Origin: Pseudomonadota bacterium
GTDB taxonomy: Bacteria; Pseudomonadota; Alphaproteobacteria; Dongiales; Dongiaceae
Assembly (NCBI GenBank): GCA_016183985.1
Contig: JACPDN010000006.1
Coordinates: forward strand, 310,001-374,000
Reading direction: 5' to 3'
DNA length: 64,000 bases
The notes under the pieces are model-generated. The model was not told the origin of the DNA and searched no databases. It was given only the letters and a program-made list of their open reading frames with translations. Within the stretch, counting starts at the first letter, position 1. The number at the start of each line of letters is the position of its first letter. Positions 1-64,000 of this stretch are shown here, one piece after another. Both the position numbers and the translations under genes were made by a program.

Positions 1-1513
1 TCAGAATCTTGCCAGGAAAGCGCGCTTGGTACTTCTTGCGCAAATCTCGCAGCAGCATCGGATGCGGAATGAGAAAACCGTCGCGACCCGGCAGGTTGCG
101 AAAGTCCTCGCCCATCACATAGGCAACATCGCCGGCCGCGATCTTGGCCTTGACTTCGTCCTTGCGCCAATGCGCCGGCAGCGACCCTCGGTCAATAACC
201 TCGAAATCCGGGAAGCTGCGCTGGAAGAGGCTGGTCTGACGGGCTGAGACTTCAAAGACAATGTGATTGGCGCGCTTGCGCACCGGGATCATATGGCCGG
301 CATACATCACGTGATCGCCGACGCCCTGCTCGGCATAGATCGCGAGCTTGCCATCCCGAATTTCCTCACCCTTCCACTCCGGGCAGGGAAAATCGAGCTT
401 CATGCCAGCCTGATTGCGCCCCCAGCGGCAGTTCATCTGAGGCAATGCCTCGTCTATCTTGCCGAGGCGGAAAAGGTTGAGGACACGCGAGACATGGAGC
501 TGTGGCTTGTCCGGAAACTGCGCCGCCAGCTTTTCGATCATGCGCTGGGCTTCCTCGAAATCGCCGTCGCAGATGACGGTCTGCATCAAGGCGCTTTCCG
601 CCTCCGCGTCATCGGGATGCAGCAGCAGGTATTCATTGAGGTAGGGCGTCGTCTCTTTGACCGCGTCGCACCAGGAGTACATTTCCTTGAGATCGCGAAT
701 GACCGCGGCGTCGCCTTCCTTGACGCTGGTCATCAGGGCGTCTTGCGCCGCCGCTTGCGCCGCCGCGTCGCCCCGCGCACTGGCGACGCGTTCGCGCATG
801 ACCATCGCACGTACGTGGCCCGGCTTCTGGCCGAGCGCCCTGTTGACGCAGTCCTCTACCTCGTCGAGGCTCTTGCCCTGTTGCAGCAGCGACATGGCCA
901 GGGATGCGAGGATGTCGCATTCCTCCGGTTCAATCGCGAGAATTCGACGGCAGAGATTCTCGATATCGCGGAAATGCCGCAGCACGATCCGTGTGCGCAG
1001 TAGATTAATGAGAATGTTCAAGTGGTTCGGTGCACGCTCCAGACCGCTCTCATAAGCTTTGACGGCGGATAGCGCATGCTTGGCGTTGAATAGCAGGTCG
1101 CCCATCGCTTGATAGGCATCGATCCGCTCCGGATTGGATTTGACCGCCCGGCGCAGGTACAGCTCTGCCTTCGCGGTCTGGTCGGCATCGCGGTAGATGA
1201 TCCCGAGATTGAACAGCGCCTGGTCGTTTTCCTTATCTATTTCAATCACTTGCTCAAGAGCTTCACGAACCTTCGAGATCTTGCCCTGGCGGTGATACTT
1301 GACCGAATCATTAATCAGCTGCTGCACTTTGCGCTGCGTCTCGGCGCTGACCGGCGCGGCTTTCGGCGCCGCGGCAGCAGATGCCTGACCGACAGCAATG
1401 GGCAACTTGCCCCCCTGCCCGGCAAGCAACGTCTTTGCGGGAACAACGCCTTTCCCGGTGAAATCGATGATGTCCAGCATGGTGTCCACGACGCTTCGCT
1501 CCTGACCCGGCAT
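1..1513 (-). CDS. TPR protein with glycosyltransferase-9-like C-terminus (FlbA-like), 3' end outside window
   Basis: The leftward frame reads open from an ATG at 1513 to the window edge (504 residues seen). After an Ala-rich linker, several TPR units occupy about residues 60-260 (for example ALFNLGIIYRDADQTAKAEL). From about residue 385 a segment beginning KLAIYAEQGVGDHVMYAG resembles the ADP-heptose-transferase-like (GT9) C-terminus found in TPR proteins of flagellar loci such as Caulobacter FlbA. A role in flagellin modification is inferred from the divergent flagellin gene. ATG 1513 is preceded by a G-run; an in-frame ATG at 1528 is an alternative start. A perfect CtrA box lies 57 bases upstream. 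Confidence 0.8.
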   Translation of the reverse strand, partial: MPGQERSVVDTMLDIIDFTGKGVVPAKTLLAGQGGKLPIAVGQASAAAAPKAAPVSAETQRKVQQLINDSVKYHRQGKISKVREALEQVIEIDKENDQALFNLGIIYRDADQTAKAELYLRRAVKSNPERIDAYQAMGDLLFNAKHALSAVKAYESGLERAPNHLNILINLLRTRIVLRHFRDIENLCRRILAIEPEECDILASLAMSLLQQGKSLDEVEDCVNRALGQKPGHVRAMVMRERVASARGDAAAQAAAQDALMTSVKEGDAAVIRDLKEMYSWCDAVKETTPYLNEYLLLHPDDAEAESALMQTVICDGDFEEAQRMIEKLAAQFPDKPQLHVSRVLNLFRLGKIDEALPQMNCRWGRNQAGMKLDFPCPEWKGEEIRDGKLAIYAEQGVGDHVMYAGHMIPVRKRANHIVFEVSARQTSLFQRSFPDFEVIDRGSLPAHWRKDEVKAKIAAGDVAYVMGEDFRNLPGRDGFLIPHPMLLRDLRKKYQARFPGKIL

Positions 1514-1569
1514 CTTTCGGCCCCCCATGCATGTCCCGTACCAGCAAAAACTGGCCTATAGCGGTAATG

Positions 1570-1584
1570 TTAACACATCGTTAA
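1570..1584. promoter_or_regulatory. CtrA box (TTAA-N7-TTAA)
   Basis: Perfect TTAA-CACATCG-TTAA between the divergent TPR gene and flagellin. It is close to the TPR gene, so CtrA probably controls that leftward promoter. CtrA itself is encoded at 37931-38644. Known: TTAA-N7-TTAA is the CtrA consensus in alphaproteobacteria. Inferred: occupancy here. Confidence 0.7.
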
Positions 1585-1602
1585 GGCTAAATCATTGAAG
1601 AG

Positions 1603-1619
1603 TCGGCAATTTCTGCCAG
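1603..1619. promoter_or_regulatory. FlbD ftr-like palindrome 1
   Basis: TCGGCAATTTCTGCCAG is an interrupted palindrome (CGGCA...TGCC) matching the general form of the ftr enhancer bound by FlbD in Caulobacter. It lies about 117 bp upstream of the sigma-54 -24 element of the flagellin promoter, a normal enhancer distance. Confidence 0.5.
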
Positions 1620-1653
1620 CGCCCCAATATTGCCTAGGCAATACTTGCCGGGC

Positions 1654-1670
1654 GCGGCAGCTTTTGCCGC
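1654..1670. promoter_or_regulatory. FlbD ftr-like palindrome 2
   Basis: GCGGCAGCTTTTGCCGC is a near-perfect interrupted palindrome of the same CGGCA-N-TGCCG type, about 66 bp upstream of the sigma-54 element. A TTGCCTAGGCAA palindrome lies just upstream (about 1629-1640). Confidence 0.55.
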
Positions 1671-1735
1671 CTGTACCCCTGACCGACCCCGCGGAAATCG
1701 GCCAAATACCGGGATTCGGGCAGAAATTTCCGCTT

Positions 1736-1749
1736 GGCAGGGAAATTGC
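1736..1749 (+). promoter_or_regulatory. Sigma-54 promoter of the flagellin gene
   Basis: TTGGCAGGGAAATTGCT has the -24 GG (1736-1737) and -12 GC (1748-1749) at the obligatory 10-nt interval, close to the TGGCAC-N5-TTGC consensus. Transcription would start near 1761, giving a leader of about 70 nt. With ftr-like sites upstream and FlbD encoded in the window, late-class control of flagellin is the natural reading. Confidence 0.75.
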
Positions 1750-1832
1750 TTCCTCCCGCAAGCCGCCCTCATTGTGTGGACGGCCACCGAAACAAAGTTT
1801 CGGTGCAAATCATTCCCAAAAGGGGATCATTC

Positions 1833-4079
1833 ATGGCTAGCAACGAAGTCCAACTCGCGGCCGGTACACGCAGCAACCTGCTCCTCCTGCAGCAGACCAC
1901 TGCGAGCCTGGAACGCACCCAGCTCCGCCTGGCGACCGGCAACAAGATCAACTCCGCCCTGGAAGGCCCGGCGAGCTTCTTCGCCGCCAAAGGCCTCAAC
2001 CAGCGCGCTGGCGATTTGAACGGCCTCAAGGACGGTATCGGTCAGGCGATCAGCACGATCAAATCGGCCGACACTGGCATCACCAAGATCGAAGCCCTCG
2101 TCGAACAGGCGCGCGGTCTGACCACCCAGGCCCTCGGCTCGCTGGGCAACGACTCCTCGTCTGTCGCCCTGCGTAACAGCCTGGCGGCGCAGTACAATAC
2201 CCTGCTGCGCAACATCGATACCCTGGCCAAGGATTCCGGCTATCAGGGTAAGAACCTGCTCGTTGGTTCGGGTCTGTCGATCGACGCCACCGCGTCGTCG
2301 AAGGCGGCCGTCAACGGCTTGGCTGGCATCGGCAGCGCCCGTGTCACCAACGTCGTCTCGGCCGACACCTACAAGGTCGAAATCACCGGCGACGGTTCGA
2401 TCTCCGGTTCGACCAACGATATCGCCCAGGCCCAGACGGACCGCGGCATCTCGAACCTCGAGGTCTCCGGCTTCGCCTCGACCACCCGCTTCAACTACGA
2501 TTCGATCTCGATCAAGTTGTCGGGCGGCGTCGGTAAGGACAAGACCTTTACCGTCACCGAAGGCAACGAGACCATCACCCAGACCTTCACGGCCGAAGAC
2601 TGGCAGATCGCCCAGTCGAACGGCGTGAGCCTGCGCTTCTCGCACAGCTTCACCTCGGGCACGAAGGTCAGCTTCGACGTCGATTTCGAGGCCATCGAAG
2701 ACGTGCCGGATACCGCTGGTGTCGGTACGTCGGTGATCGAAAAGAACGTCGATCTGCAGGTGCTCGTCACCAACCAGAACGGCGAGGTCATCACTCGCGA
2801 CGGCAACAACCTGCTTGGCCAGGGCAAACTCGCCAACGGCGAAAACGCCTTCGCCTTCGACTCCGGCACCGCCCGCGTCTCGGTCGACGAGCGGGCATTG
2901 CTGCAGTCGGCGAAGTATGACGCCAAGGTCGGCAGTGCCTACGGCACCGGCTCCAGCGGCATCTCCGAAGTCAAGGTTGCCAGCGTCAACACGGTGTCGG
3001 CCAATACCACCGTCTCGTTCGAAGTCGTTGGCACCTCGTTCAACTACGAAACCAACAACTTCACGCAGTTCAACATCACTGCAACCGATACCGAATCCGG
3101 CACATCTGTGTCGCTGCAATTCAGCGTCGGCCAGACCAGCCGCGAATTCGCCTTCGCCAGCCTGATCTCGGCCACCGCGACGGCGTCGGTGAAGTTCAAT
3201 GAGAACGAACTGAAGTTCGTCGCGTCTGCCGCTTCGGCCAGCTTGACCGAAGTCAGCAACACGATCGAAACGGTGGGCATCGACACCACGCTGATTGGCA
3301 TCACCAGCGCCAGCAGCTTCGCCGACAACACGGTCACCAGCATTAACATTCAGGTGACCGACCTTACCTCGACGTCGGCGACGTTCCAGTACACCGACGA
3401 GTTCGGTGGTACTGCATCGGTGACGATCACACTGTCCGGCTTCTCGCTGGCAGCTGCTTCGACGCTGACCTTCAGTGTCGCCGGCGGCCTGAACAGCGGC
3501 GCGGTCTTGGCATTCTCGATCTCGGCAACGGCCGTGATCACGGAAGATCAGGAGATCAACTACAAGGTCCGAGGTGAATTCACCGCGGAACGCGAAGTGT
3601 TCTTCGATGTCCGGAAGGCCAATACCGGCTCGACAGCGACGCTGAACACCAAACAGGCTACGGACGCAACCGACGCCAATAACCTGCAGGTGCAGCTGAA
3701 CGAAACCAACACCAGCCAGGTGACGGTCGTCAGCCAGAACGTCCAAACGAACGGACAAGGTCTCAAGCTCGACTTTGCCCAGAACGGATGGAACGACCGG
3801 GCCGACATCGACGCTGCGGTCAAGCAGCTCGACTCCGCCAAGCTCGCCCTCCGAGCCGCGTCGTCGAACCTCAGTACCAACCTCAACATCATCTCGACTC
3901 GAGAATCCTTCACTGCGGAATTCTCGAACGTGCTGACTGAGGGCGCCAACAAGCTGGTCGCAGCCGACCAGAACGAGGAAGGTGCGAACATCCTGACCCT
4001 GCAGACAAGGCAGCAGTTGGGCACGATCTCGCTTTCTCTCGCCAATCAGGCGCAGCAGGCGATCTTGCGATTGTTCTAA
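1833..4079 (+). CDS. Flagellin with very large central domain (748 aa)
   Basis: The main filament subunit. The N-terminal D0/D1 helices (start MASNEVQLAAGTRSNLLLLQ, to about residue 165) and C-terminal D1/D0 helices (from about residue 640, ending SLANQAQQAILRLF) are typical flagellin segments. Between them lie about 475 residues rich in Ser, Thr, Val and Asn with alternating hydrophobic beta-strand patterns, making the protein far longer than common 270-500-residue flagellins. No cysteine is present. The ATG at 1833 begins exactly at the flagellin N-terminus; upstream in-frame codons have no flagellin character. A sigma-54 promoter and ftr-like sites precede it; flbT and flaF follow. The large D2/D3-like region is probably surface-exposed and a glycosylation target (inference). 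Confidence 0.93.
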   Translation: MASNEVQLAAGTRSNLLLLQQTTASLERTQLRLATGNKINSALEGPASFFAAKGLNQRAGDLNGLKDGIGQAISTIKSADTGITKIEALVEQARGLTTQALGSLGNDSSSVALRNSLAAQYNTLLRNIDTLAKDSGYQGKNLLVGSGLSIDATASSKAAVNGLAGIGSARVTNVVSADTYKVEITGDGSISGSTNDIAQAQTDRGISNLEVSGFASTTRFNYDSISIKLSGGVGKDKTFTVTEGNETITQTFTAEDWQIAQSNGVSLRFSHSFTSGTKVSFDVDFEAIEDVPDTAGVGTSVIEKNVDLQVLVTNQNGEVITRDGNNLLGQGKLANGENAFAFDSGTARVSVDERALLQSAKYDAKVGSAYGTGSSGISEVKVASVNTVSANTTVSFEVVGTSFNYETNNFTQFNITATDTESGTSVSLQFSVGQTSREFAFASLISATATASVKFNENELKFVASAASASLTEVSNTIETVGIDTTLIGITSASSFADNTVTSINIQVTDLTSTSATFQYTDEFGGTASVTITLSGFSLAAASTLTFSVAGGLNSGAVLAFSISATAVITEDQEINYKVRGEFTAEREVFFDVRKANTGSTATLNTKQATDATDANNLQVQLNETNTSQVTVVSQNVQTNGQGLKLDFAQNGWNDRADIDAAVKQLDSAKLALRAASSNLSTNLNIISTRESFTAEFSNVLTEGANKLVAADQNEEGANILTLQTRQQLGTISLSLANQAQQAILRLF

Positions 4080-4101
4080 TCGTAGGAGCTTGGGTAGGAT
4101 C

Positions 4102-4124
4102 GGGCAGCGGCGTCGCCGCTGCCC
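4102..4124 (+). terminator. GC-rich hairpin after flagellin
   Basis: GGGCAGCGGC, loop GTC, GCCGCTGCCC: a perfect 10-bp stem with imperfect extension on both sides (TGGGTAGGAT / GTCCATCCCA). There is no T-tract, so it may be an mRNA-stabilising 3' structure or attenuator between flagellin and flbT rather than a classical terminator. Confidence 0.55.
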
Positions 4125-4221
4125 GTCCATCCCAAAGGTTCGATTGACCACCGGAGAGCTACCGGGGCTTCAAGGGAACTAGGCGCCAAAACGGGTATCC
4201 GAGATTCAATGGAGGCCCGAC

Positions 4222-4578
4222 TTGCCGCTCAAATTTACCCTTCGTCCCGGCGAAAAAGTGATCGTGAATGGTGCCGTGATTGGGCGGGGTGAGGAGCCTG
4301 GCAGCTTCTATCTCTTCAACAAGGCGAATTTCCTGCGCGGCCGCGAGGTCATGAAGGACAGTTCGGCCGATACTGTCGAAAAGAAGCTCTATCTCATTAT
4401 CCAGCTGATTTACCTCTTCCCTGAGAATGCCCCCGAAAATCTTGTGAAATTCGAGGCCATTCTGGCGGAAACCATGCGACACCGGACCGATGCGTTGGAA
4501 GCCTTAACGGAAGTGGCACGCTTGGTGCATGGCGGAGACTACTACCGGGCTCTCAAGGCGACGGCGAAGCTCTTCTGA
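4222..4578 (+). CDS. flbT: Flagellar biosynthesis repressor FlbT
   Basis: 118 residues beginning MPLKFTLRPGEKVIVNGAVI and ending with a GDYYRALKATAKLF tail, the FlbT family pattern throughout. In Caulobacter FlbT binds flagellin mRNA and couples its stability to assembly. The start is TTG, supported by GGAGG six bases upstream and by the conserved N-terminus starting exactly there. It lies directly after flagellin and before flaF, the usual alphaproteobacterial order. Low-efficiency initiation from TTG would suit a post-transcriptional regulator (inference). Confidence 0.92.
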   Translation: MPLKFTLRPGEKVIVNGAVIGRGEEPGSFYLFNKANFLRGREVMKDSSADTVEKKLYLIIQLIYLFPENAPENLVKFEAILAETMRHRTDALEALTEVARLVHGGDYYRALKATAKLF

Positions 4579-4649
4579 TGTAGACTAGAAGAACGCGCAG
4601 TCGGCACTTCCCGTCGATTTCGGCAGGAAGGGGCCACGGAGGGAAGAAG

Positions 4650-5108
4650 ATGAAACCAGCGACCGGCTATGCAAGCCAACCAAAGGCGATGGACCCCCGC
4701 AGCACCGAAGCATGGGCGCTGGCGGAGGCGTCACGCCGCTTGGTACTTGCAGCCCGAATCACTGATGACAATGGCGAAGCGATGCGTACGGCGCTCGTGC
4801 TCAATCAGCGCTTGTGGTCGATTTTCCAGGCCTCGCTCATCGATCCCAGCTGCGAGCTGCCGCGCGAAATTCGCGACAACGTCCTCGCGCTGTCGATCCT
4901 GATGGACCGCCATCTGATGCAGCGTCTGGCCGATCTCGACCCCACCAAGATTCAGCCGATCATCGACATCAACCGCTCGATCGCGGAGGGTCTGTCGGCG
5001 ACACCACCGGACGCGGCAAACACCGGCGCGCAGACTCCAGCGCCAGCCGCCAATCCCGCACCGGTCACGGGCAAACACGCCCAGCCGGTCATGAATTTCA
5101 CGGCCTAA
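4650..5108 (+). CDS. flaF: Flagellar biosynthesis regulator FlaF
   Basis: 152 residues; about residues 5-115 match the FlaF family (Y...STEAWALAEASRRL, then NQRLWSIFQASL and ELPREIRDNVLALSILMDRH). FlaF acts with FlbT in flagellin synthesis and secretion. It follows flbT by 71 bp. The last 40 residues are a Pro/Ala-rich tail that makes the protein somewhat longer than typical 110-130-residue FlaF; function of the tail unknown. Confidence 0.88.
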   Translation: MKPATGYASQPKAMDPRSTEAWALAEASRRLVLAARITDDNGEAMRTALVLNQRLWSIFQASLIDPSCELPREIRDNVLALSILMDRHLMQRLADLDPTKIQPIIDINRSIAEGLSATPPDAANTGAQTPAPAANPAPVTGKHAQPVMNFTA

Positions 5109-5145
5109 CCAGAACGACGGCCAAGAGCGCGGAGAAAACGGACCC

Positions 5146-5991
5146 ATGGCCAACGGCATCGGTGCAGTTTCCAGCACGCAGGCGAGCGCCGATCTCATCG
5201 CGCGGAACAATATTATTCTGCAGACCTCGGCGCAGCAGACGGCACAGGCCATCGCCGATGCCACCGCCAAGCCGGTATCGACCACCGCGGTTGATGAATT
5301 TGAGGCAATCAATCAGCAGCTCCAGGATCTGATTGATCAGGCCAAAATCAATAATGCCGGCGGCGTTACGGAGTTTCAGAAAGAAACGAACGACGTCAAG
5401 GTCGACAATAATATGACGGCGCGGGATATCGGCATCCTGCGCAAGAATGACAGCCGTCTAAACCTGTTCAGCGCACTTTCGGCTGGGGATTCCGCCGACG
5501 TCTTCAAGTTCAAGGTCAGCAATACCGGCTTCACGAAGCTCGGCCTGCTGATTGCCGATCCGACCGACAAGGAACAGTTTCGGATCCAAATCTTCTCCAA
5601 GACCAGCGGCATCCTCATCGCCGACAACGATCCGGATTCGGACGAAGCCTATGCCACCTATCAGAAGCTCGAAGCCGGTACCTTCGAGATGAAGCAGGGC
5701 GATTATGTGGCGCGTATTAGCCGTATGCCTGGGCAAGACACCCAGATGAAGAATGACATCCAGTACGCCGTCCAGTTGACACAGGGCACCTATAAGAACG
5801 ATTTCGACACGATCGAAAAGGGCTATTCAGACAGCCAGGATGCGTTCGGCTTCGCGACGTCGCTCGCCAACAACGCCGATCAGCTTCTGGCGCAGCTGGG
5901 TGCCGCGTCGAGCTTTATTTCCAGCCTTCCCCCCATCGGATCGTCCGCCACGAGCAAGCTGACCGGTGCACTCTACGACGCCCTTTTTTAA
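5146..5991 (+). CDS. Unknown flagellar-locus protein with PPC-like beta domain
   Basis: 281 residues, no signal peptide and no membrane segment. N-terminal helical region (1-70), a central beta-rich region (about 105-215: VFKFKVSNTGFTKLGLL, then SGILIADNDPDSDEA and AGTFEMKQGDYVARI) with the rhythm of pre-peptidase C-terminal (PPC/P-domain-like) beta sandwiches, and a helical C-terminus. The helix-beta-helix architecture and position between flaF and a glycosyltransferase suggest an exported, axial-type or filament-associated protein, but the family is not recognised with certainty. An ATG with moderate upstream GGAG starts it. Confidence 0.75.
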   Translation: MANGIGAVSSTQASADLIARNNIILQTSAQQTAQAIADATAKPVSTTAVDEFEAINQQLQDLIDQAKINNAGGVTEFQKETNDVKVDNNMTARDIGILRKNDSRLNLFSALSAGDSADVFKFKVSNTGFTKLGLLIADPTDKEQFRIQIFSKTSGILIADNDPDSDEAYATYQKLEAGTFEMKQGDYVARISRMPGQDTQMKNDIQYAVQLTQGTYKNDFDTIEKGYSDSQDAFGFATSLANNADQLLAQLGAASSFISSLPPIGSSATSKLTGALYDALF

Positions 5992-6001
5992 CGGAGCACC
6001 T

Positions 6002-6727
6002 ATGTCGGGCCAGACCTACGAACAACCTTTGCGCATCTTCATCGGCTATGACCATCGTCAGGCCGTGTCGTTCAATGTTCTGCAATTCAGCATCTTCCGA
6101 CGTTGTTCGAAGCCGGTGGCGATCACACCGCTGGTGCTGCCGACCTTGCCGATGACCCGTCAGGGCCTGACACCCTTCACCTTCAGCCGCTTCCTGACAC
6201 CGTGGCTTGCCGGTTTTCAGGGCTGGGCGATGTTCATGGATACGGATTACCTGTGCCTTGCGGATCTCGCCGAGCTGTTCGCCCTGTGCGACGATCGCTA
6301 CGCGGCAATGGTGTCCAAGAACGTGAAGAAGTTCGAATGGGCTTCGATGATCATGTTCAACTGCGGCCATCCTGCAAACCGCATCCTGACACCGGAATAT
6401 GTCGAGGATCCCGCCCAGGCACGTGCACCACACGGACTCGACTGGCTGCCCGATACCCTTGTTGGCGACCTGCCGCGCGAGTGGAACCATTTGGTGGGCT
6501 ACGACGCGCCCCGCCCGGATGCCAAGCTGGTTCATTATACCCAGGGCATGCCGATCTTCGAAGAGACCAAGGGCAGCGAATACACCCAGGAATGGCTGAC
6601 CGAGCACCAAGCCGCCAATCAGACGCAGACTTGGCAGGATCTCATGGCCCGGTCGGTCCATTCTGCCAAGACGGCGTCGGGCCGGCGCGTTGCCAAGCTG
6701 CACAAGGACGCGATCTTGCAGGCATAA
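6002..6727 (+). CDS. Glycosyltransferase (GT-A/GT8-like), probable flagellin modification
   Basis: 241 residues. The N-terminal RIFIGYDHRQ strand-turn and a DTD motif at residues 80-82 (AMFMDTDYLCLADLAELF) are the nucleotide-sugar/metal site of a GT-A fold, as in family-8-like transferases. The protein is cytoplasmic by sequence. ATG 6002 is preceded by GGAG; an upstream in-frame ATG at 5966 lies inside the previous gene and is unlikely. Last gene before a strong terminator in the flagellin cluster, so glycosylation of the flagellin is the likely role (inference). Sugar and acceptor unknown. Confidence 0.8.
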   Translation: MSGQTYEQPLRIFIGYDHRQAVSFNVLQFSIFRRCSKPVAITPLVLPTLPMTRQGLTPFTFSRFLTPWLAGFQGWAMFMDTDYLCLADLAELFALCDDRYAAMVSKNVKKFEWASMIMFNCGHPANRILTPEYVEDPAQARAPHGLDWLPDTLVGDLPREWNHLVGYDAPRPDAKLVHYTQGMPIFEETKGSEYTQEWLTEHQAANQTQTWQDLMARSVHSAKTASGRRVAKLHKDAILQA

Positions 6728-6745
6728 GCTGCTGGCTAAGCAAGT

Positions 6746-6783
6746 AAAAAGGGCCCGAGCATCTCGCTCGGGCCCTTTTTTTT
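6746..6783 (+). terminator. Rho-independent terminator
   Basis: AAAAA, then stem GGGCCCGAGC (6751-6760), 5-nt loop, GCTCGGGCCC (6766-6775), followed by eight T. The A-run and T-run make it able to serve both strands, ending the flagellin cluster and the leftward methyltransferase. Confidence 0.92.
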
Positions 6784-6805
6784 GTTTTCTCGGCGGCGGC
6801 CGAGT

Positions 6806-7369
6806 TCAGACCGGCTCGACCAGGGCAGGCTTCTCTGGCTTGCGCTCGACCAGAACCCAGAAGCCCTGCGGCATTTTCTGAAAGACGGTCAGGTCAAACC
6901 GCTCCATGAACTTCGGCAGCCACCAGCTCGGCGGCTCTTGAATAAGGTGGGCATTTCGACCGTCGGGCAAGACCTTGATTGCCGGCCCGATATGAACGGT
7001 GAAGAAACCCCGCTTCATTACGAGGCGCTTGAGGTGATCGAGCACGCTGTCCAGATAATCAGGCTCGATATGCTCCAGAACATCGATACAGCAGACGAAG
7101 CCGCAGGGAGACGGCTCAGCCGCCCATTCGGGTCGCGCAGGGTCGTAGTGATGGATGTTGAGGGGCGTCGAGATCAACTGACGAAGCGTTTCACCAAGAC
7201 GCCCTTTGCCGGCACCGTAATCCAGCAGTTCCGTCGTCCCGGTCTGCTGCATGATCTTGGCGACCACCGGGGCGTACTGCACCGAGGCAACGCCGTAATT
7301 CGGGTTCTCATGCAGCTTCTCCTGCATGCGCCGATATTCTTCACTGATCTGTCCGCTCGGGGTCGCCAT
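6806..7369 (-). CDS. Class I SAM-dependent methyltransferase
   Basis: 187 residues from ATG 7369, which has GGAG seven bases upstream; an in-frame ATG at 7393 is the longer alternative. Motif I is LLDYGAGKGRLGETL, followed by the acidic post-I strand (IHHYDPARPEW) and motif IV-like CIDVLEHIEP. Substrate unknown. It sits between the flagellin cluster and an FkbM/oxygenase pair, so glycan or polypeptide modification is possible, but it is transcribed in the opposite direction. Confidence 0.78.
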   Translation of the reverse strand: MATPSGQISEEYRRMQEKLHENPNYGVASVQYAPVVAKIMQQTGTTELLDYGAGKGRLGETLRQLISTPLNIHHYDPARPEWAAEPSPCGFVCCIDVLEHIEPDYLDSVLDHLKRLVMKRGFFTVHIGPAIKVLPDGRNAHLIQEPPSWWLPKFMERFDLTVFQKMPQGFWVLVERKPEKPALVEPV

Positions 7370-7521
7370 CACATCGCTCCATTCCATGGCCATGGCCTAG
7401 GCAGATACTAGCAGTTTTTATGCCAGCACGCGCGCCTTACGGCCGGCGGCCGCGTCTGGCACGGATTCTGCTCGACATTTCTGGACATTTCCTTAATGGC
7501 CACCTACCGTCAGGAACAGAA

Positions 7522-8346
7522 ATGATCCCCATGCTAGCCGATGCGGAGCCGAGGGCGAAGAATATGCAAATGGATCCGCGCGTCATCGACGCCGTCAAAA
7601 AGTACGATACCGGCATGCCGGTGATCGCCATTCCCTACCAGGGAAAGAAGCTGCGCTACGCCCTGCCGGGCAAGACGCCGCTGTGGCGGGTTCAAACCTT
7701 GTTCACCAAGGAGCCATCAACCATCGAATGGCTGGAATCGATCGAGCAGGGCGCCGTCCTGCTCGACGTCGGCGCCAATGTGGGCATGTATACGGTTTTT
7801 GCCGCCGTCATGCGCGAGGCTCGCGTCTTCGCATTTGAGCCGGAATCGCAGAACTATGCCCTGCTCTGCCGCAATCTTGTCGGCAACAATCTGTCCGACC
7901 GCGTGACCGCCTTCTGCTGTGCCCTGTCGGACGAAGCGAAGTTCAGCACCATCCACCTGTCGCAATTCACCATCGGCGGATCCTGCCACAGCTTCGACGC
8001 CTCGGTCGACTTCAAGCTGGAGCAACGCGACTCTCCCTTCGTCCAAGGCTGCTTTTCCGCGCGCATCGACCAGTTGGTGGCCGACGGCGTCATGCCGGTT
8101 CCCAATTACGTCAAGCTCGATGTCGACGGCTTCGAGCACAAGGTGATCGCCGGCGGCAATGAGACCTTGCGGCACCCGGATGTGCGTTCGCTGATCATCG
8201 AGATAAATCCGCACCTGGCCGAGCACCGCGAGATCATCGATATCCTGGCCGGGTTCGGATTCCATTACGATCCGGCACAGGTCGCTCGCGCGGCCCGCAC
8301 CGAGGGTGCCTTTACGGGAGTGGGCGAGTATGTTTTCCGACGTTAA
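7522..8346 (+). CDS. FkbM family methyltransferase
   Basis: 274 residues from ATG 7522, chosen because AGGA lies seven bases upstream and the conserved fold begins after it; an open frame extends upstream to 7420. Motif I VLLDVGANVGMYT (residues 79-91), FEPESQNY acidic loop, and a C-terminal KLDVDGFEHKVIAGG stretch are FkbM hallmarks. Family members O-methylate sugars or related hydroxyls, often in polysaccharide or flagellar glycan loci. The stop overlaps the next gene by 17 bp, indicating translational coupling. Confidence 0.87.
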   Translation: MIPMLADAEPRAKNMQMDPRVIDAVKKYDTGMPVIAIPYQGKKLRYALPGKTPLWRVQTLFTKEPSTIEWLESIEQGAVLLDVGANVGMYTVFAAVMREARVFAFEPESQNYALLCRNLVGNNLSDRVTAFCCALSDEAKFSTIHLSQFTIGGSCHSFDASVDFKLEQRDSPFVQGCFSARIDQLVADGVMPVPNYVKLDVDGFEHKVIAGGNETLRHPDVRSLIIEINPHLAEHREIIDILAGFGFHYDPAQVARAARTEGAFTGVGEYVFRR

Positions 8347-9061
8347 GCTTCACATTATCTACAACATCGCCAACACCCGGATCCGTACCTACCCCTTTCC
8401 GCATATCTATGTCCCGCAGGTCTTTCCGGACGGCTTCTATCGCGAACTTCGCCGCAATCTGCCCGACAATGACGGTTACATCGCCCTGGCCGACACGATG
8501 CGGGTCGGGACGGGGTATTCGCGGGCGCGCCTGTCCCTGTTTCCGGCTGACCTCGACAAGGCCAAGATCAGCCCGGCCCAGCGCGATTTCTGGCGCCGTG
8601 TCTTTGATACGCTGGGCGATGCCGAGTTCGCTTCCTGTGTCTTTGATCGGTTCCGGCCGTCCATCGAGCAACGCTTCCAGCAAGGCGACAATAAGCGCCG
8701 GGGCCTGAAGGTTTGGCACGAAACGTTCTTGATGCGCGACCTGGAGACGTATTCGCTCGGCCCCCATACCGACAGCCCCACCAAGCTTGTCTCGATGCTG
8801 TTTTATCTCCCCGAAGATGATTCATCGTCGGAACTCGGTACCTCGCTCTATTTGCCCAAGGACCGCGGGTTCATCAGCGAAGGCGGCCCGCATCTGCCGT
8901 TTGAGGATTTCGACCACGTCATGACCGTGCCCTATGCGCCCAATGTCGTGGCCTCGTTCCCAAAGACACAAGCCTGCTTCCATGGCGTCGAGCCCGTGAA
9001 GGGGCCGAACAAGCAGCGGGATATCCTGTTTTTCGACCTGAAGGGCAAGGTCAAGGAGTAA
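8330..9061 (+). CDS. 2OG-Fe(II) oxygenase-like protein
   Basis: 243 residues. HTD (146-148) in LGPHTDSPTKLVSMLFYL, His218 in CFHGVEPV and Arg230 in KQRDILFF form the HxD...H...R pattern of 2-oxoglutarate/Fe(II) dioxygenases of the prolyl-hydroxylase type. Start ATG 8330 lies within the end of the FkbM gene, so the two are co-translated. The partner methyltransferase suggests sequential hydroxylation and methylation of one substrate (inference). Its tail overlaps rmlB by 11 bp on the other strand. Confidence 0.78.
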   Translation: MFSDVKLHIIYNIANTRIRTYPFPHIYVPQVFPDGFYRELRRNLPDNDGYIALADTMRVGTGYSRARLSLFPADLDKAKISPAQRDFWRRVFDTLGDAEFASCVFDRFRPSIEQRFQQGDNKRRGLKVWHETFLMRDLETYSLGPHTDSPTKLVSMLFYLPEDDSSSELGTSLYLPKDRGFISEGGPHLPFEDFDHVMTVPYAPNVVASFPKTQACFHGVEPVKGPNKQRDILFFDLKGKVKE

Positions 9062-10118
9062 GCGCGCTTCCGAGCCGGTCGGCCTGATAGCCTGCTGCGA
9101 GCTTTGCGCGCCACCAGGCTTCGTTATCGAGGTACCAGGCGACTGTTTCGGCGAGGCCGATCTCGAAATCGCCGGAACGTTGCCAGCCAAGTTCCCGCTC
9201 GGTCTTGGTGGGATCGATGGCATAGCGCAGATCATGCCCCGGCCGGTCGTCGACGAAGGCGATGCTGTCGGCATAATGGCCTTGGGACAGTGGCCGCAAG
9301 CGATCGAGGTGACGGCAAATCGATCGCACGACGTCGATGTTACGGCGCTCGCCATGGCCGCCGATATTGTATTTCTCCCCGATCCGGCCACGTTCGGCCA
9401 CGGCGATCAGCGCGGTAACGTGATCGCCGACGAAGAGCCAATCTCGCACATTGAGGCCTTGCCCGTAGACCGGCAATGTCCTGCCGTCGACGGCCCGGAT
9501 AATCATGTGGGGGATCAGCTTTTCGGGAAACTGATAAGGCCCGTAGTTATTCGAACAATTACTGATAACGACCGGCAGTCCATAGGTGCTGTGCCAGGCA
9601 CGCGCCAAATGGTCGGCCGCCGCCTTGCTGGCCGCATAAGGCGAGTTGGGACGGTAGGGACTTTCCTCGGTAAAGACGCCGGTCGGCCCCAAGGTGCCGT
9701 AGACCTCGTCGGTGGAGACATGAACGAAGCGGAACGCGGTACGCGCCGCTGATTCCAAGCCCCGCCAGTAATCCAAGGCGGCCGTCAGCAGTCGCTGTGT
9801 GCCGACGACATTGGTCTCAAGGAATGCCTCGGGGCCGTCGATCGACCGATCCACATGCGTCTCCGCTGCCAGATGAAAGACCCAGCCCGGACGAAATTCG
9901 GCAAAAATCTCCCGCAGCCGGGTGCCATTGCAGATATCGGCGATTTCCAGCCCGTAGCGTGTGCTTCCGGCGGCCCCTGCCAGCGAGGCAAGGTCTGCAG
10001 CATAGGTCAGCTTGTCGAGATTGAGCACCTCATAGCGGCCCTCTGCCACCAAGTGGCGACAGAGGGCGGAGCCAATGAAACCGGCGCCGCCCGTCACCAA
10101 TACCCGCTTGTTCGCCAT
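9051..10118 (-). CDS. rmlB: dTDP-glucose 4,6-dehydratase RmlB
   Basis: 355 residues, full length for the family. NAD-binding GGAGFIGSAL at the N-terminus, STDEVYG and the catalytic YAASKAAADH (Tyr/Lys) are present, plus the SNNYGPYQFPEKLIP segment typical of RmlB. It converts dTDP-glucose to dTDP-4-keto-6-deoxyglucose. The rmlA, rmlC and rmlD partners are not in the window, so the product may feed another deoxysugar pathway, for example flagellar glycan (inference). Confidence 0.94.
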   Translation of the reverse strand: MANKRVLVTGGAGFIGSALCRHLVAEGRYEVLNLDKLTYAADLASLAGAAGSTRYGLEIADICNGTRLREIFAEFRPGWVFHLAAETHVDRSIDGPEAFLETNVVGTQRLLTAALDYWRGLESAARTAFRFVHVSTDEVYGTLGPTGVFTEESPYRPNSPYAASKAAADHLARAWHSTYGLPVVISNCSNNYGPYQFPEKLIPHMIIRAVDGRTLPVYGQGLNVRDWLFVGDHVTALIAVAERGRIGEKYNIGGHGERRNIDVVRSICRHLDRLRPLSQGHYADSIAFVDDRPGHDLRYAIDPTKTERELGWQRSGDFEIGLAETVAWYLDNEAWWRAKLAAGYQADRLGSALTP

Positions 10119-10170
10119 ACCTACTCCCTGTCACGCGACCATCGGCACGATGCGGCAGATGCTACCTCGG

Positions 10171-10207
10171 CCCCTGCAGAAATGGTCGCTCCATTTCTGC
10201 CTAGGGG
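10171..10207. promoter_or_regulatory. Long inverted repeat upstream of flgE
   Basis: GCAGAAATGG (10176-10185), 5-nt loop, CCATTTCTGC (10191-10200) is a perfect 10-bp stem, extended outward by CCCCT/AGGGG across a 2-nt bulge. It lies about 60-95 bp upstream of the flgE sigma-54 element. The TTTCTGCC half resembles the ftr-like sites of the flagellin promoter, so it may be an activator-binding enhancer; an RNA hairpin is the alternative. Confidence 0.5.
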
Positions 10208-10264
10208 ACGTCGCCATGTCCATAAGCATTTGAATTATATTAGAGAAACACGCTGCTGCGAATT

Positions 10265-10278
10265 GGCCCAGGACTTGC
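10265..10278 (+). promoter_or_regulatory. Sigma-54 promoter of the flgE operon
   Basis: TTGGCCCAGGACTTGCTT has GG at 10265-10266 and GC at 10277-10278 with a 10-nt interval. Transcription would begin near 10290, 34 bases before the flgE ATG. Hook genes are typically FlbD/sigma-54 dependent in alphaproteobacteria. Confidence 0.72.
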
Positions 10279-10323
10279 TTCAGAAGAGAAAACCATAACC
10301 CTTCTGAACCCGGCGAGGTCTAA

Positions 10324-12597
10324 ATGAGTATTCTCGGGGCAATGTTTACGGCGGTCAGCGGTGTAAACGCCCAGTCGAAATCCCTCGGCCATATCTCGGA
10401 CAACATCGCGAACTCCCAGACCACCGGCTACAAGAAGGTGGATACGCGCTTCGAGACGCTGATCACTGTTTCGAATGCCAATCTGCATCAGCCGGGCGGC
10501 GTTGTCGCCTCACCCTCCTATGCCAATTCGCTCCAGGGTAACGTCAACCAGACACAGACCCTCACCAATATGGCGATCAGCGGCGAGGGCTTCTTCGTCG
10601 TCAGCCGACCGGAATCGCAGACCGCGAACCAAACGCTGTTCAACGACCTGCCCTATTACACCCGCGCCGGCGACTTCGAGGTCAACCGCGACGGTTACCT
10701 GGTGAACAACGGCGGCTATTATCTGAACGGCTGGGCAGTCGACGAGGAAACCGGCGTTGCCGACACCTCGACCCTGGCGCCGATCCAGATCACACAGACG
10801 ATCGACGAGCCGACGGCAACGACCGAGCTTGAATTCGTCGGCAATTTGCCGGCCTCATCCGTCGTCAACCCGACACCGCCGCTGGCACCCACCAACATCA
10901 AGATCTATGACGCCCTGGGCAATGCCCATACGGTATCGCTCTCTTGGGTCAAGCGGGCCGACAATCTGTGGAAGCTCGACATCGTCGCTGCAGACAGCAC
11001 GCTGGATCCGGTTTCGGGCACGCTGGTCGGCGTCAACGACCAGGCGATGGCAGTCGCCAATACCACGGCGAACGTGCCGGCAGTCTCGCAGGTCGACACC
11101 GTCACTCTGCCCTCCGACGGCCTGGCTTTCGGCCAGTCGCTGACCTTCACCATCGGCTCCAACTCGGTCACCGTCACGGCACCTGTCGGCGGATACACAC
11201 AATCGACCGTCGGTTCCGCGCTGATCGCCGCCATCAACGGCAATCCGGGCCTCTCCGCCCAGGTGACCGCCGGCAACCTCACTGCCACCACCTTCGATGT
11301 CTCGGCGGATGTCGGCGGCACACCGTTCTCGCTGACCCTTGGCGGCAGCGGTTCGGGCCAGACCGATACCGTCACGATCCCCAATACCGGCCTCGCCGCC
11401 GGCGACACGATCAGCGTAACAATCAATGGCACGCTCATCACCTACACCGCAGCAGGCGTCGAAAGCGCCCAAACTGCACGTGACGGCCTCATTGCGCTCG
11501 TCAATGCCAATGTCACCGTCAACGGCCAGGTCACAGCGTCGCCCGGCGCCACGAATACCATCCTCATCAATGCCGATGCAGCGCAGGGCACCTTCACCAA
11601 CGCGGTGTCCGATACACTGACGGTGGGTGCGCTTACCCTGGCTACTGCGACCGGCGCTTCTTCCGTGAACACCGTGGCCAACGGCTTGCCGACGGCGCAG
11701 GTCGATACGGTCACTTTGGCCGGCACGGTCGGCCCGGGTGAAATCGGCGATACCTACACCATCAACGTCGGCTCGCAGACGATTTCCTATATCGCCAACG
11801 GCACCGAGACCAGCCTCAACGACGTTGCCATCGGCATCGCTGCATTGATCAATGCCAACTCGTCGCTCGGTGTGACGGCAACGGCGCTCGGCGGCACGGT
11901 ACAGCTGACGGCAATCAACGCCGGTACGCCTTTCACCTCGACGGTAGCTGCGGCGAACGGTTCGACCAATTCGTTCATCGACGTGCAATTCGGCGCCACA
12001 GCTGCAACCGCCGGCCAGCTGGTCGGCATCAGCAATGCATATAACATCAACGGCAATGCCACGACACCGACGGCACAGAGTGCTGGCGCTGATGCTGTCA
12101 TCACTTTCCAGGTCGATTACGGCGTCGGCCCGCAGACGATCGAGCTCAATCTCGGCAAATTCCAGACGACCGAGGGTGTCACCCAGTTTTCGGGCAACAC
12201 CATCGACGTTCGCCGCTTCACCCAGGACGGCGTGCCGCAGGGCATCTTCAAGGATCTCAACATCCGCGACAACGGCGATGTCGAACTCAATTACGACAAC
12301 GGCCGCAGCCGCATCTTCTTCAAGGTACCGATCGCCCAGTTCTACGACGCCAATACCCTGAAGCGCGAAAGTGGCCAGGCCTTCACGGAGACCTTCGATA
12401 GCGGCTCGGCGCGCATGTCGGGTGCGGGCGAAAACGGCGCCGGCACGTTGCGCGGTTCTGCGGTGGAAGGCTCGAACGTCGATATTGCCGAGGAGTTCTC
12501 GAAGATGATCGTCACGCAGCGTTCCTATTCGGCCAACACCCGCGTCATCACGACTGCCGATGAGATGCTGCAGGATATCATCAATATCAAGCGTTAA
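10324..12597 (+). CDS. flgE: Flagellar hook protein FlgE, enlarged
   Basis: 757 residues against about 400-450 in most FlgE. The N-terminal flagellar rod/hook motif (MSILGAMFTAVSGVNAQSKS ... NIANSQTTGYKK) and C-terminal motif (VEGSNVDIAEEFSKMIVTQR ... DEMLQDIINIKR) are intact. About residues 255-545 are an insertion of three tandem modules of roughly 90 residues (VDTVTL ... GDTYTINVGSQTISYI ... AALINAN ... AGTPF). First gene of flgE-flgK-flgL-fliK-flgD, driven by a sigma-54 promoter. The insert probably forms an outer hook domain; related modules occur in FlgK and FlgL. Confidence 0.94.
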   Translation: MSILGAMFTAVSGVNAQSKSLGHISDNIANSQTTGYKKVDTRFETLITVSNANLHQPGGVVASPSYANSLQGNVNQTQTLTNMAISGEGFFVVSRPESQTANQTLFNDLPYYTRAGDFEVNRDGYLVNNGGYYLNGWAVDEETGVADTSTLAPIQITQTIDEPTATTELEFVGNLPASSVVNPTPPLAPTNIKIYDALGNAHTVSLSWVKRADNLWKLDIVAADSTLDPVSGTLVGVNDQAMAVANTTANVPAVSQVDTVTLPSDGLAFGQSLTFTIGSNSVTVTAPVGGYTQSTVGSALIAAINGNPGLSAQVTAGNLTATTFDVSADVGGTPFSLTLGGSGSGQTDTVTIPNTGLAAGDTISVTINGTLITYTAAGVESAQTARDGLIALVNANVTVNGQVTASPGATNTILINADAAQGTFTNAVSDTLTVGALTLATATGASSVNTVANGLPTAQVDTVTLAGTVGPGEIGDTYTINVGSQTISYIANGTETSLNDVAIGIAALINANSSLGVTATALGGTVQLTAINAGTPFTSTVAAANGSTNSFIDVQFGATAATAGQLVGISNAYNINGNATTPTAQSAGADAVITFQVDYGVGPQTIELNLGKFQTTEGVTQFSGNTIDVRRFTQDGVPQGIFKDLNIRDNGDVELNYDNGRSRIFFKVPIAQFYDANTLKRESGQAFTETFDSGSARMSGAGENGAGTLRGSAVEGSNVDIAEEFSKMIVTQRSYSANTRVITTADEMLQDIINIKR
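11086..11961 (+). repeat. Three tandem axial modules within FlgE
   Basis: Residues about 255-345, 346-440 and 457-546 of FlgE each follow one pattern: (V/T)DTVTLxG, GDTYTINVGxxxIxY, a helix ending in (A/V)LINAN, a GVTATA strand, then AGTPF or a relative. They are diverged at the protein level and are not exact DNA repeats. Confidence 0.8.
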
Positions 12598-12625
12598 GCT
12601 GAATAGTGAAGTGGGATAGGCAGTC

Positions 12626-14338
12626 ATGTCGCTGACAGGCGCCCTCAACGCAGCCGTCGCCAGCCTTCGGGTCAATCAGGCCAGCATCCAGGTGCTGTCA
12701 GCCAACATTGCCCATGTCAACGACCCCAACTACACGAAGAAGACGCTGAACCGCGAATCTCTCGTCTTGGGAGAGTCGCAGATCGGCAGCGTCGGCATCG
12801 CATCCTATTCGACGGCCGTTAGCGAGAGCCTGCGCAAGCAGCTGGAATCGCTGATCGCTGGCGACGGGGCCAGCGCCACGCAGGATGAATTGATGTCCCG
12901 CATCCAGCAATTGCTGGGTACCAGTTCGGACCAGGCGGCACTACCGAACCTGTTCTCGCAATTCACGGCGGCGTGGCAGACCCTGCAGGCAACACCGGAA
13001 TCGAAGGCAGCGCAGACCGCGGTTATCCGCTATGGTCAGCAATTGGCGGAGGAGATCAACCATGTCGCCGCCGGCATCGATACCCTGGACAGCGACGTCA
13101 AGGACGAGACGACGCAGGCCGTCGACAACCTCAATGGATTGCTGGAGCAAGTCTTCGAACTCAATGTGCGCCTGCGCTCAGCCAGCGAGAACGGCACAGA
13201 GCGCACCGAACTGATCGATCAGCGCGATGCATTGGTGCGCGAGATTTCGCAATATGTCGATGTACGCACTGTGGAGCGGGAAAACGGCGCCATCGCCTTG
13301 TTCACGCCGGCCGGCCTCAGCCTGGTCGACGGCCCGCCGTCGAAATTCGTCTATGACGGAACCAATCTCTATCGCTCCGAAGACCCAAAGACCCCGATCG
13401 AGAGCCTCCTTCGTTCGGGCAAGATCCGGGCGCTGATCGACTTCCGCCTCGATAACAGCAGCAAATCGGCGACGGTGAGCAGCGATCCGGCAACGGAAGT
13501 GATCCGCAAGCTGCGTTCGCAGCTCGATGCCGTCGTCAAGGCAATGACAGCGACGACCGGCTCGACTTTCAGCTCCGCGTATGATGCCGCCGGGCAATCG
13601 CTGCGCGTCGAGATGGGATTCGAGACCACCGTTCAAGCGCAGCCGGCGTCACCCCAATACACCACGGTCAAGCTGAGCGGCGACCTACGTCCTGGTGATG
13701 TTTTCGAAATCGACATTAACGGCAAGATCTTCAGCTATACCGCCCAGGCCAACGACGCGACCCTCGACGCGATTGCCGCGAAACTGGCAGCACTCGTCAA
13801 CGGCGACGCCACGCTCGGCGTCAGCGCGGTAGCGGGCGCCGGTTCGATTCAGCTCGCCGGCACGGCCAACGACACGCCCTTTACCGTCAAGACACTGGCC
13901 AATGGCGAGACGCCGGAGCTGCGCAGCGGTTTCTTTACGGGTACCGACCGCTTCAACTTCCAAGTCAACCAATCCCTGCTCGACGGCACCCAGCAGCTGA
14001 AGAAGAATTCGGCATCGGATGTCGTCAATGCGCTCAACAGCACGGACCGCACTTTCGTTGCGGCCGGCCTTACCGTCAGCGGTGTTTCTTATAAGGGCAT
14101 GCTGGTCGGGATCGTTGGCACCTCGATTGCAAATGCTAAGTCGGTTTCCGACCTGGCCAAATTCAATACAGAAAGTCTGGCCCAGACGGAGAAGCGCTAC
14201 CAGGCAGATGTCGGCGTCAATCTGGACGAGGAGCTTGCCAATCTGCAGGTGCTGCAGAACGCCTACGCTGCCTCGGCGCGCCTGCTGACGGTCGTTCAGC
14301 AGCTGTTCGACACGCTGCAGGCCGCGGTCAGCAGATAG
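12626..14338 (+). CDS. flgK: Flagellar hook-associated protein FlgK (HAP1)
   Basis: 570 residues. N-terminus SLTGALNAAVASLRVNQASI with ANIAHVNDPNYTKK, and C-terminus EELANLQVLQNAYAASARLL, are canonical FlgK ends. It forms the hook-filament junction. A single copy of the module found in FlgE and FlgL lies at about residues 344-424 (GDVFEIDINGKIFSYTAQAN ... LAALVNGD ... NDTPF). It starts 28 bp after flgE in the same operon. Confidence 0.93.
   Translation: MSLTGALNAAVASLRVNQASIQVLSANIAHVNDPNYTKKTLNRESLVLGESQIGSVGIASYSTAVSESLRKQLESLIAGDGASATQDELMSRIQQLLGTSSDQAALPNLFSQFTAAWQTLQATPESKAAQTAVIRYGQQLAEEINHVAAGIDTLDSDVKDETTQAVDNLNGLLEQVFELNVRLRSASENGTERTELIDQRDALVREISQYVDVRTVERENGAIALFTPAGLSLVDGPPSKFVYDGTNLYRSEDPKTPIESLLRSGKIRALIDFRLDNSSKSATVSSDPATEVIRKLRSQLDAVVKAMTATTGSTFSSAYDAAGQSLRVEMGFETTVQAQPASPQYTTVKLSGDLRPGDVFEIDINGKIFSYTAQANDATLDAIAAKLAALVNGDATLGVSAVAGAGSIQLAGTANDTPFTVKTLANGETPELRSGFFTGTDRFNFQVNQSLLDGTQQLKKNSASDVVNALNSTDRTFVAAGLTVSGVSYKGMLVGIVGTSIANAKSVSDLAKFNTESLAQTEKRYQADVGVNLDEELANLQVLQNAYAASARLLTVVQQLFDTLQAAVSR
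13655..13897 (+). repeat. Single axial module within FlgK
   Basis: FlgK residues about 344-424: TTVKLSGDLRPGDVFEIDIN, then KIFSYTAQANDATLDAIAAK, LAALVNG, LGVSAVAGAGSIQLAG and NDTPF. Same order of motifs as the modules in FlgE and FlgL. Confidence 0.8.
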
Positions 14339-14354
14339 GCATCAGGAGACGAAA

Positions 14355-16898
14355 ATGACCATCAACGCCTATAGCTCCTATGCCAACTATCTCGGCAATA
14401 TCGCCGGCGTCAAGAATCTGCAGACCTCGCTGGCGCAGCTCACCGAGCAGCTCAACACCGGCAAGAAATCCCTGAGCCTGGTGAATTACGGCGTACAGGG
14501 TTCCCGCCTCCTCGATCTGCGCGCCGATATTCAGCGGCGCGAAGGCTATATCGATGCGATCAAGGCCATAACCCCGGACATCAAGGCTTATGACACGGTC
14601 TTCAACAGCATGGAAAAGCTGGCAAGCGACATGCACAGCGCTTTCCTGAGCCCTTTGAGCGAGCCACCTCAGGCGCAAAAGGACAAGATCGTTCTCGACG
14701 GCGACATTGGCGATATCGGCGACATCTTCAAGGTCACTGTTGACGGCAAGCTGTTCTCCTACGTCACCGCCGGCATCGAGGGCAGCCTCGATGATGTTGC
14801 TGGCAACCTGGCGAACCAGATCAACGCAGAACCTGGCATGCGCGTGACGGCAAAGGTCGTCGGCAGCGAAATCACCATCACGTCGACCGAAGTCGGCGCC
14901 ACCTACAACGTCGCGGGCACGGTAACCAATGTCGCGGGCGGCGCCACCAATACAGCCGTTACGACCCAAATTCAGGCAGGCAAGGTTTCGCCGATTGTCG
15001 GCCAGATCGAAAACGCGCTCGGCCAGATGCGGTCACTGCTGAACGAGCAGATCAATGATCGCTACCTTTTCGGCGGCCTTACGGCCAATGACAAGTTGCC
15101 GGTGGTTGATCTCCATAAATTGCCGGATCCCTCCGGCAGCGCGAATTCGATAACCTCGTCGACGGTGCAGCAGCTTGCCGCCGGCACCACCGTGCAGCAG
15201 GTGCGCGTCACGACCGACTATCTCGGCGCGTTGCAGTCTGAAACCTTTACGATCAACGCCCAGAATTTCACCTTCACTGGCCCGTTGACCGCACAGGAAC
15301 TTGCAGACCAGCTGCGCACCGCCATCAATGGCTCCGTGCCGCTGGCTGGCGTCGTGACCGTCAGTGATGTCGATGCCAACGGCCTGACGATCACGGCGAC
15401 GACACCTGGCACCGCCTTCAGCGCGGTTGTTACCGGCAACGACCCCACGCCATCGAAGGCCGCAACGGTGCAACCCAATGTACCGATCGGCGCCACCCAG
15501 GTGGATCTGCTGCAACTGACCGGCCCGGTCGGCACGATCAATGAGATCTACAGCGTCACCATCATGGATCCGCCGAACAACACGCTGCCGGTGACAATCT
15601 CATATCGGACGACCGGGGAAGAAACGAGTCTGGACGAAATTGCCGGCAAGCTGGTCGACAAGATCAACGCATACCAGCCACCGTTTACAGTAGCGGTAAC
15701 GGCGCCGGGAAATGGCCAGATCCAAATCAGCTCCGCAACGGCCTTTGAGTCCAGTGGCGGCGTGCAGAACCAAGCCACCGTTCAGACCGTCCAGCGCACC
15801 GTGGTGCCAGTCGCCCAGGTCGATGAAGTGGACTTCCCCGGCCCCTTCGGTGATTCCGGCGATGTTTACACCGTCAACTTTACGGCGCCGGTTGGTGGTC
15901 CGTTCACGGTCACGACGACCTCTACCGATGACGCAAAATCGGTCGCGCAGAAATTCGCCGGGCTGATCAATGCTGCGGGTCTCGGCGTCACGGCGGCGAT
16001 CAAGGGTGATACGCTGGTCTTGACCTCGGACACGGCCGGCACCCCCTTCACTTATACGGCGGTGCTGACGACAGATGTCGGGCAGGTTTCGGCCGCGCCA
16101 ACAACCGCCACGACTGTCGCCAATATCCCACCCGGCCCGCTGCCGCAGATCGATCGCGCCACACTGTCGGGCCCAGTCGGTCGCAAAGGCGACGCCTACG
16201 AATTGACGGTCAATGGCCGCACAGTCCGTTATCTGACCACGGGCAACGAACGTGATATGGATGCGATCGCCATTAACCTGGTTGCGTTGGTAAACGCCGC
16301 TGTCCCGTCGATGGGCGTTACCGCTACTGCGGGGGCCACCGGCACAGGCAGCTTTACTATGACCTCCAACACGCCTGGCGTCGAGCTGACGACAAAGCTT
16401 GAGGTTATCCAGCCCACCGTCGTGACCGATCCCGTGGCACCGATTTATAATGAACACCAGGAGCCCAACGATTCCGCCAATGCCTGGCAGCGCGGCAAGA
16501 TCACTGTCGCCGATCAGCTCACCCTGCGCAGCACCTTCTCTGCCAATGAGGCGGCTTTCCAGAAGCTGCAGCTGGCACTCCGCTATGCGCAATCGGCGGT
16601 CAACGACCTCGACAACTATCAGGAAAAGATCGAGACCGCCCGCTCGCTCGCCAATGATGCCCTGACCGGGGTCCGGGCGCTTCACGCGGATAACACGGTC
16701 AATGATGCCGTCATTTCGGCGACGGCATTGTCCCACCAAACGTCGATCAATCTCTACACCGACGGAACAGACAAGATCGAGAGTGTAGACAAGAACGAAG
16801 TCGCGGCGAAGCTCGACATCGCCCAAACGCAGCTGCAAGCAATCTTTGCAGTGATGGGCACGACGAATCAGATCTCGCTTGTGAATTTCCTGGCCTAA
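14355..16898 (+). CDS. flgL: Flagellar hook-associated protein FlgL (HAP3), greatly enlarged
   Basis: 847 residues, whereas FlgL is commonly about 300-400. Flagellin-like N-terminal helices (LGNIAGVKNLQTSLAQLTEQ, LNTGKKSL) and C-terminal helices (NEAAFQKLQLALRYAQSAVN to the end) frame the protein; NEQINDRYLFGG at about 230 is a typical FlgL segment. Five copies of the axial module sit at about residues 109-200, 280-366, 381-475, 487-573 and 597-685. ATG 14355 has AGGAG nine bases upstream. It links FlgK to the filament. The enlarged body must pass through the export channel unfolded, like other axial proteins. Confidence 0.9.
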   Translation: MTINAYSSYANYLGNIAGVKNLQTSLAQLTEQLNTGKKSLSLVNYGVQGSRLLDLRADIQRREGYIDAIKAITPDIKAYDTVFNSMEKLASDMHSAFLSPLSEPPQAQKDKIVLDGDIGDIGDIFKVTVDGKLFSYVTAGIEGSLDDVAGNLANQINAEPGMRVTAKVVGSEITITSTEVGATYNVAGTVTNVAGGATNTAVTTQIQAGKVSPIVGQIENALGQMRSLLNEQINDRYLFGGLTANDKLPVVDLHKLPDPSGSANSITSSTVQQLAAGTTVQQVRVTTDYLGALQSETFTINAQNFTFTGPLTAQELADQLRTAINGSVPLAGVVTVSDVDANGLTITATTPGTAFSAVVTGNDPTPSKAATVQPNVPIGATQVDLLQLTGPVGTINEIYSVTIMDPPNNTLPVTISYRTTGEETSLDEIAGKLVDKINAYQPPFTVAVTAPGNGQIQISSATAFESSGGVQNQATVQTVQRTVVPVAQVDEVDFPGPFGDSGDVYTVNFTAPVGGPFTVTTTSTDDAKSVAQKFAGLINAAGLGVTAAIKGDTLVLTSDTAGTPFTYTAVLTTDVGQVSAAPTTATTVANIPPGPLPQIDRATLSGPVGRKGDAYELTVNGRTVRYLTTGNERDMDAIAINLVALVNAAVPSMGVTATAGATGTGSFTMTSNTPGVELTTKLEVIQPTVVTDPVAPIYNEHQEPNDSANAWQRGKITVADQLTLRSTFSANEAAFQKLQLALRYAQSAVNDLDNYQEKIETARSLANDALTGVRALHADNTVNDAVISATALSHQTSINLYTDGTDKIESVDKNEVAAKLDIAQTQLQAIFAVMGTTNQISLVNFLA
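14679..14954 (+). repeat. Axial module 1 of FlgL
   Basis: FlgL residues about 109-200: DKIVLDGDIGDIGDIFKVTV, GKLFSYVTAGIEGSLDDVAG, LANQINA, then VTAKVVGSEITITS. Separated from the other four modules by about 80 residues of FlgL core. Confidence 0.75.
15192..16409 (+). repeat. Axial modules 2-5 of FlgL
   Basis: Four consecutive modules at FlgL residues about 280-366, 381-475, 487-573 and 597-685. Modules 3-5 each open with (T/A/P)Q(V/I)D and a (G/P)PxG turn, then a Y-rich strand pair, an AxxLVxxINA helix and a closing AGTPF-type turn (PGTAF, AGTPF). Linkers between them are Pro/Val/Thr-rich. Confidence 0.78.
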
Positions 16899-16908
16899 AG
16901 GACGAGCA

Positions 16909-18585
16909 ATGGAAACAAATCGGATCGATCTCGCTTTTGCCTTGGCCAGCAAGAACGCCCAGACGAAATCCACCGGCAACGGCAACAACGGTGCCTTCGC
17001 CGACATGCTGCTCGGCGCCATGGGCCAGAAGAGCAGCACCGTCAGCACGGATAAGGCTCAGGTCAGACCGGCCGAGACCTATACCCCACGTCGGCGCTTC
17101 GATGATTACGCGCCATATCAGTTCGATGCGCACAACAATACCGACACCCATACCGATTGCCGCGTGGAAAACAGCCAATCGCGCTCGCGCTGGAGTGTGG
17201 ATGACACTTCCACCAATCCGGGGCATGGCCCGAGGGCACCAGGCGAGAATACGCCCCCTCATGGCCATGTCGTTCATGGTTCGCCAGAGCCGGACAGCCA
17301 GCCCGGCGATGTTACCGATGCTGGAACTGATGGAACTGTCGACCCGGCGACCGACATCGAAGCGCCGGAAGGCGATCAGGACGCCACGATTGATGGTGAG
17401 GATTGCAGCGGACAGGAATCCGGCAGCGATGCCGATGGGTCCGACGCGGCATTGATCACCGCCACAGTACCGGCATCGCTTCCCGAAGAGGCGCCGGCGA
17501 CGACCGATCTTGAAGTCGATGCAGTCCAAGCAAGCGTTGCTGCAACGACCGGGGCAACCGGTACGGCTTCCACCGACAACGCACCGGCCGAGGATCCTGC
17601 TGCTGCAGCCTTGTCCGCCACTGCTGCCCTGCCGGAAGCCACTGCGGCTGCCAACGGGCCGGAGAATATGGCGGCGCCGGCTGACGGCGACGATGCAGAC
17701 GAGGCGACAAGCGGCGAGGCTGCCAAGCAAGGCGTGACCTTCTCAGCGACCCTCGCCTTGACCGATACGGCGGATGATGCAGCTGCAGCGGCGGAGTCGC
17801 AGGTCAGCGCGATCACCGCCCGCAATGAGCGGCAAATCGAAGACGCGGGAACCTCCTTTCGCCGCAACACCGCCAATGCGCGCCGCAATCAGGGCAATGG
17901 CACGGGGGCCACCGGCGGCCAAACCAACGCGCCGCATCAGGCGTCGACAGGCGCCAGCGCCGCGGCGGTCGAAGCCCATGCCGGCAACTCGGCCAGCGAG
18001 ACGACCCCGCCACTGTCAGGCACCATCCCGGTTGGCTTCGATACCGGCCTTGGCAATGCGACCGGGCTCCCCGGGTGGAACCTGCACCTCGCGCAGGGTG
18101 CCGCCATCCGGCGCGGCGATTTCGTCGCCAACCTCCGTCAGCACCTGCAGAATTTGCCGGCACACGAACAGGTGGCGCTCAGCATCCAGCGCTCGCTGCG
18201 GGACGGCGGGGGCAGTATTACCCTCCAACTTTCGCCAGCGGAACTCGGCCGCATCCACCTGAAGCTCAAGATTGACGAGGAAAACAACGTCCAGGCCTCG
18301 GTCACGGTCGAACGGCCGGCAACGCTGGAACTGCTGCAGCGCGATATGAAGGCGTTGGAACGGGCCTTGCAAGAAGCTGGTCTGAAAGCCGGTCCCGGCG
18401 ATCTTTCCTTCAGTTTGCAAGGGGGAGACCCGGAATCTTTTGCCCGTGAGTTCGGTTCCGGTAACGGATCGGGTTCAAACGGGACGGGCCAAGCCAATGG
18501 TGCCGACGGCGCCGAGGATACGCCCGCAGCAATAGCGGCACCTGTCGTTGATACGGCCGACGGCTGGGTCGACGTGCAGGTCTAA
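16909..18585 (+). CDS. fliK: Flagellar hook-length control protein FliK
   Basis: 558 residues. The N-terminal 400 residues are low-complexity, rich in Ala, Thr, Asp and Gly, as in FliK rulers. The C-terminal Flg_hook domain (about residues 420-500) contains SITLQLSPAELGRIHLKLKI and ERPATLELLQRDMKALERAL, the substrate-specificity switch region. It follows flgL by 10 bp and precedes flgD. Given an enlarged FlgE, a long ruler is not surprising (inference). Confidence 0.9.
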   Translation: METNRIDLAFALASKNAQTKSTGNGNNGAFADMLLGAMGQKSSTVSTDKAQVRPAETYTPRRRFDDYAPYQFDAHNNTDTHTDCRVENSQSRSRWSVDDTSTNPGHGPRAPGENTPPHGHVVHGSPEPDSQPGDVTDAGTDGTVDPATDIEAPEGDQDATIDGEDCSGQESGSDADGSDAALITATVPASLPEEAPATTDLEVDAVQASVAATTGATGTASTDNAPAEDPAAAALSATAALPEATAAANGPENMAAPADGDDADEATSGEAAKQGVTFSATLALTDTADDAAAAAESQVSAITARNERQIEDAGTSFRRNTANARRNQGNGTGATGGQTNAPHQASTGASAAAVEAHAGNSASETTPPLSGTIPVGFDTGLGNATGLPGWNLHLAQGAAIRRGDFVANLRQHLQNLPAHEQVALSIQRSLRDGGGSITLQLSPAELGRIHLKLKIDEENNVQASVTVERPATLELLQRDMKALERALQEAGLKAGPGDLSFSLQGGDPESFAREFGSGNGSGSNGTGQANGADGAEDTPAAIAAPVVDTADGWVDVQV

Positions 18586-18607
18586 ACGAGATCAGGTGGA
18601 GACGAAC

Positions 18608-19324
18608 GTGACGGACATCCCCAGCATTAGCCAGACCCTTGCAGATAGGAACGCAGCCGCCGCTGCCAATGCTGCATCGACGACGAAGGATGCCACCGCC
18701 AATCTCTCCGACAATTACAATAACTTCCTGACCCTGCTCACAACGCAGCTGCGCAACCAGGATCCGTTGTCGCCGATGGATACTGCCCAGTTCACGCAGC
18801 AGCTCGTCGCCTTCTCAACGGTCGAACAGCAGATCCAATCGAACAAGAACCTGGAAAAGCTCATCAACCTGCAGTCTTCCACCAACGCCTATTCGGCGGT
18901 GAGCTTCATCGGTACCAGCGTCGCTATCGACAGCGACAAGGTCATGCTGAAAAACAAGGATGCGCGCTTCGACTATACGATCGACCAGAACGCGACCAAG
19001 GCCACGCTGACCATTCGTGACAAGAACAACCAGGTTGTCATGATCACCGACGCGGATCCACGAGCCGGCATCCATCCCGCCCGGTGGGACGGGACGGATG
19101 TGTTTGGCAACCAGCTCGCCGACGGCGAATATACGGTCGCAGTCAGTTATGAAGATGCTGCCGGCAAAAAATATACCGCCGACGTCACCAGCTATGGCGT
19201 GGTCGATTCCGCCGACATCGAGGACGGCGCCGTCTATCTCAACGTCGGCAGCATCCGCGTGCCGCTCGACAAGGTACAGCACATCACCAAGCCGACAGCT
19301 GCTGACGACAACGACGACGCTTAA
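18608..19324 (+). CDS. flgD: Hook assembly scaffolding protein FlgD
   Basis: 238 residues from GTG 18608, supported by GGAG seven bases upstream; upstream in-frame codons overlap fliK. The N-terminal FlgD signature NFLTLLTTQLRNQDPLSPMD and TAQFTQQLVAFSTVEQQ are present, followed by the tudor/Ig-like FlgD_ig region (HPARWDGTDVFGNQLADGEY). It caps the growing hook. Last hook gene of the operon; sciP follows after 155 bp. Confidence 0.94.
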   Translation: MTDIPSISQTLADRNAAAAANAASTTKDATANLSDNYNNFLTLLTTQLRNQDPLSPMDTAQFTQQLVAFSTVEQQIQSNKNLEKLINLQSSTNAYSAVSFIGTSVAIDSDKVMLKNKDARFDYTIDQNATKATLTIRDKNNQVVMITDADPRAGIHPARWDGTDVFGNQLADGEYTVAVSYEDAAGKKYTADVTSYGVVDSADIEDGAVYLNVGSIRVPLDKVQHITKPTAADDNDDA

Positions 19325-19479
19325 AAGAAGCGCCTGTTTTAAAAGACATTTTAGCTATTTTGGACAGTGATGCCGAACCACTGTTGGCAACCAGTTTAGG
19401 ACTTTCTTAAATGGCCGTGGCGTATGAATGGTCCGAACCGAGACCGGAATCACGGGAAATCCTGCAGAGGATGCCCAGT

Positions 19480-19791
19480 ATGGCCATGGCAGAAGTACGA
19501 CCTTCACAAAACAACATCGGCGACGCCCCGCCCAAGAGCATCGACGACCTGCCCCCGCCGGGTACCCGGCGCTGGGTCATTCGCCGCAAGGCCGAGGTGG
19601 TAGCAGGTGTCCGCGCCGGCCTCATCAGCATCGAGGAGGCCTGTAAGCGGTATTCTTTGTCTGTGGAAGAATTCCTATCATGGCAGCGGGCGATCGACCG
19701 CCACGGTCTGCGCGGACTGCGCACAACGCGAATTCAGGACTACCGGACTATCGATCGTGTCGAGCCTGAGGATGAATCCCCACGATCGTGA
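19480..19791 (+). CDS. sciP: CtrA inhibitor SciP (DUF1153)
   Basis: 103 residues. The DUF1153 core is complete: DLPPPGTRRWVIRRKAEVVA, EEACKRYSLSVEEFLSWQRA and DRHGLRGLRTTRIQDYR. In Caulobacter SciP binds DNA as a helix-turn-helix protein and blocks CtrA-dependent transcription. The start at 19480 is chosen from an AGAGG nine bases upstream and family length; in-frame ATGs at 19411 and 19471 are alternatives. It lies between the hook operon and fliF, whose promoter carries a CtrA box. A near-match CtrA box (TTAA-N7-TTTA) is at 19339-19353, and an inverted repeat ACAGTG-N9-CACTGT at 19364-19384. Confidence 0.9.
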   Translation: MAMAEVRPSQNNIGDAPPKSIDDLPPPGTRRWVIRRKAEVVAGVRAGLISIEEACKRYSLSVEEFLSWQRAIDRHGLRGLRTTRIQDYRTIDRVEPEDESPRS

Positions 19792-19882
19792 TGGTTCCAA
19801 GTAATATTCCTTAACGCCTGTGGATTACTGAATATAAATTAACCATATCAATGTGCTAGGTGGGCAAAATTTTCTGTGCCCC

Positions 19883-19900
19883 TAGGCAATTTTTACCGCC
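19883..19900. promoter_or_regulatory. FlbD ftr-like site upstream of fliF
   Basis: TAGGCAATTTTTACCGCC resembles the flagellin ftr-like site TCGGCAATTTCTGCCAG and directly abuts the CtrA box at 19902. Degenerate on the right half. Confidence 0.4.
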
Positions 19901-19901
19901 A

Positions 19902-19916
19902 TTAACTTCTCTTTAA
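19902..19916. promoter_or_regulatory. CtrA box of the fliF operon
   Basis: Perfect TTAA-CTTCTCT-TTAA about 140 bp upstream of fliF. In Caulobacter the fliF promoter is a CtrA target, so this is the expected early-class control point. Confidence 0.75.
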
Positions 19917-19973
19917 ATCCTCCCTCCTACACTCAGCCTCGTCCGCGCAGCCCTTTCCCGTCCAAACCCACGC

Positions 19974-20014
19974 AATTCGTCGAAAATTTTAGTATATAAA
20001 ATTTTAGACGAATT
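19974..20014. promoter_or_regulatory. 41-bp near-perfect palindrome in the fliF leader
   Basis: Left arm AATTCGTC-G-AAAATTTTA, loop GTATA, right arm TAAAATTTT-A-GACGAATT: 17 of 18 positions pair. It is AT-rich in a GC-rich region, 40-80 bp upstream of the fliF start, between the CtrA box and an ftr-like site. It could be a dimeric regulator site or an RNA hairpin in the leader; no known motif assigned. Confidence 0.7.
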
Positions 20015-20026
20015 AGTGCGGCCGAG

Positions 20027-20043
20027 TCGGCAAAAGCTGCCTA
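20027..20043. promoter_or_regulatory. FlbD ftr4-like site at the fliF start
   Basis: TCGGCAAAAGCTGCCTA is the best ftr match in the window (CGGCA-AAAG-CTGCC) and sits 11 bp before the fliF start codon. In Caulobacter FlbD represses fliF by binding ftr4 at its promoter; a repressive role here is inferred from that. Confidence 0.6.
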
Positions 20044-20053
20044 TCTGGAGCGA

Positions 20054-21742
20054 GTGGCTAACGTGAATTCATTTCTTCAGACGTTGCGCAATCTTGGCCC
20101 AGTGCGACTTGCGAGCCTTGCCGCCGTCTCTCTCGCGTTAATCGCGTTTTTCGGATTTATCGGCACCCGCCTTACGACGCCCGGCATGGCCCTGCTCTAT
20201 GGCGGCCTGGATTCGACCGATTCAGCCGCGATCGCCGCCAAGCTCGAGGAAACGCAGGTTCCCTTCGAGGTGAAGGGCGACGGATCTCAGATATATGTGC
20301 CGGATGACCAAGTGGGCCGCATCCGCCTCGCCATGGCCGGCGAAGGGTTGCCCAATGGCGGTACTATCGGCTACGAAATCTTCGATCGTGCCGACGCTCT
20401 CGGCACAACCAATTTCGTCCAGCAGATCAATCAGTTACGCGCCCTTGAAGGCGAGCTCGGCCGCACCGTCCGTGCGCTGCGCCAGGTAAAAGGTGCCCGC
20501 GTCCATCTGGTGATGCCCAAGCGCGAGCTTTTCTCGCGCGACAAGGCCGAGCCGACCGCGTCGGTTGTGGTCACTCTGCAGGGCCAGCTCGAGAAGGAGC
20601 AGGTAGCCGCTATCCAGCATCTTGTGGCCTCCTCCGTGCCCGGCATGAAGACGGCGAACGTTTCAGTCATCGACGACAAAGGGCACCTGCTGGCCCGTGG
20701 TGGTTCGGAGGATGACCTAAGCACCGCCAATGCGGATGAAATGCGCCGGGGCTATGAATTGCGCCTGACGCAGGCGGTCGAGGATCTTCTGGCCCAGACA
20801 TTGGGGGCTGGCAAAGTGCGCGCCGAGGTGAATGCCGAGCTCGACTTCAATCAGCTCACCACCAATACCGAGAGCTTCGATCCCGACGGACAGGTCGTGC
20901 GTTCGACCCAGACCGTTGATGAGAACGAACAGAGCCAGGAGCGCTCCGCCAACAACAACGTCTCCGTCGCCAACAACGTGCCGAACCCGCCGGCCGCGAA
21001 CAATGCCTCAGGCGATACCAGCAACAGCAACACGCAGCGCACGGAAGAAACCGTCAACTACGAGATCTCGAAGAAGACCCAGACCGAGGTCAAGCACAGC
21101 GGCGACGTGAAGAAATTGTCGGTCGCCGTGCTGGTCGACGGCACCTATACGACGGCTGCCGACGGCACCCAGACTTATGCCGCCCGCCCGCAGGCGGAAC
21201 TCGACCAGATATCGGCCCTGGTGAAATCCGCCGTCGGTTTCAGCGCCCAGCGCGGCGACGTGGTCGAAGTGATCAACATGCAATTCGCCGCTCCCGAAGT
21301 CACGGAGCAGGGCTTCAGCGTCCTGGGCTTGGAAAAGCCGGATCTGATGCGCATCGCGGAACTGGTGGTCCTGTCGCTGGTTGCCGTCCTGGTGCTTCTG
21401 CTGGTGGTGCGTCCGCTGCTCAATCGCTTGCTCGCCATTCCTGGCGCGGCGCCTGAGCAATTTGCCATCGCCGGCCCGGGCGGCGCCGCCTTGCCGCCAG
21501 GTGCCGCTGCGGCTCTCGCCTTGCCGGGCGCCCCCAGTGATCTGGCGGCCCTGACCAGCGGCCAGCCGACCTCGATGGGCGAAATCACCAACATCGCCAA
21601 CGAGATCGAGCAGATGATCGATATCAATCAGGTGGAGGGCCGGGTGCGTGCTTCGTCCTTGAAGCGCATCGCCGAACTGGTTGACCAGCACCCCGAACAG
21701 GCAGTGAATATCATGCGTCAGTGGATGTATCAGGAAGCCTGA
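20054..21742 (+). CDS. fliF: Flagellar M-ring protein FliF
   Basis: 562 residues, normal length. First membrane segment at about 18-38, periplasmic ring domains with [18 protein letters not shown] and [13 protein letters not shown], second membrane segment at about 430-455 ([20 protein letters not shown]), and a cytoplasmic tail for FliG. The start is GTG at 20054 with GGAG only three bases upstream; a GTG at 20063 is a possible alternative. It leads a rightward run of basal-body, export and regulatory genes. Confidence 0.95.
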
Positions 21743-21743
21743 G

Positions 21744-22760
21744 ATGCGCACGAAGGATGACTATAGGTCACTGACTGGCGCGCAGAAGGCCGCCCTCCTC
21801 CTGATGTCGGTGGGCGAGGAAAGCGCTTCGAAGCTGTTCGCCATGATGCATGATGACGAGATCCGCGAGATCTCGCAGACCATGGCCAATCTCGGCACGG
21901 TCAGCGCCACCGTCGTCGAACGTCTCTTCGTCGAATTTGCGGACGGTATCTCGTCTACCGGTTCTCTGACCGGCACCTTCGAATCCACCGAGCGCCTGCT
22001 GATGAAGGTGCTCGACAAGACGAAGGTCGATCAGATCATGGAGGAAATCCGTGGTCCCGCCGGCCGCACCATGTGGGACAAGCTTTCGAACGTGAACGAG
22101 AGCGTGCTCGCCAACTATCTGAAGAACGAATATCCGCAGACCGTGGCCGTGGTGCTGTCCAAGATCAAATCGGACCATGCCTCGCGCGTCATCGCGCTGC
22201 TGCCGGAAGCTTTCGCCATGGAAGTGGTGATGCGCATGCTGCGCATGGAATCGATCCAGAAAGACGTCATCGACGACGTCGAACGGACCTTGCGCAACGA
22301 ATTCCTCTCGAACCTCGCCCGCTCGTCGAAGCGCGATGCGCATGAACTGATCGCGGAGATCTTCAACAATCTCGACCGCGCCACGGAACAGCGTTTCATC
22401 ACCGCCCTCGAAGAGCGCAACCGCGATTCCGCCGAGAAGGTGAAGTCGCTGATGTTCACCTTCGAGGATCTCGGCAAGCTCGATCCGGGCGGCGTGCAGA
22501 CACTCATGCGCGGCGTCGACAAGAGCAAATTGCCGGTCGCCCTCAAGGGTGCGTCGGAGACCATTCGCGACCTCTTCCTCTCCAACATGTCGGAGCGCGC
22601 TTCGAAGATGCTCAAGGAAGACATGGCGGCGATGGGTCCGGTACGCCTCAAGGATGTCGAAGAAGCACAGATGGCCATGGTCAATCTCGCCAAGGAAATG
22701 GCGGCCAAGGGCGAACTGGTGCTGGCCGACAGCAAGGGCGAAGACGAGCTGATCTACTGA
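21744..22760 (+). CDS. fliG: Flagellar motor switch protein FliG
   Basis: 338 residues. N-terminal domain [20 protein letters not shown], the middle-domain EYPQT motif (a variant of EHPQT) and the C-terminal torque helix region ([20 protein letters not shown]) are all present. One base separates it from the fliF stop. It is the rotor protein contacted by the stator. Confidence 0.95.
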
Positions 22761-22768
22761 TCTGACAA

Positions 22769-23569
22769 ATGGAACAGGAAACTTCTGGGTTGAAGACCGT
22801 GCGCAAATTCCTCTTCGACAATGATTTCGACGCCGGCACCGACGCGCCGGCGCGAAACGTCGTGCGCAAGAAGGCTGAGGCGCCGGCCGAACCGCCTCCC
22901 CCGCCGCCGCCTCCCCCGCCGCCGGAGCCGACTTTCAGCGAGGCGCAGCTGGCGGCGGCCGTCGCCGAGGCGAAGGCCAAAGCACTTAAGGATGGCCAGG
23001 CGAAGGGCAAAGCGGATGCCCAGGCGCAAATAGAAGCGCAGATTTCCGGCGCGCTCGGCAATATCGGCAGCCAGATCGCGACGATGGCGACGAACTTGAC
23101 CGAGGATCGCAGCGCGATCCTGGGTGAAGCTGCGGGCCTAGCGCTCGCCATGATGCGCAAGATCCTGCCCGAATTCTCCCGCCGCGGCGGGCTGGCGGAG
23201 GTCGAAGCCACGATCGAACGTTGCCTCGTCGACCAGCGTCGGGAGAAGCGCCTCAATATTCGTGTCCCCGCCGACCTCCTGCCGGCATTGCAAGCTAAGA
23301 TCGCGGACCTCGCCGCCGAAAAGCATTTCGAAGGCCGTGCCAATCTGATCGGTGATCCGACGCTGCAGGGCGCAAGCTGCCTGATCGAATGGGCCGATGG
23401 CGGCCTGGAACGGAAAAGCGATGCCATCTGGCGCGATGTCTCGGCAGCGCTCGAGCGGTGCCTTGCGACCCAGGGCATTGAACCGGTGGCGATCAATGAC
23501 GATGCAACAACCGAGCCGGCATCCGATATGCCCGGCGACACTGTCGACAGCGCCGATGCTGTCGACTGA
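22769..23569 (+). CDS. fliH: Flagellar assembly protein FliH
   Basis: 266 residues. Basic N-terminus (TVRKFLFDNDFD), a run of 11 prolines at about 43-53, a coiled-coil region rich in Ala/Lys/Gln (about 60-95) and a C-terminal domain with LNIRVPADLLPALQAKI and LIGDPTLQGASCLIEWADG, as in FliH/T3SS stator proteins. It binds and regulates the ATPase FliI, whose gene lies elsewhere in this window (36250-37662). Confidence 0.88.
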   Translation: MEQETSGLKTVRKFLFDNDFDAGTDAPARNVVRKKAEAPAEPPPPPPPPPPPEPTFSEAQLAAAVAEAKAKALKDGQAKGKADAQAQIEAQISGALGNIGSQIATMATNLTEDRSAILGEAAGLALAMMRKILPEFSRRGGLAEVEATIERCLVDQRREKRLNIRVPADLLPALQAKIADLAAEKHFEGRANLIGDPTLQGASCLIEWADGGLERKSDAIWRDVSAALERCLATQGIEPVAINDDATTEPASDMPGDTVDSADAVD

Positions 23570-23583
23570 TCAAGGAGCGGGAA

Positions 23584-23919
23584 ATGGGTGACGAGGAAAA
23601 CCTGCAGCTGCAGGAATTTGAAGAGCAAGGCGGCGCGGATGTCGCTGCCGAGGCCAGCCGTGTGCCGACCAATGCCAAGGAGCTGGACGCTGTCTATGAC
23701 GTACCGGTCCAGGTTTCGGCGGTGCTGGGACGCGCCACCATGCAGGTGAGCCAGCTTTTGAAGCTTGGCCGTGGCGCCGTCGTCGAACTCGACCGGAAGG
23801 TCGGAGAAGCCGTCGACATCTATGTGAACAACCGTCTGGTCGCCCGCGGCGAAGTCGTCGTGGTCGAGGATCGCCTCGGCGTGACCATGACTGAAATCAT
23901 TAAGTCCGATCGCGGTTAA
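23584..23919 (+). CDS. fliN: Flagellar motor switch protein FliN
   Basis: 111 residues. SpoA-type C-ring domain: VYDVPVQVSAVLGRATMQVS, LLKLGRGAVVELDRKVGEAV and VDIYVNNRLVARGEVVVVED. GGAG precedes the ATG. fliM is not in the window. Confidence 0.95.
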   Translation: MGDEENLQLQEFEEQGGADVAAEASRVPTNAKELDAVYDVPVQVSAVLGRATMQVSQLLKLGRGAVVELDRKVGEAVDIYVNNRLVARGEVVVVEDRLGVTMTEIIKSDRG

Positions 23920-23950
23920 TCACGGCACCCGAAGGTCAGGAACAAAAGAG

Positions 23951-24802
23951 ATGTCCGATACCGCCAACGACCCGATCCAGAGCTTTACGGCCAAGAGCGA
24001 CCTGCCCTTGCGCCTCGAACCGGCACGCCAGGGCTTCGATATGGCGACGGCTCTGGGCCTTATCGGCGCGCTGGCGCTGATCGGTATCGCGATTTTCCTG
24101 GGCGGCAATTGGCTGGCCTTCGTCGATATTCCGTCGATCCTGATCGTCGTTTGCGGCACCTTTGCCATCACGACGGTTTCCTATTCCGTGACCGAGGTCA
24201 TGCAGGCGCAGCCCCTGATGTTCCGGACGCTGTTCTCGGTTGGCCACACGCCCAATCAGGCGGCCGCCAAGGTTCTGCAGCTGGCAGAACGGGCGCGCCG
24301 GCGGGGTCTCCTCGCCATGCAGAACGAGCTCTATAGCCTGAAGAACGAGCCTTTCCTGCTGCGCGGCATGACCATGCTGGTTGACGGCATGCCGATCGAA
24401 GAAGTCGAGCGCAACCTCACTTTCGAAACCCATGCCATGGCGCAGCGCCACCAGCGCTCGACTGGTATTCTGCGTCGCGCCGCGGAAGTTTCGCCAGCGA
24501 TGGGGCTTATCGGCACACTGATCGGCCTGGTGCAAATGCTGGGCTCGCTCAATCAACCGGAAGGCATCGGCCCCGCCATGGCGGTGGCGCTGCTCACCAC
24601 TTTCTACGGCGCCGTGCTCGCCAACGTGTTTTTCCTGCCGATCGCCAGCAAGCTGGAACGCAATTCGGCGATCGAGCTGCTTATCAATCAGATCTTTATC
24701 CTGGGCACGCTATCTATCGCGCGCCAGGAGAATCCGCGGCGGTTGGAGCTGGTGCTCAACACCATCCTGCCGGCCAACCAACGCGTCAAATATTTTGATT
24801 AA
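23951..24802 (+). CDS. MotA/PomA-like stator channel protein
   Basis: 283 residues with an acidic N-terminal stretch, then about four membrane segments (ATALGLIGALALIGIAIFLG; FVDIPSILIVVCGTFAITTV; two near 185-240). VDIPSILIVVCGT and PAMGLIGTLIGLVQML match the MotA/PomA family, and ERNLTFETHA resembles the cytoplasmic loop that contacts FliG. No MotB partner is adjacent, unlike typical motAB pairs. It may be the main MotA with motB elsewhere or a distinct stator. Located between fliN and flbD. Confidence 0.82.
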   Translation: MSDTANDPIQSFTAKSDLPLRLEPARQGFDMATALGLIGALALIGIAIFLGGNWLAFVDIPSILIVVCGTFAITTVSYSVTEVMQAQPLMFRTLFSVGHTPNQAAAKVLQLAERARRRGLLAMQNELYSLKNEPFLLRGMTMLVDGMPIEEVERNLTFETHAMAQRHQRSTGILRRAAEVSPAMGLIGTLIGLVQMLGSLNQPEGIGPAMAVALLTTFYGAVLANVFFLPIASKLERNSAIELLINQIFILGTLSIARQENPRRLELVLNTILPANQRVKYFD

Positions 24803-24815
24803 CGGAGACTAACCG

Positions 24816-26213
24816 ATGCGACTTCTTATCGTCGGGTCCCTTGATGGCCACATCGCCGCTGCCGGCAAGATCGCGATTGGGCGTGGTGCCAAGGTAGCGC
24901 ACGTCAATGACGTCGAGCATGCCATGACTGCCCTGCGCAATGGCCAGGGCGCCGAGCTTATCATGTTCGATGTCAGTCTCGACATCACACAGATGATCGA
25001 CAGCCTGAAGCGCGAGCGCATCAGCATCCCTGTCGTCGCCTGTGGCATCGGCACATCGGCCGAAATCGCCGTGCGCGCAATCAAAGCCGGCGCCAAGGAA
25101 TACATCCCATTGCCGCCGGACGCCGAACTCATTGCCGCTGTTCTGGCTGCCGTCACCGAAGAGAGCTCCGCCTTTATCTTCAACGATCCGAGCATGAAGG
25201 CCACATTGAAGCTCGCCGACCAGGTCGCGCCATCGGATGCCAGCATTCTGGTGACGGGCGAAAGCGGCACCGGCAAGGAAGTGATGGCGCGCTATATCCA
25301 CACCCATTCCAAGCGCGCATCGAAGCCCTTCGTCTCGGTCAATTGCGCCGCCATTCCGGAAAACCTGCTCGAATCCGAACTCTTTGGCCACGAGAAAGGC
25401 GCCTTTACCGGCGCGATCGCGCGGCGCATCGGTAAGTTCGAGGAAGCCACCGGCGGCACCCTGCTCCTTGATGAAATCAGCGAAATGCACCCACGCCTGC
25501 AGGCCAAGCTCCTGCGCGCCATCCAGGAACGTGTCATCGACCGTGTCGGTGGCTCGCAGCCGGTGAAAGTCGACATCCGCCTCATCGCCACCTCGAACCG
25601 TGACATGCAGGAGGAAGTGCGCAAGGGCACCTTCCGCGAAGACCTCTATTTCCGCCTCAACGTCATGTCGTTGGAATTGCCGCCGCTGCGCGAACGCTCG
25701 AGCGACATTCCCCTGCTGGCTGAGCATTTTGTTCACAAATATGCGGCCGCCAATGGCATTCAGATCGATTCCGTCGACCCGGAAGTGATCGAAATCCTGC
25801 GTGCCCATGAATGGCGCGGCAACGTGCGCGAGCTGGAAAACACCATGCATCGCGCCGTGCTGCTCGCCCAGGGGCCGGTGATCCAGAAGGACGCCATTCT
25901 CCTCACCGGCGGACGCGGCCTGCCTGTGGTCGGCGCCGGCATGATTGCCGCCAGCAGCCCGACCGATACCGCTGTCGCCAAGGCTGCGGCGGTTGCCGCT
26001 GCCGGCACAACCGCCCTTGTCGGACGGACCGTTGCCGCGGTCGAACGCGACCTCATCATCGACACGCTCAGCCATTGCCTGGGCAACCGTACCCACGCCG
26101 CCAACATTCTCGGCATCTCGATCCGGACGCTGCGCAATAAGCTGAAACAGTACAACGAGGAGGGCTTTGCCGTTCCCGCCGCCCATGGCGAAGGCGAAGC
26201 TGCCAACGCGTGA
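24816..26213 (+). CDS. flbD: Sigma-54-dependent flagellar activator FlbD
   Basis: 465 residues: receiver-like domain (1-115), AAA+ domain (about 120-360; Walker A TGESGTGKE at 147-155, GAFTGA at 195-200) and a Fis-type HTH (LGNRTHAANILGISIRTLRN). The receiver lacks the paired N-terminal acids of phosphorylated receivers (MRLLIVGSLD), as is known for FlbD. It activates sigma-54 promoters of late flagellar genes and represses fliF through ftr sites; such sites and promoters are visible at 1603-1749, 10171-10278 and 19883-20043. Confidence 0.92.
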   Translation: MRLLIVGSLDGHIAAAGKIAIGRGAKVAHVNDVEHAMTALRNGQGAELIMFDVSLDITQMIDSLKRERISIPVVACGIGTSAEIAVRAIKAGAKEYIPLPPDAELIAAVLAAVTEESSAFIFNDPSMKATLKLADQVAPSDASILVTGESGTGKEVMARYIHTHSKRASKPFVSVNCAAIPENLLESELFGHEKGAFTGAIARRIGKFEEATGGTLLLDEISEMHPRLQAKLLRAIQERVIDRVGGSQPVKVDIRLIATSNRDMQEEVRKGTFREDLYFRLNVMSLELPPLRERSSDIPLLAEHFVHKYAAANGIQIDSVDPEVIEILRAHEWRGNVRELENTMHRAVLLAQGPVIQKDAILLTGGRGLPVVGAGMIAASSPTDTAVAKAAAVAAAGTTALVGRTVAAVERDLIIDTLSHCLGNRTHAANILGISIRTLRNKLKQYNEEGFAVPAAHGEGEAANA

Positions 26214-26270
26214 TCATCAAAAGATTGTCTGATTTCGCAAAGCTTGCCTGAAACAAGGGGATAACGGTCG

Positions 26271-28385
26271 ATGACCGATGCGGCGACGGGGAACAACAAT
26301 GCAGGCGGCGGCGCAGGCTCGCTTTTGCAGGCGCTCAAATTCCTCAAACGCGGCGAGATTGCACTGGCGCTCGGCCTCGTGTCCGTTCTGTCAGTGCTCA
26401 TCTTCCCGATGCCGGCCTGGCTGCTCGACATCTCGCTCGCTTTTTCGATCACCATCTCGATTCTTATCTTGATGACGGTGCTGTTCATCGAGAAACCGCT
26501 CGACTTCTCCAGCTTCCCGACCGTCCTCCTGCTGGTCACGATGTTGCGCCTGGCGCTCAACCTCGCCTCGACCCGCCTTATTCTCACGCACGGACATGAA
26601 GGTACCGACGCAGCCGGCCATGTGATTCAGGCCTTCGGCGGCTTCATCATGGGCGGCAACTACGTCATCGGCATCATCGTCTTTGCCATCCTCGTCCTGG
26701 TGAACTTCGTCGTCATCACCAAGGGTTCGGGCCGCATCGCCGAAGTGTCGGCCCGCTTCAGCCTGGACGCGATGCCCGGCAAGCAGATGGCCGTCGACGC
26801 CGACCTTTCCGCCGGTTTGATTGACGAAAAGGAAGCAAAGGCCCGCCGCAAGAATCTCGAAGACGAAAGCAACTTCTTCGGCTCGATGGATGGTGCCGCG
26901 AAATTCGTCCGCGGCGACGCCATCGCCGGCCTTATCATCGTCTTCATCAATGTCATCGGCGGCATCATCATCGGCGTGGCTCAGGGCGGCCTCTCCATGA
27001 GCGAGGCAGCTTCGACTTACACCCTCCTCACGGTTGGTGACGGCCTGGTGTCGCAGATCCCGGCCCTTATCGTCTCGACCGGCGCCGGCATGCTCGTGAC
27101 CAAAGCAGGCGTGTCCGGTTCGACCGACAAGGCGCTGTTCAGGCAGCTGTCCGGATATCCGGCAGCCTTGGGTCTCGCGGCCTTCCTGATGACGCTGATG
27201 TCGCTGATGCCTGGCATCCCGACCGTCCCGTTCCTCAGCCTCGCCTTGCTGACGGGTCTCATGGCTTATCTGGTCATGCGCCATCAGAAGAAAGCTGCCG
27301 CGGTCGCTGCTCAGCAGCAGGTTGTCGAACAGCAGCATGTGCCGGTCGCCGAGGAACCGATTTCCACCGCGCTGCAGCTTGACGCCATCCGCCTCGAGCT
27401 TGGCTATGGCCTGCTTGGCCTCATCAATACCGAACGCGGGCATCGCCTGACCGATCAGGTCAAGGCACTGCGCCGGCAGCTGGCGGGTGAAATGGGCTTT
27501 ATCCTGCCTGCCGTCCGCATTCAGGACAATTTGCAGATCCAGGCCAATTCCTACGTCATCCGTATTAAGGAAATCGAAGCCGGCCGCGGCGATCTGCGTC
27601 CCAACATGATCCTGGTCATGGACCCGCGCGGCGACAAGATCAACATGACGGGCGAGGAAACCACCGAACCGACCTTCGGCTTGCCGGCCATGTGGGTCGA
27701 CCCCAGTGCGCGCGAAGAAGCCCTCTTCCGCGGTTACACTGTTGTTGACCCGGCGACCGTCATCACCACGCATCTGACCGAGCTGGTGAAGGACAATATG
27801 GCGGAACTCCTCTCCCATGCGGAAACGCAGAAGCTTCTCGATGAGCTGCCCAAGGAAAACCAGAAGCTCGTGGCCGACCTGATTCCGGGGCAAATCTCTG
27901 TCGGCAGCGTCCAGCGCGTGCTCCAGTCATTGCTGTCCGAGCGCGTTTCCATCCGCGACCTGCCGAACATCCTGGAAGGCGTTGCCGAAGCTGCCGGTTA
28001 TTCGCGCAACGTCAATGCCATCGTCGAGCACGTTCGTGCCCGCCTCGCCCGCCAGATTTCCGACGCCAGCAGCGACGCCTCAGGCGTCATTCCGCTGGTG
28101 ACGCTGTCGCCCGAATGGGAACAGGCGTTCGCGAATGCCGTTCGTGGTGACGGCGAGGACCGCCAGCTCGTGATGGCACCCAGCGACCTGCAGCAGTTCA
28201 TCCAGAATGTGCGACAGACCTTTGAGCGCTTTGCCATCATGGGTGACAGCCCGGTGCTGCTCACCAGCCCCGGCATCCGTCCCTTCGTGCGCTCCATCGT
28301 CGAGCGCTTCAGGCCGGCCACGACCGTGATGTCGCAGAACGAAATCCACCCCAAGGCTAAGATCCGGACTCTCGGGCAGATCTGA
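26271..28385 (+). CDS. flhA: Flagellar export gate protein FlhA
   Basis: 704 residues, full length. Eight N-terminal membrane segments including FPTVLLLVTMLRLALNLAST and the FHIPEP-region loop (ITKGSGRIAEVSARFSLDAM, PGKQMAVDADLSAG), then the cytoplasmic nonameric domain from about 350 (LDAIRLELGYGLLGLI). It forms the export gate. Its TGA overlaps the flhF ATG by one base (TGATG). Confidence 0.96.
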   Translation: MTDAATGNNNAGGGAGSLLQALKFLKRGEIALALGLVSVLSVLIFPMPAWLLDISLAFSITISILILMTVLFIEKPLDFSSFPTVLLLVTMLRLALNLASTRLILTHGHEGTDAAGHVIQAFGGFIMGGNYVIGIIVFAILVLVNFVVITKGSGRIAEVSARFSLDAMPGKQMAVDADLSAGLIDEKEAKARRKNLEDESNFFGSMDGAAKFVRGDAIAGLIIVFINVIGGIIIGVAQGGLSMSEAASTYTLLTVGDGLVSQIPALIVSTGAGMLVTKAGVSGSTDKALFRQLSGYPAALGLAAFLMTLMSLMPGIPTVPFLSLALLTGLMAYLVMRHQKKAAAVAAQQQVVEQQHVPVAEEPISTALQLDAIRLELGYGLLGLINTERGHRLTDQVKALRRQLAGEMGFILPAVRIQDNLQIQANSYVIRIKEIEAGRGDLRPNMILVMDPRGDKINMTGEETTEPTFGLPAMWVDPSAREEALFRGYTVVDPATVITTHLTELVKDNMAELLSHAETQKLLDELPKENQKLVADLIPGQISVGSVQRVLQSLLSERVSIRDLPNILEGVAEAAGYSRNVNAIVEHVRARLARQISDASSDASGVIPLVTLSPEWEQAFANAVRGDGEDRQLVMAPSDLQQFIQNVRQTFERFAIMGDSPVLLTSPGIRPFVRSIVERFRPATTVMSQNEIHPKAKIRTLGQI

Positions 28386-29362
28386 TGCGCCTACGCACTT
28401 TCAACGCGCCCAGCATGAAAGAGGCCATGGCCGCGGTGAAGGCCGAGCTGGGTGAAGACGCCGTTATCCTCAATATCGAGCAAATCGGGCAGGTGGTGAA
28501 AATCACCGCCGCGCTCGACCGCGATGCGATCCTCGCCCAGCCACCGGCGCCGGCCCTGGATCCGCTCGAGGCCATCGCCCAGGCGCTTGATTTCCACCGT
28601 GTCTCTGCGCCGCTCGCCGAGCGTCTCACCCAGCAAGCAGCCCAGGTTCTGCTGGAAAATCCACACCAGGCATTGGCGGCAGCTCTCCGTCTGCGCTTTC
28701 CGTCACAGCCTTTGACGGAGCGACGCCCTGCCCGCCCCATCATGCTGGTGGGTCTGCCCGGTGCCGGCAAGACTGCAACGCTTGCAAAGCTGATTGCCCG
28801 GGCAAAGTTGAGCAAATGGCAGAGTGTCGCCATCACCTGCGACGTCGTCAAAGCCGGTGCCGTGGAGCAGCTTGGGACGTATGCCAAGGCGCTGCAGGTT
28901 CCTGCTTTCCGGGCAGGCGATGCCGCGACCCTCAAGCGCGCCGTGGCACAAGCGCCGGCGGACGCTCTTGTCATCATCGACACGGTAGGCTGCAACCCGC
29001 TGGAATCCGACGACTTGGCTCATCTCACCGAATTGGCCGCCGCCGTCAAAGCCGAGATGGTCATGGTCATGGCGGCCGGAGGCTGCCCGGTCGAATCCGG
29101 GGAGCTCGGCCAGCTCTTCGCCGAGGCCGGCGCCAGCCGTCTCATCCCGACCCGCATTGACGCCGCCCGGCGCTACGGTGGTATTCTTGCGGCGGCGGAA
29201 GCAGGTCGTCTCGCCTTTGCCGAATTCGGCGTTTCGCCGGAAATCGCGACTGGCCTCGATCTTGTCGGCGCGGATCGACTGGCCGAATGGCTGCTGCAAA
29301 CACCACGCGGCCGTGAGCTGAAGCAAGCACGGCCCCGCCAAGCATTTGGGACCAGATCATGA
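28385..29362 (+). CDS. flhF: SRP-type GTPase FlhF
   Basis: 325 residues. N-terminal RLRTFNAPSMKEAMAAVKAE, Walker A GLPGAGKT at 123-130, DTVG in place of the canonical DTAG and TRID as the G4 element. It sets flagellar pole and number with FlhG. Somewhat short, with a reduced B region. ATGA overlap with flhG shows coupling. Confidence 0.9.
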   Translation: MRLRTFNAPSMKEAMAAVKAELGEDAVILNIEQIGQVVKITAALDRDAILAQPPAPALDPLEAIAQALDFHRVSAPLAERLTQQAAQVLLENPHQALAAALRLRFPSQPLTERRPARPIMLVGLPGAGKTATLAKLIARAKLSKWQSVAITCDVVKAGAVEQLGTYAKALQVPAFRAGDAATLKRAVAQAPADALVIIDTVGCNPLESDDLAHLTELAAAVKAEMVMVMAAGGCPVESGELGQLFAEAGASRLIPTRIDAARRYGGILAAAEAGRLAFAEFGVSPEIATGLDLVGADRLAEWLLQTPRGRELKQARPRQAFGTRS

Positions 29363-30159
29363 GCGAACAGGCAATCGGCGGTGCTGCCGCCATCAAATCC
29401 GACGCGGCCGTCATCCCCGGCGCGATTGCCGTCGCTTCCGGCAAGGGCGGCGTGGGCAAGACCTGGCTCGCTATCTCGCTGGCCCAAGCCCTCAGCCGCA
29501 ATGGCGAGCGCGTTATGCTGTTCGACGGCGATCTGGGCCTCGCCAATGTTGATATCCAGTTGGGGCTCACCCCGGCAATAGACCTTGGCACCGTGATCGA
29601 GCGGCAATTGCCGTTGGCGCGCGCGGCGACGCGCTGCGCTGCCGGATTCGATGTTATCGCCGGCCGTTCCGGCTCGGGCGGTCTTGCCAACATGCCGCTG
29701 CATCGCCTCTCGGCGCTCACGGCAGCCTTGCGCGACGTCGCGGCGCAATATGACCGTATCATCATCGATCTCGGCGCCGGCATCGACCGGCCGGTGCGCC
29801 TGATGGCGGCGCAGTGCCAGACGGCCCTGGTCGTCGCCAATGACGAACCGACGACCCTGACGGATGCCTACGCCCTCATCAAAATGCTGACGGCCGATCA
29901 AGCGCCCTGCCGTGTCGGCATCGTCGTCAATTCGGCCCAGGACACGCTCCAGGGCCGGCAGACTTACGCAACGCTCGCAAAAGCCTGCCAGAACTTCCTG
30001 AAGCTCGATCCGCCGCTCCTCGGCATCGTCCGTCGCGATCCCAAGGTGAAGGAAGCAATCCGGGCCCAAGCACCGTTGCTCACACGCCATCCGGGTTCGA
30101 CAGCCGCGCAGGACGTCGAAGCGCTGGCCGGGCAGATACCGCTCATCAACCTCACATGA
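29359..30159 (+). CDS. flhG: MinD-like ATPase FlhG (FleN)
   Basis: 266 residues. Deviant Walker A SGKGGVGKTW (28-37), FDGDLGLANVDIQLG and IIIDLGAGI are ParA/MinD/FleN features. It restrains flagellar number by acting on FlhF and, in gamma-proteobacteria, on FleQ. Overlaps both neighbours by 4 bp. Confidence 0.9.
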   Translation: MSEQAIGGAAAIKSDAAVIPGAIAVASGKGGVGKTWLAISLAQALSRNGERVMLFDGDLGLANVDIQLGLTPAIDLGTVIERQLPLARAATRCAAGFDVIAGRSGSGGLANMPLHRLSALTAALRDVAAQYDRIIIDLGAGIDRPVRLMAAQCQTALVVANDEPTTLTDAYALIKMLTADQAPCRVGIVVNSAQDTLQGRQTYATLAKACQNFLKLDPPLLGIVRRDPKVKEAIRAQAPLLTRHPGSTAAQDVEALAGQIPLINLT

Positions 30160-32261
30160 GCGACATCCTCAACCCGCTGGGCGGCCGCTTCATCGGATCA
30201 TCAGGTCCGGTGGCGACGACCTCGGTCTTGGGGACCGTTTCCGATCCGCCGCGCGGCCTGCGTCAGGTCGATCCCGGCACCATCATCAAAGGGGTCGTTC
30301 TGGGGCGCGAAAGCGATGGCCTCACGGCCATTGCGACCGACAAGGGTACCGTCCGGGTCGCCGCCAATATTCCCTTGCCGCCCGGTGCGCAAGTGACGCT
30401 CGAAGTCCGCCCGACTGGCGACCGGCTGCAAGTACTCATCCTTTCCAACGAAGCCATCACGAGGTCGGCACAGAACACGGCGCCCGCCACGCCTCAGCCA
30501 GCAACCGCCAACCCGCCACCGAGCGCCGGGCCATCGCCGCCTTCGACAGGTGCCCCAGCGCCTCCGGGCGTTGAAACGCGTCCGGCACCGACCACGCCGG
30601 CACCGCAACCGCCGCCACGCACGGAACCGAGTATTGAATTCGTCGGGTCCAGCCTGCGCGCCGTTGTAGTGCAAACAGCACCAGCACCGCCACCGGCCAC
30701 GCCCCCCGCTCCGCCATCCCAGGCACAGACGCCGCCGGTTCCGGTTCCTCCCGGCAGCGTGCCAGCACCGGTCACCTCGTCGACACCGGTTACGCCATCG
30801 CCGGTTACTCCATCGCCTGTCACACCACCACCGGTACAAGTATCGTCCGTTCCCACCGGCAACATTCCCTTGCCCAATGTCCCAATAGACACGGCAGCGC
30901 CACAGGTTCCACTGACTGTTGCCGCGCCGACCGCCATTCCGGCAGCGACCTTGGCGAACGCAGCGACCGTGCAGGCAGCCCTGCTGGTGGCCGGTGCTGA
31001 AAAGAAAGACAAGCCGATCGTAACGTTGACGCCCAGCGGCCAGATCATGGCCCGTGAGGGCATCAGCGTTCCCTATCCAACCGATCTTCCTGATGTTCCC
31101 GGCACCGCTTCACCTGCGATAGGCATGCCTGTCGAAAGCGCACTCACGGCCGATGCAAAGCAGCGCATCCTGGCCCTTTTTGCCGCAGCGGATGCCATGC
31201 CCGATCTCGCGGTAGACGAGATCAAGCCGGCAGGCTCGCGGCCAGCTCAGGCCAGCCAGCCATTGCCACCCGGCGCGGAATTGAAGCTGCGCGTTCTTGC
31301 CGTGCAGATGCAGCCGCATCAGCAGATCGCGATCGATCCGATTGCCCTCGACCCACATGACGCTCGAGGCCAGGTCATTTTCGGCCGCGTTGTCAGCGTG
31401 ACGCCGGCGGGCCATGCGGTCATCCACACGCCCGTCGGCGACATCATGTTGCAGAACCGCTCTGCCCTTGTGCCCGGCGCCCAACTGGCCCTGGCGATCG
31501 ACACATTGGAGAGTGCCGCGCCTGTGGCCATGCCGACACCGGTCGTGCAGACCCCACAGCAAGCCCTGCTCACTTTCTCGCAAGGTTGGCCGACGCTGGC
31601 CGATCTCGTCGCGCTCCTGCAGGGGACGAGCCCCGATGCGACCCGCGCGGCGATCGATGCCGACATCGCACATCAGGCCCTGGCCATGCTGCCCCATGCC
31701 GGGATCCGCCTTGGCGCCGGCCTGATGGGCGCCATGGCAGCTTTGCGCGGCGGTGACCTTGCCAAGCTTCTCGGCCCGCTCCTCGCCAACAAAGGCATCG
31801 GCAACGATCGCGAAGAGCTGGTGAAGCGTCTCAAGGGGGAGTTCGCGCAGCTTTCGGCCCTTGCGCAGGACCGGCCGGAAGTGGATTGGCGCGCGCTTTT
31901 CCTGCCTGTGATCGACGACCAGGGCCGCGTCACTCAGATCAATCTCTTCTATCGCCGCTCGAAGAAGAATGATGCCGACCCCGCCGAACGCGGCGGCGGC
32001 ACGCGTTTCGTGGTCGAGGCCGATTTCTCGCGCCTTGGCCCCTTCCAGCTCGATGGTCTGATGCGACCACAGCGTTTCGATCTGATGGTGCGCAGCCGTG
32101 TCCGCCTGACTGACCGCATGCGGCGCGAGATCGAGGCGATCTATGAGGAGGCGCGCGGTCTCACCGGCTTTGCCGGTAGCATCGCCTTTCAAACCGTCGC
32201 GGAATTCCCCGTCATCCCGCTCGACGAAATGAAGCGCAGTACGCCCACGGTGATGGTTTAG
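30156..32261 (+). CDS. Second FliK-like, proline-rich flagellar-locus protein
   Basis: 701 residues. N-terminal domain (1-95) with GTIIKGVVLGRESDGLTAIA has beta-barrel character; a Pro/Ala/Thr-rich stretch (105-245, including SPVTPSPVTPPPV) follows; a middle domain (365-455) repeats a beta-type pattern; the C-terminal 190 residues (VDWRALFLPVIDDQGRVTQI, LGPFQLDGLMRPQRFDLMVR) recall the Flg_hook region of FliK. Overlap with flhG (ATGA) places it in the flagellar operon. A true fliK already lies at 16909-18585, so this is a paralogue or analogue of unknown role. Confidence 0.72.
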   Translation: MSDILNPLGGRFIGSSGPVATTSVLGTVSDPPRGLRQVDPGTIIKGVVLGRESDGLTAIATDKGTVRVAANIPLPPGAQVTLEVRPTGDRLQVLILSNEAITRSAQNTAPATPQPATANPPPSAGPSPPSTGAPAPPGVETRPAPTTPAPQPPPRTEPSIEFVGSSLRAVVVQTAPAPPPATPPAPPSQAQTPPVPVPPGSVPAPVTSSTPVTPSPVTPSPVTPPPVQVSSVPTGNIPLPNVPIDTAAPQVPLTVAAPTAIPAATLANAATVQAALLVAGAEKKDKPIVTLTPSGQIMAREGISVPYPTDLPDVPGTASPAIGMPVESALTADAKQRILALFAAADAMPDLAVDEIKPAGSRPAQASQPLPPGAELKLRVLAVQMQPHQQIAIDPIALDPHDARGQVIFGRVVSVTPAGHAVIHTPVGDIMLQNRSALVPGAQLALAIDTLESAAPVAMPTPVVQTPQQALLTFSQGWPTLADLVALLQGTSPDATRAAIDADIAHQALAMLPHAGIRLGAGLMGAMAALRGGDLAKLLGPLLANKGIGNDREELVKRLKGEFAQLSALAQDRPEVDWRALFLPVIDDQGRVTQINLFYRRSKKNDADPAERGGGTRFVVEADFSRLGPFQLDGLMRPQRFDLMVRSRVRLTDRMRREIEAIYEEARGLTGFAGSIAFQTVAEFPVIPLDEMKRSTPTVMV

Positions 32262-32309
32262 GACGCGGCCGCGTGCGGGTGGCGCACCGCCAGGGCGCCA
32301 GCGACATCC

Positions 32310-33098
32310 CTACAGGCTCTGGCACGCGCCGCCATCGACCCGCATCATGCTGCCAGTGACATAGCCAGCGGACTGACTGCACAGGAAGGCCGCGGCAGCT
32401 CCAAATTCCTCCGGGCAGCCATAGCGACCAACGGGAATGGCGGCCGTTGCCAATCGCGCCACATCCGCTTCCGGCATACCTTCGCGCTCGGCCTGACGAC
32501 GGTTGATCGATGTCGTCCGCTCCGTGGCAAAGCTTCCCGGCAACAGCATGTTGACCGTCACGCCGTCTCTGGCCACTTCTCCCGCCAGCGTCTTCGACCA
32601 GCCGGCAATCAGGCCCCGCAAGCCATTTGATATGGCCAGTTCCGGGATTGGCTCAACGACACTGGTGGACGCGATGTTGACGATGCGCCCCCAGCGCCGT
32701 TGCCGCATCGTGGGCAACAGCAGATCGGTCAGTTGAAAGGTCGACAGGGCCATCTGCTGGAACTGCCCCAGCCACAGCGCCGCATCCGCGCCCGCAGCCG
32801 TTGTAGGCGGCGGGCCGCCGCAATTGTTGATAAGGATGTCGATCGGCCCCACCTGCCCCCGTGCGTGCGCAACCGCATCGGCGATGGCGGCAGGATCTGC
32901 CAAATCGGCGGCGACCGCCACGGCACGCCCCTTCTTCCTGCCATTGATTGCTTCCGCCGCCGCTTTGAGCGCGTTCGGGGCGCGCGCCAGCAGAGCAACC
33001 GACACACCTTCCGCGGCCAAGGCTTCGGCGACACCCTGTCCCAGGCCCTTGCTACCGCCCACGACCAAGGCGCTACGCCCGGCGAGCCCCAGATCCAT
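32310..33098 (-). CDS. SDR family oxidoreductase with atypical active site
   Basis: 262 residues. Rossmann GGSKGLGQGVAEAL, NNCGGPPP and C-terminal SAGYVTGSMMRVDGG place it with 3-oxoacyl-reductase-like SDRs. Where YxxxK is expected the sequence reads LAISNGLRGLIAGWSKTL, with no catalytic Tyr, a known feature of one SDR subgroup. A good RBS (GGAGGTGGG) precedes the ATG. It is the last gene of a leftward LysR-RidA-aminotransferase-SDR set; substrate unknown. Confidence 0.85.
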   Translation of the reverse strand: MDLGLAGRSALVVGGSKGLGQGVAEALAAEGVSVALLARAPNALKAAAEAINGRKKGRAVAVAADLADPAAIADAVAHARGQVGPIDILINNCGGPPPTTAAGADAALWLGQFQQMALSTFQLTDLLLPTMRQRRWGRIVNIASTSVVEPIPELAISNGLRGLIAGWSKTLAGEVARDGVTVNMLLPGSFATERTTSINRRQAEREGMPEADVARLATAAIPVGRYGCPEEFGAAAAFLCSQSAGYVTGSMMRVDGGACQSL

Positions 33099-33112
33099 CT
33101 ATCCCACCTCCG

Positions 33113-34318
33113 TCAATGGCCGCATTGCCTTACGAAATCGCCGAGTGCAGCGCAAAGCTCTTCGATCTCGCCCTCGGTATTGTAGACGTGCACCGATGCG
33201 CGCAAGATTTCAGCAAGCCCGCGCGCCTTCATGTCGAGCGGCGTGTAGGCGGCCCCACCGACCGAGATGTTGATCTGCCGGCCATAAAGCCAGTCGCGTA
33301 CCGCGACTCCCGGCAGACCATCAATTGTGAAGGAGACAATCCCGGATTGGCGCCGACCCTGGTCGCGCACGACCACCCGGTCGATATGGGCCAGTTGGCG
33401 CCGCAGATAGGAGGCTAAGCTTGTTATGCGCGCCTCGATCTCGCCCAGGCCCAACGACAGCGCGTAACGAATGGCAACGCCCAGGCCGATCCGTAACGCT
33501 CGCGAATTCTCGTTCGTCTCCAACATCGACGCATCGCGGCCAAAGACGATCCGATTGTCATCTGTCAGCGCGGCCGAGGAATTGTCGACCAGGAATGGCC
33601 GCATCTTCTCCAGCAACGACTGGCGGATATAGACCAATCCCGTGCCGCGCGGTGCGCGCAGGAATTTTCGGCCGGGCGCCGTCAGCATATCGCAGCCGAT
33701 GACCTCGACGTCGATCGGCATTTGCCCGATGGATTGCGCGGCATCCAGCAGGAATGGAATGCCGGCAGATCGCGCAATATCGCCTACCCTTGCTGCCGGA
33801 TTGACCATGCCGCCATTGGCGGCCACATGCGTGAGCGCAATCAGCCGCACTCGGTCATCGATCATATCCTGCAATGCGTCGATGCTCGGCGTGCCGTCCG
33901 GCCCTGTGGGAATGAGTTCGACCGCTGCGCCAGCTGCCCGCGCGGCATCCAGCAGCGCGATATAGTTGCCCGCCCATTCGCTGGCGGAAGTCAGAATTCT
34001 GTCACCCGGGCCGAACCGACCGCTACCCAGTGCGAAATGACCGAATGCGGCACTCCAAGCGCGCGAACCGCTCTCGGCAATCGCGATTTCATGCCGCTGA
34101 CAGTTCAACAATTCGGCGGCGGCGGTATAGGCATCGTCGATGGCCATGGCGGCGGCGTTCCCAGCTTCGACCGGCCCCTGCAGCACCTCGCGCTGCAGGT
34201 GGGAAATCACCGCATCCAACACCGGCCTTGGTGGTAGCGCACCGCCGGCATTGTTAAAATGCCTCACCATTTCGCAGCCGGGTGTCTCCGCGCGCATCAG
34301 CGCGACATCTATCGCCAT
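33113..34318 (-). CDS. Class V aminotransferase-fold PLP enzyme
   Basis: 401 residues. PLP-site elements: LTHVAANGGMVNP, FLLDAAQSIGQMPID (cofactor Asp) and TAPGRKFLRAPRGTG (Schiff-base Lys). It resembles cysteine-desulfurase/kynureninase-type fold-I enzymes. AAGGA precedes the ATG at 34318. Fourteen bp separate it from the SDR gene, so the two are probably co-transcribed. The specific reaction is not clear from sequence. Confidence 0.85.
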   Translation of the reverse strand: MAIDVALMRAETPGCEMVRHFNNAGGALPPRPVLDAVISHLQREVLQGPVEAGNAAAMAIDDAYTAAAELLNCQRHEIAIAESGSRAWSAAFGHFALGSGRFGPGDRILTSASEWAGNYIALLDAARAAGAAVELIPTGPDGTPSIDALQDMIDDRVRLIALTHVAANGGMVNPAARVGDIARSAGIPFLLDAAQSIGQMPIDVEVIGCDMLTAPGRKFLRAPRGTGLVYIRQSLLEKMRPFLVDNSSAALTDDNRIVFGRDASMLETNENSRALRIGLGVAIRYALSLGLGEIEARITSLASYLRRQLAHIDRVVVRDQGRRQSGIVSFTIDGLPGVAVRDWLYGRQINISVGGAAYTPLDMKARGLAEILRASVHVYNTEGEIEELCAALGDFVRQCGH

Positions 34319-34357
34319 GGTTATTCGTCCTTCCGTTTCAAGGCAATTGGACGAACA

Positions 34358-34828
34358 CTAGTCAACGATCTCGAAAATACCATCAACTTCGACAGCCGAG
34401 TTGACCGGCAGGCTCGATACGCCGATGGACGTTCTCGCATGGCGTCCGCGATCGCCAAAAAGGGCGACCATGAGGTCCGAGGCACCGTTCATCACTTCGG
34501 ATTGCTGGTCGAAGGTCGGCGCGCAATTGACGAAACCGCCCAGACGCACACAGGCCTTCATGCGATCGAGATTGCCATCCAGGGCATTGCGCAGCTGCGC
34601 CACGAGATTGAGCGCGCAGAGCTCCGCCGCTTTGCGGCCGTCTTCCACCGCCAGCCCGGCACCGAGTTTGCCGGTGTATTTTATGTCATCGCCGACCGAA
34701 GGTATCTGGCCCGAGATGTAGAGCAGATTGCTGATTCGTACGCTTGGCACATAATTGCCGCCGCTCGAGCCTACCGGCGGCAGGTCCAGGCCAAGCTTGT
34801 GCAAACACGCGCGATATTGATCATCCAT
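34358..34828 (-). CDS. RidA family (enamine/imine deaminase) protein
   Basis: 156 residues. ISNLLYISGQIPSVGDDI, RMKACVRLGGFVNCAP and RTSIGVSSLPVNSAVEVDGI (conserved Arg and Glu) are RidA/YjgF signatures. These trimeric proteins hydrolyse reactive enamines released by PLP enzymes, which fits its place 39 bp upstream of a PLP enzyme. GGAGG lies six bases before the ATG. Confidence 0.9.
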   Translation of the reverse strand: MDDQYRACLHKLGLDLPPVGSSGGNYVPSVRISNLLYISGQIPSVGDDIKYTGKLGAGLAVEDGRKAAELCALNLVAQLRNALDGNLDRMKACVRLGGFVNCAPTFDQQSEVMNGASDLMVALFGDRGRHARTSIGVSSLPVNSAVEVDGIFEIVD

Positions 34829-34918
34829 GAGCTTCCTCCCATTGAAGATGGAAGGCAGACTAAGGATCCGGAATCAGGCCGACAAATCAGTCTTGCGCCG
34901 TGCTGCGATGAGTGAGAC

Positions 34919-35821
34919 TCATGCATCAAAGGCATGTTGCAGCGCCACTTCCGCCTGCAGCCAGTCGCAAAAGGCGGCGATCGATTTGTCACCCCGCCGC
35001 GCCGGCAGCGTAACGAAATGGTAGCCCATGGAGTTGCGGACGATCTGCGGCAGCGCCTGCACCAGTTCGCCGGATTTCAACCGCTCCTCGATGAGAATGC
35101 GGCGGCCAAGGGCGATGCCCATGCCGTCGATGGCCGCCTGCAGCACCAGGTTGTAGTCGTAGAGCATCGTCTGGCGCGGCACGGTCTGGAGATCGAGACC
35201 CACCGCCGCCGCCCAATCCTCCCAATCGGAGCGCGGTCCCGACAGCAGTAGATTGTACCGCGCGAGGTCCGAGACCTTCCGCAAGGGTGGGCTGCCGGCC
35301 AGGAGAGCCGGGCTGCAGACCGGAAAGACTTCTTCCGGCATCAAGGGGACTGCATCGAGACCCGGCCAACTGCCGCTGCCGTAGCGGATCGCCGCATCGA
35401 TGCCCGCAGCCGACAGATCGATGACCTGGACGCCAGGCTCGAAATCGATGCCGATGTCCGGATGCGCGGCCGTAAAGCGCGACAATCGCGGCAGCAGCCA
35501 GTTCGCGGCAAAGGAGGCGGTCAGCGCGACCTTCAGACGCGTTTGCGCCCTTGACGAGCGCACCTGCCGGCTTGCCGTCGCCAGCAGATCGAACGCCTGA
35601 CGGACCGTGGCGAGATAGGCTTGGCCTTCTTGCGTCAGTTCCAGACTGCGGACGCGGCGATGGAACAGCTTGACACTCAGCTCATCCTCCAGCGCGCGCA
35701 CGTGACGGCTGATGGCGCCCTGGGTCAGGAACAACTCTTCGGCCGCACGGGTAAAGCTGAGATGACGGCCGGCCGCCTCGAAGGCGCGCAAGGCCAGCAG
35801 GCTGGGTAATTCACGCGCCAC
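34919..35821 (-). CDS. LysR family regulator (GcvA-like)
   Basis: 300 residues. N-terminal winged HTH (LLALRAFEAAGRHLSFTRAA, LTQGAISRHVRALE) and a substrate-binding domain of GcvA type (DLSAAGIDAAIRYGSGSWPG). It lies upstream of, and in the same direction as, RidA, the PLP enzyme and the SDR, so it is a likely local regulator (inference). Confidence 0.88.
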   Translation of the reverse strand: MARELPSLLALRAFEAAGRHLSFTRAAEELFLTQGAISRHVRALEDELSVKLFHRRVRSLELTQEGQAYLATVRQAFDLLATASRQVRSSRAQTRLKVALTASFAANWLLPRLSRFTAAHPDIGIDFEPGVQVIDLSAAGIDAAIRYGSGSWPGLDAVPLMPEEVFPVCSPALLAGSPPLRKVSDLARYNLLLSGPRSDWEDWAAAVGLDLQTVPRQTMLYDYNLVLQAAIDGMGIALGRRILIEERLKSGELVQALPQIVRNSMGYHFVTLPARRGDKSIAAFCDWLQAEVALQHAFDA

Positions 35822-35827
35822 GTTATT

Positions 35828-36253
35828 CTAGCTCTCGCGCTTCATCTTGCGGCGGTGCTGCTCCAGCCCCATCTCATCCGTGGCGATCTGCTCGCGCCGG
35901 GCCACCGCCTGGCGTTTGCGCTCCTGGCGGTTCTGGATGGTCTGTTCGGTCTTCTTGATGTCGCTGAATGTCTCCGCGATCTCTTCGCGCACGCGCTCCA
36001 GTTCCAGCGTCACATCGGCAACCGACTGCTCCAAACGTTCGCGGCGCTTGGCCATCATGTCGCGATAGGGCGGCAGGTGGCGGCTCGCCTCGAGATCGGA
36101 TCGGGCGATTTCGATCTCCCGCGCCACGTCCGCGTCGAGCTTGGTGATATCGCCCTGCAAACGGTCTATGAGGGCCGCGAGATCGGCAGCCTGTCGGCGC
36201 TTCTCATCGAGGGTCCATTTTTGCAAGCGCAGGAGTTGGTCGAGGCCGTTCAT
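35828..36253 (-). CDS. fliJ: Flagellar export chaperone FliJ
   Basis: 141 residues, almost entirely a charged antiparallel coiled coil ([20 protein letters not shown] ... [20 protein letters not shown]). FliJ sits in the FliI ring. Its start overlaps the fliI stop by 4 bp. Identification rests on length, coiled-coil character and position after fliI. Confidence 0.85.
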
Positions 36254-37662
36254 TCGCTGGTCGCCACGCTATCGACCGAAGCTGCCTCATCGGCGATGCC
36301 GAGGATTTCGGCCAGCATGGCATAGCCGCTGGCAAGCGTCGCCTGCTCTTCGCGCCTTTGCCCGAGGAAACGCTCGATCTCGGGGTAGAGCACCACCGCC
36401 TGGTCGACCGCCGGATCGGTGCCGCGTTTATAGGCGCCGAGGCGGATCAGCTCGGCCATGTCCTCATAGACCGACATGTGCCGCCGCGCCTCGCGCACAA
36501 GCCTGTTCTCGAAGTCGTTGTTACAGCCCGGCATGGTACGCGAAAGCGAACGCAGGATGTTCACGGCCGGATAGCGCCCGCGCTCGGCGATCGAACGCTC
36601 CAGCACGATATGCCCGTCGAGGATACCGCGGCAGGCATCGGCAATGGGTTCGTTATGATCGTCGCCTTCAACCAGCACGGTGAAGAGGCCGGTGATCGAG
36701 CCCGAACCTGCGACACCTGGCCCGGCCCGTTCGAGCAGGCGCGGCAACTCCGCAAAGACCGACGGCGTATAACCTTTCGAGGCCGGCGGCTCGCCGATAG
36801 AAAGGCCGATCTCGCGCATCGCCATGGCAAAGCGGGTCACGGAATCCATGAGGCAGAGCACGTCCTCGCCAGCGTCGCGAAAATATTCCGCCAGCGCCAG
36901 CGTCATCTGCGCTGCTTGGCGCCGCAGCAGGGGCGATTCATCCGATGTCGCCACCACGACGACACTGCGCGCCAATCCCTCCGGTCCCAATTCGTCTTCG
37001 ATGAATTCCTGTACTTCGCGGCCGCGTTCGCCGATGAGGCCGATCACGTTGATGTCGAGCGAGGTATAGCGGGCCATCATCGACATCAGCACCGATTTGC
37101 CGATGCCGGACGCGGCGAAGATGCCAAGGCGCTGTCCCTTGCAGACACTGGTGAACGTATTGATGGACTTGATGCCAAGATCGATCTTGCCGCCGACGCG
37201 GACGCGGGCATGGGCAGGCGGCGGCTGATTGCGGATGCGGCATGGCTCCGGCCCCTGCGGCAACGGCCCCTTGCCGTCGATCGGTTCGCCGAAGGCATTG
37301 ATCACCCGCCCCAGCCAGGCGCGGGTCGGGCGCACCACCGGCTCGCCATCGATGAGCACGACTTTGCTGCCGAGCCCCACCCCTTCCAGCGAGCCATAGG
37401 TCATCGCGAGCGCCAAGCCATCGCGGAAGCCGACAATTTCGCAAGGTACCTGGCGGTCATTGCGGTCGACCAGGGCGCAGCGCGCGCCGATGGAAAGCGC
37501 GCTTTCCATCCCGCTGATCTCGACCAGCATGCCCACGACCGCAGCGACACGGCCGTAGATGCGCGTCTCCGGAACGCGCGCGAGCTCACGGTAGAAGGCA
37601 TCGAATTCCTGCAGCTTGGCGCTCACCGCGCGGTCTTCCTTCCCATCCCAATCACCTGCCAT
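36250..37662 (-). CDS. fliI: Flagellar export ATPase FliI
   Basis: 470 residues. F1-beta-like ATPase with P-loop [13 protein letters not shown] (about 178-190), [38 protein letters not shown] and the FliI/YscN segment [20 protein letters not shown]. It diverges from ctrA across a 268-bp intergenic region containing several TTAA motifs. The stator-associated partner fliH is in the other flagellar operon at 22769. Confidence 0.96.
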
Positions 37663-37930
37663 TGGCGGCCTGATCTGCCGCCTACCGGTTACGACGGTAC
37701 CCTAACGCCGCGCTATTAAATAAGTGGTTAAGACAGTCTTTATGCCGCTCCAACCACGGGCATGGCCGTTAACGTCTTGGCCTCATTGAGAATTAGGTCC
37801 GCATTCCTGGATCAAGATTCCTCACCCTTCGTCATCAAAGTTAACGCCAAGTGCTTTACACAAGCCGCTATTAATGGTTAAGATTCATTGATCGATCGGC
37901 CACGGTCGAGAACCGAATGAGGTCCTTGCC
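37663..37930. promoter_or_regulatory. Divergent fliI / ctrA promoter region with TTAA motifs
   Basis: Six TTAA motifs in 268 bp: 37716-37719 and 37728-37731 (spacing N8, or TTAA-N7-TTTA if read leftward), 37769-37772 (GTTAACG), 37841-37844 (GTTAACG), and the close pair 37871-37874/37878-37881 (TTAATGGTTAAG) 50 bp before ctrA. No perfect TTAA-N7-TTAA is seen, but the density suggests CtrA autoregulation and control of fliI (inference). Confidence 0.5.
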
Positions 37931-38644
37931 ATGCGCGTGCTAGTCGTCGAAGACGATTCCAACACCGCCCAAAGCATCGAGCTGATGCTGAAGGCCGAGG
38001 GCTATATCGTTGATACGACCAATCTCGGCGAAGACGGCCTCGAGATCGGTAAGCTTTACGATTACGACATCATCATCCTCGATCTGATGCTGCCGGACAT
38101 CGACGGCTACGAAGTGCTGCGACGCCTGCGCGCCGCACGTATTAACACACCAATTCTGATCCTCTCCGGCCTTTCCGAGCTGGACAGCAAGATCAAGGGC
38201 CTGGGCTTCGGCGCCGATGACTATCTGACCAAGCCATTCGACAGGCGCGAGCTGATCGCCCGTCTGCAGGCAATCGTCCGGCGTTCCAAAGGCCATTCCG
38301 ATTCAATCATCAAGACCGGCCGCCTGACCGTTAACTTGGATACAAGGACGGTCGAGGTCGAGAGCCAGCCGTTGCATCTGACCGGCAAGGAATACGGCAT
38401 CCTGGAGCTCCTCTCGCTCCGCAAGGGGACGACCCTCACCAAGGAGATGTTCCTCAATCATCTCTATGGCGGCATGGACGAGCCGGAATTGAAGATCATC
38501 GACGTCTTCGTCTGCAAGCTCCGCAAGAAGCTCAGCACGGCGACCGGCGGCGAGAACTATATCGAAACCGTCTGGGGCCGCGGCTATGTGCTGCGCGACC
38601 CGGAAGACAGTGTCCTCCCAGCCAAGACGGCCGAGAGCGCATAG
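37931..38644 (+). CDS. ctrA: Cell-cycle/motility response regulator CtrA
   Basis: 237 residues. Receiver with DD at 8-9 and phospho-Asp51 ([13 protein letters not shown]), then an OmpR-type winged helix. The stretch [20 protein letters not shown] and [20 protein letters not shown] are diagnostic for CtrA, as is VVRRSKGH-type linker (IVRRSKGH). The C-terminus ends AESA rather than the Caulobacter Ala-Ala degron. ChpT, which phosphorylates CtrA, is encoded at 45547-46176 and SciP at 19480-19791. Confidence 0.96.
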
Positions 38645-38671
38645 GTTTTCCTCGACATCACTGTTCGCAAG

Positions 38672-38699
38672 AATGCCCGGGCCGGTCCCGGGCATTTTT
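38672..38699 (+). terminator. Rho-independent terminator after ctrA
   Basis: AATGCCCGGG (38672-38681), 5-nt loop, CCCGGGCATT (38687-38696) with a five-T run. It lies 28 bases after the ctrA stop. Confidence 0.9.
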
Positions 38700-38742
38700 C
38701 TTTTGGGGATCGGCGCGGGAGCCACGCCAGCTATCTGCGAGC

Positions 38743-39207
38743 CTATCTATCGAAGGTATAGAGAAGAACCGGCAGCTCGCAATCCTGCCCCAGGCAGCTG
38801 AGATACGCATTCAGGGCAGCCGTGCGGCGTTCATTGTAGGAAAGCCTGCACCGATAGGCGACGCCCCATCCCATGCTCCCATCCATGTTCTTCATATCGA
38901 AATCACAAGCCGCATTTCTGAAGGATATGAAAGCAAGCTGCGCTTTCTTGAGACTCTCGACATCGACATTCTCGACCGAAGCGAGCGCGGCATAGCTCTT
39001 GTCGAGCGCCTGGCCCGAATCCATGAACGCGCGCCAAGCGCAAATGTTGTTCGCAATCTCATTGTGTTGGCAATCCAGCAGCGCTTCTTCGATCTCCGCT
39101 TCGGTCGCACCATAGGGCGGCTCCAGCAGGGGATCTTCCTCTGCCGATGCAACGGATGCCAAAATGAACGTCAGCAGACCACAGATGGGAAGCAAGCGAC
39201 CGAGCAA
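38743..39207 (-). CDS. Exported LprI-like (DUF1311) protein
   Basis: About 154 residues. A hydrophobic leader ending ASVASA, then two Cys-containing LprI/DUF1311 motifs (LLDCQHNEIANNICAWRAFM; AQLAFISFRNAACDFDMKN; CRLSYNERRTAALNAYL). Family members are periplasmic lysozyme inhibitors or of unknown role. No ATG fits between the cheR stop and the signal peptide; TTG 39207 is the most plausible start but the RBS is weak. It follows cheR by 11 bp. Confidence 0.7.
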   Translation of the reverse strand: MLGRLLPICGLLTFILASVASAEEDPLLEPPYGATEAEIEEALLDCQHNEIANNICAWRAFMDSGQALDKSYAALASVENVDVESLKKAQLAFISFRNAACDFDMKNMDGSMGWGVAYRCRLSYNERRTAALNAYLSCLGQDCELPVLLYTFDR

Positions 39208-39218
39208 GGCTAACCCGA

Positions 39219-40097
39219 CTACGCCCGCGGTGCTGCGGGTGCTGCGCCGAATGCGGTCGGCGCCTTGATGCCACCAGTGAGGCCATAAATACCGCGCTGG
39301 CCAGGCAGCAGCTGGAACTTGTCCGAGATGCCGAGCACGGTCTCGGCGCCGCCGAGGAAGAGATAGCCGTCCTCCGGCATCTGCTTGGCGATACCGGCCA
39401 GCACCTTCGACTTCGTCGGCTGGTCGAAATAGATGAGCACATTGCGGCAATAGACGATATCGAACTTGCCCAAGGATACCGGATCGTTGAGCAGGTTCCA
39501 CTCGCGATACTGAACCTTGTTGCGGATCGCGTCGGAGAGTTTCCAGCGGTCGCCGGTCTGCTGGAAATACTTCACCAGCAGCGTAATGGGCAGGCCGCGC
39601 TGCACTTCGAATTGCGAGTACATCCCCTCTTTAGCGCGGTTGAGGATCTCCTGCGACAGGTCCGTGCCGACGATGTCGATCTTCCAACCGTTGAGCTGTG
39701 CGCCCATCTCGGAAAGGATCATCGCCAGCGAATAGGCTTCCTGACCCGACGAGCAGGCGGCCGACCAGATACGGATGGTCTTCTGCGCAGCGCGCGCCTT
39801 CAGCAGCGCCGGCAAACAGATCTGCTTGAACTGGTCGAAAGGCTTCGTGTCGCGGAAGAAGAAGGACTCATTCGTGGTCATCGCTTCGACCACGTCGCGG
39901 ATCACCGCTTCGTCATTCTTGGTACGGATAAGGCGCACGAGATCGTCAAAGGTCGCGAGCTTCCATTTGCGCGCGACGGGCAGCAGGCGGCTTTCCAGCA
40001 AGTATGCCTTGTCGTTGGTCAGCAACAGGCCTGACCGGCTCTTCAGGATCTGGCAAATAAAGTCGAAGTCCGTAATCGTCATCGACGGCTGCCTCAT
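39219..40097 (-). CDS. cheR: Chemoreceptor methyltransferase CheR
   Basis: 292 residues. N-terminal CheR domain (ITDFDFICQILKSRSGLLLT; TTNESFFFRDTKPF) and SAM-binding domain (IRIWSAACSSGQEAYSLAMI, FDIVYCRNVLIYFDQPTKSK). It methylates receptor glutamates. Start overlaps the cheB stop by 4 bp. A short Ala/Pro tail follows the domain. Confidence 0.96.
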   Translation of the reverse strand: MRQPSMTITDFDFICQILKSRSGLLLTNDKAYLLESRLLPVARKWKLATFDDLVRLIRTKNDEAVIRDVVEAMTTNESFFFRDTKPFDQFKQICLPALLKARAAQKTIRIWSAACSSGQEAYSLAMILSEMGAQLNGWKIDIVGTDLSQEILNRAKEGMYSQFEVQRGLPITLLVKYFQQTGDRWKLSDAIRNKVQYREWNLLNDPVSLGKFDIVYCRNVLIYFDQPTKSKVLAGIAKQMPEDGYLFLGGAETVLGISDKFQLLPGQRGIYGLTGGIKAPTAFGAAPAAPRA

Positions 40098-41254
40098 GTC
40101 CCGCTGCGGAAGATCGTCTTTTTAACGAACGGGCCGATCTCGGCAAGCGGCAGAACCGCTGAACACAGACCCGCAGTCGCCACGGCGCCGGGCATACCCC
40201 ACACCACGGAACTTGGTTCGTCTTGGGCGATCACCGTTCCCCCAGCATTGATCAGTTCCTGCGCCCCCTTCAATCCATCCTGCCCCATTCCCGTCAGCAT
40301 GACAAACAATGTCTTGGCGCCATAGGCCTTTGCGATGGAACGCAGCATAGGATCGACTGCTGGGCGGCAGAAATTCTCTGGTGGATTTTTGTTGAGACGC
40401 ACGACACGCTGCACCGCCATGCCTTCGACCACCATGTGATAGTCGCCGGGCGCCACATAAATGCGCCCCGGCACGACAGGCTCGCCGTCCTTGGCCTCAG
40501 CCGACGGCATGCCTGCGGCCTGGCCAAGATGTTCGGCAAGGATGGTGGTAAAGGTCGCAGGCATATGCTGCGTTACGAAGACCGGCAAATGAGTGATCTT
40601 GCCGATCGCCTGAAACACTTTGAACAAGGCCTGTGGCCCACCGGTTGACGAACCGATGACAAGACAATCAGGTTTCAACAACGGCGGCATGTCGCGCAGC
40701 TTCACCGGCTGCGCGCCGTAAAGCCGTTTCGGAACCGCCGGCGCGGCAGCACCCGGCTCGCCGGTTGGCGATGGCGCCGCAATGCCGCGCTTGCGGCGAC
40801 CGGCCTGCGCCCAGGATTTTACTTTCTCGACCAGATCGGCCTTGAAATCGGCGGCGGCGGAAATGGCGCCGGTCGTCGTCGGCTTCGGCACATAATCGGA
40901 AGCGCCCAGCGACATCGCCTTCATCGACACCGAGGCGCCTTTCAGCGTAAGCGTCGAGGCCATGATGACGGCGACACCCGGCTTGGTCTGCAACAGGCGC
41001 GGCAATGCCGTCATGCCGTCCATCACCGGCATTTCAATATCAAGAACGATGACTTCGATATCGTTGTCCGGGCGCGCCAGGGCGTCGATCGCCAACTGGC
41101 CATTGCCGACCGTGGTCACCACCTTGATTGTCGGATCGGATTCCAATGCGCGTGTCAGCAAACCGCGAATGACGGCGGAATCATCCACCACCATGACACG
41201 ATACGGTCCGGCTTTGCCACCGGCACCGACTGCTGCCGCTTTGAAGGGTGTCAT
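40094..41254 (-). CDS. cheB: Receptor methylesterase CheB
   Basis: 386 residues. Receiver (RVMVVDDSAVIRG; VIVLDIEMPVMDG) and methylesterase domain with the catalytic Ser in IGSSTGGPQAL, His in FVTQHMPATFT and Asp in MLTGMGQDGL. Linker about residues 150-190. It demethylates receptors opposite CheR. Confidence 0.96.
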   Translation of the reverse strand: MTPFKAAAVGAGGKAGPYRVMVVDDSAVIRGLLTRALESDPTIKVVTTVGNGQLAIDALARPDNDIEVIVLDIEMPVMDGMTALPRLLQTKPGVAVIMASTLTLKGASVSMKAMSLGASDYVPKPTTTGAISAAADFKADLVEKVKSWAQAGRRKRGIAAPSPTGEPGAAAPAVPKRLYGAQPVKLRDMPPLLKPDCLVIGSSTGGPQALFKVFQAIGKITHLPVFVTQHMPATFTTILAEHLGQAAGMPSAEAKDGEPVVPGRIYVAPGDYHMVVEGMAVQRVVRLNKNPPENFCRPAVDPMLRSIAKAYGAKTLFVMLTGMGQDGLKGAQELINAGGTVIAQDEPSSVVWGMPGAVATAGLCSAVLPLAEIGPFVKKTIFRSGT

Positions 41255-41329
41255 TACGCCAACCTGTCCCAGTCTAACTTTGCAGCTTGCACCGGCCGCC
41301 TATATCAGGCCGCGGCACAGTCCTCTCGC

Positions 41330-41695
41330 TCACAACAAACCGACCTGGGAGAACTTCGATTCGATGATCTCACTGTCGAACGGCTTCATGATGTATTCGT
41401 TGGCGCCCGCCGTGATGGCCTCCTGAATGTGCTGGATGTCATTCTCAGTCGTGCAGAACACGACGATCGGCGTTTGACCGCCGTCCATTTTGCGGAGCAG
41501 CCGCAGGAATTCGATCCCGCTCATGACCGGCATGTTCCAGTCCAGCAGGATGGCGTCCGGCATCTCCTTGACGCATTCTTCCATGGCAAGCTTGCCATTT
41601 TCGGCTTCGACGATCTGGAAGTTGAGGCCCTCAAGGATCTTGCGGGCAACCATGCGGACGACTTTTGAATCGTCAACCACGAGGCAAGACTTCAT
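41330..41695 (-). CDS. cheY: Chemotaxis response regulator CheY
   Basis: 121 residues, a lone receiver: VVDDSKVVRM, phospho-Asp52 in ILLDWNMPVMSG, Thr in VFCTTEND and Lys in YIMKPFD. It is placed between cheW and cheB. The upstream 199-bp gap to cheW (41696-41894) shows no gene. Confidence 0.94.
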   Translation of the reverse strand: MKSCLVVDDSKVVRMVARKILEGLNFQIVEAENGKLAMEECVKEMPDAILLDWNMPVMSGIEFLRLLRKMDGGQTPIVVFCTTENDIQHIQEAITAGANEYIMKPFDSEIIESKFSQVGLL

Positions 41696-41894
41696 TCAGA
41701 AACTCCGTTCGCCGAACGTATGCACCCGGACCTTCGCGTAAGCTCGGGCACCGACCGGCGCCCCCGCCCCAATAGCAATAGTCAGCAACCGCTTGGTCCG
41801 TCAATTACTGTAGCAGAACTTTTAGCCGAAATTCATATATTTACGGAAGGCCTACTCGGCCAAGAACAGTACCTTCCATATCCTCGGTTTCTAT

Positions 41895-42398
41895 TCAGGC
41901 AACGTCGGACCGCGTCCCGAAATCGAGTAGCGAGCCGACATTCAGGACGACCAGCAGCGAACCATTGAGGCGATAGATGCCGTCGGAGAATTCGCGCAGG
42001 CGCTGGTTAAGGGTCGGCGGATTGCGCTGATAGTCGCGCGAATTGAGGCTCAGCACCTCGCCTACGCTGTCAACCAGCAGGCTGTAGAGCTCACCGTCAT
42101 GCTCGACCACCACTGACATGGCTGCCTTCCCGCCCTCGCGGGTGGGCAGGCCCAGCCTAGGGCGGACATCGATCGCTGTCACAATACGCCCGCGCAGGTT
42201 AAGGCTGCCGGCAACCTCTGGCGGCGCCAGCGGCACGCGCGCGATATTCTGCGGCCCCAGCACGTCCTGGACGGTCAGCACGGGAATGCCAAACATCTGA
42301 TCCCCGATCGACATCGTCACATAATCGCGCTGCTCGCCACTGTTGGCCGAAACAGCCGCGCCGAAATCCGCGCCGGCGCCGTTCTTCATTCCGCTCAT
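41895..42398 (-). CDS. cheW: Chemotaxis coupling protein CheW
   Basis: 167 residues. DYVTMSIGDQMFGIPVLTVQ, SLNLRGRIVTAIDVRPRLGL and YSLLVDSVGEVLSL are typical CheW strands; a 25-residue polar N-terminal extension precedes the domain. It overlaps the cheA stop by 4 bp. Confidence 0.95.
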   Translation of the reverse strand: MSGMKNGAGADFGAAVSANSGEQRDYVTMSIGDQMFGIPVLTVQDVLGPQNIARVPLAPPEVAGSLNLRGRIVTAIDVRPRLGLPTREGGKAAMSVVVEHDGELYSLLVDSVGEVLSLNSRDYQRNPPTLNQRLREFSDGIYRLNGSLLVVLNVGSLLDFGTRSDVA

Positions 42399-45346
42399 GC
42401 GGCACCTCGCACTTCAGAGAGAGCTTCGTTGAGAATATGCACCAGGCCCTCGCGATCGTACTTGGCGACGTAATCGTCGAAGCCAGCCTCGCGACCTTTG
42501 GCCAGTTCCTTCGGACTGGCATGCGACGAAAGGGCGATGATCGGTGTTTGCTGCCAATGACCGCTCTTCTTGATGGCCTCGCAGAAGGCGAAGCCGTCCA
42601 TGCCCGGCATCTCGATATCAGAGATGATGAGGTCAAATTCCTCGCCCGCTTCGGCAAGCTCCATGGCCTTGTCGCCGCTATCCACGGCCGTGACCGAGAA
42701 GCCGGCTGCAGAAAGCTGCGGCGCCAGCAGGTTGCGGAAGAATGCGCTGTCGTCCACCATCAGCAGGCGGCGGGATTTGGCGCCGACCGAATCTTCGCGG
42801 CGCGAGCCGAACCAATCGGCGAAGGCCTGCGACAGGAAGAACCCGGTATCGATGATGTCGGTGGCCTGGCCGGCGATGATGGCCGAACCGATGCGGCCCG
42901 GCGTCTCCGCGGCGAGATCGACATTGAGCTTGGCTTCGACGATGTCGACGATTTCGTCGACCATCAGGCCCATCGAATGTTCGCGATCCGAGAACACCAG
43001 GACCGGCTGGCGACCTTCCTTGTTGCTGACATCCGGGTAGCCTTCCAGCGGCACCAGCGGCATCAGCTGCCCACGATACTGCACGACCAGGCGATCGTTC
43101 GAATGCTCGATCGAATTGCGCTCGATCTCCTCAAGGCGCGCAACGAGCGCCAGCGGCACGGCCTTCGGCGCACCCTGGCCCGCGCGGAACAACAATAGCG
43201 GCACGGCTTCGTCGCCATGCGCCCGGCTCCTGAGCGCCTGTTTTTCGGCGGCATCGGCATCGCCCATGCTGATCTGGCCGGAAGCCGCGGCAATGCCGTT
43301 CGGATCGAGGATCATGATGACGGAGCCGTCGCCCAGGATGGTGTTGCCCGAGAAGACCTCGATATGACGCAGGATCGGGGCCACCGGCTTCACGACGATT
43401 TCTTCCGTGTCGAACACGCGGTCGACCATGATGCCGAACTGATAGGTGCCGACCTGGGTCACGACGATGAAAGTATCGTCACTGCTGCGCTCGGTCTCGG
43501 CTTCGAGGCGTAGCTTCTCGCGCAGGGAAACCAGCGGCAGCAGCTTGTTTCGCAGGCGCAGGATCGGCGTGTCGTTGATGCGCTCGACCTTGAGCTCGCC
43601 GGTCGGCGATGCGCGGACGAGTTCGACCACACTGATCTGCGGAATAGCAAACCGCTCACCAGCGCATTCGACGACCAGGGCCGATACGATGGCCAGCGTC
43701 AGCGGGATCTTGATCGAGAAGGTGGTGCCCTTCCCTTCAACCGAGCGCAGCTCGATCGTGCCGCCAATTTTTTCGATATTGGTGCGCACCACATCCATGC
43801 CGACACCGCGGCCGGAAACGCTGGTCACCTTGGCGGCGGTGGAGAAGCCAGCCTTGAAGATGTATTGCTGGATCTGCTGATCCGACATGCTCTCCAGTTC
43901 GCCTTCGGTGGCGAGGTTGTTCTGGAGAATCTTCGCCTTGATCTTGTCGAGGGCCAGGCCCTTACCGTCATCGACCACTTCGATGATGATATGGCCGCCT
44001 TCATGGTAGGCGTTGAGCGTGATCTTGCCGGTTTCCTGCTTGCCGGCGCGGCGGCGCTCTTCCGGCACTTCGATCGCGTGATCAGCCGAATTGCGCACCA
44101 TATGGGTAAGCGGATCCTTGATCATCTCAAGGACTTGACGGTCGAGTTCCGTTTCCTGGCCGATCATGACCAGGTCGATCTTCTTCTTCAATTCGTGGCT
44201 GAGGTCGCGGATGATGCGCGGCAGCTTGGCCCAGGCATTGCCGATGGGCTGCATGCGCGTCTTCATGACGCCTTCCTGCAGCTCCGACGTGACATGGTTG
44301 AGGCGCTGCAAGGGCGCCGCGAACTCGCTGTCCTTGTGCTTGCGCAAGATCTGCAGAACCTGGTTGCGGGTCAGCACCAATTCGCTGACCATGGTCATCA
44401 GGTTCTCGAGCAGCTCGACATTGACGCGAATGCTTTGGTTGGCGATGGCCGATTCCTTGGTATCGGCATCAGCCGTTTCCTTCTTGGCAGGCGCAGCCTT
44501 GACGGGCTTGGCTTCGACCGGTGCCGGTGCGGCTTCGACGACGGCGGGCGCGCTGCCGGTCGCTTCTTCACGCAAGGCATAGACCATGCCCATGATCATC
44601 GCCGCGATCTGCTGCGGTACTTCCAATGTGTTGAGCGCTGCCTGCAGATGACCGCACAGGGCATCAAACTGGACGTCCGACATCGCCCGACCGGCGATGG
44701 GATGCGGCGCGGTCGTGGCCGGGCCGCCACACATCTGCGCCAGATGGTCGCGCATATAGCCTTGCACATGGTCGATGCTGTCGCCTTCGAACACGGCCTT
44801 CAACCGCAGATCGCCCATGATGCGGTTGAACATTACTTCGACCACGGCATCGATCGTGCCCATGCCGCCGATCTGCTCGTAGATCGAGGCGCCGGACTTC
44901 ACTTCCGCGGCAGCAGGGGCGGCCGGTGCCGGGGCGGGCGCTGCGGCAGCGACAGGTGCTGCGACCTTGCCGCCATCGGCAAAGGCATTGAGGCTCTTGA
45001 TCAGTTCCGAATCATCGCCTTGGGGCTCGGTGCCGCTCGCTTCCAGATCACCCATGATCGAGCGAATGCGGTCGAGGCACGCCAGGATGAGGGTCACCGC
45101 CTGGGCGGTTACTTCCAGCTCGCCGTCGCGCACCTTGCCCAGCACGTTCTCGCCCGCATGCGCCACCGATTCGAGGCGCGGCAGGCCGAGGAAGCCGCAG
45201 GTGCCCTTCACGGTATGCACCAATCGGAAGATGTTCGACAGCAAGTCGATATCGTTGGGATTTTGTTCGAGCTTCACGAGCTCGACATCGAGTACGGCGA
45301 GATTCTCGTTGGTTTCGGTCAGAAACTCGCTCAACAGATCGTCCAT
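42395..45346 (-). CDS. cheA: Hybrid chemotaxis kinase CheA with embedded truncated-globin domain
   Basis: 983 residues. Domains: HPt (1-105, phospho-His44 in RLVHTVKGTCGFLG); Ala/Pro linker; a group-1 truncated-hemoglobin-like domain (about 152-262) where P2 would lie; linker; dimerisation helices (300-365); HATPase (370-550; LTHMVRNSADHAIE, VVDDGKGL, SGRGVGMDVV); CheW-like P5 (552-690); a second CheW-like domain (712-845); C-terminal receiver (860-980; LLMVDDSAFFRN, LIISDIEMPGMDG). Standard CheA is about 650-750 residues. The globin region begins SIYEQIGGMGTIDAVV and contains RLKAVFEG and QMCGGP. First gene of cheA-W-Y-B-R. Confidence 0.95.
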   Translation of the reverse strand: MDDLLSEFLTETNENLAVLDVELVKLEQNPNDIDLLSNIFRLVHTVKGTCGFLGLPRLESVAHAGENVLGKVRDGELEVTAQAVTLILACLDRIRSIMGDLEASGTEPQGDDSELIKSLNAFADGGKVAAPVAAAAPAPAPAAPAAAEVKSGASIYEQIGGMGTIDAVVEVMFNRIMGDLRLKAVFEGDSIDHVQGYMRDHLAQMCGGPATTAPHPIAGRAMSDVQFDALCGHLQAALNTLEVPQQIAAMIMGMVYALREEATGSAPAVVEAAPAPVEAKPVKAAPAKKETADADTKESAIANQSIRVNVELLENLMTMVSELVLTRNQVLQILRKHKDSEFAAPLQRLNHVTSELQEGVMKTRMQPIGNAWAKLPRIIRDLSHELKKKIDLVMIGQETELDRQVLEMIKDPLTHMVRNSADHAIEVPEERRRAGKQETGKITLNAYHEGGHIIIEVVDDGKGLALDKIKAKILQNNLATEGELESMSDQQIQQYIFKAGFSTAAKVTSVSGRGVGMDVVRTNIEKIGGTIELRSVEGKGTTFSIKIPLTLAIVSALVVECAGERFAIPQISVVELVRASPTGELKVERINDTPILRLRNKLLPLVSLREKLRLEAETERSSDDTFIVVTQVGTYQFGIMVDRVFDTEEIVVKPVAPILRHIEVFSGNTILGDGSVIMILDPNGIAAASGQISMGDADAAEKQALRSRAHGDEAVPLLLFRAGQGAPKAVPLALVARLEEIERNSIEHSNDRLVVQYRGQLMPLVPLEGYPDVSNKEGRQPVLVFSDREHSMGLMVDEIVDIVEAKLNVDLAAETPGRIGSAIIAGQATDIIDTGFFLSQAFADWFGSRREDSVGAKSRRLLMVDDSAFFRNLLAPQLSAAGFSVTAVDSGDKAMELAEAGEEFDLIISDIEMPGMDGFAFCEAIKKSGHWQQTPIIALSSHASPKELAKGREAGFDDYVAKYDREGLVHILNEALSEVRGAA
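44561..44893 (-). other. Truncated-hemoglobin-like domain inside CheA
   Basis: CheA residues 152-262. SIYEQIGG, AVV, RLKAVFEG, LAQMCGGP, FDALCGHL and VPQQIAAMI follow the trHb group-1 order from helix A to H. The B10 position appears to be Phe173 rather than Tyr. His215 lies next to the usual proximal-ligand position, depending on gap placement; His193 and His201 are other candidates. Heme binding is therefore plausible but not proven by sequence. Confidence 0.8.
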
Positions 45347-45417
45347 GGCGCCTGCCCCACTTCGTTTGCCACTATCTTGGCCAGCAATTGACCGACCTGG
45401 CGGCCGTTTTCGCGACC

Positions 45418-45439
45418 TAATCCTTGGCGAAAAGGATTA
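45418..45439. repeat. Inverted repeat between chpT and cheA
   Basis: TAATCCTT, 6-nt loop, AAGGATTA: perfect 8-bp arms in the 200-bp gap upstream of cheA. No T-run follows on the leftward strand; could be an operator or a weak attenuator. Confidence 0.45.
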
Positions 45440-45546
45440 ATTTTGCGTGAAGCCACCAAATGACCGGCAACTTCTTCCAAAAATTGGCAAATTCCGCCCC
45501 GTCCGATCTGGCGGCAACACCTGGGAATGTGTGTTGAGAACGTCTC

Positions 45547-46176
45547 TTAATGGATGCGGAAAGCCAGGCGGCCACCGCCGTTCTGAGCGATGTCGATCCT
45601 CATCCGCAGCCGCGTTGCCAACAGGCCCGTAAGATAGGCCAGGACATTGCGCGCATCGAGGGCCGCTGTGCCCGAATCGCCCGTCAGCAGGCTCTTGTGA
45701 TCGTCGGCAAAAACGATCTGGGCTCCTTCGGCGGTGATGGTGAAACGGGCGGCCTCGCCCTCCCCCTCGATGCTCAAGGCCAAATCGCCACCGCGCGGCA
45801 GGGTTTCCGAAAGCAGGATGATACCGACCAGCAGTAATTTGGACCAGCCGGCCGGCAGATCGCCAGGCGACATCGCCGGCACACCGGAGAGCGTCACGCG
45901 CCCGCCGTCCAGGAAATCGCGCGCCAGCTTGATCGCCTCGCCGAAGCCGAAGCTCGCCTGGTTGCCGGCATTCCCCAATGCGCAGCGATAGGCCTGGAGC
46001 AGGATCGAGGCACGCCGCGCCGACCTTGCCGCCAGCGCGCGCGCTTCCGCCACCAATTCCGGATCCTGCTCGTCCTCCAGCAATTCCAACCCGTTATTGA
46101 CCGCGCCGATCGGACTGATCAGGTCATGGCACAGGCGCGAGCAAGTCAGTTCGAGGACGGCGAGGTCAATTTTCAT
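45547..46176 (-). CDS. chpT: Histidine phosphotransferase ChpT
   Basis: 209 residues. LELTCSRLCHDLISPIGAVN carries the phospho-acceptor His17 and NNGLELLED; the second half is a degenerate HATPase fold (LLLVGIILLSETLPRGG). ChpT shuttles phosphate from the hybrid kinase CckA to CtrA and CpdR. cckA is not in the window. Position upstream of cheA in the same direction is notable. Confidence 0.92.
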   Translation of the reverse strand: MKIDLAVLELTCSRLCHDLISPIGAVNNGLELLEDEQDPELVAEARALAARSARRASILLQAYRCALGNAGNQASFGFGEAIKLARDFLDGGRVTLSGVPAMSPGDLPAGWSKLLLVGIILLSETLPRGGDLALSIEGEGEAARFTITAEGAQIVFADDHKSLLTGDSGTAALDARNVLAYLTGLLATRLRMRIDIAQNGGGRLAFRIH

Positions 46177-46190
46177 ATAAGCTCCCGAGC

Positions 46191-46382
46191 ATGAGCGAAT
46201 CTCTTGATCCGGCCACTCTCGCCCCTGGCGGCTTCGTACGCAACCCGAACTGTCCGGAATGGGGTTTAGGGAGGGTCCAAAGCGTGGTCGGCACCCGCGT
46301 CACCGTGAATTTCGAGGAGGTCGGCAAGGTTGTCCTTGACCTCGCTACCGTCGTTCTGGAAACGGCCGAACCGGATCAGTAA
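46191..46382 (+). CDS. DUF3553 small protein
   Basis: 63 residues. FVRNPNCPEWGLGRVQSVVG and TVNFEEVGKVVLDLATV are the DUF3553 pattern, a small SH3-like or CarD/UvrD-tail-like beta fold. It diverges from chpT across 14 bp, and its tail overlaps arfB by 7 bp. Function unknown. Confidence 0.85.
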   Translation: MSESLDPATLAPGGFVRNPNCPEWGLGRVQSVVGTRVTVNFEEVGKVVLDLATVVLETAEPDQ

Positions 46383-46795
46383 TCAGGCTTTCCCTGGCGG
46401 AGTTTCTTGACGCTGCCACGCTTGGATTTGCTGTCCATGCGCTTTTCCTTCGAGGCACGGGTCGGCTTGGTCTTGCGGCGTACCTTGGGCACATGGGTCG
46501 CCTGGCGGATGAGCTCGACCAGCTTTTCCAGGGCATCGGCGCGGTTCATTTCCTGGCTGCGATGGCTTTGCGCGGTAATGACGATCTCGCCGGTCAGCGT
46601 CAGGCGCCGCCCGGCAAGCTTCATCAGCCGCTCCCTGACCCCTTCCGGCAGGCTCGGTGAGTTCTTGGCGTCGAAACGCAATTCGACTGCCGACGAGACC
46701 TTGTTAACGTTCTGTCCGCCAGGCCCGGAGGCGCGGATGAAGCTCTCGCTGATCTCGCGGGGGTCGAGCTGGATACGGCTGGTGACTTCGATCAT
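46376..46795 (-). CDS. arfB: Peptidyl-tRNA hydrolase ArfB (YaeJ), ribosome rescue
   Basis: 139 residues. The release-factor GGQ is at 26-28 (RASGPGGQNVNKVSSAVELR), and a long basic C-terminal tail (KVRRKTKPTRASKEKRMDSK) inserts in the mRNA channel of stalled ribosomes. Lacks codon-recognition domains, as expected. Confidence 0.93.
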   Translation of the reverse strand: MIEVTSRIQLDPREISESFIRASGPGGQNVNKVSSAVELRFDAKNSPSLPEGVRERLMKLAGRRLTLTGEIVITAQSHRSQEMNRADALEKLVELIRQATHVPKVRRKTKPTRASKEKRMDSKSKRGSVKKLRQGKPDY

Positions 46796-46814
46796 GCGGC
46801 CGAAGCTAGCAAAA

Positions 46815-46844
46815 AACGTTCAGCTAATCGATTAGCTAAACGTT
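46815..46844. repeat. 30-bp near-perfect palindrome
   Basis: AACGTT-C-AGCTAATCGATTAGCT-A-AACGTT; only the single C/A pair does not match. AT-rich relative to surroundings, between arfB and folD. Likely a regulator site or hairpin terminator stem. Confidence 0.65.
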
Positions 46845-46853
46845 TAGCCCGGT

Positions 46854-46898
46854 CCTTTTTCAATCAGTCCTTTTTCAATCGGCCCTTTTTCGATCGAC
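46854..46898. repeat. Three 15-bp direct repeats, T-rich
   Basis: Three consecutive copies of CCTTTTTCAATCRGY-type sequence (third copy CCTTTTTCGATCGAC) just after the folD stop region on its downstream side. With the palindrome they form a compact 3' element of folD. Confidence 0.7.
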
Positions 46899-46917
46899 CT
46901 TCTTCGCCCTGCCGGGC

Positions 46918-47799
46918 TTATGCCGGAACGGCGACCCCGTGCTGACGGCAGGCGGCGACCACGGTCGAATTGAGCAGCAGCGCGATGGTCATCGGCCCGA
47001 CCCCGCCCGGCACCGGGGTGATCGCCGAGGCCTTGGGCAGGCAGGATTGGAAATCGCAATCGCCCACCAGCTTGCCCTTACCGTCCTTCTCGATGCGGTT
47101 GATGCCGACATCGATCACGACCGCCCCCTCCTTCAACCAGTCACCCTTGACCATTTCCGGGCGACCGACCGCAGCCACCACGATATCGGCGCGGCGCACT
47201 TCGGCGGGCAGATCCTTGGTCTTCGAATGGGCGATGGTGACGGTGCAGCTTTCATTGAGCAGCAGCTGCGCCATCGGCTTGCCGACGATGTTGGAGCGGC
47301 CGATCACCACCGCATGCTTGCCGGAAAGATCGCCCAGACGATCCTTCAAGAGCAGCAGGCAGCCATAGGGCGTGCACGGCACCAGCCCCTGCCCGCCGGT
47401 GGCAAGCCGACCCGCATTGACGACATGGAAGCCGTCGACGTCCTTGTCGGGGTCGATGGCGTTGATGACCGCCTGGGAATCGATCTGCTTGGGCAAAGGC
47501 AACTGCACCAGGATGCCGTTGACGCTCGGATCCTTGTTGAGCTGGTCGATCAATTTGAGCAGCGTTTCCTGGCTCGTGCTGGCATCGAGCTTATGCTCGA
47601 AGCTGTTCATGCCGGCGGCCTTGGTCTGCTCGCCCTTGTTGCGGACATAAACCTTGGACGCCGGATCCTCGCCCACCAGCACGACCGCCAAACCGGGCGT
47701 GAAGCCGTTCTTCGACTTCAAGGTCGCGACCTGATCCGAGATCTTGGCGCGGAGCTTCTCGGCGAACGCCTTGCCGTCGATGATCTTCTGTTCGCTCAT
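46918..47799 (-). CDS. folD: Bifunctional methylene-THF dehydrogenase/cyclohydrolase FolD
   Basis: 293 residues, full length. [13 protein letters not shown] (catalytic Lys region), [44 protein letters not shown] and [16 protein letters not shown] are all canonical. It interconverts one-carbon tetrahydrofolates. Confidence 0.96.
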
Positions 47800-47805
47800 G
47801 ATGCC

Positions 47806-48141
47806 TCACGCCTCGTCTTTGAGAATGGGAGATAGCCAGGCCTCGAGCGCTGCCACGAGTTCCGGCGGCCTGCCCCGAATGTCCACCAGCTTGCGCCGGT
47901 CTTTTGCCCCCGCGGCGACCGAAATCGCCGCTTTTGCGACAGGGAGATGCTTCGACAAAAGGGCAACGACGGCGGCATTGGCCTTGCCATCCTCCGGCGC
48001 CGCATTGATGCCGAGCTTCAGCGCCCAATCGCCTTCCGGCGTCTCGACAAACCCCTGCGGACCCTCGCGGCGCGATTTGGGCGTCACGCGCAAGCGCAGG
48101 CGAATGCCATCGGCCGTCACCTCATGGCAGATGTGGCGCAT
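47806..48141 (-). CDS. DUF167 (YggU family) protein
   Basis: 111 residues. LRVTPKSRREGPQGF, LKLGINAAPEDGKANAAVVA and KDRRKLVDIRG are the DUF167 signature. Function unknown; commonly linked with yggT, as here. Confidence 0.92.
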   Translation of the reverse strand: MRHICHEVTADGIRLRLRVTPKSRREGPQGFVETPEGDWALKLGINAAPEDGKANAAVVALLSKHLPVAKAAISVAAGAKDRRKLVDIRGRPPELVAALEAWLSPILKDEA

Positions 48142-48157
48142 GGCCCAGGCCGCGGGA

Positions 48158-48442
48158 TCAGCGCAGGATCACATATTCCCACATCAGATTGCGCAGGAAC
48201 TGCAGCAACAGGATGAGCACGATCGGCGAGAGATCGAGCCCGCCAATGCTGGGGATATAGCGCCGGATCGGTCGCAGCGCCGGCTCGGTGACGCGGTAAG
48301 TAACCTCGCCCACCATGCGCACCAGCTGCTGGCGCGGGTTGAGGATGTTGAAGTGGATCAGCCAGCCCAGCACGATGTTGATGACGAGAACCCAGGTGAA
48401 GATCCAGATGACCGTGTCGATCAGAATTCCAAGAGATTGCAT
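48158..48442 (-). CDS. YggT family membrane protein
   Basis: 94 residues with two hydrophobic segments (TVIWIFTWVLVINIVLGWLI; PIVLILLLQFLRNLMWEYVI) flanking the conserved VTEPALRPIRRYIPSIGGLD loop. Associated in other bacteria with osmotic stress and cell-division-related loci. Co-directional with DUF167 and folD. Confidence 0.92.
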   Translation of the reverse strand: MQSLGILIDTVIWIFTWVLVINIVLGWLIHFNILNPRQQLVRMVGEVTYRVTEPALRPIRRYIPSIGGLDLSPIVLILLLQFLRNLMWEYVILR

Positions 48443-48786
48443 GTGCTCGATCCGTCGCCGCTGTTTGATCCGTCAGACCCCGCCGCCTGGAGCGGTGGCG
48501 GTACCCTTTGCCCGATTTGGCCACATAACGATTGGCGTCCCGGGTGGGTCGGCAAGCTAAGCCACCCCTCCCCGACTAATCAAGCAGCGCCGCCGGCCCA
48601 GGGCATCCAGGCCGGCATCGAATGGGAGGCCGGGATTCGCTCAAACCCGCCAGAAGGGCGACCGGACGCTCATCGAAGATGGCTCTTTTGGCCAGAAATT
48701 CAAGGAATTAACCCAGACTTGACAGCGCCCGCGCCCCCCACCATATTCCGCCCCGCTCCGGCCACAAGCCGGGCGTCCCAGCGGGT
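48443..48786. other. Intergenic region, yggT to tRNA-Ala
   Basis: 344 bp without a convincing gene. It holds the tRNA promoter at 48719-48747; the rest shows no feature I can assign. Confidence 0.6.
48719..48747 (+). promoter_or_regulatory. Sigma-70-type promoter of tRNA-Ala
   Basis: -35 TTGACA (48719-48724), 17-bp GC-rich spacer, -10 CATATT (48742-48747). Start would be near 48754, about 33 bases before the tRNA. Confidence 0.75.
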
Positions 48787-48862
48787 GGGCCCGTAGCTCA
48801 GTTGGGAGAGCGCCTCGTTCGCAATGAGGAGGTCGTCAGTTCGATTCTGATCGGGTCCACCA
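48787..48862 (+). tRNA. tRNA-Ala (CGC)
   Basis: 76 nt with acceptor GGGCCCG/CGGGTCC, D-arm (GCTCAGTTGGGAGAGC), anticodon arm CCTCG-TTCGCAA-TGAGG giving CGC (alanine, GCG codon), T-arm with GTTCGATTC and an encoded CCA end. A G-T wobble occurs in the acceptor stem. Confidence 0.96.
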
Positions 48863-48876
48863 AAGCTGAAGAAAAC

Positions 48877-48905
48877 AAAGCCGCCCTGAGGGTGGCTTTT
48901 TGTTT
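48877..48905 (+). terminator. Terminator after tRNA-Ala
   Basis: AAAGCC-G-CCC, TGA loop, GGG-T-GGCTTT followed by T-rich TTGTTTT. It lies 15 bases past the CCA. Confidence 0.85.
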
Positions 48906-48961
48906 TGGGAGTGTGATCTGTCGAGGGTTGCCGCTATTTCTTTCGGCCAGCCGTCAGATTG

Positions 48962-49282
48962 TCAGTCAAGCTCAATCCCCTGTTCCTCGGCAATCTCGCG
49001 ATACTGCCTGCAGGCTTCGCTATCATCGCCGCGCAAGACATCGTCCGACGCTTTCATCAATGCCTCAAAGGCTTCGAACAGGGCCTGCTTCTCCGCCTCG
49101 GTTTTGGCTGTGCGCCAACGAGGCGATGAGGTATCTAGTTCCTGATGCAGTTTTGCGCCCATTTCCAACGCTTCGTCATGGGTGCAAGGCGCGTTGCTTG
49201 CTCCGGCTGCATCGGTCGCCGATGCGCAAGCGAGAGATAGGGCCAGGAACGCGCGACATGCGACAGGGTAATATTGGACCAT
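48962..49282 (-). CDS. Small exported protein of unknown function
   Basis: 106 residues from ATG 49282. A signal peptide (MVQYYPVACRAFLALSLACA, cleavage near ATDAAGA) precedes an acidic helical domain with two Cys (NAPCTHDEALEM; SEACRQYREIAEEQGIELD). The frame is open up to 49369, but the signal peptide marks the start. No family recognised; RBS weak. Confidence 0.5.
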   Translation of the reverse strand: MVQYYPVACRAFLALSLACASATDAAGASNAPCTHDEALEMGAKLHQELDTSSPRWRTAKTEAEKQALFEAFEALMKASDDVLRGDDSEACRQYREIAEEQGIELD

Positions 49283-49660
49283 CGCCACCAGACTTGATTG
49301 AGATGGCTCTTCTTCCCGGCGCGGCAGGATCCCGCCGATACAGTTCGCAAACAATGCCAGCTTTCTCATGCGTCGATTTACTCCAGGTCAGCCATTTATT
49401 ATCGTTGCATTCCCATACTTCATAACGACTCTTAGATGCAACTATCGGCACAAGGAAATTGAGAAGCCATCGCTGTACTCAAACAGCGTCCGTCCAGCTG
49501 AGCGCTGTTGACCGCTCCCTCCTAATCTTCCACCTAAGTCGAAATCCCGTGCCGACAGAAGCACCCCATGCCCGGATCATTGTTCCCGCCGTCGCTGGCT
49601 GCATGCTCGGCTGGCCGGTCGGCTGGGCGGCACCCGCGCATTCCACCCATGCGGGGCGCA
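49283..49660. other. Intergenic region without clear gene
   Basis: 378 bp between a small exported protein and SirB2. Open frames here lack coding character; no promoter or repeat is convincing. Confidence 0.5.
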
Positions 49661-50053
49661 TTACATCGCCAGGATGCCGAGCGGATCGTGCGCCAAGGCG
49701 ACCGAGATGATGAACCCGAAGACGACCAATGCCGCAAGCCAGCAGCAGACGCGCACGGTCTTGGTGCGCGCCTTCCAGAATGAAAAGAAGCCGAGAACAA
49801 TGTAGACGACGAGCAGGATCACTTTCACGGTGAGCCACATGTCGACGAACGGATATTGCTGAATGATCGTGGTCAACATAAGGGCAGCGGTCAGCAGTAC
49901 CGTATCGATCGTATAGCTTGCCCAGCGAATGGGGGCCGCCATGACCCAGTCATAGCCCAGGTTCAGGAACAGCCCGCGCAATGCGAACAAACTGCCGCTC
50001 ATCAGTACAGCCGTGACATGCACCAGCTTGATTTGCTCATAGAACTCTATCAT
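49661..50053 (-). CDS. SirB2 family membrane protein
   Basis: 130 residues, four membrane segments. FYEQIKLVHVTAVLMSGSLF, RWASYTIDTVLLTAALMLTT and VKVILLVVYIVLGFFSFW follow the SirB2 family. ATG 50053 is chosen since the longer frame (to 50113) would overlap the end of the NO reductase gene. Immediately downstream of norZ, so probably co-transcribed. Confidence 0.82.
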   Translation of the reverse strand: MIEFYEQIKLVHVTAVLMSGSLFALRGLFLNLGYDWVMAAPIRWASYTIDTVLLTAALMLTTIIQQYPFVDMWLTVKVILLVVYIVLGFFSFWKARTKTVRVCCWLAALVVFGFIISVALAHDPLGILAM

Positions 50054-50072
50054 CAGCGCCGCGACGGAATGT

Positions 50073-52388
50073 TTATCGATGCGTGCCGCGCGAAGCTGCT
50101 TGCATGTCTTCACGGCGCTCCGCTTCCAGCGCCCGCACCTCGTCCTCGCGGCGCGGAAAGACCCAGAGACCGATAACGAAGACCGCTAGTGCAAGTGCGC
50201 CGATGGAGAAAATCGTGTCTCCTGGCACACGCATCCAAACCAGCAGTTCGACAATCGGCTGCTGCATGAAGGCTTCAGAGCGCGCATACCAATATCCATG
50301 CTCGAGCGCCGCGAAAAGCTGCAGCGTCCCAAGCGGCAGAAGCGTAAAGAGCGCCATCATCGCAAGACCAATGTTGAGACACCAGAAGCTCACCTTGAGG
50401 ATATTCTCATGCCAGGCCAAGTAAGGCTTCATCCCGCGCAGGCAAAACAGGACGAGACCAATGCCCAGCATGCCGTAGACACCGAACAAGGCCGTATGGC
50501 CATGCAGCGGCGTGAGATTAAGGCCCTGCATGTAGTACAAGGATAATGGCGGATTGACGAGGAAGCCGAAAAGCCCCGCACCGACAAGATTCCAAAATGC
50601 CACCGAGATGAAGAACATGACGGGCCAGCGATAGCGGCGGACCCAACTGGCAGCCGTCCCCAGTTTCCAGGTGTGGTAGGCTTCAAACCCGATATAGGCG
50701 AGTGGAACCACCTCCAACGCGGAGAAGCTTGCCCCCAGCGCCAGAACGGCGATCGGCGTGCCGGCAAAATAGAGGTGGTGAAGTGTGCCAAGGACGCCGC
50801 CCGCCATGAATATGATGGTCGCGAACAGCACCGCCGTCGTGGCCGTCCGTATCTGAAGAAGCCCAAGCCGCGTGAAGAGGAATGCAATCACGGCTGTGGC
50901 GAATACTTCGAAGAATCCTTCGACCCAAAGATGAACCAGCCACCAGCGCCAGTATTCGACCATGGAAAGCGACGTTCTCTCGCCCCACAGCAGGGCCGCG
51001 GCGAAGAAGACGCCAATGGCCACTGTCGAGAGGAATAGCAGGCCGACGATCGATCGCGCCTCCGAATTCCCACGCAATGTGGGCCAGAGGGCCCGGCCGA
51101 CCAGGAACAGCCACAGCATCAGGCCGATAAACAGGAATATCTGCCAGAAACGGCCCATATCCGCGTATTCCCAGCCCTGATGGCCGAACCAGAAATTATA
51201 GTCCAGGCCAAGCCGCTGCATCACCGCCAGCCATTGGCCGGCAAAAGACCCGACAACGATGATGAGCAGGCAGATCCAGAGAAAATTCACCCCGAGGCGT
51301 TGATAGGGAGGTTCGTAGCCCGAGATTGCCGGCGCGATATAGAGGCCCGTACCAAGCCACGCCACAGCTATCCAAAGGACCGCCAATTGGGTGTGCCAGG
51401 TGCGCGTAATCGAATATGGAAGGATCTGCGCCAATTCAAATCCATAAACATTCTGCCCTTCCACCTGATAATGCGCGGTCATCGCACCAAACAGAATCTG
51501 GACGATGAAGAGAGCGAGCAGAACCCAGAAGTACTTCGCCGTCGCCAACATCGACGGGGTGGCCCGGATATGCCGCATCGGATCGATTTCAGGGATGCGG
51601 TGAGGCTCTTCGCCGCGGCCATGCGTCACTGCATGATGCCATCCCAACAAGCCAATTCCAGCCAGCAGGAATGTGACGCTGAACGCCGACCACAGGAACG
51701 TGCTTGCCGGCGGCCGGTTGCCAATCAGCGGTTCATTGGGCCAGTTGTTGGTATAGGTGATATCGCTACCCGGGCGATCTGTCGAGGCAGCCCAGGCCGT
51801 CCACCAGAAAAACGCCGAGAGGACACGACGATGCTCCGGGTCGGGCACCGTGCCATTCCTCATCGCGTAGTTTTCGCGCAGTTCGGCCAATGCGGGATCG
51901 TCACCAAAGAGGCTGTCATAATGCGCCGAGACGACAGAGATGGCCGCGGCTCGCTCTGGACTAAGCGTGATCGTCTTGGTGGCTGAATCAAACGTGTTTT
52001 GCCGCGTGCGTTCGCGCACGCGGCCTTCGATCAGCGCCTTTTGTTCTGCCGTAAGTGATGCGTAATCGGGTGCACTGAAGTCGCTCTTGGCCCAACCGTC
52101 GAGCTGAGCAACGAGTTCGCGGTGGAGCCAGTCGGCCGACCAGTCAGGTGCGACATAACCGCCATGGCCCCAGATCGAGCCAAGCTGCATGCCGCCGATC
52201 GACTGCCATACCCGGCGCCCTTCCTCGATATCGGCGCGCGAATAAATGACGTCGCCGTTGGTGGAGACAACCTGCTCCGGCATTGGCGGCGCTTCCTGGT
52301 AGATTTCATATCCGGCCCATAGCAGGACGCCAAATGATACGATCAGCAGAGTAGCCAGGGTGATCCACAGCTTCCGAGTGCTTGTCAT
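50073..52388 (-). CDS. norZ: Quinol-dependent nitric oxide reductase (qNOR)
   Basis: 771 residues. An N-terminal membrane anchor and soluble domain (SNxGDVIYSRADIEEGRRVW type), then about 12 membrane helices of the heme-copper superfamily with metal-site His residues in WHTQLAVLWIAVAW, LVHLWVEGFFEVFATA, TLHHLYFAGTP and LTPLHGHTALFGVYG. The fused single chain lacking a c-heme motif is the quinol type. It reduces NO to N2O in the inner membrane. Confidence 0.95.
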   Translation of the reverse strand: MTSTRKLWITLATLLIVSFGVLLWAGYEIYQEAPPMPEQVVSTNGDVIYSRADIEEGRRVWQSIGGMQLGSIWGHGGYVAPDWSADWLHRELVAQLDGWAKSDFSAPDYASLTAEQKALIEGRVRERTRQNTFDSATKTITLSPERAAAISVVSAHYDSLFGDDPALAELRENYAMRNGTVPDPEHRRVLSAFFWWTAWAASTDRPGSDITYTNNWPNEPLIGNRPPASTFLWSAFSVTFLLAGIGLLGWHHAVTHGRGEEPHRIPEIDPMRHIRATPSMLATAKYFWVLLALFIVQILFGAMTAHYQVEGQNVYGFELAQILPYSITRTWHTQLAVLWIAVAWLGTGLYIAPAISGYEPPYQRLGVNFLWICLLIIVVGSFAGQWLAVMQRLGLDYNFWFGHQGWEYADMGRFWQIFLFIGLMLWLFLVGRALWPTLRGNSEARSIVGLLFLSTVAIGVFFAAALLWGERTSLSMVEYWRWWLVHLWVEGFFEVFATAVIAFLFTRLGLLQIRTATTAVLFATIIFMAGGVLGTLHHLYFAGTPIAVLALGASFSALEVVPLAYIGFEAYHTWKLGTAASWVRRYRWPVMFFISVAFWNLVGAGLFGFLVNPPLSLYYMQGLNLTPLHGHTALFGVYGMLGIGLVLFCLRGMKPYLAWHENILKVSFWCLNIGLAMMALFTLLPLGTLQLFAALEHGYWYARSEAFMQQPIVELLVWMRVPGDTIFSIGALALAVFVIGLWVFPRREDEVRALEAERREDMQAASRGTHR

Positions 52389-52715
52389 CTGCAGTCTCCA
52401 TGAAGGGACTATTGGGCGGCGGGCAATGCTCCGGACAAAATAACGATCAAGAAAATGATCGAAGGAAGCGTTCTTCGGCAGTCGGCGAACAAGTGTTATC
52501 GCCGCGTATTTCCCAAGCCGGAATCACCCTTACAACGCCGGAGCGTGCAAGGCAAGCAATAGCGCCTATCCCGAGCAATGCATGCCAAGGCATGAAAGGG
52601 AAATTGATTGGCTCAAGCATGCAATCAGACCCGGCTCCCGGGTCTTAGAAATTCTAACTGTGCGCTTGCAGTGAAATTTGTCCGACTACCGCGACGGTTA
52701 TCAATGGCGACGCGG
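52389..52715. other. Intergenic region upstream of norZ
   Basis: 327 bp with no convincing gene. An inverted repeat CGATCA-N6-TGATCG at 52444-52461 is the best operator candidate; a TTGA-N5-TCAA near 52610 misses the FNR/Nnr spacing by one base. Confidence 0.5.
52444..52461. promoter_or_regulatory. Possible operator upstream of norZ
   Basis: CGATCA, AGAAAA, TGATCG: perfect 6-bp arms, 56 bp before the norZ start. The arms share ATCA/TGAT with FNR/Nnr-type boxes but the geometry is not consensus. Confidence 0.3.
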
Positions 52716-53366
52716 CTAGCGTGGCATGACCCTCAGTCCACGAGGGACGACATATGGGTCGCGCGGTAACTGGTCTTTGTTCTCAGCGCCTTGCACGGCA
52801 TTCCGACGCCGCAGCTCATTCATGACGGCGCACATGATTTCGGCACGTTCTTTTCCCGGCGTGCCGAGATTGCCGGCGAAGCCGGTGAGGTCGATCGCGA
52901 GTTCCTCGCCATTGCTCATGCGATGCGCTGTGAGGCGATAGGCACGCTTTGTGAAAGTGCGCGGATCTTCATGGCGCGGTGGGTGGTTGGGATCCGCAAC
53001 AATGAATTCGGTAACCGCAAAAGGCGCGAGATCCGCCCATGGCCATGCGGCTGCACCCTCCGGTGTCGCCATCCTCAACGCGTCGAGATCCACCAGCATG
53101 TGATAGCGCGCACCGGGGCCAAAATTCCGCCGCTCCCTGACGAAGTTGAACGATCCATAGGCCGTGAGCAGGCAGCCAATGAGCCCGGATATCAGCCGGT
53201 CGGTCAGTGCGGTGCTGTAGAAGAAACCGGCGATCGCCGTAACCGGCCCGGCGAGCATGACGATCCATGACCAGAACTGGTCTTCATCGCGGCTGGGGAG
53301 GATGCGGAAAGGTTCGGTAACGAGGCCGTCTGCGAATATCGGCCCCGGCGGCAATTCACTCGGCAT
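52716..53366 (-). CDS. Membrane protein of unknown function
   Basis: 216 residues. Two membrane segments near residues 33-72 (WIVMLAGPVTAIAGFFYSTA; LISGLIGCLLTAYGSFNF), then a soluble region with a beta-rich PH-like pattern (YHMLVDLDALRMATPEGAAA, YRLTAHRMSNGEELAIDLTG). No family named with confidence. Confidence 0.7.
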   Translation of the reverse strand: MPSELPPGPIFADGLVTEPFRILPSRDEDQFWSWIVMLAGPVTAIAGFFYSTALTDRLISGLIGCLLTAYGSFNFVRERRNFGPGARYHMLVDLDALRMATPEGAAAWPWADLAPFAVTEFIVADPNHPPRHEDPRTFTKRAYRLTAHRMSNGEELAIDLTGFAGNLGTPGKERAEIMCAVMNELRRRNAVQGAENKDQLPRDPYVVPRGLRVMPR

Positions 53367-53470
53367 GCATCTGTCCGCGCAACTAGGTCACTCGATTTGA
53401 GAAAACCTCGTGCCGGCACTATGGGCACAGGCCGCTTATTTGTCCATCACGGGTGCGCGATGCGCTTTCT

Positions 53471-53608
53471 TCAGAAGAACTGCACCAGGCTCGTGAAGCC
53501 GACGACCAGGAGTGCAATAGCGCCGACGAAAGTCCAGCCGCTGGTGATGGGGTGATGATGGGTGTCGGCCTGTTGCAGAACGTCGGTATAGTCTTCGCTG
53601 CCGGACAT
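53471..53608 (-). CDS. 45-residue single-span membrane protein
   Basis: MSGSEDYTDVLQQADTHHHP followed by one hydrophobic helix (WTFVGAIALLVVGFTSLVQF). GGAGG lies six bases before the ATG, and the frame is clean. Polar His-rich N-terminus in the cytoplasm, single span near the end. Not assigned; small respiratory-complex subunits have similar build. Confidence 0.55.
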   Translation of the reverse strand: MSGSEDYTDVLQQADTHHHPITSGWTFVGAIALLVVGFTSLVQFF

Positions 53609-54006
53609 GAAAGCCTCCGTCTCAGGGCCACCGCCGGGCCCGGCATGCAGCCGGATGAGCGGGCCGTTGTTCGAGAAACTGGGGTGCCTTGGAAAAGGTT
53701 CAAGCGGATTTTCGTGGATCGTGATCCAGATCACAGGGCGCAGCGCTTTTGCGCAAAAGGTCTGGTCTTTCAGGCCTAATCGCAGGGCTTCTTGGGGTTT
53801 GACAGCAGGAATGGCGACCGTGACAGGATTGCGATCCTCGAATGGTTACCGGGTCTAGACGCCCCCGAATAGTTAATGAGGCCGAATTAACCGACCCATA
53901 GCGCGACCAGGTGGCGCCCACCCACGGAAGGCAAGGATCTATTCGGAGGAACCGTTCCCACGCCGCTGCCATTTCCTTCTTAACGTGCGTCAGAAGGAGA
54001 TGTGGC

Positions 54007-54336
54007 ATGAAAAGGAAATGGAGCCTTCCCATGATCGCCCTTGCTGCACTCGTTGCGGGTTCAGGCGCGGCGACGGCGCAGACGCAGAACAATTCACCCA
54101 CCGATCCGACGGCGCCGGGCGGTGGTACCTGCACGGGCTTCCCTGGTGATCCGGCAAACTGCCCACGGCAGGATCAGCCCAATACGACAATTCCCGAACA
54201 GACTGATGAGCCGGACATCAATACGCAAACGGGTCCGACCAATCAGCAGACCACGCCCGACGAGAACAATCAGCAGCAGCAACCCAACGGCGCCAGCCCA
54301 AATAACGGCGCCGCGAATCCAACCCCGCAGCAGTAA
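54007..54336 (+). CDS. Small secreted Gln/Asn/Pro/Thr-rich protein
   Basis: 109 residues from ATG 54007, with AGGAG upstream. A clear signal peptide (KRKWSLPMIALAALVAGSGA, cut near ATAQ) leads a low-complexity disordered chain with one Cys pair (GTCTGFPGDPANCP). Function unknown. Confidence 0.7.
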   Translation: MKRKWSLPMIALAALVAGSGAATAQTQNNSPTDPTAPGGGTCTGFPGDPANCPRQDQPNTTIPEQTDEPDINTQTGPTNQQTTPDENNQQQQPNGASPNNGAANPTPQQ

Positions 54337-54354
54337 TACGTGCCGGTACGTCGT

Positions 54355-54393
54355 GGCTCCCGCATCGCCGTCCCGGTGCGGGAGCCTTCTTTC
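54355..54393 (+). terminator. Rho-independent terminator
   Basis: GGCTCCCGCA (54355-54364), 12-nt loop, TGCGGGAGCC (54377-54386), then TTCTTT. It serves the rightward secreted-protein gene and sits just beyond chaC's 3' end. Confidence 0.8.
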
Positions 54394-54400
54394 GGTCGAC

Positions 54401-55144
54401 TCACGGAGAAGGCCGCGCGCTGATGCGTTCGGCAACAAGACGCTGCAACAGCCACAGATGACGATCGTGAATGCCCTTGGCCTCGAGATGGGCGACGGTC
54501 TGATAAAGATACTCGGCGCACGACCCCCAATGGCCGCAGGCCGCCGAGAGGATGTCGGCGATCTCTTCCGGTGGCAGCTTTCCCAAATAGTTGGGTGACG
54601 TACGGTTCATGACGAAAGCGATCGCATCTACCGTCCCTTCCGGCGAGGCGACGCGCACCCAGTGCGGGCGGCAATTGGGCGGCTTCACCGTGAACTCGCG
54701 GCGAAAGAGCTTCTCGACATGGCCCGGCAGATTCTCGTCCGGCAGGCGATAGAGCATGCCGCTGCATTGTCCCCCACGATCCAGCGCCATCATCAGGCCG
54801 GGCTGGGCGCGTGTGCCGCGAAAGCGCTGTACGCGGAAGCAGAAGGCGCGATGATAGCCGAGCGCCGTGCCCCGCCTTTCATCGACATGGGGCACTTCCG
54901 GTTTCCAGATGAGCGAGCCATAGGCAAAGAGCCAGCACGGCCTGCCGGCAGCATGGCGCGCCAGCATTTCGGCCGTGATGGCCGCATAGTCCGCGTCGTC
55001 GTGATAGGCAAGGCTGGGATCCGGCCCCTCATCGGCAAGCGCCCTGTGGACACGAGCCACAAGCTCGGGCGTCAAATCCATCGACCGCGGCCCCGCCGCC
55101 TGCTGTGCCTTCCCGGTCACAGTCTTTGCACCGTCAAGATCCAT
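54401..55144 (-). CDS. chaC: Glutathione-specific gamma-glutamylcyclotransferase (ChaC family)
   Basis: 247 residues from ATG 55144; the frame extends to a TTG at 55195 and an inner ATG at 55081 is possible. CWLFAYGSLIWKPEVPHVDE (substrate-binding YGSL), YHRAFCFRVQRFRGT, GQCSGMLYRLPDENL and CGHWGSCAEYLYQTV match ChaC. It cleaves glutathione to 5-oxoproline and Cys-Gly. Confidence 0.9.
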   Translation of the reverse strand: MDLDGAKTVTGKAQQAAGPRSMDLTPELVARVHRALADEGPDPSLAYHDDADYAAITAEMLARHAAGRPCWLFAYGSLIWKPEVPHVDERRGTALGYHRAFCFRVQRFRGTRAQPGLMMALDRGGQCSGMLYRLPDENLPGHVEKLFRREFTVKPPNCRPHWVRVASPEGTVDAIAFVMNRTSPNYLGKLPPEEIADILSAACGHWGSCAEYLYQTVAHLEAKGIHDRHLWLLQRLVAERISARPSP

Positions 55145-55313
55145 TGCCGTTTGATATCGTGGGCCATTCGATTCTGTTGGGGGTGTCTCGCGCAAATAGC
55201 GGCAGCATCGTCAACTGCTCTCGGGTAGAAGGACAAGTGACGATTTCTCACGGCCGCAGTGAGCCGATGGCACATCTCGCGGCCTTTTCCGCTCTACATA
55301 TTCAGGATTTTCG

Positions 55314-55973
55314 ATGAAAGCCGCCTTGCTGTTCGACCTCGATGGAACCCTGGTCGACACCGATCACCTGCATCTCGACGCCTTCAACCTGCTCTTTGCC
55401 GAACACGGCTTCCAGGTCGACCGGCCGACCTATACCGCCAAGATCATGGGCAAGCCCAATACCGGCATCGCCGAAACCTTCCTGCCGCATCTGGCGCGCG
55501 ACGCAGCACTCGCATTGCTCGCCCGGAAGGAAGAGGCCTATCGCGGCATGGTTGGGGAACTTGCTCCCATCGACGGCTTGGCCGAGCTTCTCGACTGGGC
55601 CGACGCGCAAGGGATTCCCTGCGGCGTCGTCACCAACGCGCCACGCGCCAATGCCGAACTGGTGCTGAGCGGGCTGGGCCTCGCCCACCGCTTCAAGACG
55701 CTGGTGATCGGCGACGAGCTGGCACAGGCAAAACCCCACCCCCTGCCCTATCTCACCGGGCTGGAGCGCCTGGGAGCGCATCCCACGCGCTCGGTCGCCT
55801 TCGAGGACTCGCCCTCGGGCATGCAGGCGGCACTTGGCGCTGGCCTTGCCTTGGTGGGGCTCGCCACATCGCTGCCGCCGGAAACGATGCAGGACCATGG
55901 CGCCCATGTGGCCGTGAAGGATTACCGCGACAAGCGGGTCCGCGATCTCATCGCGCAACGCCTGGTTGCTTGA
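55314..55973 (+). CDS. HAD-superfamily phosphatase (subfamily IA)
   Basis: 219 residues. Motif I LLFDLDGTLVDTDH (nucleophile and acid/base Asp), motif II VVTNAPRAN, motif III AKPHPLPYL and motif IV VAFEDSPSG. Resembles beta-phosphoglucomutase or phosphoglycolate phosphatase. The tail overlaps the leftward LysR gene by 26 bp. Substrate unknown. Confidence 0.9.
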   Translation: MKAALLFDLDGTLVDTDHLHLDAFNLLFAEHGFQVDRPTYTAKIMGKPNTGIAETFLPHLARDAALALLARKEEAYRGMVGELAPIDGLAELLDWADAQGIPCGVVTNAPRANAELVLSGLGLAHRFKTLVIGDELAQAKPHPLPYLTGLERLGAHPTRSVAFEDSPSGMQAALGAGLALVGLATSLPPETMQDHGAHVAVKDYRDKRVRDLIAQRLVA

Positions 55974-56838
55974 GATCTGGCCGCTTAAGCGCAAGCTCGA
56001 TCAGTGCCGCCACCGTCCGACGACGGCTGCGGGGTTTGAGATAGGCGAGCATGTTGCGGTTGGAGCCGCGCAATTCGCGAATGGGAATGGCGGCGCTGCG
56101 CGGATCGTCATTCTTTTCGCGATCGAAGATGAAGCCGATGCCGATGCGGCGCGACACCGCCTCGATCATCGCCTCGCGGCTGCCGACGGTGAGTCCGGGA
56201 AAGAGGCTAAGCCGGCTTTTGCGCAATTGGCGCTCCAATGTGCGCTGGGTGTTTGAGCCGTGCTCGCGGAAGATCACTTTTTCCGCCGAGATCTCCTTGA
56301 GCGTGACCTCGCTGCGTTTGGCCAGCGCATGGCCGCGCGGCACCAGCAGCATCATGTCCTGAACGGCGATGGGGAGCACGCTCACGCGCGGATCTTCCGG
56401 CGGGTTGGCCAGCATCGCGATATCCGCCGCCGATTGCAGCAGTGCGTTCCAGGTCTCCGTCGCATTGCCGAGGATCAGTTCGACCGTGACGCCGGGATGG
56501 CGCTCGCGAAAGGCGGCGAGAAGATCGAGGGCAAGATGCGGTCCGTCAGCGGCAAAGCGCAGATGGCCGCGCTGCAGCTTCACCGAACTGCCTAGGAAAT
56601 CCTCGATCTCGGCCTCCAGGCCGAACATCTGCCGCGTCAGGGCAAAGAGGGCGTCGCCGTCACCTGTCAGCGTGACCGTAGCACCCCTCCGGGTGAGCAG
56701 ATCAATCCGGTAGGCGCGCTCAAGTGCTGCCACCTGCAGCGAAATGGCCGGCTGGGTGACGCCCAGCATCTCGGCCGCGCGGGAGAAGCTCCCCGACCGG
56801 GCCACGGCATCAAAGGCGCGCAACTGGCTGTAGCTCAT
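55948..56838 (-). CDS. LysR family regulator
   Basis: 296 residues. HTH SQLRAFDAVARSGSFSRAAE, LGVTQPAISLQVAALERA and effector domain with HLRFAADGPHLALDLLAAFR. It diverges from the ureidoglycolate-lyase-like gene, 108 bp away, and so probably regulates it and perhaps betC (inference). Confidence 0.88.
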   Translation of the reverse strand: MSYSQLRAFDAVARSGSFSRAAEMLGVTQPAISLQVAALERAYRIDLLTRRGATVTLTGDGDALFALTRQMFGLEAEIEDFLGSSVKLQRGHLRFAADGPHLALDLLAAFRERHPGVTVELILGNATETWNALLQSAADIAMLANPPEDPRVSVLPIAVQDMMLLVPRGHALAKRSEVTLKEISAEKVIFREHGSNTQRTLERQLRKSRLSLFPGLTVGSREAMIEAVSRRIGIGFIFDREKNDDPRSAAIPIRELRGSNRNMLAYLKPRSRRRTVAALIELALKRPDLKQPGVAR

Positions 56839-56945
56839 GATGATAGTATAAGTTCACCTAATATTAAATGCCAGGCGATAAAATTTGATTTATGAGAGCC
56901 AGCGCCGGAGACTGCAGGGCCAACATTCCCGCCGGAGGCCTGCTT

Positions 56946-57638
56946 ATGTCCGTCTCGCCCCCCATTCTCAAAGCGCCCAATCTGAAGCCACTGGCTTCGA
57001 CCATGCCGGACAAGCCCGTGCATCGCATCCCGCTCATCAAGGCGACACCGGAGAACCTGAAAGGCTACGGCGAGATCATCGAGCATGCCGATGCACGGAA
57101 GGTCGAGATCGTGCGCTGGCCGTCGCTCGGCTGGCGCCAGGTGGAGCCGGACACCGGCGACCAGGGCGGCACGACCGAGGGCCTCTTCCGCTTCCAATGG
57201 CATGGCGACGTGCTGCGCGCCCGCAACGAGGCCGTCGATGACGATTACGTGCTGGGCTGGACCTGCCAACCCAGCCAGGCACGCGAAGACCGGCAGACGA
57301 TTCCGCGTGATGAGTTGCTGCTATGGCGCTGCAATTACCATCCCGATGGCGGGCAGCTGTTCTTTCCGCTGGAGCCGGGACCGTTCGTCACCACCCTCGC
57401 CCTTCCCGGCGACGACATCACGCCGGAGAGCTTCGTGGCCTTCTATTCGGAAGGCGGCACGGGGCTCTATATCCATCCCGGCATCTGGCATGAGGCGCTC
57501 TGTCCGGTGAATGACAGCTTCCGCTTCTTCGGCCGCCAGGGAAAGGTGCACGCTCGGGTCGGCGCCGATTTCCCCAAGGAGTTCGGCTGCTACCTCTCCG
57601 TCTCCCTGCGCCGGGAGGATGTCCGCGACCGGCTCTAA
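56946..57638 (+). CDS. Ureidoglycolate lyase-like cupin protein
   Basis: 230 residues from ATG 56946, which has GGAGG eight bases upstream. IPLIKATPENLKGYGEIIEH at the N-terminus, and FVAFYSEGGTGLYIHPGIWH with ALCPVNDSFRFFGRQGK, follow the AllA-type cupin pattern. Longer than E. coli AllA by some 70 residues. No other allantoin genes are nearby, so the substrate may differ. Tail overlaps betC by 4 bp. Confidence 0.68.
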   Translation: MSVSPPILKAPNLKPLASTMPDKPVHRIPLIKATPENLKGYGEIIEHADARKVEIVRWPSLGWRQVEPDTGDQGGTTEGLFRFQWHGDVLRARNEAVDDDYVLGWTCQPSQAREDRQTIPRDELLLWRCNYHPDGGQLFFPLEPGPFVTTLALPGDDITPESFVAFYSEGGTGLYIHPGIWHEALCPVNDSFRFFGRQGKVHARVGADFPKEFGCYLSVSLRREDVRDRL

Positions 57639-59137
57639 ACGCGCCTTGGCAGGCGCAGGGCCGCATCCGGATCCGGCAGATCGACGCCCCAATTCCGGTA
57701 ATAAGTCGAGGCCGCTTCCTGGCGCGGCTCGAAATCCCAGGGGGCGAGCCGCCCCTTCACCAAGGCATCATGCACCAGCCGGCGTCGACGCTGGCTGGCC
57801 AACACCGCATCGCGGAGACCGGCAAAATTCCAACGTGCGTGAACATCCGCCGTGAATGCCGCAACCTCCGCGGCATGGGCCGGGTCGCCGGCAAGATTCT
57901 GCAGCTCCTGGGGATCGGCGGCAAGGTCATAGAGCGTCACACCGTCATCCGGCGCATAGGTGAATTTGCGTGCACCCCGGCGCAGCATCACCGCCGGCTG
58001 TTCATATCCTTCGCCCATATATTCGGCGGCGACCTCGCCTGCAGAGTGTCCCTTGCCGACCAGCGCCGGGAGCAGCGAGCGCCCGTCCTGTTGCAGACCG
58101 TCGAGGCCAATGCCCGCGAAATCGGCGAAAGTGGACATGAGATCGAGATGCGAGACAGCCGGCGCAATACGCGCCCCTTGCTGAATACCCGGGCCGGCAA
58201 AGACCAGCGGCACGCGGATCGCGCGATCGAAGAAGGTCATCTTGTACCACATGCCCCGCTCACCCAGCATGTCGCCGTGATCGGAGGTAACGATGACGAT
58301 GGTGTTGTCGCGCTGGTCGAGCGTTTCCAATGTTTCGATCAGGCGCCCGAGGAGGTCGTCGCAGTAAGAGATCATGCCGTAATAGGCATGCCGTGCTCGC
58401 CGTATCTGCTCGGGCGAAAGCGGAATCTCACCGCGGTCGTAGAGCTGGTACATGCGTCGTCCCGCCGGATCATCCTGCGGCGCCACCTGCGGCATGTCGA
58501 TCGCATCATGATCATAAAGATCCCAAAACCGCCGCAGGGCTTGATAGGGATCATGCGGATGCATGACGGAGAGGGTCAGCATGAAGGGCCGGCCATCCTT
58601 GGCGCCGGCGTGCTGATGCAGCCATTGCCGCGCCTTGAAGACTGCGTCCTCGTCATATTGGAGAGCGAGCGAATAGTCGCACGAACCCGCTTCGGCAACA
58701 CTCTGCAGCGTGTGATACCAGGGTTGGACGGCAGAGGCGTGATCCCAATCCGGCGTCCAGCCAAGGTCGGATGGCGAGAGGTCGGTCGTCAGCCGCTCCT
58801 CATACCCATGCAGCTGATCGGCACCGGTAAAATCCATCTTGCCGGACAGGCACGTGCGATAGCCGCCCTGGCGCAGCACATGCAGGAAAGTCGGCAGGCT
58901 CGACGGCAATTCGCTGGCATTGTCGAAGACGCCGAAGCGCGAGGGCAGCAACCCCGACAACATGCCGAAGCGCGACGGCGAACAGAGTGGTGCCGCGCAA
59001 TAGGCATTCTCGAACAATGTCCCGCGTGCCGCCAGCGCATCGAGATGCGGCGTTTTCACCAGGCGATGGCCATAGGCTGGCAGCGAGAGTGCTGCCAGCT
59101 GGTCGAACATGACGAACAGGATATTGGGCCGGGACAT
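57635..59137 (-). CDS. betC: Choline-sulfatase BetC
   Basis: 500 residues. FGly motif C52 in LCSPSRFGML, metal-binding NILFVMFDQLAALSL and TSDHGDMLGERGMWYK. The C-terminus (LASQRRRRLVHDALVKGRLA, PWDFEPRQEA) is the extension specific to choline sulfatases. It releases choline and sulfate from choline-O-sulfate. A signal peptide is absent, consistent with a cytoplasmic enzyme. Maturation needs a formylglycine-forming enzyme, not in the window. Confidence 0.9.
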   Translation of the reverse strand: MSRPNILFVMFDQLAALSLPAYGHRLVKTPHLDALAARGTLFENAYCAAPLCSPSRFGMLSGLLPSRFGVFDNASELPSSLPTFLHVLRQGGYRTCLSGKMDFTGADQLHGYEERLTTDLSPSDLGWTPDWDHASAVQPWYHTLQSVAEAGSCDYSLALQYDEDAVFKARQWLHQHAGAKDGRPFMLTLSVMHPHDPYQALRRFWDLYDHDAIDMPQVAPQDDPAGRRMYQLYDRGEIPLSPEQIRRARHAYYGMISYCDDLLGRLIETLETLDQRDNTIVIVTSDHGDMLGERGMWYKMTFFDRAIRVPLVFAGPGIQQGARIAPAVSHLDLMSTFADFAGIGLDGLQQDGRSLLPALVGKGHSAGEVAAEYMGEGYEQPAVMLRRGARKFTYAPDDGVTLYDLAADPQELQNLAGDPAHAAEVAAFTADVHARWNFAGLRDAVLASQRRRRLVHDALVKGRLAPWDFEPRQEAASTYYRNWGVDLPDPDAALRLPRRV

Positions 59138-59149
59138 TGGCGCGCCGCG

Positions 59150-59398
59150 TCAGGAGCGAATGCGGCGATAGATGAAGAGCAGCAGCAGCGACCCGATCAC
59201 GGCAATAATGAAGCTCTTGATATCGAATCCCGTTATGTCGCCGAGACCGAACATTGTGGCGAGCCAGCCGCCGAGCATGGCGCCGACGATGCCGATAATC
59301 GTGGTGATGATAAACCCGCCCGGATCGCGGCCTGGCATGATCCATTTGGCGACGATGCCGGCAATGAGCCCGAAAACAATCCAACTGATCCACCCCAT
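59150..59398 (-). CDS. GlsB/YeaQ/YmgE family stress membrane protein
   Basis: 82 residues from ATG 59398, with GGAGG six bases upstream. WISWIVFGLIAGIVAKWIMP, GRDPGGFIITTIIGIVGAML and GGWLATMFGLG are the family pattern with three membrane segments. Stress-linked in other bacteria. Confidence 0.92.
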   Translation of the reverse strand: MGWISWIVFGLIAGIVAKWIMPGRDPGGFIITTIIGIVGAMLGGWLATMFGLGDITGFDIKSFIIAVIGSLLLLFIYRRIRS

Positions 59399-59652
59399 GA
59401 CAAACCTCCGACAATGATGGCGCGCAGACACTAGCGAAATTTCGGACATTCCGCCACCGGTGACATGATCGTGAAAAAGCAAATCTCTGCTCACATTCTT
59501 GTCACCGACATCATGGAACGATCTTAGTCCGTTGCCATTTTTTCAATGAGCAGACGCGCTTTGGCGCGCCCCCGCCATGGAGCCATCGCCATGGAATCAT
59601 CACTGGGCCATTGAATCTTCACTGGGATCATTACTGAACGAGGAGAGAGGTC

Positions 59653-60231
59653 ATGATGAAGCGCATACTGTTAGCGGCCACCGTGGCGTCCCTGCCGATG
59701 GGGTACGCCCTCAGCCTTCCGGCATTGGCCGAAGATACGTCGACCACGCCACCGGCAGCACCCGCGCCGGCGGATCAGGGCGCAACGCAGGGCGGTGTCG
59801 GCAGCATCGCGGCAGAGCCACCGGCAACACCGCCTCCGGCGGAGGCCGTCATTCCTGCGCAGCGCGCAAATGAAGTACGCGCCGAGGCTTTGATTGGCAC
59901 CACGGTCTTCAGTCCGGAAGGCGAGAAGGTTGGGACCGTAAAGGACATTCTGTTCGACACCAGCGGCAAGGCCACGGGCCTGGTGCTGTCAGTCGGCGGC
60001 ATCATGGGTCTCGGCGCAAAGTCCGTCGGCTTGACCTGGGATGAGGTTGACGTGCAACCCGAGCCCAAGCTCCTGCAGGTGAAGTACACGGAGGATCAGC
60101 TGGAAGCTGCGCCGACTTTCAAGACCCAGGAGGCACAGCAGGCGGAATCCGACGCGCAGAAGATCCAGTCGGAACAGCCAGCCCAGCCGCCGGCACCGGC
60201 CACCACACCGGCACCGGCAACGACCGAGTAA
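59653..60231 (+). CDS. Exported PRC-barrel protein
   Basis: 192 residues. Signal peptide (KRILLAATVASLPMGYALSL, cut near ALA), Pro/Ala linker, PRC-barrel at about 75-145 (EALIGTTVFSPEGEKVGTVK, DILFDTSGKATGLVLSVGG) and a Pro/Ala/Gln tail. GGAGAGAGG precedes the start. Imperfect direct repeats of AATCWTCACTGGG lie just upstream (about 59590-59626). Role unknown. Confidence 0.85.
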   Translation: MMKRILLAATVASLPMGYALSLPALAEDTSTTPPAAPAPADQGATQGGVGSIAAEPPATPPPAEAVIPAQRANEVRAEALIGTTVFSPEGEKVGTVKDILFDTSGKATGLVLSVGGIMGLGAKSVGLTWDEVDVQPEPKLLQVKYTEDQLEAAPTFKTQEAQQAESDAQKIQSEQPAQPPAPATTPAPATTE

Positions 60232-60249
60232 CCGACAAGAAATTTCTAG

Positions 60250-61635
60250 TTAGAGCGTGAGGGATCCCGGCGCCGGCCGGGATCCTTCTTTATCGTGCAA
60301 TGCGTGCAATGTCCGCACTGCCGGGAACGTAATGATCACCGTTGTTCCTTGGTTCGGAAGCGAGCTGACGGCGATCTGCCCGCCATGCGCTTCCACCAGT
60401 TTCTTGGTGATGGCAAGGCCCAGCCCCGTGCCGCCATATCGGCGCGAGATTTTGGCATCGACCTGATAGAAGGGCTGGAACAGCTTCTCGAGGGACGCGG
60501 CCTGAATGCCGATTCCGCTGTCGCTCACTGCAATCTCGATCCCGCCATGCTGATTGAGACGCGCCGAGATTCGAGCGATGCCGCCATCCGGCGTGAATTT
60601 CACCGCGTTGGATAGAAGATTGAGGACAATCTGCTTCAAGGCGCGCTCGCCGCCCATCAACGGCGGCAGCGATTGTGCGATCTCAGTCTTTAACGTCACC
60701 CCACCCTCCGCCGCCTTCTGCTCCACCAAACGGCGGCTGCTGGCGATGATGGCGGGTACATCGAGCTCGCGCTCCTCGAGGTCGACGCGGCCGGATTCGA
60801 GCTTGGCCATGTCCAGGATGTCATTGATGAGCTGCAGCAACAGGTAGCCGCTGTCGTAGATGTCGGTCGCGTAGCGGCGTGTCGCTTCCATGTCGATCGC
60901 CAAGCGCTGATCGCGAATGACTTCGGCAAAGCCCAGGATCGCATTGAGTGGCGTCCGCAGTTCATGGCTCATATTGGCCAGGAATTCCGACTTGGAACGA
61001 TTGGCAAGCTCGGCATCGTTCTTTGCCGTAATCAGATCGCCTTCAAAACGGCGTAGCTCGGTAATGTCGAAACCGATGCAGACCAGAAGCGAGATACGCC
61101 CCTTCGGATCCTTGAGAGCAACGTTGGACCAGCGCAGCAGACGCCGCTCCCCGGAACGATGCACCCAGTAATTCTCATTGATGATCGGATACTCATCTGC
61201 ATGGCGGCCGCTGACGATCTCAAGAACGCGTTCATAATCGGTATCGGGCAGTATATGGCGCCACGTTTCCGGCTCGAGCAGCTCCGCCTCGCTGAAGCCG
61301 GAGAATATCTCCGCCCCTTTATTGGCGCGGAGCAGGCGTCCTGTTGCGTCGTAAACCGTGATCGCCGCGTCGACGGAATCAAGGATCAAGGAAACGAAGG
61401 CCTCGGCATAGACCGGCTCAGGCGCCCGGCTGCGCTGGGCATGCCAGGCCAGAGCGAGATTGCAGAGGATGACGAGCCCGGCGATGCCACTGAGCACGCG
61501 CAGATTGCCGGTCTCCAACGCGAATAGCCCGCCGACGACGACGAGACCGCCCAGATTGAGCGCAAAACCCAAGGCCGCGCCAAGGTCACGCCGCAATTGC
61601 CCTTTGTCTTCCCCGGTCTTCGATCTCTGCGTCAC
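60250..61635 (-). CDS. PAS-domain membrane sensor histidine kinase
   Basis: 461 residues from GTG 61635; a GTG at 61689 is the longer alternative. Two membrane segments (about 20-65), a PAS domain with PAC (about 80-205), HisKA (FLANMSHELRTPLNAILGFA) and HATPase (NLLSNAVKFTPDGG, DSGIGI, YGGTGLGLAITKKL). No response regulator adjoins. The fold resembles PleC/DivJ-type kinases in general design, but assignment is not possible. Confidence 0.9.
   Translation of the reverse strand: MTQRSKTGEDKGQLRRDLGAALGFALNLGGLVVVGGLFALETGNLRVLSGIAGLVILCNLALAWHAQRSRAPEPVYAEAFVSLILDSVDAAITVYDATGRLLRANKGAEIFSGFSEAELLEPETWRHILPDTDYERVLEIVSGRHADEYPIINENYWVHRSGERRLLRWSNVALKDPKGRISLLVCIGFDITELRRFEGDLITAKNDAELANRSKSEFLANMSHELRTPLNAILGFAEVIRDQRLAIDMEATRRYATDIYDSGYLLLQLINDILDMAKLESGRVDLEERELDVPAIIASSRRLVEQKAAEGGVTLKTEIAQSLPPLMGGERALKQIVLNLLSNAVKFTPDGGIARISARLNQHGGIEIAVSDSGIGIQAASLEKLFQPFYQVDAKISRRYGGTGLGLAITKKLVEAHGGQIAVSSLPNQGTTVIITFPAVRTLHALHDKEGSRPAPGSLTL
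60262..60292. terminator. Hairpin terminator between convergent genes
   Basis: GGATCCCGGC (60262-60271), 4-nt loop, GCCGGGATCC (60276-60285), then TTCTTTA. It terminates the PRC-barrel gene; it overlaps the last codons of the convergent histidine kinase. Confidence 0.8.
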
Positions 61636-61785
61636 GCGACCGCCGCCCGTTGCCCTTCCCCGTGTCGGCAGCCGGCACCAAGGCCGCACGTCACTACTGG
61701 CCGCGAGTGTCCGGCAGATCGATTAACAAAACCTTCACAGGACCGGATTATCGAGCACGCGACGCAACTTAGGTTGCGTTAGCGC

Positions 61786-62559
61786 TTATTTGTGGTGCGC
61801 CGTCTGCAGGAAGCCGCGCAGGCGCTCCGAGCGCGGGTTGGCAAACACCTCTTTGGGGTTGCCCTCTTCCTCGATCCGCCCCTGGTGCAGGAAGATCACC
61901 TTATTGGCGACCTCGCGCGCAAAGGCCATTTCGTGCGTCACCACCAACATGGTGCGCCCTTCTTCAGCCAGCTGCCGCATGACGCGCAGGACTTCGCCGA
62001 CGAGTTCGGGATCCAGCGCCGATGTGGGCTCGTCGAACAGCATCACCTTGGGTTCCATGGCAAGCGCGCGCGCGATGGCAGCACGCTGCTGCTGGCCGCC
62101 GGAAAGATGGCTGGGATAATGGTTGCGCTTGTCGGCGATGCCGACCTTGGCCAGCAGTTTTTCGGCCCGCTCGATCGCATCCTTCTTCGGCAGCTTCAGC
62201 ACATGCACTGGCGCCTCGATGACGTTTTCAAGAATCGTCATATGCGACCACAGATTGAAACTCTGAAACACCATGCCGAGCGTGGAGCGGATGCGGTCAA
62301 CCTGCTTCCAATCCTCGGGCGTGGCATGACCGTTCTTCAGCGCTCGCATGCGAATGAGTTCGCCGCTGACGGTGACTTTGCCGGAATCGGGCGTTTCCAG
62401 GAGGTTGATACAGCGCAACAGGGTGCTTTTGCCCGATCCCGACGAGCCGATCATGGCGATCACATCGCCTGTATGGGCAGTGACCGAGACCCCTTTCAGA
62501 ACCTCAAGCTCGCCGAATCGTTTGTGCAAATCTTCAACTTGAAGCGCATCTTGCGCCAT
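61786..62559 (-). CDS. Polar amino-acid ABC transporter ATP-binding protein (HisP/GlnQ type)
   Basis: 257 residues from ATG 62559, preceded by a G-run RBS; the open frame further upstream lacks ABC homology. Walker [14 protein letters not shown], signature [17 protein letters not shown], Walker [15 protein letters not shown] and H-loop [12 protein letters not shown]. The RMRALKNG region resembles HisP/OccP. Permease and binding-protein genes are not in the window. Confidence 0.93.
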
Positions 62560-62781
62560 TTTAGCCCCCTTGCCCTGTCGCTTCCGTGGCCGGCCGGTCT
62601 TGGAAAGAGCCGCCTTCGCCCAATATTTTGCTGAGTTAAACCCACTTTCCGGCGGATCGCCAAGGAAAATCGCCGTCCGACAGACGCCCCTCTGCTGGCG
62701 GCAGCAGGCATTTGACGCGGCCCCCCGCCTTCGGCCAAAGTCCGAAAATCCATATCGGCAACTGAATCGGGAAAAACCCAG

Positions 62782-63336
62782 ATGAAGACCTTGGTCAACG
62801 GCACCAGGCAAAAAATCATCTACTTCAGCACCCTGACTGGCCTATGCCTCGGCTTCGCTTTTCTGGAAGCAAGTGCAGGTTATGCGGCCGACAACGAGGT
62901 CGAATGCAACTCGATCAAAATCAAGATGCAGGATGCGGGCTACGATACGATCTGCGGGGATGAGAGCGGCGCGGACGTCACGGTCGAAACCTTGGAAGCC
63001 AACTCCGCAGACGGCAGCCATTTTCTGGTAGTGGCCGACCTCCATACCAATTACGGCTATATTTTCAACACGCGGGGCCTGCGCGAATCCCTTGGCGACA
63101 TGTTTTCGGAGCTGGCTTTCGAGCATTGGCGCGGGGGTAATGGTGAGCAGGGCCTCACCACCTCGGAATTCGACAGCGAATATAAGACTGTCCCCTCCGC
63201 CTGTGTCGGCTTTCAGAAATACGCCTCGCGCGAGCAATGGGGCGGCTGGCGGCGCCATATCGTTGGCTTCGGCTGCAGCCGGACCGGCAACCGCGAAGAT
63301 GTCTACAAGGCTCTGAAGCTGATCGATTTCCCCTAA
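62782..63336 (+). CDS. Exported protein of unknown function
   Basis: 184 residues. Signal peptide ([20 protein letters not shown], cut near GYAAD), then a domain with four Cys (VECNSI, TICGDES, SACVGF, FGCSRTG) that could form two disulfides. No recognised family; RBS weak. Confidence 0.65.
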
Positions 63337-63393
63337 TCGCAGATCGGGGCCGGTTGGCTTTCTTCGCCGGCCCTCGCCTGCTAAATTGTCGAC

Positions 63394-64000
63394 ATGTTCG
63401 AGATTGATAATCAGCGTGCCGTTATCGACCGCCGCGCCCTCATGGCGGAATTGGATGCCTTGGCGGAAAGGCTATCCGACCCGACGAACCCCGGGCCGGA
63501 ACTGGTCGAAATCCTCAAGCGGCATCTGCAGGCGGGCCGTGACGAGATTCAGCGCCGCTTCCTCAGTGACAGCCGCGGTGCGCAGGCCGGGCTTACCAGC
63601 GCCCATGAAGCGAGCTTCCTGGTCGACCAGCTGCTGCGCGGGCTCTTCGACTTTGCAACGCAAAAGGCTTTCCCGCTCGGCAATCCGACGGTCGCAGAAC
63701 GGCTCACGCTGATCGCCGTGGGCGGTTATGGGCGTGGCGAACTGGCGCCATATTCCGACATCGACCTCCTATTCTTGCTCCCCTACAAGATGGCGCCCTA
63801 TTGCGAGCAGGTGGTCGAGTTCATGCTCTATCGCCTGTGGGACCTGGGCTTGAAGGTCGGCCAGGCGGCGCGCTCGATCGAGGAATGCGTGCGCCAGGCG
63901 GAAGGCGACCTCACGATCCGCACCAATCTGCTGGAAGCGCGCTATATCTGGGGCGACCAGAATCTCTTTGACGAGTTTCAAAAGCGCTTTGCCAAGCAAA
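63394..64000 (+). CDS. glnD: PII uridylyltransferase GlnD, 3' end outside window
   Basis: The first 202 residues are seen. The nucleotidyltransferase motif AVGGYGRGELAPYSDIDLLF carries the GxGxxxR and DxD residues, and KVGQAARSIEECVRQAEGDL with RTNLLEARYIWG follows as in GlnD. It senses glutamine and uridylylates PII proteins. Start ATG 63394. Confidence 0.94.
   Translation, partial: MFEIDNQRAVIDRRALMAELDALAERLSDPTNPGPELVEILKRHLQAGRDEIQRRFLSDSRGAQAGLTSAHEASFLVDQLLRGLFDFATQKAFPLGNPTVAERLTLIAVGGYGRGELAPYSDIDLLFLLPYKMAPYCEQVVEFMLYRLWDLGLKVGQAARSIEECVRQAEGDLTIRTNLLEARYIWGDQNLFDEFQKRFAKQ

Follow-up and report, generated by a model that had tools for sequence, protein, structure and literature searches.

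A group-1 truncated-globin domain in the linker of a flagellar-type CheA, probably the haem-free leftover of a kinase-built gas sensor

Results

A globin domain lies between the HPt and dimerisation domains of CheA

The 64,000-nt stretch of DNA analysed here (the window) carries a chemotaxis gene cluster whose kinase gene, cheA, encodes a protein of 983 amino acids. This CheA is of the flagellar type and comes from a Dongia-like alphaproteobacterium. The genes and domains of the locus are as follows:

39219..40097, minus strand: cheR
40094..41254, minus strand: cheB
41330..41695, minus strand: cheY
41895..42398, minus strand: cheW, overlapping the end of cheA
42395..45346, minus strand: cheA, 983 aa, HPt - globin - dimerisation - HATPase - CheW - CheW - receiver (ORF and Pfam)
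42437..42763, minus strand: receiver domain, residues 862-970 (Pfam)
42797..43201, minus strand: second CheW-like stretch, about residues 716-850 (Pfam counts two CheW stretches; limits inferred)
43289..43681, minus strand: first CheW-like domain (P5), residues 556-686 (Pfam)
43697..44116, minus strand: HATPase (P4), residues 411-550 (Pfam)
44258..44440, minus strand: dimerisation domain (P3), residues 303-363 (Pfam)
44441..44554, minus strand: second Ala/Pro-rich linker, residues 265-302
44555..44893, minus strand: group-1 truncated-globin-like domain, residues 152-264 (Pfam, sequence and structure matches, model)
44894..45031, minus strand: Ala/Pro-rich linker (linker A), residues 106-151
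45059..45340, minus strand: HPt (P1), residues 3-96 (Pfam)
45547..46176, minus strand: ChpT-like histidine phosphotransferase (Pfam HPTransfase), upstream of cheA

Downstream of cheA and on the same strand follow cheW, cheY, cheB and cheR, with ctrA and fliI (the latter named from its sequence) nearby, and an arrangement of fliI, ctrA, cheRBYWA and chpT surrounds CheA in all seven relatives examined. Pfam recovers the domains of a CheA, namely an HPt with its phosphorylated His, H-kinase_dim, HATPase_c and CheW, and His44 of the HPt is invariant in 23 aligned CheAs. The architecture, together with the F5 label given to Magnetospirillum cheOp1 in the accessible text of PMC12442639, suggests that the protein belongs to class F5.

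Within the linker, Pfam detects Bac_globin (PF01152) at residues 154-262 (E=7.7e-10; 39.4 bits against a curated cut-off of 21). The best sequence matches of this domain among solved structures are group-1 truncated haemoglobins, with HbN first (E=6.1e-13), and the profile built from CheA globins matches Chlamydomonas THB1 and cyanoglobin with E values of about 1e-35. An AlphaFold2 model from 33 sequences, which contains no haem, reached a pLDDT of 92.6 and a pTM of 0.86; queried with this model, both Foldseek and VIA-align rank group-1 truncated haemoglobins at the top, and the model fits HbN at 1.5-1.7 Å over 114-116 residues. Helices A, B, C, E, G and H (our lettering) are present, and none is found between residues 206 and 223. 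A sequence-only reading of the locus had placed a group-1 truncated-globin fold between the HPt and dimerisation domains. Pfam, model, Foldseek and VIA-align all agree with it, and the predicted fold is a globin resembling HbN rather than a non-globin one. The presence of a globin domain inside this CheA is thus confirmed.

The same reading proposed that the globin takes the place of the P2 region. No P2/CheY-binding domain is among the eight Pfam families matched by the protein at E values up to 1, and none of eight globin-less CheAs with the same two-CheW and receiver architecture has a P2 match at Pfam E values up to 0.01. These P2-less, globin-free relatives rule out a replacement; from the sequences, the globin was most likely inserted into an already P2-less linker. 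According to the accessible text of the survey by Berry, Andrianova and Zhulin, P2 is missing from more than half of 13,673 CheAs.

A nitric oxide reductase gene had also been pointed out as a neighbour of cheA. A search at E 1e-20 found no norB near CheA in any of the seven relatives, in three of which (G005, G006 and G010) the expected place was mostly, not fully, covered. A functional link to nitric oxide reductase is unsupported.

Linker globins recur in alphaproteobacterial CheAs

Globin-bearing CheAs occur in 16 of 17 genomes of the window's order; in the exception, G007, the best CheA has 561 residues, a single CheW, no receiver and no globin. Of 385 alphaproteobacterial genomes drawn evenly, at least 19 encode a CheA ORF that contains a globin, called either by Pfam or by the CheA-globin profile together with a CheA-core match; with only some candidates scored per genome, these counts are lower bounds. 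A strong CheA-core match was obtained in 135 of the 385, at least 18 of which have the globin, the nineteenth (G210) being cut by a contig end. Run against 74 CheA cores, the globin profile yields either at least 67 bits or no match at E values up to 1, and three proteins that fall below the Pfam Bac_globin threshold of E 1e-4 (L089, L091 and L094) were called by the profile only. Among the matches listed for 398 Pseudomonadota genomes at an E limit of 1e-18, at which divergent copies may be missed, the window alone has a globin match in an ORF longer than 616 aa; the 616-aa ORF itself (L143) was discarded as a globin-CheA for having no CheA-core match. Altogether, the architecture that the sequence-only reading suggested looking for elsewhere was found as 36 linker globins in 35 genomes, two of them incomplete (G401 and G379) and several in CheAs cut by contig ends.

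Other chemosensory proteins carry globins as well. In two CheAs, L099 (G074) and L088 (G096), a second globin with Tyr B10, Gln E11 and His F8 interrupts P5 at one and the same position; the model of the L099 P5 with its nested globin, built from two sequences only, has a pLDDT of 45. L095 (G391) is a CheW extended at its C terminus by a globin without His F8, L104 (G300) is a globin-PAS-MCP protein, and L073 (G208) has an N-terminal globin near-identical to that of L104, with which it was grouped by that likeness. Thus, P5-nested, CheW-fused and MCP-fused cases indicate that globins recur in the core chemosensory proteins of Alphaproteobacteria.

The haem site is complete in some linker globins and dismantled in the window genus

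We aligned the 36 linker globins with two P5-nested, two MCP-fused and one CheW-fused globin and with 39 free globins from the fetched loci. The free globins are non-CheA ORFs shorter than 250 aa whose match spans 112 residues or more, drawn from loci that match CheA-globin profiles, and hence not a random sample; left out of their count are at least five globins in longer non-CheA ORFs (L061, L069/L102, L081, L107 and L143). By eye, these longer ORFs have a His at the F8 place. The position names B10, E7, E11 and F8 follow the HbN numbering and were checked by counting along the HbN sequence. The relevant positions in the window are:

44828..44830, minus strand: Phe173, at B10 on the distal side (34 of the 39 free globins have Tyr)
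44753..44755, minus strand: Met198, at E11 on the distal side (33 of the 39 free globins have Gln)
44702..44704, minus strand: His215, put forward as proximal ligand; shifted, and variable within the genus
44678..44731, minus strand: residues 206-223, shortened EF-to-G segment, coil with no F helix modelled

All 39 free globins have His at F8, compared with 20 of the 36 linker globins. Tyr at B10 (34/39 against 13/36) and Gln at E11 (33/39 against 11/36) are likewise less frequent in the linker set, and ten of the 36 have no His at all between the GGx motif and helix G, as opposed to none of the 39. Eight linker globins (G008, G011, G106, G138, G241a, G210, G319 and G405) combine Tyr B10 and Gln E11 with His F8, as do both P5-nested and both MCP-fused globins. 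Tyr B10 is found in 13 of 19 linker globins with His F8 and in none of 16 without it, one row lacking a B10 residue (Fisher p=1.9e-5, a value inflated by shared ancestry, the sequences not being independent). To judge from the alignment, the distal and proximal positions vary together within the family. The linker globin of G138 (L097) matches cyanoglobin with E=1.2e-31 and an aligned F8 His. Haem binding is likely in relatives such as this one, and direct gas control of their CheA is a fair hypothesis; given the eight complete residue sets, the idea that CheAs of this family other than the window's contain a haem sensor looks plausible.

The window globin differs on both sides of the pocket. 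Whereas group-1 globins combine Tyr B10 with Gln at E7 or E11, here B10 (Phe173), E7 (Val194) and E11 (Met198) are all apolar, and there is no His F8 on an F helix. Phe occupies B10 in all seven genomes of the genus, E11 is Met in six and Thr in one, and Phe CD1 (Phe186 in the window) is kept in all seven. The distance from GGx to F8 is 11 residues in each of the 39 free globins, all with His F8, and in the alignment four residues in the seven genus genomes, none of which has a His in the F8 column. Counted in a way that is independent of gap placement, all seven have 17 residues between GGx and the Phe conserved in helix G; the corresponding loop has 21-25 residues in free globins (39 sequences) and 23-26 in the remaining 29 linker globins of CheAs.

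Phe at B10, as the sequence-only reading had surmised, is therefore borne out by Phe173, and His215, its candidate proximal ligand, is indeed present in the window; as a ligand it loses ground, being shifted, replaced by Asn in two of the seven genomes (G002 and G003), missing from one (G004) and kept as His in four. Since the proximal pocket is shortened and the ligand-stabilising distal residues are replaced, the window globin is most likely haem-free. With its EF-F segment shortened, no F helix modelled and apolar distal positions, the haem-bearing kinase envisaged by that reading finds no support in the window protein, in which a haem sensor is unlikely. The haem-free part of the alternative it had offered is favoured instead by the deleted F8 site and the exchanged distal residues.

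Loss of F8 looks derived and the domain is loosely constrained

CheA-core trees were calculated from 74 rows (quick tree) and from 70 rows after four were dropped for long branches or few columns (careful tree). On both, the CheAs from the order of the window form a group of their own (SH-aLRT 93 on the quick and 96/91 on the careful tree). Seven relatives of the same order keep His F8 (G008, G009, G011, G012, G013, G015 and G016), and the window genus sits among these members, so that its loss of F8 looks derived. The quick and careful trees both require five or more changes of F8 state; for globin presence the minimum is six changes on the quick tree and eight on the careful one (bootstrap 7-9). 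In the globin tree, which has few columns and excludes the two incomplete domains, 28 of 34 linker globins join with an SH-aLRT of 93, the first split within them setting G138, G241a and G106 on one side. The remaining six are interspersed with free, P5 and CheW globins, which makes several fusions likely. The change counts and the grouping in the globin tree fit gains, losses and transfer alike, and do not establish a single origin by vertical descent.

For dN/dS we used six sequences of the genus (15 pairs), G003 being excluded for stop codons. The median is 0.16 (0.164) for the globin, 0.17 (0.167) for linker A (residues 106-149) and 0.21 for the second linker, and 0.04 for HPt, 0.08 for P3P4, 0.09 for P5, 0.12 for the second CheW region and 0.07 for the receiver; divergence at synonymous sites is strong (pS about 0.5). 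The window globin is thus under purifying selection, loosely constrained. As its dN/dS is close to that of linker A and above the 0.04-0.12 of the other CheA domains, at a pS of about 0.5, the case for a present function of the globin is moderate.

Discussion

Our analysis suggests that the linker joining the HPt and dimerisation domains of a flagellar-type CheA acquired a group-1 truncated globin by insertion. The relatives with complete pockets suggest that the ancestral module would have bound haem, with O2 or NO acting directly on the kinase. In the window genus the proximal side would then have been shortened and the ligand-stabilising distal residues replaced, leaving a domain that, from sequence and model, is probably the haem-free leftover of a kinase-built gas sensor. 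The emptied domain appears to have stayed folded in the model and under purifying selection by dN/dS, and would now most likely serve as a rigid module for protein binding, carried on the HPt tether, that positions HPt or binds a partner, candidates being CheY, CheB or the C-terminal receiver. We favour such a haem-free, derived globin module for the window with a probability of roughly 60%. For the wider family we propose, tentatively and at just short of an even chance, that several alphaproteobacterial lineages have a complete globin in the CheA linker (two genomes with a second one in P5) through which O2 or NO may set kinase output for an entire array independently of receptors, and that this sensor was lost repeatedly, leaving haem-free globins such as that of the window.

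The window domain might instead still bind haem in an unusual way, with His215 or one of the Met residues (Met198, for instance) as ligand, and gate the kinase by O2 or NO. A His in the shortened loop of four of the seven genomes, Phe CD1 (Phe186) in all seven and an apolar pocket would allow such ligation, as would the close fit to HbN, and the nearest structures include HbN with Phe at B10 and Val at E11, variants which presumably still hold haem. We nevertheless consider it unlikely in view of a loop of 17 residues where all 39 free globins have 21-25, the lack of a modelled F helix, the Asn or missing residue at the place of His215 in three of seven genomes, and apolar E7, E11 and B10 in the window.

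A quite unlikely reading takes the domain as a decaying relic without present function, a folded spacer that tolerates change; its dN/dS of 0.16, like linker A and above every other CheA domain measured, would accord with that, as would the repeated changes of F8 on the CheA trees and a truncated copy in G379. The modelled fold is intact, however, the domain is present in nearly the whole order, and 16 positions are invariant across its 15 aligned domains. That apolar pocket residues are kept and haem ligands are not could also mean that the emptied pocket binds another small molecule, such as a fatty acid, an iron-free tetrapyrrole or a redox or ion signal, and senses another cue, and non-haem globin-type domains do occur in RsbR proteins (accessible text of PMC4976288); we regard this as very improbable.

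The window globin shares with group-1 truncated haemoglobins (HbN, cyanoglobin; PF01152) the 2/2 fold, the GG motifs and Phe CD1, and finds its best matches among them, but is built into a kinase, lacks His F8 and a modelled F helix, and has the distal Tyr and Gln replaced. HemAT and other globin-coupled sensors (PF11563 plus MCP) likewise place a globin within a chemotaxis protein; HemAT, however, is a receptor, whereas the window globin belongs to another family and resides in the kinase, and the window CheA, whose Pfam matches at E values up to 1 comprise eight families, has none to PF11563 (Protoglobin). The window genome also encodes two protoglobin-MCP receptors of the HemAT type, which are other candidates for oxygen sensing. 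RsbR proteins have a globin subtype and a partner domain other than those of CheA globins. As proposed here for the CheA globins, they comprise haem-binding and haem-free siblings within one signalling scaffold, being non-haem in the B. subtilis clade and having haem ligands in the Vibrio clade of these stressosome proteins, as described in the accessible part of PMC4976288; by sequence, the haem ligands are absent from the window globin.

Fusions of 2/2 globins to other domains, e.g., a protein kinase, have been described (PMC7082302, referring to Hade et al. 2017), with CheA not named in the accessible text of that article. The receiver-bearing, P2-less CheAs in the accessible text of Berry et al. 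resemble the window CheA in their core domains, C-terminal receiver and lack of P2, but not in the globin of the HPt-dimerisation linker: the section on auxiliary domains covers P2, receiver and CheC/CheX, and neither "globin" nor "heme" was found in the main text. The accessible parts of PMC3770913 and PMC1592074 contain nothing on a globin in CheA, and a literature search, with most subscription papers outside its reach, found no publication on one.

CheA is described as a kinase without a sensor domain that depends on separate receptors (accessible text of PMC10782961). A CheA family with a built-in globin would break this rule, which thereby becomes testable. Dongia mobilis (L031/G005, F8 site deleted) and Dongia deserti (L039/G009, His F8 kept) form a natural comparison pair for haem binding, for an effect of gas on the kinase and for the role of a haem-free globin after loss of the sensor, and globin-bearing and globin-less kinases side by side show how much the HPt tether tolerates. 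The linker-globin family thus makes receptor-independent gas sensing by CheA directly testable.

Globins at other positions in chemotaxis proteins

Two CheA proteins carry a second globin, which in both genomes (G074 and G096) is nested at the identical site within the CheW-like P5 domain and has Tyr at B10, Gln at E11 and the proximal His F8 all present. A truncated globin also forms the C terminus of a CheW protein in genome G391; this globin is without the F8 His, and no globin match was found in L172, the CheA examined from the same genome.

L099:2854-6453, + strand, two-globin CheA (G074)
L088:2-2620, - strand, two-globin CheA (G096)
L095:1979-3184, + strand, CheW with C-terminal truncated globin (G391)

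Among the receptors, a PAS-MCP protein of genome G300 bears an N-terminal truncated globin, and a copy in G208 (L073) is known from a partial ORF only; both globins show Tyr B10, Gln E7/E11 and His F8. The window genome itself encodes two HemAT-type receptors.

L104:4464-7328, + strand, PAS-MCP receptor with N-terminal truncated globin (G300)
C13:134539-134994 and C2:135713-136189, protoglobin-MCP receptors (L195 and L196)

Eroded linker globins and globin-less linkers

The bin G241, marked as 10% contaminated, holds a complete linker globin in one CheA (L105) alongside a very eroded one in a second CheA (L094), with the F8 His absent and Asn at B10. A shortened globin similar to the CheA linker globins lies in an ORF of genome G379 that may represent either a CheA in decay or a misassembly.

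L146:2176-3132, + strand, 319-aa ORF with shortened globin (G379)

The nitric oxide reductase gene of the window is adjoined by a SirB-family gene; among seven relatives, with incomplete coverage in three, no nitric oxide reductase was found beside chemotaxis genes.

Window 49661-52388, - strand, nitric oxide reductase whose NorB carries a cytochrome c-like domain

In globin-less CheAs (e.g., L023, L026, L027; L021, L030), short segments resembling EVSLDELEAAF and FPVAAELLAE recur in the P1–P3 linker, and these might be linear docking motifs where P2 is absent.
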